Shown: positions 1 to 22,951 of the stretch, piece by piece
Position numbering within the stretch: position 1 is the first letter of the stretch
Layout of the letters: every line of letters begins with the position of its first letter
DNA from: a virus
Virus record (IMG/VR): IMGVR_UViG_3300036852_000292
Coordinates: 1 to 22,951 of that record
Direction: 5' to 3' (one strand)
Length of the DNA stretch: 22,951 nucleotides
The notes under the pieces: generated by a model
Seen by the model: the letters and a program-made list of their open reading frames with translations, nothing else
Database searches by the model: none
What the model was told of the DNA's origin: nothing
Made by a program: the position numbers and the translations under genes

Positions 1-516
1 GTCCTCGTTGCGGTCCTCGGTGCTGTCGGCGGTGCGGTCCACGGTGCGGTCCGCGGTGCGGTCAGCGGTGCGGTCCACGATGCGGTCCACGATGCGGTCG
101 ACGGTGCGGTCCACGGTGCGGTCCACGATGCGGTCCACGATGCGGTCGACGGTGCGGTCCACGGTGCGGTCCGCGATGCGGTCAGCGGTGCGGTCCACGA
201 TGCGGTCCACGGTGCGGTCAGCGGTGCGGTCGGCGGTGCGGTCCACGGTGCGGTCGACGGTGCGGTCAGCGGTGCGGTCGACGATGCGGTCCGCGATGCG
301 GTCCGCGATGCGGTCAGCGATGCGGTCAGCGATGCGGTCCACGATGCGGTCCGCGATGCGGTCGGCGGTGCGGTCCACGATGCGGTCGACGGTGCGGTCA
401 GCGGTGCGGTCCACGATGCGGTCCACGATGCGGTCGACGGTGCGGTCAGCGGTGCGGTCCACGATGCGGTCAGCGGTGCGGTCCACGATGCGGTCGACGA
501 TGCGGTCCGCGGTGCG
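1..516 (+). repeat. 43-unit 12-bp tandem repeat, in frame with a DUF6745-like gene
   Basis: Forty-three consecutive 12-bp units run from the window edge with no insertion or deletion. Units 3-43 (25-516) all fit the consensus GTC NNC GRT GCG; the first two are slightly degenerate. Variation occurs only at three bases: the first two bases of the second codon and the A/G of the third. In the frame that continues into the downstream domain this reads Val-x-(Asp/Gly)-Ala with x = His, Asp, Arg, Ser or Gly. Every third-codon position is fixed in units 3-43. Some higher-order copying is visible: units 7-10 and 11-14 are identical as a 48-bp block. All forward frames are open through the array. Confidence 0.97.
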
Positions 517-1224
517 GTCAGCGAGACGATCCAACGCATGTGGTCGAGTTATCTTGGCGGACAGCTCTGGGTGAGCGGTTGGTACTGGGGCAGCGCCTTC
601 ACGTCGTTCTTTCGCGAGGTGTGCCAGCTCGAACTGAAGGGCAACCTCTGGGATCGGGCGCGGGCCTACGAGGCCACGATGGAATCGGCGTGCTGGTGGT
701 GGCCGCATCGTCGGTTTGTCATGGTTTGTGAGCGACCGACGGTGATTCATCGCGAGCTCGCCGATCCGACGCGTGAGCGTGGCTGGGGCTCTCATCGCTT
801 GCACTGCGATACGGGTCCAGCCGTGGTCTGGCGTGATGGCTGGGGCGTCTGGGCGATTCACGGCGTGCGCGTGCCGCAGCGCATCGTCGAAGCACCGGAA
901 ACGCTGACGCCAGCCGAGATTCTCCACGAACCCAACGCCGAGATCCGCCGCGTGATGTTCACGCGCTTCGGCGAGGACAGGTTTATTCGGGAAAGCGGCG
1001 CGCTGCCGATCCATAGTGACGAAATCGGTGACCTCTATCGCGTCGAGGTGCCAGGCGATGAGGCGCTGGTCATGGTCCGCGTGCTCAACCAGACGCCGGA
1101 GCCTGACGGCTCACTGAAACCGTACTGGCTCCGTGTGCCGCCAGACATGACGCAGGCGCGTCAGGCCGTGGCATGGACCTTCGGCCGAGACGCGGCGACG
1201 TATCAACCGGCGGTGGAAACATGA
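1..1224 (+). CDS. DUF6745-like protein with N-terminal AVx(D/G) tetrapeptide repeats (5' partial)
   Basis: The reading frame is open from base 1 and continues without a stop through the 12-bp repeat array into a globular domain ending at the TGA at 1222-1224, so the true start lies outside the window. About 172 residues are Ala-Val-x-Asp/Gly repeats. The C-terminal ~230 residues are rich in Trp and carry recognisable segments: GQLWVSGWYWGSAFTSFFRE, a WWWPHRRFVMVCERP stretch, DTGPAVVWRDGWGVWAIHGV, and NAEIRRVMFTRFGEDRF. From memory these match the DUF6745 family, whose members often have similar short Val-containing repeats upstream. Function is unknown; the GPAVxWxDGW region resembles short beta-repeat motifs. 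An internal ATG at 538 would give only the globular domain, but the in-frame repeats argue against it as the real start. The repeat could form a solenoid or extended surface (inference). Confidence 0.8.
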   Translation, partial: VLVAVLGAVGGAVHGAVRGAVSGAVHDAVHDAVDGAVHGAVHDAVHDAVDGAVHGAVRDAVSGAVHDAVHGAVSGAVGGAVHGAVDGAVSGAVDDAVRDAVRDAVSDAVSDAVHDAVRDAVGGAVHDAVDGAVSGAVHDAVHDAVDGAVSGAVHDAVSGAVHDAVDDAVRGAVSETIQRMWSSYLGGQLWVSGWYWGSAFTSFFREVCQLELKGNLWDRARAYEATMESACWWWPHRRFVMVCERPTVIHRELADPTRERGWGSHRLHCDTGPAVVWRDGWGVWAIHGVRVPQRIVEAPETLTPAEILHEPNAEIRRVMFTRFGEDRFIRESGALPIHSDEIGDLYRVEVPGDEALVMVRVLNQTPEPDGSLKPYWLRVPPDMTQARQAVAWTFGRDAATYQPAVET

Positions 1225-1454
1225 CCGCCCGCTGGACCGGCACGCTCGTGCTGGTGCTCCTAGTCGCTGGGATGACCGCCCTCGCGTGGTGGCGCCGACG
1301 ATCCGATCAGCCGTATGTCTCGACGGATTGGTTGCGGCATCAGCTTCGCGGGGAGCGAGAGCATTTCGATGGTGTCCATTGGCGATGGCCGGTGAACAAG
1401 GTGGTAAACGAGCACGCCAGATGGAACGCTAATCGACTACGGAAACGCGCATGA
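1221..1454 (+). CDS. Small single-pass membrane protein
   Basis: 77 residues. The ATG at 1221 overlaps the stop of the preceding gene in an ATGA junction, which supports this start and suggests translational coupling. Residues about 7-25 (TGTLVLVLLVAGMTALAWW) form one hydrophobic segment followed by RRR, consistent with an N-out or signal-anchor helix with a positively charged cytoplasmic edge. The remainder is Trp, Arg and His rich (HFDGVHWRWPVNKVVNEHA). I do not recognise the family. A small membrane protein in a phage accessory region could act at the host envelope, but nothing in the sequence shows a specific role. Confidence 0.7.
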   Translation: MTARWTGTLVLVLLVAGMTALAWWRRRSDQPYVSTDWLRHQLRGEREHFDGVHWRWPVNKVVNEHARWNANRLRKRA

Positions 1455-1621
1455 ACGAGATGCTGATCCGTGTCTCAGAGCAAGGCGCCGGCCAGTGGGT
1501 AGCAGAAGTCCAAGGCACGCGCTTTCTCGCCTCCGGGCGCACCGTGCGTGCCGCAATCGAAGCTTTGTTGGCGAAGCTGGAACGGATCGGAGCTGTGGTG
1601 CTAATAAGACGAGGCGCGTAG
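1451..1621 (+). CDS. Small hypothetical protein, HicB-like in outline
   Basis: 56 residues, with its ATG overlapping the previous stop (ATGA). The sequence begins MNEMLIRVSEQGAGQWVAEV, then VQGTRFLASGRTVRAAIEAL and LLAKLERIGAVVLI. The pattern of two short strands followed by an amphipathic helix recalls small HicB-type or single-domain antitoxin-like folds, but it is too short to assign and no HicA partner is adjacent. It ends with a TAG at 1619-1621, after which the coding chain breaks for about 340 bases. Confidence 0.55.
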   Translation: MNEMLIRVSEQGAGQWVAEVQGTRFLASGRTVRAAIEALLAKLERIGAVVLIRRGA

Positions 1622-1957
1622 ATTAAAGCGAGTCCTGACCCTCGCGCCGAACGGCGAACCGGTCAGAGAGGTTGATTTTCGACGGACAACACCAGGGGAA
1701 TCGACCTAGACCTGTAAAGCGCGCAACTGGGGGAGCTCGTAGAAGCGCGCACCGTGGCTGCGGAGCATTAGAGCGGTCGAGCCGTCCGTGCAGCGGACGA
1801 ACAGTCTGATGTGTCGCGTCCCTGTGCTGTACGTAGGGCGCGGGCCTCATCACCGCGAAGAACCCGGCGATGTGATTCGAGGCAGCGCAGGTCCACATCG
1901 GGGACCGCTCTGCCTTTCTCCCGCTTCTGCTTCCCCAACGATAAGGGGAACGAAGAG
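1622..1957. other. Intergenic region without a convincing gene
   Basis: About 336 bases lie between the coupled genes ending at 1621 and the HNH gene at 1958. Reading frames present on either strand have Arg/Ser/Pro-rich shadow-like translations. A short perfect stem (CGTCC/GGACG around a 7-base loop) lies near 1785-1801 and a direct repeat AAGCGCGCA occurs near 1717 and 1745. I see no clear promoter or tRNA. The 3' end has AAGGGG and GAAGAG just before the ATG at 1958, a plausible ribosome binding site. Confidence 0.5.
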
Positions 1958-2365
1958 ATGAAGACGATGTCAAAGGGCACATGTCGACAGCGTATGGAAT
2001 CATTGGAGGAATTTTGGCGTCTTGTTCATTCAGGGAAGAATCGCTTGGACTTGTTACAGCGGTGGGCTCAGAGAGTAATCGCATCAACGGCACCGGACGA
2101 TCAACGAAAGAGACACTATCGATTGATACGAACCGGCAAGCGACAGGTTGGGACCGTTGGTCGGTGTTTTTGTTGTCCACATTACGAGGAACTGATTTGG
2201 CATCACATTATTCAGCTACAACATGGCGGCACCAACCAGCGAATGAATCTCGTGATGATTTGCGAATGGTGCCATGCGGCGATTCACCCGTGGCTGAAAG
2301 CGCCACAGCGGGAAACCGTCGATGAACGATTTCGCCCCGTATGGAGCTCGCCGGTTAGTCACTGA
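1958..2365 (+). CDS. HNH endonuclease
   Basis: 135 residues from the ATG at 1958; an upstream in-frame ATG at 1811 would add an Arg/Ser-rich tail with no domain character, so it was not used. The HNH core is C70-x-C72/C73, then IWHHIIQLQHGG with the HH pair at 82-83, N97, and a second zinc pair C102-x2-C105 followed by H106 and HPW at 110-112. That arrangement (CxxC, HH, N, CxxCH) is the classic beta-beta-alpha-metal HNH nuclease. The N-terminal 65 residues are helical and basic and may bind DNA. Small HNH proteins are common in phages, either as homing-type nucleases or as packaging cofactors. This one lies far from the terminase, so a homing or DNA-processing role is more likely than packaging (inference). 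Confidence 0.85.
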   Translation: MKTMSKGTCRQRMESLEEFWRLVHSGKNRLDLLQRWAQRVIASTAPDDQRKRHYRLIRTGKRQVGTVGRCFCCPHYEELIWHHIIQLQHGGTNQRMNLVMICEWCHAAIHPWLKAPQRETVDERFRPVWSSPVSH

Positions 2366-2371
2366 GCCAGT

Positions 2372-2593
2372 ATGGGAGTGGCGGGGTGCGCGCATCGGCC
2401 GCCGTGTCCATCGGGCACCAGCCGGTTTGTCTGTGGGCAACGGACGCGGACTGAGGATGCCGTGCGGCGCGGCTTGATCACGCGGGAGGCTGGGGCCAGC
2501 CTGCTGGCGAAGTATCGGGTGCCCATGTCGCCAATACATCGCGTCGTGACAGCCGAGCACTTGAAGGGGCCGAGCCAGGACAAGCTGTTATGA
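2372..2593 (+). CDS. Hypothetical protein
   Basis: 73 residues starting at ATG 2372, six bases after the HNH gene stop. The N-terminal third contains two cysteines and several prolines (CAHRPPCPSG). The C-terminal part (DAVRRGLITREAGASLLAKY) looks like a genuine helical segment. No strong ribosome binding site precedes the ATG, so the start is uncertain. The TGA at 2591-2593 overlaps the ATG of a 17-codon frame that leads to the next gene. No family recognised. Confidence 0.5.
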   Translation: MGVAGCAHRPPCPSGTSRFVCGQRTRTEDAVRRGLITREAGASLLAKYRVPMSPIHRVVTAEHLKGPSQDKLL

Positions 2594-2643
2594 GAAATGC
2601 GTGGGGAAGAAGGGCGGACTCTCGGAGCAGGGGAAGCAGCTAA
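2590..2643 (+). CDS. Bridging mini-ORF, 17 codons
   Basis: Its ATG overlaps the stop of the preceding gene (ATGA) and its TAA overlaps the ATG of the following gene at 2643 (TAATG). The peptide (MRNAWGRRADSRSRGSS) has no recognisable features. If translated, its likely role is to carry ribosomes to the next start. It shares its first 14 bases (TTATGAGAAATGCG) with the start region at 3162. Confidence 0.25.
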   Translation: MRNAWGRRADSRSRGSS

Positions 2644-2819
2644 TGACTTACGGCGAATGGTGCCAGTCGCATAATTGCACTCATGCGCACTGTCCGTTCG
2701 GCTGCGATCATCCGCAACCGTTCATTCTCGACGATGGACGGCTGGTCTGTGGACGTTGCGCGTTTGAAGACGATGAGTTAGTCGAGATGATGCCCTGTAG
2801 GCCGGAGATTTGCGAATGA
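2643..2819 (+). CDS. Small Cys/His-rich, probable zinc-binding protein
   Basis: 58 residues from the ATG at 2643, preceded by AGGGGAAG at a good distance. A GTG at 2601 would add 14 residues and cannot be excluded. Residues include CQSHNCTHAHCPFGC, then DGRLVCGRCAFEDDELVEM and a final Cys-containing tail. The CxxC pair following a beta-hairpin-like segment, with the upstream Cys/His cluster, suggests one or two bound zinc ions. It is one of many small zinc-ribbon-type proteins in this genome. Its partner and role are unknown. Confidence 0.65.
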   Translation: MTYGEWCQSHNCTHAHCPFGCDHPQPFILDDGRLVCGRCAFEDDELVEMMPCRPEICE

Positions 2820-3016
2820 GTGAATGGGTGCAGTTATTTCGCGGAGGACTGACATGGCCGGAACTGGTGGCGTTGGAACTGATGAATCAAGAGGAACGAG
2901 CGCGGCGGAAGGGATTATCTGGTACGGGCCGCACGCCTGCCAAGTCTGTGGCGCGACGATCATTAAGGCCGCGCGAGAAAATGGCGGCGCTGAACTTGAA
3001 CCGCCAGATCGACTGA
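2816..3016 (+). CDS. Alternative frame: possible N-terminal half of a frameshifted gene
   Basis: The ATG overlaps the upstream stop in an ATGA junction. The first ~34 residues (MSEWVQLFRGGLTWPELVAL, then ELMNQEERARRKGL) look like real protein. The rest (SGTGRTPAKSVARRSLRPRE) looks like an out-of-frame shadow of the overlapping gene at 2854-3144. Either this is a short leader frame or the two frames were once one gene. See the matching finding. Confidence 0.3.
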   Translation: MSEWVQLFRGGLTWPELVALELMNQEERARRKGLSGTGRTPAKSVARRSLRPREKMAALNLNRQID

Positions 3017-3144
3017 TGCGGATTTTCCATCGCGGTTCCGAAAGTTCCAATCCAGATGTGACATACCCGATGGTCTGGAAGCCGCATGTGCATGCCGATC
3101 CAGCCATCCTCGGCGTCCCGCGAGTGACAGATGAAAAATCATGA
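2854..3144 (+). CDS. Conserved-type small phage zinc-finger protein
   Basis: 96 residues from the ATG at 2854, which follows GGAGG at 2843-2847 with good spacing. The convincing part starts around residue 20: GIIWYGPHACQVCGATIIKA, with a CxxC pair, continuing to a WKPHVH segment near residue 80 that could supply the second pair of metal ligands. The WYGPHxCxxCG signature is one I recall from short phage hypothetical proteins. The first ~19 residues (Gly, Thr and Ser rich) look like noise and overlap a better-looking N-terminus in another frame. The TGA at 3142-3144 is followed at once by a hairpin. Confidence 0.65.
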   Translation: MAGTGGVGTDESRGTSAAEGIIWYGPHACQVCGATIIKAARENGGAELEPPDRLMRIFHRGSESSNPDVTYPMVWKPHVHADPAILGVPRVTDEKS

Positions 3145-3162
3145 GCCCGTACATTACGGGCT
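3144..3162 (+). other. 8-bp stem-loop immediately after a stop codon
   Basis: AGCCCGTA and TACGGGCT form a perfect 8-bp stem around a CAT loop, starting on the last base of the stop at 3142-3144. No T-run follows, so it is not a complete intrinsic terminator. It may protect the upstream mRNA or space the next start at 3164. Confidence 0.6.
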
Positions 3163-3163
3163 T

Positions 3164-3394
3164 ATGAGAAATGCGGGCAAAGGCGGCATCGTGAACACAC
3201 GAAAGGCGCGACTGACGGCACGTCGGGCGGTGAATCGGCAGCTCGCTGAGCGTGATGCTGCGAACCGGTGTACGCATTGCCGCGCCCCATTGCAGGGCGT
3301 CATCGTCGAATCGTTTCTGTCGGATGGTAAGTTCTGTTCAGAGGGCTGCCTGCACGCTCATGAGGCGGTGGAGCGAATGGAGAAGAAGGCTTGA
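3164..3394 (+). CDS. Small zinc-binding (treble-clef-like) protein
   Basis: 76 residues from the ATG at 3164, which lies just beyond the stem-loop. An in-frame ATG at 3131 and a GTG at 3191 are alternatives. The N-terminal half is basic and helical (NTRKARLTARRAVNRQLAER). The core is CTHCRAPL followed by FLSDGKFCSEGCLHAHEAVE. The two CxxC/CxxxC knuckles separated by ~24 residues are typical of a zinc-ribbon or treble-clef fold. The following nuclease gene begins two bases after this stop, so the two are probably co-translated. A specific function cannot be assigned. Confidence 0.65.
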   Translation: MRNAGKGGIVNTRKARLTARRAVNRQLAERDAANRCTHCRAPLQGVIVESFLSDGKFCSEGCLHAHEAVERMEKKA

Positions 3395-3395
3395 T

Positions 3396-3653
3396 ATGGC
3401 GTTCTGGAAGGGCGGAGGGAAGAAGCGACGGGATGCAAACGAGCCAGCATTGATCTCGGCGGCGCGTGATGTGGGCGCGGAATGCTGGCAGGTCAGTTGT
3501 CGGGGCGGACCTGATCTCATCGTGAAGTATCGTGGCCGGTTCTACTGCGGAGAAGTCAAATCTACGAAGGGAAAAGAAACGGAGCACCAGGGGGCGTTTC
3601 CGATCTGGCGCACTGTCGATGACATTCTGAAAGCGATCGGAGCGCGTCGCTAG
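3396..3653 (+). CDS. VRR-NUC-like PD-(D/E)xK nuclease
   Basis: 85 residues from ATG 3396, preceded by GGAGAAGAAGG. Candidate catalytic residues are all present: E16 (NEPALISAAR helix), GPD40 (GGPDLIVKYRGR), E53-V-K55 (CGEVKS) and Q65 (EHQGAF). This E...D...ExK...Q arrangement matches short VRR-NUC or resolvase-type nucleases of the PD-(D/E)xK superfamily, which act on branched or nicked DNA using Mg2+. The length (85) is at the usual lower limit of the family. In phages such stand-alone proteins are thought to process recombination or replication intermediates. Its exact substrate is not shown by the sequence. Confidence 0.8.
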   Translation: MAFWKGGGKKRRDANEPALISAARDVGAECWQVSCRGGPDLIVKYRGRFYCGEVKSTKGKETEHQGAFPIWRTVDDILKAIGARR

Positions 3654-3664
3654 GTGATTGAGGA

Positions 3665-3793
3665 GTGACAAGTTTACGAGCGAGCCTGCTTAATTCTGTC
3701 CGGCCGGCTGGGAAGATTCGAGAAGAGGCCATCTCAGCTCTAAACCGCGGTCGGATTTTCGGTGTGTCGCCGAGGGAGCGGGCTCGCTCGTAA
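3665..3793 (+). CDS. Very short helical protein (possible HTH fragment)
   Basis: 42 residues if started from the GTG at 3665; AGGAG lies directly against this start, so the real start is doubtful. The C-terminal half reads naturally (AGKIREEAISALNRGRIFGV, then SPRERARS), like the start of a DNA-binding or regulatory domain cut off by the TAA at 3791-3793. It may be a small gene or a remnant. The gene after it opens four bases beyond this stop. Confidence 0.4.
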   Translation: MTSLRASLLNSVRPAGKIREEAISALNRGRIFGVSPRERARS

Positions 3794-3796
3794 GAA

Positions 3797-3934
3797 TTGC
3801 GCGATCTCCAGCAGCTCCTCATGGAAATCCCGCAGCGATGGGAGCGCGCACTGGCCACAGCGCAAGCGCGCGGGCGGGCGATCAAGCGACGGTCGCTATG
3901 GAGTGTGGCAGCAACACGGCGCGGAACAGCCTGA
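3797..3934 (+). CDS. Very short helical, basic protein
   Basis: 45 residues from TTG 3797, or 37 from ATG 3821. The sequence (LRDLQQLLMEIPQRWERALA, then TAQARGRAIKRRSLW) reads as amphipathic helix and basic tail, unlike the out-of-frame translations around it. It overlaps the next gene's start by 37 bases. No ribosome binding site is obvious for either start. Function unknown. Confidence 0.4.
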   Translation: MRDLQQLLMEIPQRWERALATAQARGRAIKRRSLWSVAATRRGTA

Positions 3935-4242
3935 GCAAGGTCATTCCGCCGCGACGCTGTCCGCAGTGCAAAGATCTCTTCACGCCGAAGGATCCAGATC
4001 AGGTGTGTTGCGGCTCTGCCTGTTCTCATGCGCGACAGAAAGAGACGCAGCGCGGGTGTCGGTTGACGGCCGCGATCGCTGGGAAGAAGCGGAAACGGCG
4101 GGCACGCCTGCAGGGTCAATTGCGGCAGCAGTTTGGAGTTCTGACGGAGCGGGACGCAGAGCTCTACCGCGTCGGCTACGACGAAGGGTATACGCGGGGG
4201 TACAACGCGGCGTATCACAAGCGACGGACGGTGATGGCCTAA
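3898..4242 (+). CDS. Small zinc-finger protein with basic helical tail
   Basis: 114 residues from ATG 3898; an in-frame ATG at 3838 adds 20 residues of low-complexity sequence and is less likely. The finger is RRCPQCKDLFTPKDPDQVCC followed by GSACSHARQKE. That CxxC...CxxxC pattern is common in phage proteins with a C-terminal charged helix. The middle is highly basic (GKKRKRRARLQGQLRQQFG) and the C-terminus is Tyr rich (LYRVGYDEGYTRGYNAAYHK). A nucleic-acid binding role is plausible. Its stop is joined by TAATG to a 14-codon bridging frame. Confidence 0.65.
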   Translation: MECGSNTARNSLSKVIPPRRCPQCKDLFTPKDPDQVCCGSACSHARQKETQRGCRLTAAIAGKKRKRRARLQGQLRQQFGVLTERDAELYRVGYDEGYTRGYNAAYHKRRTVMA

Positions 4243-4286
4243 TGGGCCTCAGCGCGAAAGCCCGTCGCCAGCTAGGAGCCGAATGA
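4242..4286 (+). CDS. Bridging mini-ORF, 14 codons
   Basis: The ATG overlaps the previous stop (TAATG) and its TGA overlaps the ATG of the DNA methyltransferase (ATGA). The peptide is MGLSAKARRQLGAE. The methyltransferase ribosome binding site (AGGAG, 4274-4278) lies inside it. It probably serves translational coupling if it is used at all. Confidence 0.3.
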   Translation: MGLSAKARRQLGAE

Positions 4287-5035
4287 AGCCGTACTACGAA
4301 CAATCCGGCGTGACGATCTACCACGGAGATTGCCTCGACGTCTTGCCTGAACTGTCTCGGCCTGATCTAATTTTGACTGATCCGCCTTACAACGTTTCTG
4401 CGCGCGGGATTGGCGGTCGCGCCAACACGACGATCGGCCGTGTGCCTCGAAAGGACGGAACAACGCGCGAGATTCAGCGAGACTACGGCGAGTGGGATCA
4501 CGACTGGCAGCCAGAACCATTCGTGAGGCATCTAGCCGAGCTGGTGCGCATGGGAGGCGCCGTCGTGTCGTTCGTTTCGGAGTTCACGATGCCCGCGTTT
4601 TTAGAGAGCGGGCTCGATCATCGCGGCTTGTTGTTCTGGAGAAAGACGAATCCCGAGCCGAGCTTTCGGAAACAGATCGTTCGCGCGATCGAGATGGCAG
4701 TGTGGCAGACGCGAGGCGGTGGCTGGACATTCAACGCAGGCGGTTACTGTCCGAATGTCTGGGACGTGCCGATCATCAACAGCTACACCTGTGAAAACAC
4801 GAACGAGCGGCGTTGGCATCTAACGCAGAAACCCGAGGCGCTGATTCAGCAATGGGTCGCTCTTTTCAGCAACGTTGGCGATCTGGTGCTCGATCCATTT
4901 TTCGGCAGCGGAACGACGTTGGTCTGCGCGAAGCGATTAAACCGACGCGCCGTCGGCATCGAGATCGAAGAGCGTAACTGCGAGATCGCGGCGATACGCT
5001 TGCAGCAGGAAGCCTTACCCTTGGAAGTGGCCTGA
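4283..5035 (+). CDS. DNA methyltransferase, beta class (N6-adenine type)
   Basis: 250 residues, start fixed by AGGAG five bases upstream and an ATGA junction. It opens with MKPYYEQSGVTIYHGDCLDV, a form typical of phage and plasmid N6_N4_Mtase proteins. The catalytic motif IV DPPY is at residues 33-36 and the SAM-binding motif I (DPFFGSGTT) at 204-212. Motif IV before motif I places it in the beta group; DPPY favours N6-adenine over N4-cytosine. The segment RWHLTQKPEALIQQW is the usual motif before motif I. The residues in between form the target-recognition region. No restriction partner is adjacent, so it is an orphan enzyme, most likely protecting phage DNA or altering regulation. The recognition site cannot be read from the sequence. 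Confidence 0.9.
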   Translation: MKPYYEQSGVTIYHGDCLDVLPELSRPDLILTDPPYNVSARGIGGRANTTIGRVPRKDGTTREIQRDYGEWDHDWQPEPFVRHLAELVRMGGAVVSFVSEFTMPAFLESGLDHRGLLFWRKTNPEPSFRKQIVRAIEMAVWQTRGGGWTFNAGGYCPNVWDVPIINSYTCENTNERRWHLTQKPEALIQQWVALFSNVGDLVLDPFFGSGTTLVCAKRLNRRAVGIEIEERNCEIAAIRLQQEALPLEVA

Positions 5036-5322
5036 TGGCGGTTCCCGCGCCCGCCCGTCGCCAGGTGCAGGCCCAGGATCCAATCAGGGAACCCCATGAA
5101 CCGGAATTTTGGCTGCCGAACTGGAAGCCGCTGACTGAACTGGAATGCCGTGAGATGGCCGCGGGTCGCGTTCCAGAGTGGCTCCGCGAGGCGTGTCGGG
5201 CCATGGTGGAATGGACGTTAGAAACAGGATCGCTCGATTACGTCGGTCGGCGCGAGCAGCAGCAGCGGAAGGGACGACGGAGAGGAAGGACGCGCGCGCC
5301 AGTGACGGAGGGGACGGCATGA
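5035..5322 (+). CDS. Hypothetical protein
   Basis: 95 residues; the ATG overlaps the methyltransferase stop by one base (TGATG). The middle has a well-formed helical region (LTELECREMAAGRVPEWLRE, then ACRAMVEWTLETGSLDYVGR). The tail is very basic with QQQRKGRRRGRTR. No family recognised; the basic tail suggests nucleic-acid contact. Confidence 0.65.
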   Translation: MAVPAPARRQVQAQDPIREPHEPEFWLPNWKPLTELECREMAAGRVPEWLREACRAMVEWTLETGSLDYVGRREQQQRKGRRRGRTRAPVTEGTA

Positions 5323-5417
5323 CTCCTGGCCTCGAACTGTTCGCGACCGAGCGGACGGTCGGCTGGGACGCGTTCGGGAATGATGCGCGGTTGTGGGCGC
5401 AAGAGGTGAGCGTATGA
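5319..5417 (+). CDS. Very small hypothetical protein (32 aa)
   Basis: ATG at 5319 overlaps the preceding stop (ATGA) and is preceded by GGAGGGGA, a strong ribosome binding site. The peptide starts MTPGLELFATERTVGWDAFG and ends with RLWAQEVSV. Its stop overlaps the start of the next gene in another ATGA junction. The double coupling and the strong site make it likely to be translated. Function unknown. Confidence 0.6.
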   Translation: MTPGLELFATERTVGWDAFGNDARLWAQEVSV

Positions 5418-5572
5418 AGTGCCCGAGATGCGGCGCCGAGATGGAGCGTGACGTGATCGATGTGGGCTGCGGCGAGATGCCAGCCGGCCATTGGGGTTGT
5501 CCGGAGTGCCACTACGTGGAGCCGACCATCCTCGACGTTCTGATCGAGCCGGAGCCGAAGGCGGAGCCGTGA
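5414..5572 (+). CDS. Zinc-ribbon protein (52 aa)
   Basis: Start at an ATGA junction. Two knuckles are visible, MKCPRCGAEM and GHWGCPECHY, separated by about 25 residues: CPxCG...CPxC, a canonical zinc ribbon. The tail is acidic and proline rich (EPEPKAEP). Such mini-ribbons are frequent in phage genomes and usually unassigned. Confidence 0.7.
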   Translation: MKCPRCGAEMERDVIDVGCGEMPAGHWGCPECHYVEPTILDVLIEPEPKAEP

Positions 5573-5850
5573 TCGTCGGTCTCTACGACGTGGATCGTAC
5601 CGGGTTCCCAAATCTCCCGCTGATGAAGCTGTCGGCGTGGCACAAGGCGATTGGAGATCGCGTGTTACCGCTCAATAGCCCGCAGCCGGCGGACTGCATC
5701 TATGCGTCGGTCGTCTTCTCGTGGAATCGACGCAAGGCCGAGGCGCTGTGGAAGCTCGGCGCGCTGGTCGGCGGCACCGGCTTTTCGCTGAAGACCGAGC
5801 TTCCGCGAGGCGATCGCTCGCACGATCACGATCCCAAAGAGCGTGACTGA
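5569..5850 (+). CDS. B12-binding/radical-SAM-type N-terminal domain protein, apparently cut short
   Basis: 93 residues from a GTG overlapping the previous stop (GTGA). The sequence MIVGLYDVDRTGFPNLPLMK, then LSAWHKAIGDRV, IYASVVFSW and LVGGTGF follows a family I recall from phage proteins related to the N-terminal, B12-binding-like domain of radical SAM enzymes (GLxDVDGxxFPNLxLMKxSxxHK ... VVxGGTGY). In that family more sequence normally follows the GGTGY motif; here the protein ends ~25 residues later in a charged tail (RGDRSHDHDPKERD). No radical-SAM CxxxCxxC motif is present. It could be a stand-alone Rossmann-like module or a decayed gene. Confidence 0.6.
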   Translation: MIVGLYDVDRTGFPNLPLMKLSAWHKAIGDRVLPLNSPQPADCIYASVVFSWNRRKAEALWKLGALVGGTGFSLKTELPRGDRSHDHDPKERD

Positions 5851-5885
5851 TCTTGCGCGCGATCCAGGGAGGCCCCGGTGAGCCA

Positions 5886-5993
5886 ATGCCGACTGACGAT
5901 CCGAAGGACGCGGCGGGATCCGCCCCGCCTGAACGGAATACCGGTAGACTTGACAAGAATACCGGTATTGTGTATACTAGGCACTGGAGGTGA
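5886..5993 (+). CDS. Possible tiny ORF overlapping the promoter (35 codons)
   Basis: ATG 5886 follows GGTGAG; the frame ends at TGA 5991-5993, three bases before the next gene's ATG. The first half (MPTDDPKDAAGSAPPERNTG) is protein-like but the second half is made of promoter and operator sequence. It may be only a chance frame. Confidence 0.2.
   Translation: MPTDDPKDAAGSAPPERNTGRLDKNTGIVYTRHWR
5937..5978 (+). promoter_or_regulatory. Strong sigma70-type promoter with two operator-like boxes
   Basis: The -35 box TTGACA (5950-5955) is consensus and the -10 box TATACT (5973-5978) has one mismatch; the spacer is exactly 17 bp. A 12-bp palindrome AATACCGGTATT (5958-5969) sits in the spacer. A second copy of its first ten bases, AATACCGGTA (5937-5946), lies just upstream of the -35. 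The boxes are 21 bp apart, two helical turns, so a repressor could bind both on one face. Downstream GGAGGTGA (5986-5993) is a near-perfect ribosome binding site, and the expected RNA start would fall close to it, leaving a very short leader. A ribbon-helix-helix gene lies in the operon (6558-6743) and is the likely regulator (inference). Confidence 0.88.
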
Positions 5994-5996
5994 AGA

Positions 5997-6233
5997 ATGG
6001 CAGCAGGAATCCTACCAGCGCCGGGAACAAAGGTCGGGCCATGCGTGAGGCTGTGTAATCACGTGGACTGCAACCGGACGAAGACCGACTCTCAGATGCC
6101 GTGTCGATTCTGTGGCCGAGAAATTGGCTACGGGAAGCGGTTCATCAGAGCGCGGCTCAGTGGCGATCTGGCGCATGAGCGGTGCGTGGAAGAGGCTGTG
6201 GAGCGCAACGATGCGCGCTTGGGGTTGTTCTGA
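5997..6233 (+). CDS. Small Cys-rich zinc-binding protein, first gene of operon
   Basis: 78 residues with a strong GGAGGTGA ribosome binding site. Cysteine motifs: GPCVRLCNHVDCNRTK and MPCRFCGREIGYGKR, then AHERCVEEAVE. The last pattern (CRxCGxxIGY ... HxxC) is one I recall from short phage proteins with a zinc-ribbon fold. As first gene after the promoter it should be strongly expressed when the operon is on. Its role is unknown. Confidence 0.7.
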   Translation: MAAGILPAPGTKVGPCVRLCNHVDCNRTKTDSQMPCRFCGREIGYGKRFIRARLSGDLAHERCVEEAVERNDARLGLF

Positions 6234-6463
6234 TGACTCTGGATCAACTGAAGGCGATGTTGGCGGACGGCTCATTCGACCATGCAACCTACCGCAATCA
6301 CGGCACGCTATGGGAAGGGCTCTGGATTTACGGGAGGTCCGAGACAGGGTTTAGGGGCTACTCGGTTGTCGGTGCGTTCTACAAGGGTAGTCCGGATCTC
6401 GACGCTGCATTCGAAGCCGTGCGGGGAACCGGCATTAGCGTCGGTGCATACGGGCATGGTTAA
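6233..6463 (+). CDS. Hypothetical protein
   Basis: 76 residues; start by TGATG overlap with the previous stop. The sequence (MTLDQLKAMLADGSFDHATY, then WEGLWIYGRSETGFRGYSVV, GAFYKGSPDLDAAFEAV) reads as a compact alpha/beta domain with several aromatic residues. No family recognised. Confidence 0.65.
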   Translation: MTLDQLKAMLADGSFDHATYRNHGTLWEGLWIYGRSETGFRGYSVVGAFYKGSPDLDAAFEAVRGTGISVGAYGHG

Positions 6464-6557
6464 TTCTCGCGCGAGCGGGCGGCTTGGCGGCTTCACCCGT
6501 GCGTCAGAGCCGGAGATCCCGGCCGGCAGACTGGAACCGCCGCTCTATACTCGCGGG

Positions 6558-6743
6558 ATGGCAAAACGAGGCTACTCCCGCGAGTTCACGCCGCAGACGG
6601 ATCGTCGCGTCCGGTTCGAGGTGGATCGGATTCCACCGACGCTGTACGAGGCCGTCAAGGCGAAGGCGAAACGCGAAGGCATCAGTTTGCGGGCGCTGAC
6701 GCTGCGACTCTGGAAGGAATGGGTCAATGCCCGAGAAGCCTGA
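6558..6743 (+). CDS. Ribbon-helix-helix (Arc/MetJ-type) protein, candidate repressor
   Basis: 61 residues from ATG 6558. A start at 6456 would add 34 mostly low-complexity residues and overlap the previous gene. RHH layout: strand at about 16-23 (RRVRFEVD), helix A at 26-40 (PPTLYEAVKAKAKRE), then GIS and helix B at 43-57 (SLRALTLRLWKEWV). The basic N-terminus (MAKRGYSREF) could add DNA contacts. No strong ribosome binding site precedes ATG 6558; TATACT at 6546-6551 lies just upstream but lacks a -35 partner. RHH dimers bind short palindromes in pairs, which fits the two ACCGGT boxes at 5937-5969. Autoregulation of this operon is the simplest reading (inference). Confidence 0.72.
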   Translation: MAKRGYSREFTPQTDRRVRFEVDRIPPTLYEAVKAKAKREGISLRALTLRLWKEWVNAREA

Positions 6744-7110
6744 TCCGGCTGCCGCCTCGCCCGCCCTGCCGCCCACGGGTCTCGTCAGCAAGCATCCGAC
6801 TGAGGAATTAGGCCCGGTGTTCTACGGCTCGCCCGCCCTGCCGACGCTGCTGGAGACGCTGATCGCGAAGTGGCGCAGGTCGGCCGATCTCACTGAGGCT
6901 GAAATTGCTTCAGGGCTGCGCGCGAAACATTCGGAAGGACCACGCTACGGCATCGCAACTGTTCGTCAGTGTGCCGATGACCTCGAAGCCGCCCTCGCCA
7001 TGGCCGACGCGCTCGAAAGCTGGTTGAACAACCACGACGTCCCGCTCGCTGAGATGGTGTGCTTCCAGCGACTCCGAGAAGCCGCCCTCGCCGTCGCGAG
7101 CCGACCATGA
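6727..7110 (+). CDS. Conserved-type phage hypothetical protein
   Basis: 127 residues; it overlaps the RHH gene by 17 bases. After a Pro/Ala-rich N-terminus, the core contains TLLETLIAKWRRSADLTEAE and YGIATVRQCADDLEAALAMA, an arrangement of helices common in small phage early proteins (QCADELEAAL type). Its stop joins a 13-codon frame by ATGA. Function unknown. Confidence 0.65.
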   Translation: MPEKPDPAAASPALPPTGLVSKHPTEELGPVFYGSPALPTLLETLIAKWRRSADLTEAEIASGLRAKHSEGPRYGIATVRQCADDLEAALAMADALESWLNNHDVPLAEMVCFQRLREAALAVASRP

Positions 7111-7148
7111 GTGAATTGGCTAGCCTCCCGCGAGTCCCCAAGGAGTAG
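7107..7148 (+). CDS. Bridging mini-ORF, 13 codons
   Basis: ATG overlaps the previous stop; the frame ends at TAG 7146-7148, five bases before the TTG start of the NeuB-like gene, and contains that gene's AGGAG. Peptide MSELASLPRVPKE. Probably a coupling element rather than a functional peptide. Confidence 0.3.
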   Translation: MSELASLPRVPKE

Positions 7149-7153
7149 ATGGG

Positions 7154-7870
7154 TTGGCCATTGAACTGATTGCCGAAGTCGCATCCAGCCATGGTGGCGA
7201 TCTCGAGCTGGCAAAAGCGTTCATCTGGCAATGCGCCGAAGCAGGTGCGGATTTCGTGAAATTTCAATCCTATCAAGTGACGACCTTGCGACCGACCGAT
7301 CCGCAACGGGCGTGGCTCGCCCAAGCGGAACTGTCGGACGATGCCCATTATGTATTGCGCGACGAATGCCACCGTGCGGGAGCCACATTCCTCACGACAG
7401 CGTTTCATGCGAACCGCGTGCCATTTCTCGCGAAGTTGGGGATGCCGGCGATCAAGATCGGCAGCGGGGAGGCTGGCGAGGCGGATCTCTTCAAGGCGAC
7501 TGGTCAGTATCCTTGGCGGCGATTCGTGTCGGCGGGGCTGCAGAATATGCGATCCTGGGTCGAAAGTCGCTGCGAACGATTTCGATGTGTGAGCCGGTAT
7601 CCGGCGCCAGCGAATAGCGTCTTGTGCTTCCAGCCATTCGGGGCCGTCTCCGATGGGCGCTATGTCGGCTGGTCTGATCATTGTGTTGGCATCAATGATT
7701 GCCAACTGGCAATTCTGCGCGGAGCTCGCATGATCGAAAAACATATAGCGCTGCGTGAACAGAAGCGTGAGCGGCGGCCCTGGGAAGCGACGATCGAAGA
7801 TTTGAAGTCGTTACGTCAATTTGCGGACGAGGATCCGCACGAGTATCAAGGACGATGGCAGGCCATATGA
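7154..7870 (+). CDS. neuB: NeuB-like nonulosonic acid synthase, catalytic barrel only
   Basis: 238 residues from TTG 7154, with AGGAG at 7141-7145. The family condenses phosphoenolpyruvate with an N-acetylated hexosamine (such as ManNAc) to make sialic-type acids in a TIM barrel. Matching segments: ELIAEVASSHGG (E8), GADFVKFQSY (K36), LTTAFHANRVPFLAKLG, AIKIGSGEAGEADLF (K101, E106), CVSRYPAP, VGWSDHCVGI (H176, probable metal ligand) and MIEKHIAL (E195, H197). The residues I know as catalytic or metal-binding in NeuB are kept. Usual NeuB proteins are ~340 residues and end in a SAF (antifreeze-like) domain; here that domain is absent, and the conserved GPDH segment after EKH is altered (RERRPWEAT). 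Activity is plausible but the missing SAF domain, which completes the active site of a partner subunit, is a real question. Confidence 0.85.
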   Translation: MAIELIAEVASSHGGDLELAKAFIWQCAEAGADFVKFQSYQVTTLRPTDPQRAWLAQAELSDDAHYVLRDECHRAGATFLTTAFHANRVPFLAKLGMPAIKIGSGEAGEADLFKATGQYPWRRFVSAGLQNMRSWVESRCERFRCVSRYPAPANSVLCFQPFGAVSDGRYVGWSDHCVGINDCQLAILRGARMIEKHIALREQKRERRPWEATIEDLKSLRQFADEDPHEYQGRWQAI

Positions 7871-7920
7871 TCAGTCTCCGGGGGAAGCGATTACTTCAAC
7901 CTCCATTACGAGGATTTTGA
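7867..7920 (+). CDS. Bridging mini-ORF, 17 codons
   Basis: ATG overlaps the NeuB-like stop (ATGA); its TGA ends directly before the ATG of the methyltransferase at 7921. Peptide MISLRGKRLLQPPLRGF. The methyltransferase GAGG lies inside it. Confidence 0.3.
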   Translation: MISLRGKRLLQPPLRGF

Positions 7921-8592
7921 ATGGAACACGTTGGGCATCCATTCCCTGACCAGATCGGGCAACGTCTTGATCACCCCGAAGAAGTCGATGCGAAGTACCA
8001 GCATCTGATTGCTGACGATCAGCAACGCGTCGCACGCATTCTGAGCTTCAAGGTCTGTGGTCGTGTCCTTGACGTGGGGTGTTCCGATGGAGCGATTACG
8101 AGGCGGATTGCGGAGCGGTGGGACGTGAAAATCCTTGGCGTGGATACATACGATGGCATGGGGGGCCAATGGGCGGCGCGCCTTCACAAGAATATGAGTT
8201 ATGAGCGGTGGGATGTGCGGATGCGTAGCGTCGACCTAGCGGGTGGCTTCGATGCCGTCTATGGCTGTGAAGTGTTGGAACATCTCACCGACGCGGATGC
8301 CGCGACGGCCCTCCAGAACATGTTGGCCGTGCTCAGGTCTGGCGGCGATCTGATCGTGACAGTGCCCAATCGTAATTGCGCCGAACGGTATGTGGCCGGC
8401 TGTCGCGATCGTTGGAAGTGGCCCGATCACCGGAGCGTCTGGACCGCGAACAAACTCTTTGATTTCCTGCGTCCGCATTTCCCGTGTTTCCGAAACGGAA
8501 TACGCGGCAATATTGAGTTTGTGCCACTTTACGACGGAGAACGGGCCGAAGAGTCGATTTGGCTCATTGTGCGAGCGAGGGGTAAGCGATGA
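7921..8592 (+). CDS. SAM-dependent methyltransferase (class I)
   Basis: 223 residues. Motif I is VLDVGCSDG (49-57), the acidic end of strand 2 is GVDTYDG (73-79), and DAVYGCEVLEHL (111-122) is the typical post-II/motif IV region of Methyltransf_11/25 proteins acting on small molecules or sugars. GDLIVTVPNRNCAERY matches the following strand with VPN. These features are normal for O- or N-methyltransferases in sugar clusters. It lies between the NeuB-like and NeuC-like genes, so methylation of the nonulosonic acid or of a precursor is a reasonable guess; the substrate is not shown. The start is supported by upstream GAGG and by the bridging frame ending at 7920. Confidence 0.85.
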   Translation: MEHVGHPFPDQIGQRLDHPEEVDAKYQHLIADDQQRVARILSFKVCGRVLDVGCSDGAITRRIAERWDVKILGVDTYDGMGGQWAARLHKNMSYERWDVRMRSVDLAGGFDAVYGCEVLEHLTDADAATALQNMLAVLRSGGDLIVTVPNRNCAERYVAGCRDRWKWPDHRSVWTANKLFDFLRPHFPCFRNGIRGNIEFVPLYDGERAEESIWLIVRARGKR

Positions 8593-8846
8593 GCGACGAT
8601 GTGAAGACTGAAGATTGGCGGGAAGCGATCCAATATGCGGCGATAGTCTATGCTCGGCACTGTGCAGGATGCTGCGCACATATCATCCTTGACGACTGCA
8701 ACATTGAGCAGGACCACGCAGAGTACTGTTTACACCATGCGCGCCACGTGGGCCACGCCGATTGCATCGCACTTTGTGAAGTCTTGGTGCGCATGTCGCC
8801 GACGCAGCGCAAGAAGCTCTATCACTGCAATGAGTTCCGCTCGTGA
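8589..8846 (+). CDS. Small Cys/His-rich protein
   Basis: 85 residues; ATGA junction with the methyltransferase. Cys and His are dense: YARHCAGCCAHIILDDCNIE, then AEYCLHHARHVGHADCIALC. The C-terminus (MSPTQRKKLYHCNEFR) looks structured. A metal-binding or Fe-S role is possible. I recall similar short phage proteins but no function. Its stop overlaps the GTG of the NeuC-like gene, so it is embedded in the sugar operon. Confidence 0.65.
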   Translation: MSDDVKTEDWREAIQYAAIVYARHCAGCCAHIILDDCNIEQDHAEYCLHHARHVGHADCIALCEVLVRMSPTQRKKLYHCNEFRS

Positions 8847-9985
8847 AGATCGCCATCATCATCACGGCACGCCCTTCTTACGCGCGTATCAAAACGGCTA
8901 TCACGGCGCTCATCGCGCGTGGCGTCGAGGTGCACATTCTGGCGTGCGCATCAGCGCTGCTTGAGCGCTATGGAAAGGTGGTCGATGTCATCCGCCAAGA
9001 CTTCCTACAGACGCCGATCACAGAGTGTTGGTCGACCTACGAAGGCGCGAACCTCGTCACGTCGGTCAAGGAAACTGGAGCCATTACCGCCGAACTCGCG
9101 AGCGTCTTGTCCCAATTGCGGCCGGACTGGGCACTCGTGGTTGCAGATCGGCACGAAGTACTCGGCGCTGCACAAGCTGCAGCCTATTTACATCTGCCTC
9201 TCGTTCATGTCCAAGGTGGCGAGCGAACAGGCTCAATTGATGACAAGGTGAGAGATTCGATCACGCAGCTTGCTGACGTGCATTTCGTGGCGACACGGCG
9301 CGCAAAACATCGCGTGTATGGATTAACGGGTGCGTGGCCGGACATTTACGTGACCGGCTGTCCCTCGATTGACTTGGCGAGGCAGGCCGTACACGAGCCA
9401 TTCGTGACGGGGCGTGAAATCGGAGGCAGCGGCTTAGGGCTGTGGGCAGGCCACGTGCTCAATCGACCGATCGTGGTCTTGCAGCATTCCGTGACGAACG
9501 AAGCATCGGAAGCGACCGCGCAGATGCGCACCACGCTCACGGCCTGCCTCAAGGCTGCTAGGCCAGTGCTGGCGCTTTGGCCTGGCGAGGATGCCGGCGC
9601 GGAAGGCATCTCCAAGGTGCTGCGCGTCGAACAAGGCTGGGTGCACACGGTGCGCAATCTGCCCGCAACGCGCTTCCTGCGATTGCTGACGCAGTGTGCT
9701 TGTCTCGTCGGAAATAGCTCGGTCGGGATTCGTGAGTGCTCGTATCTGGGCGTGCCGGTCGTGAACATTGGGACACGCCAGCAGGGGCGCGAACGGGGAC
9801 CGAATGTCCTCGACGTGCCACATGATGCGGTGCAGATTGCAGTGGCCATTCAACGGCAGATCGCGCATGGGCGCTACCCGTCCTCATCGCTCTATGGGTC
9901 AGGCGATGCCGGTGAAAAGATTGCGGATGTGCTCTGTGGGGTGAGAGAACGTGCTAAAGACCGATGGGACACTGAGCGAGTTTAA
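8843..9985 (+). CDS. neuC: NeuC-like hydrolysing UDP-N-acetylglucosamine 2-epimerase
   Basis: 380 residues, GTG start in a GTGA overlap; the length is normal for the family, which hydrolyses UDP-GlcNAc-type sugars to free ManNAc-type sugars plus UDP. Family segments in order: KIAIIITARPSYARIKTAI at the N-terminus, LVVADRHEVLGAA (D102), HVQGGERTGSIDD (E127, D134), VLQHSVTNEA (H215), LVGNSSVGIRE (GNSS 290-293) and VNIGTRQQGRERGP. The GGExTGSID motif is typical of NeuC and its legionaminate relatives rather than of WecB. One oddity: the usual Arg-His after that motif reads Arg-Asp (137-138) here. The product would feed the NeuB-like enzyme encoded upstream. Confidence 0.88.
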   Translation: MKIAIIITARPSYARIKTAITALIARGVEVHILACASALLERYGKVVDVIRQDFLQTPITECWSTYEGANLVTSVKETGAITAELASVLSQLRPDWALVVADRHEVLGAAQAAAYLHLPLVHVQGGERTGSIDDKVRDSITQLADVHFVATRRAKHRVYGLTGAWPDIYVTGCPSIDLARQAVHEPFVTGREIGGSGLGLWAGHVLNRPIVVLQHSVTNEASEATAQMRTTLTACLKAARPVLALWPGEDAGAEGISKVLRVEQGWVHTVRNLPATRFLRLLTQCACLVGNSSVGIRECSYLGVPVVNIGTRQQGRERGPNVLDVPHDAVQIAVAIQRQIAHGRYPSSSLYGSGDAGEKIADVLCGVRERAKDRWDTERV

Positions 9986-10025
9986 GGCGCTCGTAGATTA
10001 TCTGGAGCGCGAATGTCGACGTTAG
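9951..10025 (+). CDS. Bridging small ORF, 24 codons
   Basis: GTG at 9951 lies inside the end of the NeuC-like gene and the TAG at 10023-10025 lies inside the start of the NeuA-like gene. The peptide (MLKTDGTLSEFKALVDYLER, ECRR) has a regular amphipathic helix pattern. It spans the only gap between NeuC and NeuA. It is the most protein-like of the bridging frames. Confidence 0.4.
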   Translation: MLKTDGTLSEFKALVDYLERECRR

Positions 10026-10750
10026 CTATCGTACCGGCTCGGGAAAACTCGAAGGGCATCCCGAACAAGAACTTCCGGCCATTAGCAGGCGAGACGCCAA
10101 TGGAGCGCGCGGTGCGCGTGGCCCATGTGGTTGCAGATGTGATTGTGCTCACGAGCGACACGTCGAAAGCAACCAACCCATTCTGGATCGGTCGGCCTGT
10201 TGGGTGGAACAAGTCATTCGCCCGTCTCATACGCCCACCAGAACTCGCACGAGACGACACGCCCATGATCGATGTCGTGAAACATGTGCTTGCAGAGATT
10301 CCAGGTCCAGATGATCAAATCATCGTGTTGTTGGAGCCGACGCAGCCCTTGCGGAAACCTGAGCATGTGACACGCGCGATTGACTTATTGCAGGAGGCGC
10401 AGGCCGATAGCGTGGTGAGCGTGGTGCCATTGCCGCCGACGCACTCGCCAGAATTAGTACTGCGAATTGACGAGGGGCAGTTGTGGCAGTGGTGCGAGGA
10501 CGGCACGGTTCGTCATGTGGGCGATAGCATGATGAGTCATGCCGCACGGCCCCAACGTCGGCAGGATGCTACACAGGTGTATATGCGCGACGGCACCGTC
10601 TACGCCTTCCGGCGAAGAACCGTCAGGCGGTATGGAAACGTTTATGGTGATGATGTTGTACCACTCATCATCCCAGCCCGTGAATCTTGCCCATTGGATA
10701 CACCGGAAGATTGGGCCGAAGCCGAACGGCGGTTACGTGCGCGCGATTGA
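10013..10750 (+). CDS. neuA: NeuA-like CMP-nonulosonic acid synthetase (cytidylyltransferase)
   Basis: 245 residues from ATG 10013 with GGAG upstream. The signature IVPARENSKGIPNKNFRPLA (residues 6-25) is the nucleotide-binding loop of CMP-NeuAc synthetases. It is followed by VIVLTSDTSKA, RPPELARDDTPMIDVVKHVL, IVLLEPTQPLR (LxPTxPLR, 107-114), DSVVSVVPLP and RRQDATQVYMRDGTVYAFRR. The end has CPLDTPEDWAEAE where sialate synthetases usually have xDxDTxED, so the second Asp (D229) is kept and the first position is Pro. The enzyme activates a nonulosonic acid with CTP for transfer. Length is normal. Which sugar it takes (sialic, legionaminic, pseudaminic or other) cannot be told here. Confidence 0.88.
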   Translation: MSTLAIVPARENSKGIPNKNFRPLAGETPMERAVRVAHVVADVIVLTSDTSKATNPFWIGRPVGWNKSFARLIRPPELARDDTPMIDVVKHVLAEIPGPDDQIIVLLEPTQPLRKPEHVTRAIDLLQEAQADSVVSVVPLPPTHSPELVLRIDEGQLWQWCEDGTVRHVGDSMMSHAARPQRRQDATQVYMRDGTVYAFRRRTVRRYGNVYGDDVVPLIIPARESCPLDTPEDWAEAERRLRARD

Positions 10751-11165
10751 AATCCCCTTTGTCTGCGACCAGCGCGGCGACTGCTGCCGACATCCTCCCT
10801 TCGTGTTGATGACCGAAGACGAGGCGGTCTTGCTCGAGGCGGCCCGCGATCGCGCCATGCGTGAATTGGACTGGCAAGAGGACGAGCCATCAGGTCGGTT
10901 CGTGAAGCTGATGGGAAAGCCTTGTCCATTCTTAGGCGCTGACGGGCTGTGCGCAGTCTATGAGATTCGCCCCTACAACTGCCGGCGGTTCATCTGCGGT
11001 CGGCCATCTAGGTCATCAGAGCCGTGGCAAGAGACGTCTGACGGCCGCTGCGCCAATGTGACGGAGCGGCTGAGCCAGTCGGTGGCGTTCTTTCGACATG
11101 CGGACGAGCTCCAAACAGCATCGCAGCCATGGGCTCTCCAGCATGGCTGGCGCCGGACTGATTAA
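10737..11165 (+). CDS. YkgJ-family cysteine-cluster (Zn/Fe-chelating) protein
   Basis: 142 residues from GTG 10737, overlapping the NeuA-like gene by 14 bases. Cluster motifs: FVCDQRGDCCRHPPFVLMTE (C10, C16, C17, then PP) and GKPCPFLGADGLCAVYEIRP (C63, C72), followed by YNCRRFICG (C82, C87). This is the CxnCCxxPP ... PCPFLxxxxCxVYExRPxxCRxF pattern of the UPF0153/YkgJ family, predicted to bind zinc or an Fe-S cluster. The family's role is poorly known. Its tight coupling to the cytidylyltransferase suggests a place in the sugar pathway, perhaps modifying the sugar, but this is inference. Confidence 0.85.
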   Translation: MRAIEIPFVCDQRGDCCRHPPFVLMTEDEAVLLEAARDRAMRELDWQEDEPSGRFVKLMGKPCPFLGADGLCAVYEIRPYNCRRFICGRPSRSSEPWQETSDGRCANVTERLSQSVAFFRHADELQTASQPWALQHGWRRTD

Positions 11166-11167
11166 GA

Positions 11168-11521
11168 GTGAGCGAATACGGCGTGACGCTATCGTATCTG
11201 GTCAGGGCGCCGAAAGGCTGTGAAGCCATCATCTCTCTGTCAACAGCAGGCTGTGAAGCCATCATCCCTCTGTCAACAGCAGACGGTGCCTTGTATAACG
11301 CGTACTATCGCTATGAACGTCGTGGCCACGAATGGTGGGCCGTGTTGACTCGGATCGAGGAAATTATGCCGCCAGCAACCCCACAGACGCGGCGCCTCGA
11401 TGATCAGGCGCGCTGTCACATGATGGCTCAGGACGGCTCACTCGATTTCGAGGCGGAAGCCGCACAACGGCGCAAGGAATGGGCAGACCTGAATGCCCAA
11501 GAGCTTGGAGCAAGACGATGA
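11168..11521 (+). CDS. Hypothetical protein with internal tandem duplication
   Basis: 117 residues from GTG 11168, two bases after the previous stop. An 11-residue stretch (GCEAIISLSTA) is directly repeated near residues 17-38 because of a 33-bp tandem duplication. The remainder, NAYYRYERRGHEWWAVLTRI and a charged C-terminal helix (EAEAAQRRKEWADLNAQE), reads as a normal protein. No family recognised. Its stop overlaps the next ATG (ATGA). Confidence 0.65.
   Translation: MSEYGVTLSYLVRAPKGCEAIISLSTAGCEAIIPLSTADGALYNAYYRYERRGHEWWAVLTRIEEIMPPATPQTRRLDDQARCHMMAQDGSLDFEAEAAQRRKEWADLNAQELGARR
11215..11280 (+). repeat. 33-bp tandem duplication inside a gene
   Basis: 11215-11247 and 11248-11280 are identical except for one base (TCT versus CCT, Ser to Pro). 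The length is a multiple of three, so the frame is kept. The near-identity points to a recent event. Confidence 0.97.
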
Positions 11522-11805
11522 GTGAAGAGTGCGCGCTATCGCCAGATCAGCAACATCTGTGGGTGCGACGGCGCGATGGTAAGGCGTGCGCATATTGCGG
11601 CCTGCGCCGATTCGGATCATCCACCCTGACCAATGCTGAACGTGCGCGTGTGAGCGCCGCATCACAAGGACGCTACCCAGTCAATACCGATTCATCTATT
11701 CCGCTTGCTACGATCTACCTGATTTCGCCAGTGAAAGAAGGCGACACAGTGGATCAATGGGCGCGACGCCAGGGCAAGATCACCAACGTGAAGATGCCCA
11801 AATAA
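11518..11805 (+). CDS. Hypothetical protein with one CxxC
   Basis: 95 residues; ATGA junction. An N-terminal segment (LSPDQQHLWVRRRDGKACAY followed by CGLRRF) has one CxxC pair and looks like a half zinc knuckle. The C-terminal part (LATIYLISPVKEGDTVDQWA) reads as structured. This is the last + strand gene before the convergent hairpin and the lone minus-strand gene. Function unknown. Confidence 0.6.
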   Translation: MSEECALSPDQQHLWVRRRDGKACAYCGLRRFGSSTLTNAERARVSAASQGRYPVNTDSSIPLATIYLISPVKEGDTVDQWARRQGKITNVKMPK

Positions 11806-11814
11806 AACCGAGAA

Positions 11815-11832
11815 CGCCCCAGCATGGGGGCG
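11815..11832. terminator. GC-rich hairpin between convergent genes
   Basis: CGCCCC (11815-11820) pairs with GGGGCG (11827-11832) around AGCATG. It lies 9 bases after the stop of the + strand gene and 20 bases beyond the end of the minus-strand gene. No T-run follows on the + strand, so termination would be partial or factor-dependent. Confidence 0.5.
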
Positions 11833-11852
11833 GAACTGAATGCCCAACAGCA

Positions 11853-12152
11853 TCAGCGATAGTCTTGGCTGCGATTGCGCGTGCGATGGCGAATAGCTGC
11901 AAGAACTTCGGCCTCTGCCGCCGCATAGTCGTCGCCAGACGCCGCGCACATCTCGGCCAGCGCTTCGGCGTCGACTCGCGCGAGCTCGCCCGCGTGCGCG
12001 GTTAGGCGGTACGGCTCGAAACTGTCCCATGTCTCAGAGATCGCCGCGAGGAATGTGCGTGCTGCCTGGGATTTCAGACGGTGTCGGTTGTGTTTGTTGC
12101 AGCCAAAATATTTTTGAAGAGAAAGCGAAAGCTGAAAGTTTGACGACTCCAA
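11853..12152 (-). CDS. Lone minus-strand hypothetical protein
   Basis: 99 residues if started from TTG at 12152, the first start after an in-frame stop; a shorter start is possible because the first ~15 residues fall in AT-rich sequence. The C-terminal two thirds read as a genuine helical, Ala/Glu-rich protein: RTFLAAISETWDSFEPYRLT, AHAGELARVDAEALAEMCAA, then DDYAAAEAEVLAAI. The + strand frames opposite it are poor. It is the only convincing gene on this strand in the window and separates the sugar and accessory module from the head module. A possible promoter on its strand is TTGTCC, 18 bp, TAGAAT (the TAGAAT lies at about 12238-12243 on + coordinates). No family recognised; regulators or morons often occupy such positions. 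Confidence 0.55.
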   Translation of the reverse strand: MESSNFQLSLSLQKYFGCNKHNRHRLKSQAARTFLAAISETWDSFEPYRLTAHAGELARVDAEALAEMCAASGDDYAAAEAEVLAAIRHRTRNRSQDYR

Positions 12153-12353
12153 ATCATGTCATTTCACTTTGCCGCGTAAAGCTGTCAAGCGCCGCAGTTT
12201 CACAAGCGATCAGAATCCCTAAGCTTTTTACCACCCTATTCTATTTCTTTGTGACAACGCTGGACAAGCCCACCTCAACCGTCTAACCTCTTCCTTAGGC
12301 CGTAACGTGAGCGGGAGCGAATACGGCCCGCGATAGCGGCTCTCAGCACCTTC
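12153..12353. other. AT-rich divergent intergenic region
   Basis: About 200 bases between the minus-strand gene and the small terminase gene, visibly more AT rich than the rest of the window. It holds the candidate minus-strand promoter described above. It also has an inverted repeat GGCCGTA (12298-12304) / TACGGCC (12322-12328), which could be an operator or a leader hairpin upstream of the terminase genes. I found no consensus + strand promoter; TGGACA near 12272 with TAACCT 17 bp later is a weak match. Confidence 0.5.
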
Positions 12354-12818
12354 ATGTCAGACCCAGACCCAGAAGCAGTTACCTTGGGCGTGATGGAGCC
12401 GTCCAAACGCAAACCCGATTACACACGGCTCAGCCGTGCTGAAGTCGCCTCGGTCGTTGCTCTCCATCGAGCCGGCAAAACCCAAACTGAAATCGCTCTC
12501 ACCCTTGGCTGTAACACCAGCACCGTCAGTCGATGGCTGAATCAACTCGGCGATACCACTGAACTGGCAAAGCAGAAATTACGCGCAGGCTCGGCTGAGC
12601 TCGTCGATCGTGTCCTGAAGCGAGCCGACATCGACCAGTCGCTGGAAGTGCTTGATAGGCTTGATGTTGCACCAAAGCGTGAGCGTAACGCGAGCAATGG
12701 AAATCAGGTCAACATCGTGATCGGCATGCCTGGTGCGCCGGCTGGGCCCGATCCGATGATCACGGTTTCGCCCGTCACTTTCGCCCCTGCGTGCGCCGAA
12801 ATAGAGCAGGCTAAGTGA
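12354..12818 (+). CDS. terS: Putative small terminase subunit (HTH protein)
   Basis: 154 residues. A helix-turn-helix lies at about 43-63 (TQTEIALTLGCNTSTVSRWL) within a helical N-terminal domain that starts at LSRAEVASVVALHRAG. The middle (LAKQKLRAGSAELVDRVLKR) looks like an oligomerisation helix, and the tail is Pro/Gly rich (IGMPGAPAGPDPMITV). An HTH, a helical core and a flexible tail ahead of the large terminase are typical of TerS, which recognises the packaging site. Five short genes lie between it and terL, which is unusual, so another HTH DNA-binding role remains possible. No clear ribosome binding site precedes ATG 12354; ATG 12393 is an alternative. Confidence 0.65.
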   Translation: MSDPDPEAVTLGVMEPSKRKPDYTRLSRAEVASVVALHRAGKTQTEIALTLGCNTSTVSRWLNQLGDTTELAKQKLRAGSAELVDRVLKRADIDQSLEVLDRLDVAPKRERNASNGNQVNIVIGMPGAPAGPDPMITVSPVTFAPACAEIEQAK

Positions 12819-12989
12819 TTGAGCCGATTAGCATTCGCTTTGTCTTTGCGTCTGATAATGGGCCATTCCGTTAACCCTCGGATCTGGCTCGGATCCAACT
12901 CAGCCGTGCGCCACTTCCGGCAAGCGAATCATCCAGGGGCCCCATGGCGGCTCGGGCAGAGGCCCCATGGCTCGCAGGCTGCGACTTAG
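12815..12989 (+). pseudogene. Possible decayed gene after terS
   Basis: A GTG overlaps the terS stop (GTGA) and opens a 19-residue frame, MIEPISIRFVFASDNGPFR, that stops at 12872. In the next frame the reading continues as VNPRIWLGSNSAVRHFRQAN up to a stop at 12987. Joined by a frameshift near 12870, the two parts resemble the start of short phage NlpC/P60-like or permuted papain-like proteins (IRFVFASDxxPxSxxIRxxSxSxxSH). The match is from memory and weak. An 11-bp direct repeat (GGCCCCATGGC) also lies in this stretch. Confidence 0.35.
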
Positions 12990-13004
12990 TTTTGGGTGAG
13001 GCTG

Positions 13005-13106
13005 ATGGCTGATGGGGGCCGTGAACTGGAAGTGCTGCTATGGGTGGCAATGGTCGTGATGGTGTGGGTGCTGACCTGGATCGTGTCACCTATCGTGTCA
13101 CGATGA
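13005..13106 (+). CDS. Tiny membrane protein (33 aa)
   Basis: After MADGGRELEV the remainder is one hydrophobic helix, LLWVAMVVMVWVLTWIVSPI, ending VSR. GAGG precedes the ATG. Such one-helix proteins are common in phages. Its stop is near the start of the next gene at 13117. Confidence 0.55.
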   Translation: MADGGRELEVLLWVAMVVMVWVLTWIVSPIVSR

Positions 13107-13116
13107 AAGTCAAGAG

Positions 13117-13473
13117 ATGTCGGGACAATATCCCGGCCTGACATTCGGGCAGATGCGCAAGAACGTGAGGGCTCTCAAGAGCGTGGGCAGGCGCATGCGA
13201 GAAGCGATCGAAGAAGCGGTGAAGGCGCAGGGATTGAGCGCGGTCGAGGGCGTCAGCCTGACGGTATCGAGGCAGGAGTTTGAGCGGGTCGAGTGGGCCA
13301 TGGGGCGTCTCAAGCAATGGCTGCCGGCCCTCGATGAAGCGGGACAGGTGATACCAGGGGTCGGATCCTATGTGCGAATGAACGCATTGTTTTGCCGGAC
13401 GGACCTTGCGCGCACGCATTTCTTGATGAAGGGCTGCCCGGTCTTTTATGCGGAGGAGCCACATGGCATATAG
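13117..13473 (+). CDS. Hypothetical protein between terS and terL
   Basis: 118 residues. The N-terminal half is strongly helical and basic (MRKNVRALKSVGRRMREAIE, then EAVKAQGLSAVEGVSLTVSR). The C-terminal half has MGRLKQWLPALDEAGQVIPG. It could be an alternative DNA-packaging or head-maturation factor given its position, but I do not recognise it. It overlaps the next gene by 11 bases. Confidence 0.65.
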   Translation: MSGQYPGLTFGQMRKNVRALKSVGRRMREAIEEAVKAQGLSAVEGVSLTVSRQEFERVEWAMGRLKQWLPALDEAGQVIPGVGSYVRMNALFCRTDLARTHFLMKGCPVFYAEEPHGI

Positions 13474-13660
13474 CGAACGGAACTTACGGGCGGATTTGAT
13501 TACCAAGTATCCGACGGCGCCGACGAATGACTTGACGACGCTGTTCAGTCGGCATCTGGGGATTCCGAAGGTGAACGGCGCAGACACGCCGCTCTATGAC
13601 GGGGACGACGTCATGGACGAGGTGCGCATCTACTTCAATGCGCTCGCGGATGCGGCGTAG
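13463..13660 (+). CDS. Small hypothetical protein (65 aa)
   Basis: ATG 13463 has GGAGGAG upstream at ideal spacing. Sequence MAYSERNLRADLITKYPTAP, then LTTLFSRHLGIPKVNG and VMDEVRIYFNALADAA. Acidic and helical, in the packaging module; no family recognised. Confidence 0.7.
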   Translation: MAYSERNLRADLITKYPTAPTNDLTTLFSRHLGIPKVNGADTPLYDGDDVMDEVRIYFNALADAA

Positions 13661-13672
13661 GGAAAAGGTCCG

Positions 13673-13900
13673 ATGTCTGCGATTACGGTGAAGTACAGCG
13701 ACGGGACGACCGCGAGTCAGACGACGACGGCGACGCCGCGGCTCCATGTGGTCGGACCGCCACACAAAGCGCATGAGGCGGGGCGGCGCTATCAGGGTGT
13801 GTACATCAAGGAGTCAGGGACGACGTTTCGGTGGGTCGCGGATGAGCCGATTGGGGCCTCGGCCACGGTGCCCACGGGCTTTGACGCGGACCGGGAATAA
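13673..13900 (+). CDS. Small beta-rich hypothetical protein (75 aa)
   Basis: ATG 13673 follows GGAAAAGG. It is Thr and Val rich with alternating strands (MSAITVKYSDGTTASQTTTA, then RLHVVGPPHKAH, YQGVYIKESGTTFRWV). It looks like a small all-beta protein. Its stop is joined to terL by TAATG, so it is co-translated with the large terminase. Confidence 0.65.
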   Translation: MSAITVKYSDGTTASQTTTATPRLHVVGPPHKAHEAGRRYQGVYIKESGTTFRWVADEPIGASATVPTGFDADRE

Positions 13901-15417
13901 TGGCGCGATGTTGTTGGTGTCGGGCGGACCTGGTCTCGGTGGCGGAGCGGTGGTGGTGTCCGACCGAGGTGTGTCGAAACCGGCAACGGGCGTATGCGGT
14001 GGGGCGCGGCACGGGGAAGGGCTGGACGTGGCTCTTTGTGCCAACGCCGAAGCAAGTCGACCTGATGGCGGCGCCAGAACCCTACCTCTTGTTTGGCGGG
14101 GCGGCTGGGTCCGCGAAGTCGCACGGGGCGCGCTGGATGCTCTACCGAGACTGTCTGCGCCCGAAGAAACGTGCCCCGATCGAATGTCTGCTGCTGCGCG
14201 AGACGTTCCCGGAGCTCGAACGCACGCATCTGCGGCGGATGGCTTACGAGGCACCGCTCATCGGCGCGACCTTTATCCCGTCGCGGCGGATGATGCAGTT
14301 TCCCGATGGGTCGCTGATCGAATGTGGCCACATGGACGACGAGGACGCAGTCCAGCGGTACTTGTCAGCCGAGTACGACCGGATTGTGCCGGACGAAGGA
14401 GTCCGGTTCAAACCGCGGCCGCTGTTGGAATTGAGCACGCGCACGGTCAAGCGGCGCCCAGGCGGTCAATTTATTGTGGTGACGAATCCGGGCGGGCCCT
14501 CGTCCCAAATGCTCTTGGATTTCTTCATCGACCATCAGCCGGACTTCGACGCGTTTGGCGAGGCGTTACAGACCGAGTATCGGCCGGCCGAGTGGCGCTA
14601 TATCGAAGCGACCTTGGACGACAATCCGTATCTCGATCCGGCCTATGCCGCCGCGTTGGCGATCTTGCCGCCCGCGCGCTACGAACAGTTGCGGCATGCG
14701 AATTGGCGGGTGCATGAAGGCCAGTTCTTTGGCGAATGGAATGAACGGACCCACATTGCCGCATTCGAGCCATCGCGCGATGGGCTGTGGTTCCGATCGC
14801 TCGACTGGGGACGCAATCAGCCTGGCTGCTGTCTGTGGTGGGCGGTCCTGCCCGACCATCAGCTCTATGTGCGCCGGGATTGGAAGTTCCAGGGCATGAG
14901 CGAACAAGAGGTGGCGGCCGGCGTGAAAGCCATCGATGTGGAGCTCGGGCTGCGAAAGGTGAGCTATACCGCGGCGGACCCGGCAATTTTCAACAAGACC
15001 GGGGCCACACACACGCAGGCGCAGTTTGTCGGGCAGTCGATCGGGGAGTCCCTGAATCACTATGGGTTGCGGCTGGTCAAGGCCGACAACGACCGGTTCA
15101 ACGGCTGGGGGCGCTGTCATGCGCTCCTGCGGCCGGCGCCGACCGGGGCGCCGTGGCTGCGGACGCATCCCGACTGCCGGTACCTGAATCGGTCGATACC
15201 GAATGCGCTGAGCGACAAGACCGATCCGGACGATGTGGACACGGCCAGCGATGACCATGCGTTGGACGCGTGGCGGTACGGCGCAATGAGTCGGCCCCAT
15301 CCATTGGGAATTGTCAAGACCCAGACGCGCTTTGCCCCAGGCACCATGGGCCATCTCCGGCAATCGGTTCGGCAGTGGGCCCACCGGCTGGGCAGCGAAA
15401 GTGCGCGCCATGCCTGA
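13900..15417 (+). CDS. terL: Phage terminase large subunit with N-terminal zinc ribbon
   Basis: 505 residues; start by TAATG overlap. The ATPase domain has Walker A GGAAGSAKS at 66-74 and a Walker B-type strand ending YDRIVPDE with the catalytic Glu at 166. IVVTNPGG near 192-199 fits the coupling motif. The RNase H-like nuclease domain has D302 (RSLDWGRNQPG), D360 (AADPAIF) and the late acidic pair and Asp in SDDHALDAWRYG (451-456). The first 30 residues (MARCCWCRADLVSVAERWWC plus PTEVCRNRQ) form a CxxC...CxxxxC zinc ribbon, a variant I recall in some soil and freshwater phages. The protein is the packaging motor, cutting and pumping DNA into the prohead through the portal encoded next. Confidence 0.95.
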   Translation: MARCCWCRADLVSVAERWWCPTEVCRNRQRAYAVGRGTGKGWTWLFVPTPKQVDLMAAPEPYLLFGGAAGSAKSHGARWMLYRDCLRPKKRAPIECLLLRETFPELERTHLRRMAYEAPLIGATFIPSRRMMQFPDGSLIECGHMDDEDAVQRYLSAEYDRIVPDEGVRFKPRPLLELSTRTVKRRPGGQFIVVTNPGGPSSQMLLDFFIDHQPDFDAFGEALQTEYRPAEWRYIEATLDDNPYLDPAYAAALAILPPARYEQLRHANWRVHEGQFFGEWNERTHIAAFEPSRDGLWFRSLDWGRNQPGCCLWWAVLPDHQLYVRRDWKFQGMSEQEVAAGVKAIDVELGLRKVSYTAADPAIFNKTGATHTQAQFVGQSIGESLNHYGLRLVKADNDRFNGWGRCHALLRPAPTGAPWLRTHPDCRYLNRSIPNALSDKTDPDDVDTASDDHALDAWRYGAMSRPHPLGIVKTQTRFAPGTMGHLRQSVRQWAHRLGSESARHA

Positions 15418-17383
15418 GCCGATCCTGCCGTTGCCGCCTGGGGCGGATTACGCGTTCTGGACTGGCGAAGTCGAGCGCGCCGATCGCGAGTACGACGCGC
15501 ATAAGACCAAGTGGCAGGAGAATCTCGACTATTACACGGGCCAGCCGCTCGCGAGTCCGCCGGAGACCGATTACGTCAACGTGAACGTGGACTTCTATCA
15601 GGTCGAACAGAAGCTGGCGCAATTGTTCTATGAGACGCCGGAACTTCAGGTCATAGCCAAACCTGCGCTCGTCGGCGCGGAATCCATCCTCCAAACGCAT
15701 CGGCAATTGTTGAATGAGGTCATGGGGCCGGATCATGCCGATGTGCTGACGACGATTCACAAAGCCATCAAAGAATGCTTGTGTACCTCAGGCTTCGGTG
15801 CGACCAAGATTTGTTATCAGCCGACGGTCAAAGCGGTCCCCGCCCCGCAGCAATTCGGTGCCATGCTCGGTTTGCAGCCGGACGTGCAGGTGCCAATCTA
15901 CGAGGAATGGATCTGGACGGACATTCCCTCGTCCAAGCTACGGATTCCAGCGGATTTCAAGAGCTGCCATTACGACAAAGCCCCGTGGCTGGGGTTTCGC
16001 TTCCGCATGCCGTTGACGGTCGCGCACTCGACGCTCACGCTACCGCCTGACTTCAGGGGCACGACCACGAAAGATGAGCATCAGTATCAATCGGCGGAGA
16101 CCACGAACGAGACCGCGGGCTTGCACTATGTGGATGGGATTGAGCTGTGGTATCGAACGGCCATGTTCGACCCGACCGTTTTGCATCCCGAAGCATTCCG
16201 CCGGCTCGTCTTGATCGACGGGTTGGATCAGCCTGCCGCCCATGCCGATTCGCCCTATCAGACCTTTGACGGACAGGGGCGGTTGACGCCCGATTCGATG
16301 ATCGGGAATCCGATTCACATCTTCGCCATTCGGGATGTGCCCGATTCGGCGTATGTGCCCTCGGATTCGCAGATGACGCGGCCCCTGGTGAAGGAGCTGT
16401 GTCGCTTCCGCACGCAGATGGTCAAAGAACGCGACGCGAATCGGCCTCGTGTCTTGTATGACTCCGACAAGCTCCCGCCAGAAGTCATCGCGAAGATCGC
16501 GAGTGGCGAGATTGGCGATTTGATTCCGACCGAAGGCGGCGCACTGGCGCAAGGCGTCGCATCGATCATGGCGGTCGTTCAGCAAGGCCAGAGCCCGCGC
16601 CAGACCTATCTCGCCAACGACATCATCACGCGGGACATCGAGAAGACCCATGCGATCGATGCCAGCGGGGCCGGGGTCACGGACACGCAGGACGAGACCG
16701 CGACGAAGACCGCGACAGTTGATCGGAACCGTGCGGTGCGCCTGGACGCGGAACGCGCGCGCATCTTGCGGCAGTATCTGAAGGGTGTGGCGAAATTCTC
16801 AGCCTTGGTCGTTCGCTATCTGACGCCTGATCTGGCGGCCCGGTATGTCGGTCCACAAGCGGCCCAGGCCTGGGCGCAGGCCAAGGCCCAGATCGCGATG
16901 GGCTTCACCGCGAAACCCGATAGTCAGATCCGTCTCGATGCGGCGCAGGAACGCCGCTACGCCCTGCAGCTCTATCAGATGTGCGCGCAGGATCCGAATG
17001 TCGTTCGTGTCGAGCTCCTGAAAGACCTGTTCATGAAGGCAGGACGCGATCCGGCGAAGTTGGTCGTGGAGCAGTTGCCGGAGAAAACACCGGAGCCGAA
17101 CATTAGTTATCGCTTCAATGGCGAAGACCTGTATAACCCGATGGTGCGCGAGATCCTTGCGCAGGCTGGAGTCAAGATTTCGCAAGATTCGATCGACCAG
17201 TCGGCAAGCCAGATGTACAAACAGGTGGCGCTCGGACTGCGCGATGTGAGCGGGAAGGCCGTCCCACCCACGCCGCGGCCCATGGAACACGGGGGGCCGG
17301 CGCAGCAGGTGCGGTCCTTGAGCAAACAGCAGGGCGATGAGACGGGGCAGCGTCCTGGTCCCGCCGTGGGAGCCGCGGCATGA
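15410..17383 (+). CDS. Portal protein
   Basis: 657 residues from ATG 15410, overlapping the terL stop by eight bases; a start at 15311 would lie deep in terL. Position directly after terL, size and pattern fit a portal. The N-terminal part has YDAHKTKWQENLDYYTGQPL, followed by VNVNVDFYQVEQKLAQLFYE (a portal wing-type region). LVKELCRFRTQMVKERDANR lies in the middle, followed by the helical stem region around QDETATKTATVDRNRAVRLD. The C-terminus is Gln/Gly/Pro rich (PRPMEHGGPAQQV). Portals form the dodecameric DNA gate at one capsid vertex. The large size is closer to podophage-type portals. No protease or Mu-gpF-like fusion is visible. Confidence 0.85.
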   Translation: MPEPILPLPPGADYAFWTGEVERADREYDAHKTKWQENLDYYTGQPLASPPETDYVNVNVDFYQVEQKLAQLFYETPELQVIAKPALVGAESILQTHRQLLNEVMGPDHADVLTTIHKAIKECLCTSGFGATKICYQPTVKAVPAPQQFGAMLGLQPDVQVPIYEEWIWTDIPSSKLRIPADFKSCHYDKAPWLGFRFRMPLTVAHSTLTLPPDFRGTTTKDEHQYQSAETTNETAGLHYVDGIELWYRTAMFDPTVLHPEAFRRLVLIDGLDQPAAHADSPYQTFDGQGRLTPDSMIGNPIHIFAIRDVPDSAYVPSDSQMTRPLVKELCRFRTQMVKERDANRPRVLYDSDKLPPEVIAKIASGEIGDLIPTEGGALAQGVASIMAVVQQGQSPRQTYLANDIITRDIEKTHAIDASGAGVTDTQDETATKTATVDRNRAVRLDAERARILRQYLKGVAKFSALVVRYLTPDLAARYVGPQAAQAWAQAKAQIAMGFTAKPDSQIRLDAAQERRYALQLYQMCAQDPNVVRVELLKDLFMKAGRDPAKLVVEQLPEKTPEPNISYRFNGEDLYNPMVREILAQAGVKISQDSIDQSASQMYKQVALGLRDVSGKAVPPTPRPMEHGGPAQQVRSLSKQQGDETGQRPGPAVGAAA

Positions 17384-17499
17384 TGCTCGCCATTCTCGTT
17401 GCGGCCGTTCTTGCCTGCGCAATCAGTGGGCATTACATGATCGCCGCGCTCTTGCTTGCGGTTGCGCTGCCATATTCGTGGTGGAGCGGCCGTGAATAG
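17380..17499 (+). CDS. Tiny membrane protein (39 aa)
   Basis: ATGA junction with the portal gene. Two hydrophobic stretches: MMLAILVAAVLACAISGH and YMIAALLLAVALPYSWW, with one His between. It could span the membrane once or as a hairpin. Nothing shows a function; holin-like activity cannot be judged. Confidence 0.6.
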   Translation: MMLAILVAAVLACAISGHYMIAALLLAVALPYSWWSGRE

Positions 17500-17845
17500 G
17501 TGCGACACGTGCGGGGTATCGCTCGATGTTGGGGCATGGCCGTTCTGTCCGCACGGAGTCTATCGTGGGTCGAATATCACCGATGAGATCCCGGGCGGAT
17601 TTACACAGGAGAACTTCGGCCATCGCCCCGAAACGTTTTACAGCAAAAAGGCCATGCTTCATCGCGCCAAAGAATTGGGGCTTGAGCCGATGGTGAAATG
17701 GTCCGGGCCCCATGACCGGCACGTGTCGCGGTGGGTCAGCGTCGATCTGGAGGCGGCAACCGCCTTGGTTTCGCGCAGCACGTCCATTGCGAGCCAGGAT
17801 CCAGAGCCATCAGTTGAGATGAGTTTCACGGTGAAGGCCCTATGA
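17492..17845 (+). CDS. Zinc-ribbon protein of common phage type
   Basis: 117 residues from GTG 17492. N-terminal ribbon NRCDTCGVSLDVGAWPFCPH, then a long segment with ENFGHRPETFYSKKAMLHRA and KELGLEPMVKWSGPHDRHVS. The order of a short ribbon followed by a YSKxxMxxxAKExGL helix is frequent in genes near phage portals and capsids. Function unproven; a head-assembly accessory role is possible. Confidence 0.75.
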   Translation: MNRCDTCGVSLDVGAWPFCPHGVYRGSNITDEIPGGFTQENFGHRPETFYSKKAMLHRAKELGLEPMVKWSGPHDRHVSRWVSVDLEAATALVSRSTSIASQDPEPSVEMSFTVKAL

Positions 17846-18267
17846 GTCTGATTCTGACGGCTACGGGCAAGAACGTCGTCGTCATGTCCACGGACCAAGT
17901 GCGGTGGTTTCTGAACGGCAAAGCCTTCCTGAAACATGTCCCGCATCTCGCGACGCTTGGATTGGGGGTCTATTGTCGGACCTGTTACGACGAGGGCTTG
18001 CCCGATGATGTGATCGTCGGCTGCGATGGGACGGCGTATGTCATGCGGTGCGCGCATCAACAAGTGGTCATCCCTGTGGGAGAGGTCGGCGAGACCGATC
18101 CGCTGCTGATGCGATTGGGCTGGTCGCTGCATTGCGCAGAAGCGTGTGCGAAACGCGGCATGTACGACGGCGTCGAAGGGGCCAATGATCCACAGGCCCG
18201 CACGGTGCGCGTGACTTGTGGATGCACGGAGCGTCTGTATCAATTTGCGCCGATGGGACACGCCTGA
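17842..18267 (+). CDS. Cys-rich hypothetical protein
   Basis: 141 residues; ATGA junction. Cys pairs: GVYCRTCYDEGLPDD, VIVGCDGTAYVMRCAHQQVV, CAEACAKRGM and VTCGCTERLYQF. The two-strand-plus-knuckle pattern suggests one or two zinc sites. It lies in the cluster of zinc proteins between portal and scaffold. Function unknown. Confidence 0.65.
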   Translation: MSLILTATGKNVVVMSTDQVRWFLNGKAFLKHVPHLATLGLGVYCRTCYDEGLPDDVIVGCDGTAYVMRCAHQQVVIPVGEVGETDPLLMRLGWSLHCAEACAKRGMYDGVEGANDPQARTVRVTCGCTERLYQFAPMGHA

Positions 18268-18386
18268 TGGCGTGGTGCTCCTGTCCGATGCCGTGGCTGT
18301 ACACGCGCCCGAGCGGCGATCGCGTGTGTCTCAGATGTGGAGGACCGGTGCAGCCGAAGCCCGCGCCGAAAGAGGAACGCCCATAA
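18267..18386 (+). CDS. Mini zinc-ribbon protein (39 aa)
   Basis: TGATG junction. Sequence MAWCSCPMPWLYTRPSGDRV then CLRCGGPVQPKP. The CxC...CxxC pattern can bind one zinc ion. Its TAA at 18384-18386 ends the coupled chain that starts at terL. Confidence 0.6.
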   Translation: MAWCSCPMPWLYTRPSGDRVCLRCGGPVQPKPAPKEERP

Positions 18387-18400
18387 CGTAAGTTTCAAGC

Positions 18401-18431
18401 TTGACTGGTTTGCTGACTCGCGCCTTATAAC
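18401..18431 (+). promoter_or_regulatory. Candidate sigma70-type promoter upstream of a terminator
   Basis: TTGACT (18401-18406, one mismatch) and TATAAC (18426-18431, one mismatch) are separated by 19 bp, two more than ideal. It lies just after the end of the zinc-ribbon cluster. RNA starting near 18438 would reach the terminator at 18485-18540 after ~100 bases. Confidence 0.45.
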
Positions 18432-18484
18432 CGCGAGGACACCCGCCCATCCTTAGCGGGCAACCAGACAAAGGGACGCAACGG

Positions 18485-18540
18485 AAAGGACCGGTGCTGA
18501 TGGCTCTACACGAGCCGTGAGCCCCGGTCCTTTTTGTTTG
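18485..18540 (+). terminator. Strong intrinsic terminator
   Basis: AAAGGACCGG (18485-18494) pairs with CCGGTCC plus the first Ts (18524-18533); an inner hairpin GGCTC/GAGCC sits inside. The stem is followed by TTTTTGTTTG. It lies 60 bases upstream of the scaffold start, so either it separates two transcripts or it attenuates read-through into the head genes. Confidence 0.9.
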
Positions 18541-18599
18541 TGTCCCACATTTTCGCGGGCCGTCCAGCGAGAGAGACGGCAGAAGGCAGTACCTAGTCC

Positions 18600-19541
18600 A
18601 TGGCTGACGAGATAGGCGCCGCAAGCGCCGCCGGTTCGTCCCCGGCTTCACCCGCAGGATCGTCTGCGACTCCTCCCGCTCCGCCTGCGTCCGCGACAGC
18701 GACGCCGGGAGTGAGTGCAGCGGCGAGTCCTGCGCCAGCACCCTACGCCTCCACGGGCGAGCCGCCGGCGGAACGTTGGGCAGACATCCTCGCCAATACG
18801 CGCACGAAGACGCGCAGCGAGGTCGAGGCGGAATACCGCCAGAAGTACGGCTGGGCCGATCAGTTCCAGGCGGATCCCTACGCGTTTGTGGACCGCTGGA
18901 TCGATCAGCTCGCTGGCCATTCGCAGTATGGGCCGCAGATCCTCGCGAAAGCCGCGCGGATGCTGCAAGCCCGGCGCGGCGCTGCCGCGCCAGCGACCGC
19001 TGACGAACCGCAGCCGAACGTGCCCATTGTGGACACGAACGGCAACGTGACGGGTCAGACCTACTCGGCCGAGCAATTCAAGAAATGGCAGGAGTGGAGC
19101 TGGCAGCAACGTGAAGCGGCTCTGAATCAGCGGATGCAGCCGATCGAACAACTGCATCAGCAGATTCGCCAGCACGCGCAGCGGGAACAGATGCGGGAAG
19201 TGGCCGAACGCGAGACCAAATCGACCCTGACCGAACTGCGCGCCATGCCGCACTTCAAAGAGCACGAGGCCGCGATTAAACAAGCCTTAGTCGACCACGA
19301 AGAGTGGGGCGACAACGTCCATCGCGCGTACGTGCATGTCCTGACCTCAACGGTCCTGCCGACGCTCTCGCAGACGGAACAGGCCAAGGTGCTGGACTCA
19401 CTCAAAACCAAAGCGGCCAGCGGCACGGTCAATCCGAGCGGGCAAACACCGGCGCAGACGCCGAAGTTCAAAGACTTCGGGGAAGCGGCGCGGTACTACG
19501 ACGCCCATCCGGAAGAAGCCCTTGCCATGGCCCGACGTTAA
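18600..19541 (+). CDS. Putative capsid scaffold protein
   Basis: 313 residues. The N-terminal ~58 residues are Ala, Pro, Ser and Thr rich (low complexity). The centre is Gln and Glu rich with heptad-like helices (AEQFKKWQEWSWQQREAALN, IEQLHQQIRQHAQREQMREV). The C-terminus is helical and ends DAHPEEALAMARR. Position directly before the major capsid gene, the disordered N-terminus and the coiled-coil core fit an assembly scaffold. No protease motif is seen. Confidence 0.75.
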   Translation: MADEIGAASAAGSSPASPAGSSATPPAPPASATATPGVSAAASPAPAPYASTGEPPAERWADILANTRTKTRSEVEAEYRQKYGWADQFQADPYAFVDRWIDQLAGHSQYGPQILAKAARMLQARRGAAAPATADEPQPNVPIVDTNGNVTGQTYSAEQFKKWQEWSWQQREAALNQRMQPIEQLHQQIRQHAQREQMREVAERETKSTLTELRAMPHFKEHEAAIKQALVDHEEWGDNVHRAYVHVLTSTVLPTLSQTEQAKVLDSLKTKAASGTVNPSGQTPAQTPKFKDFGEAARYYDAHPEEALAMARR

Positions 19542-19557
19542 GAAGGGTTAGCGATCA

Positions 19558-20526
19558 ATGCCGGATCCCAACGTAGGCGTCACCATCGCGGCGTCGTGGA
19601 ACGCGCTCGTGAATGACACGCCGGAAGACAACATCTTCATCGACAACTGGTTCCTCAATCGTCTCAAGAACGGCGACGGCTTCGTCTCGACCGATGGGGG
19701 CGACATCATCACCGCCTCGCTCGAATACGCGGTGAACGGCACGGTCACGTCCTACAGCGACACCGAGACGATCTCGACGACGCGTCAGGATGTATTCGAT
19801 CGCGCGCAGTACAACTGGAAAGAGTACGCCGGTACCGTCGTCCAGTCGGAGCTCGAAAACGCCATCAACCAGGGCGGGGCGAAGAAATTCGACCTGCTCA
19901 AGGCGAAGCTCGCCAACCTCAAAAAGAGCTTTGACCGGCAGTTCGACATCGACCTGCATGGCGACGGCACCGCGAACAGCAGCAAAGTGCTCGGCGGCCT
20001 GCAGGCGCTGGTCTTGACCTCGCCGGCCACTGGTACCACTGGCGGCATCAACCGCGCGACGTTTTCGTTCTGGCGCAATCAGCAGGCGTCAGGCGCGAAG
20101 ACGACATCAGCCTTCGACAATCTGCGCGCTTCCCTGCGCAGCGTCTACAACCTCTCGTCCAACGGCGTGGCGGGCGATCATCCGAAGTTCGTCGAGATGG
20201 ATCGCGCCTCGTTCGAGGGCCTCGAAGGGCTCTTGCTCGCGAACGAGCGGTTCACGTCCAAGGCCGAAGCGGATGGCGGATTCAAGAACGAAGTCTTGAA
20301 GTTCAAAGGCGCGATGTGCGCGTACGGGCCGAACGTGGCGGCTGGCTACGCGTATCTCCTGAACCCGGCCTACGTGAAGCTCCAGTACCTGAAAGGGCAC
20401 TGGTACAAGGCTGGCGAAACCGTGGAACCCGCGAACCAGACCGTCAAGGTGTTCAAGGTCCACACCATCTGCAACCTGATCGGCACCAACCTGCGCATGG
20501 TTGGCGTGGTCAACGGCATCACGTAA
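19558..20526 (+). CDS. Major capsid protein (HK97-like fold family)
   Basis: 322 residues; AGAAGGG precedes the ATG. Segments I recognise from this capsid family: LEYAVNGTVTSYSDTETIST, YNWKEYAGTVVQSELENAIN, FDLLKAKLANLKKSF, DLHGDGTANSSKVLGGLQAL, TTGGINRATFSFWRN. The middle has a tail-on P-domain-like region (GLEGLLLANERFTSKAEADG). The gene follows the scaffold with a 16-base gap. The order scaffold, capsid, decoration is standard. The protein forms the icosahedral shell. No DUF or protease fusion is present, so any scaffold removal would need a host or other phage protease. Confidence 0.9.
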   Translation: MPDPNVGVTIAASWNALVNDTPEDNIFIDNWFLNRLKNGDGFVSTDGGDIITASLEYAVNGTVTSYSDTETISTTRQDVFDRAQYNWKEYAGTVVQSELENAINQGGAKKFDLLKAKLANLKKSFDRQFDIDLHGDGTANSSKVLGGLQALVLTSPATGTTGGINRATFSFWRNQQASGAKTTSAFDNLRASLRSVYNLSSNGVAGDHPKFVEMDRASFEGLEGLLLANERFTSKAEADGGFKNEVLKFKGAMCAYGPNVAAGYAYLLNPAYVKLQYLKGHWYKAGETVEPANQTVKVFKVHTICNLIGTNLRMVGVVNGIT

Positions 20527-20548
20527 GGAAAGGAACAGGACTAAGAAC

Positions 20549-21208
20549 ATGGCGTATCTCGTAGGACCAGGGCCGATCGCGCTCCCCGGCGGGCCGGGCG
20601 GTGGCGGCGGCACCTCAAACGTGTTTTCACAAACCTCGGGCAATCCTGGCCCTGGGTTTCCGGTGCGACCGGGAACCAGGGCGCATGACCAGGACGGCAA
20701 TCAGTACATCTTTCTGGACTACACCTCGACGCTCTACGCGTTCCAGGCGTGCCAGATCATGGATGACAACACCGCGCAGACGCTCGGTGTTGGCGCGGGC
20801 TTCGGCACGCGCGTCGGCGTCGTGCAGCAGGGCGGCACCTCGGACCAGGGCGGCTGGGTGATGATTTACGGCCGCACGTTCATGCAGGTCGGGATCAACG
20901 GCGCCTCCCCGTCGGATGCGGCGAACGGCCCGACCACGCTCCGCACCACGCAGGCCACCGTCTTTGTCGTGCCGACGTCGCTCACGTCCCCGATGACGCT
21001 GGGGTATACGTCGGACGGCAACACCTCGACGGCGATTCAGCGCGTGCGTGGGATCTGGGTCGCGTTCGATGCCTCCCCGGCGGATGTCTCCACCTCGGGC
21101 ACCACGCTCAACGGCGTGGCCTCGACGTCGGCAACCTCGTTCATCGGGGCGGCGATTGCGGTGTTTCTGAACTACCCAGTCATTGAGAGTCAGGACAACC
21201 CGAGCTAA
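20549..21208 (+). CDS. Putative capsid decoration or head-associated protein
   Basis: 219 residues from ATG 20549, after AGGAAAGGAACAGGA. The N-terminus is very Gly and Pro rich (LVGPGPIALPGGPGGGGG). The rest is beta-rich, Thr/Ser/Gly heavy: RPGTRAHDQDGNQYIFLDYT, GVGAGFGTRVGVVQQGG, WVMIYGRTFMQVGINGASPS and GIWVAFDASPADVSTSG. The pattern of a small beta-barrel with long loops directly after the capsid gene fits decoration or cement proteins. I cannot name a family. Many Thr and Ser residues could be glycosylation sites (inference). Confidence 0.65.
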   Translation: MAYLVGPGPIALPGGPGGGGGTSNVFSQTSGNPGPGFPVRPGTRAHDQDGNQYIFLDYTSTLYAFQACQIMDDNTAQTLGVGAGFGTRVGVVQQGGTSDQGGWVMIYGRTFMQVGINGASPSDAANGPTTLRTTQATVFVVPTSLTSPMTLGYTSDGNTSTAIQRVRGIWVAFDASPADVSTSGTTLNGVASTSATSFIGAAIAVFLNYPVIESQDNPS

Positions 21209-21213
21209 GTCGG

Positions 21214-21996
21214 ATGTTCACGTTGATGACCTCGCTGGAGGGGCCGGTGCGACGCCGGCCCCCCTTTTTCAAGACGTCGAAGCTGGGGCTGATTGGTTGT
21301 ACGGAATCGGTGGTTCATACGCCGTGGCATGACCCGAGCTGGACGCTCGCGGCACATGCCTCAGCCCGCCAGCACTGTAAGCGCGAGCCCGATTGGTGGT
21401 TCGACCTGCATCGACGGGAATGTTTCACGCAGCAGAAAGCGTGGAACCGGCGGTATTGGGAGTGGCTGTCCACCACGATCACGCCGGTGTTCATGCAGGA
21501 AGCCTACGCGGATATTCCGGCGGCCGTGAAGTATCCCAAGGCACGAATCCTCGCGGAGTTTCGCCCGTACTTCACGAATCACGTGGCGTGGATGATTGCG
21601 CTCGCGATGACAGAGGGCATCAAGACGATCGGCTTGTTCGGCTGTCAGTACAAATGCGACACGGAGTACGGGATTCAGCGGGGCAGTTGTGAGTACTGGC
21701 TCGGCCGGTTCGAGCAATACGGCGGCACGCTGGTGTTGCCGGGCCCGCGCCAGACGCTCTTGAACAAGCCGTCGAAACTCTACGGCTACGAATCGCACGA
21801 TGCCGACGGGAAATTGATCGCGGAGTACCGCGCGCAAACGGCTGCGGTCGCGAAGACCGATGCGCACGGGCATGCGGCGATGGCTCCGTTGACGATCCTT
21901 GAGCCCGGCGCGGCACCGCCGCGGCATCTGGACGTCGGGGAACCGGTGGCCTGGGAACGGTCAGGATTCGTACATCCCGAATTGGTGGCGCAGTGA
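21214..21996 (+). CDS. Rossmann-like protein, paralogue 1 (DUF115/GT42-like in outline)
   Basis: 260 residues if started at ATG 21214. The first ~23 residues span a terminator hairpin and have no counterpart in the paralogue at 22214, where the equivalent of KLGLIGCTES is the N-terminus. Domain features: LGLIGCTE, a typical beta-alpha start; DWWFDLHRRE; VFMQEAYADIP; VAWMIALAMTEGIKTIGLFG, a strand/helix pattern seen in DUF115/MptE-like and GT42 sialyltransferase-type proteins; CEYWLGRFEQYGG; KLYGYE at the end of the core. The last 65 residues are an extra tail. It shares many positions with the second copy. Directly downstream of head genes. Enzyme activity is a hypothesis; it could also be a structural or nucleotide-binding protein. 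Confidence 0.6.
   Translation: MFTLMTSLEGPVRRRPPFFKTSKLGLIGCTESVVHTPWHDPSWTLAAHASARQHCKREPDWWFDLHRRECFTQQKAWNRRYWEWLSTTITPVFMQEAYADIPAAVKYPKARILAEFRPYFTNHVAWMIALAMTEGIKTIGLFGCQYKCDTEYGIQRGSCEYWLGRFEQYGGTLVLPGPRQTLLNKPSKLYGYESHDADGKLIAEYRAQTAAVAKTDAHGHAAMAPLTILEPGAAPPRHLDVGEPVAWERSGFVHPELVAQ
21240..21269 (+). terminator. Strong intrinsic terminator inside the start of the next gene
   Basis: GGGGCCGG (21240-21247) and CCGGCCCC (21255-21262) form an 8-bp all-GC stem around TGCGACG, followed by CC and TTTTT (21265-21269). It fits the end of the capsid/decoration transcript. It lies 26 bases into the reading frame that begins at 21214, so ribosomes moving on that frame would disrupt the hairpin. 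Confidence 0.9.
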
Positions 21997-22217
21997 ACGC
22001 ACGCCAGGTGCGTCGGCAAATCGCCAACGCCAAGCCGTGGGTGCAGCGCGTGCTGGATCTTCTCGACCTGTGCGATTGGAAAACCTGGGTGTGGTACTCG
22101 CTGCTCGGCATCGAAAAGATCGTGACCGGACTGATCGTACGCGCGAAGCGGCGTGGGTTTCAGCCGGGAGAAATGCGCGTGAAGCGCGGCAAGTTTTACG
22201 TGGTGCCAAAGCGATGA
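21993..22217 (+). CDS. Small hypothetical protein between two paralogues
   Basis: 74 residues from GTG 21993 (GTGA overlap). The N-terminal half is helical (MNARQVRRQIANAKPWVQRV, then LDLLDLCDWKTWVWYSLLGI). The C-terminal half is basic (VRAKRRGFQPGEMRVKRGKF). An amphipathic or membrane-touching segment is possible around WVWYSLLGIEKIVTGLI. No family recognised. Its position inside a duplicated pair suggests it was inserted during or after duplication. Confidence 0.6.
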   Translation: MNARQVRRQIANAKPWVQRVLDLLDLCDWKTWVWYSLLGIEKIVTGLIVRAKRRGFQPGEMRVKRGKFYVVPKR

Positions 22218-22861
22218 GGATTGCCATGATCGGCTGCGCGCGCACCTGGGCCGACGCGCCCTATGACGATCCGGCATGGACCATCTGGGCACATTGCTCG
22301 GCGCAACCCTATCTCCGCGGTCGACGTGTCGATCGGTGGTTCGACCTGCACAAGGTGGAAGTCTGGCGCCAGGGCAAGGTCTGGTATCAATCGCGCGGGA
22401 CCGATCCGGCAACCTATGTGGACTGGCTCATCACGCGGCCTCAACCGATTGTGATGCAAGCCCGGTATCCACTCATTCCACTGAGCGAGGCGTATCCGTT
22501 AGCGGCCATCGTCGAGACATTCGGGATTGTGCCCGCGCATTTGAACCTCACGCCGACGGATTCGCGCTGGTGGGATTGGGTGCGCGATCGGGGCGAATTC
22601 TCATCGACTTTCGCCTACATGTTGGCGCTCGCGCTCTACGAGGGCGATGTCGAAGAAATTGCGCTCTATGGCATCGATTTCGCGCAAGTCCAAACCGGCG
22701 AAGGCACCGAGGAATATCGCCAGCAACGGCCGGGCGCGAAGTATTGGGTCGGCGTCGCGCGCGGGTTGGGGATTCCGGTCACCGTCGCGCGCGGCAGTCA
22801 GTTCGAGCGACAGGACTGGATCTATGGCTACGAAGTGAAACCGGAACCGGTAGGAGTATGA
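22214..22861 (+). CDS. Rossmann-like protein, paralogue 2 (DUF115/GT42-like in outline)
   Basis: 215 residues; start at an ATGA junction. Shared features with the copy at 21214: MRIAMIGCART at the N-terminus, DPAWTIWAHCSAQ, DRWFDLHKVE, PIVMQARYPLIPLSEAYP, SSTFAYMLALALYEGDVEEI followed by ALYGIDFAQ, EEYRQQRPGAKYWVGVARGL, and DWIYGYEV at the end. The stretch from MLALA to GIDF is the part that recalls CstII-like (GT42) and DUF115 proteins (AxALGYKEIYLSGIDF type). The N-terminus lacks the GNGPSL loop of GT42, so a direct assignment is not supported. Likely binds a nucleotide or nucleotide-sugar (inference). Confidence 0.65.
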   Translation: MRIAMIGCARTWADAPYDDPAWTIWAHCSAQPYLRGRRVDRWFDLHKVEVWRQGKVWYQSRGTDPATYVDWLITRPQPIVMQARYPLIPLSEAYPLAAIVETFGIVPAHLNLTPTDSRWWDWVRDRGEFSSTFAYMLALALYEGDVEEIALYGIDFAQVQTGEGTEEYRQQRPGAKYWVGVARGLGIPVTVARGSQFERQDWIYGYEVKPEPVGV

Positions 22862-22951
22862 ATGATGGCGTTTCAACTGAGAGGGCGCCGCGTCGCCTAC
22901 GACAACATCGCGGTGGGGTCGGCGACGGGCCGCGAACGCACCATCCTGGGC
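22862..22951 (+). CDS. Start of another gene (3' partial)
   Basis: Thirty codons are visible from ATG 22862 (an alternative ATG is at 22865), with GGAG upstream. The visible sequence begins MMAFQLRGRRVAYDNIAVGS. It reads as a structured protein start and runs off the window. Not identifiable. Confidence 0.6.
   Translation, partial: MMAFQLRGRRVAYDNIAVGSATGRERTILG

Follow-up and report, generated by a model that had tools for sequence, protein, structure and literature searches.

We identified, in a virus of bacteria, three adjacent genes predicted to serve the synthesis and activation of a nonulosonic acid, accompanied by two copies of a putative transferase that we call W. The window analyzed here is a single viral contig taken in its whole length (22,951 bp). 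With moderate confidence, we interpret these genes as a virus-resident glycosylation module, in which CMP-nonulosonic acid would be made by the phage and transferred by W, probably onto virion proteins. We hold more tentatively, at slightly less than even chances, the broader proposal that self-contained viral sialylation modules of this kind, made up of a NeuB without SAF domain, NeuC, NeuA and a new transferase family distant from GT42, are widespread and unrecognized, retained by phages so that they can cover their capsids with an acidic nine-carbon sugar. The features discussed below are:

7154..7870, plus strand: NeuB-like nonulosonic acid synthase without SAF domain, 238 aa; TTG start, with AGGAG at 7141-7145
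7921..8592, plus strand: SAM-dependent methyltransferase, generic class I (Methyltransf_25, 6e-14), of uncertain role
8589..8846, plus strand: ORF for a small Cys/His-rich protein, with a 4-base overlap with each neighbor and no Pfam match above cut-off
8843..9985, plus strand: NeuC-type hydrolysing UDP-GlcNAc 2-epimerase
10013..10750, plus strand: NeuA-type CMP-nonulosonic acid synthetase
10539..11165, plus strand: ORF for a CxxCxxCC (YkgJ-type) protein (PF03692, 7e-7)
13900..15417, plus strand: terminase large subunit TerL, context (PHROG phrog_2, 3e-27)
15410..17383, plus strand: portal-position protein, context; no PHROG match, named from position and conservation, with homologues behind TerL in L005-L008 and L011
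19558..20526, plus strand: major head protein, context (PHROG phrog_9953, 3e-40)
20549..21208, plus strand: Ser/Thr-rich protein (21% S+T) between the capsid gene and W
21214..21996, plus strand: W protein, copy 1, GT42-like putative transferase with some degenerate family motifs
22214..22861, plus strand: W protein, copy 2, GT42-like putative nonulosonic acid transferase

The NeuB, NeuC and NeuA ORFs were recovered at the positions and on the strand given in the earlier note, which had proposed a phage-borne core pathway, and HMM and PDB sequence searches agree on all three. The proposal is best supported by NeuC, which scored 263.9 bits against the NCBIfam model NeuC_NnaA (TIGR03568), above the curated cut-off of 235.9, and matched Pfam Epimerase_2 with an E value of 2e-53. 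Its top PDB relative is human GNE (4zht, 4e-51). Residues D102, E127, D133 and H215 (window numbering), which we take to be catalytic, align with GNE and are invariant in seven viral NeuCs. The viral NeuCs form deep clusters separate from those of bacteria.

NeuB matched the Pfam family of the same name (PF03102) with 99.4 bits against a cut-off of 22.1 (E 3e-28), and its closest PDB relative is the sialic acid synthase 6ncs (7e-14). The match to NCBIfam NeuB_NnaB (TIGR03569; E 9e-34, 116.9 bits) falls below the equivalog cut-off of 399.65, and we therefore make no claim that the protein is a true NeuB equivalog. The C-terminal SAF domain is missing from this short protein; a SAF match was obtained in only 2 of 49 viral NeuBs, against all 20 bacterial NeuBs scanned. 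The core residues of the barrel are invariant across the 49 viral relatives. Since the window lineage combines the lack of SAF with a shortened loop at a conserved Asp, the activity or substrate of its NeuB may differ.

The assignment of NeuA rests on Pfam CTP_transf_3 (PF02348, 2e-13), on the PseF model (3e-22; 79 bits, below the equivalog cut-off of 206) and on the PDB, where all five matches are NeuA/CMP-NeuAc synthetases (best 2e-19). KdsB-type models reached 6e-8 or weaker, placing the cytidylyltransferase domain nearer to NeuA/PseF than to KdsB. A best match to unrelated or KdsB-type families, which the earlier note had named as grounds for refutation, was thus not found, and a KDO pathway was rejected on model scores and PDB matches. 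The legionaminate/pseudaminate precursor branch was also rejected, as no DegT aminotransferase was found in 32 records.

The two W copies near the capsid gene belong to an unannotated viral family. When the W profile was compared with all PDB sequences, the sole matches were GT42 sialyltransferases (E 0.004-0.075). The AF2 model of copy 2 (pLDDT 90.8) had CstII as its first fold match (E 5.5e-4, TM 0.48, 13% identity, probability 1.00), followed by thiamin pyrophosphokinases, in a fold common to MptE-like proteins too. Pfam CST-I matched 4 of 61 W members (best E 2e-4) and did not match the window copies at its gathering score; several CstII residues are missing from these copies. Gene neighborhood also links W to the pathway: in eight viral contigs its gene is placed between those for NeuB and NeuC, and in L124, L084, L085 and L103 it adjoins NeuC or NeuA. 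W is present in 34 of the 48 Neu records tested, with none seen in the other 14, and some phages with W, such as Mvi-Yong1342-1, show no Neu genes within the part of the sequence that was read. W was absent from 80 bacterial NeuC loci, and its profile found no match in 40 NeuC-bearing bacterial genomes; a CST-I search of the same 40 genomes also found none but is uninformative, having given nothing in the controls either. Sequence profile, predicted fold and gene neighborhood together suggest that W may be a GT42-like nonulosonic acid transferase and a candidate, missed in the earlier note, for the last step of the pathway. With such a candidate, what was a sugar-activation pathway becomes a plausible complete sialylation module.

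During infection, NeuC, as its above-cut-off family match implies, would convert host UDP-GlcNAc into ManNAc, and the SAF-less NeuB would condense PEP with ManNAc or a closely related sugar to give a nine-carbon acid, which NeuA would activate to CMP-nonulosonic acid. Judging from profile, fold and gene neighborhood, the GT42-like W proteins, with no obvious membrane anchor, would transfer the sugar to an acceptor, and virions carrying an acidic nine-carbon sugar would be the outcome. The acceptor is most likely a protein of the phage particle, because the head module contains or adjoins both cassette and W, and because one architecture has W immediately after a Ser/Thr-rich protein that neighbors the capsid gene. 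This is the weakest step of our explanation. The Ser/Thr-rich protein itself gave an all-beta model of low confidence with no significant fold match; it is possibly a capsid decoration protein and a candidate acceptor.

The cassette is a recurrent one. NeuB, NeuC and NeuA are encoded together on one strand in 43 of 48 non-redundant NeuC-bearing viral contigs, with a median span of 3.4 kb, and adjoin the head genes or lie among them, in some contigs within the terminase-portal-capsid module. The cassette genes are under purifying selection (dN/dS 0.03-0.39). A control scan with the window's DNA methyltransferase returned only two loci, too few for a background. The earlier note had also read the interleaved genes as a hint of a tailored sugar. 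This part is weak: a generic class-I methyltransferase does recur in the vicinity of many cassettes, whereas neither the Cys/His nor the YkgJ-type gene is a constant member. A YkgJ-type homologue occurs in viral contig L007 (13664-14116). The first ATG of the window's YkgJ-type ORF gives a 212-base overlap with NeuA, and its real start is probably further downstream.

A chimera or misassembly of phage sequence with a capsule locus from a bacterium, the other ground for refutation named beforehand, might be suspected, given that the window is one unconfirmed metagenomic contig and that NeuB and NeuC are nearly absent from a collection of 50,697 phage records. The same gene set, however, recurs with TerL, portal and MCP homologues in L005-L008, L011, L014, L024, L029 and others, and the viral NeuBs are distinct as a class in lacking SAF, so that we give this explanation practically no weight. 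Host contamination was rejected, as the cassette recurs with head genes. Very improbable, too, is DNA hypermodification, in which modified bases in the phage genome would carry the nine-carbon sugar. DNA-modifying phage glycosyltransferases are known, as cited in PMC12619734, yet the thymidylate synthase/hydroxymethylase family was found in only one of 32 cassette-related records, as a partial match, and not in the window.

The fate of the activated sugar leaves two alternatives of more substance. W or host enzymes could place it on host LPS, capsule or flagellin, blocking rival phages or altering adsorption. Bacterial nonulosonic acids do decorate cell surfaces, GT42 enzymes act on lipooligosaccharide (PMC5813019), and there are known cases of phages with genes for editing the nonulosonates of the host (PMC12053666). 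Nevertheless, the cassette and W belong to the late head module and are not grouped with early or lysogenic-conversion genes, no membrane segment was found in the window's W proteins, and W follows a capsid-region protein in one architecture; we therefore consider such remodeling the less likely use, at perhaps one chance in a few. It is less probable still that W is no sugar transferase but belongs elsewhere in its fold group, as an MptE- or thiamin pyrophosphokinase-like enzyme, with a host transferase using the CMP-sugar. The second-best fold matches and weak Pfam MptE-like matches in some W members point that way, but the PDB profile matches are exclusively to GT42 and the site between NeuB and NeuC is recurrent.

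If virion sialylation by the phage is confirmed, some phages would themselves make, activate and attach sialic-type sugars, and with a NeuB working without the domain seen in every bacterial homologue scanned. The recurrent, uncharacterized W family would gain a function and become a new source of sialyltransferase-like enzymes. Virion sialylation would become directly testable, with consequences for adsorption, particle stability and phage recognition. In the open literature searched, neither a phage cassette of NeuB, NeuC and NeuA nor a GT42-like transferase of viral origin turned up; since subscription papers and preprints are for the most part outside its coverage, this absence is not proof.

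The phage cassette shares NeuC, NeuB and NeuA homologues, gene adjacency and reaction logic with bacterial neuABC clusters, but differs in being virus-borne beside head genes, in its SAF-less NeuB and separate NeuC clusters, and in having W-type proteins in place of the known host transferases. W resembles the GT42 sialyltransferases (CstII, CstI and that of Pasteurella multocida), its first matches by profile and fold, in the G-x-x-x-S and G-[IV]-D regions and in the ties of its genes to CMP-nonulosonic acid synthesis. It departs from them in its low identity (about 13%) and TM (about 0.48), in the failure of Pfam CST-I on the window copies, in an invariant His within a WF-x-x-H motif and in being, in this sampling, exclusively viral. 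In mycobacteriophages, the phage's own transferases, Che8 gp110 and Corndog gp38, add glycans to capsid or tail proteins (Freeman et al. 2023, as cited in PMC12363180 and PMC12619734). This is the same kind of function as proposed here, although no nonulosonic acid synthesis genes are reported for those phages and the transferases are unrelated to W as far as tested. Prophage EpaA/EpaB of Acinetobacter and phage O-acetyltransferases (PMC12053666, PMC6586298) are likewise phage genes acting on nonulosonic acids; they edit the capsular sugar of the host, whereas the cassette described here would build and activate its own from UDP-GlcNAc.

The IMG/VR virus record is linear (22,951 bp) and is spanned entirely by the window, with every recognised gene on the + strand. 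The features discussed here are the following:
7154-7870, + strand, NeuB
8843-9985, + strand, NeuC
10013-10750, + strand, NeuA
13900-15417, + strand, TerL
15410-17383, + strand, conserved portal-position protein
19558-20526, + strand, major head protein
20549-21208, + strand, Ser/Thr-rich protein
21214-21996 and 22214-22861, + strand, two members of W, a viral protein family without annotation

Searches against Pfam, NCBIfam and PDB sequences support the three Neu genes where the earlier note had placed them, and identify NeuA as NeuA/PseF-type, not KdsB-type. NeuC is the firmest of the three identities, scoring above the NCBI NeuC_NnaA cut-off and having human GNE as its closest solved relative. 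NeuB, although it has the NeuB barrel, is just 238 aa long and scores far under the equivalog cut-off. Elsewhere in the window we found a phrog_67-type N6/N4 DNA methyltransferase (4283-5035; PHROG 2e-52), an ORF with a CxxC...HH...CxxCH pattern, HNH endonuclease-like by eye (1811-2365), a 33-bp direct repeat of 2.1 copies within a small ORF (11215-11282) and 43 copies of a 12-bp tandem repeat (1-519), over which an ORF, open at the contig start, encodes GAV-x four-residue repeats.

The Neu genes lie 5' of those for TerL, the portal-position protein and the major head protein, and homologues of these three adjoin the same Neu genes in the related viral contigs L005, L006, L007, L008 and L011; identity between L005 and the window is 59% for NeuC and 66% for the head protein. 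A NeuC profile scan retrieved 49 viral contigs. Once duplicates had been dropped and the window, together with contigs from other scans, had been added, there were 48 NeuC-bearing contigs, 43 of which carry NeuB, NeuC and NeuA on one strand (median span 3.4 kb); in the other five, an end of the contig or of the retrieved sequence cuts the set or is close to it. In L011, L024 and L029 the cassette is flanked by TerL-portal and head protein. Because the set recurs beside head genes in further viral contigs, a chance chimera, one of the outcomes that the earlier note named as refuting its reading, is ruled out. NeuB homologues also occur in an uncultured phage of 484 kb (LR756508.1, 322778-323521) and in marine virus AG-345-L05 (MH319754.1, 87485-88288).

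In a NeuC tree that combines 45 viral with 20 bacterial sequences, the viral label needs two changes (shuffle mean 17.3). Viral sequences fall into two large groups, and the smallest starred sets containing the window (7 and 12 rows) are viral throughout; the tree was built by a quick method, with bacterial members picked for their resemblance to the viral profile, which limits what it says about the root and the number of transfers. Among related pairs where it was computable and non-zero, dN/dS was 0.03-0.39.

From profile-match start to stop, viral NeuBs mostly measure 233-306 aa (two reach 330 and 334), against 330-343 aa in bacteria. The C-terminal SAF domain, which provides one contact with ManNAc at its N-acetyl group, is present in 2/49 viral and 20/20 bacterial NeuBs. 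Residues K36, Q38, K101, Y149, S174, H176, E195 and H197, of the sort that bind PEP and metal in NeuB, are invariant across the 49 viral proteins, so the reaction type is likely kept; the exact sugar is uncertain, since SAF is absent and the window lineage has a shorter version of the loop whose sequence is GxDH in other NeuBs. A search of 32 records for a DegT-type aminotransferase, a requirement for legionaminate and pseudaminate precursors, found none, which favours a neuraminate-like product.

Searches of Pfam, NCBIfam and PHROGs gave no significant match for either W copy of the window. When a profile built from 61 W proteins was run against 177,635 PDB sequences (E up to 10), nine matches came back, each a GT42 sialyltransferase (E 0.004-0.075). 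The top fold match of the AF2 model (pLDDT 90.8, pTM 0.88) is CstII (E 5.5e-4, probability 1.00, TM 0.48, 13% identity); a Pasteurella sialyltransferase also ranks high, followed by thiamin pyrophosphokinases. The stretch from NeuB to NeuC contains W in eight non-redundant contigs; W also adjoins NeuC or NeuA in contigs L124, L084, L085 and L103, and is present in 34 records of a separate Neu-bearing set of 48, searched whole. Conversely, NeuB occurs in 12/38 further records found through W alone, and in 8/11 of the W-found records of at least 40 kb (size split by our own count); in contrast, NeuB queries run on 50,697 phage records match one and three of them. Profile, fold, neighbourhood and co-occurrence, each modest, together make W the likely transferase, which we do not assign to GT42 because it falls short of the Pfam gate.

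Two W copies occur in the window, where some of the family motifs are gone from copy 1, two in L024 and three in the L059 record, as if serving different acceptors. A W homologue annotated as 'type 11 methyltransferase' lies just upstream of the terminase genes of Microcystis phage Mvi-Yong1342-1 (L221, PP496355.1, 19938-20741), whose record carries a phage name and gives a culture source. Compared with BFVD, the W model is also similar to proteins of the DUF115/MptE-like kind from giant viruses and from other uncultured Caudovirales, which hints at a larger viral superfamily.

Beyond gene content, gene order, conservation, core residues and fold similarity, which are established, UDP-GlcNAc would be converted to ManNAc, ManNAc to a nonulosonic acid (NulO) and this to CMP-NulO, whose NulO W would transfer. 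A role of W other than transferase is possible, its fold being common to MptE/TPK-type enzymes and some W phages, such as Mvi-Yong1342-1, showing none of the Neu genes over the portion that was read; the combined evidence makes a transferase the likelier reading. The least certain step is the acceptor, for which we favour a virion protein because of the head-module placement, the finding that neither W protein of the window has a membrane segment, and the Ser/Thr-rich protein (21%) between the capsid gene and W. A hydrophobic stretch occurs in 9/119 W sequences. Homologues of the Ser/Thr-rich protein have W within 2 kb after them in 23/28 contigs, a figure biased because many of these were found through W; its model is all-beta and of poor quality, and the similarity it shows to capsid decoration proteins does not reach significance. 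The product may instead serve to change the host surface; use of the sugar in DNA modification is judged unlikely.

With partial coverage of the literature, we found no paper on a phage-encoded module for synthesis, activation and putative transfer of nonulosonic acids. The component parts are of known kinds: enzymes by which phages edit the nonulosonates of their hosts are known (PMC12053666), as are phage transferases that glycosylate virions (Freeman et al. 2023, as cited in PMC12363180 and PMC12619734).
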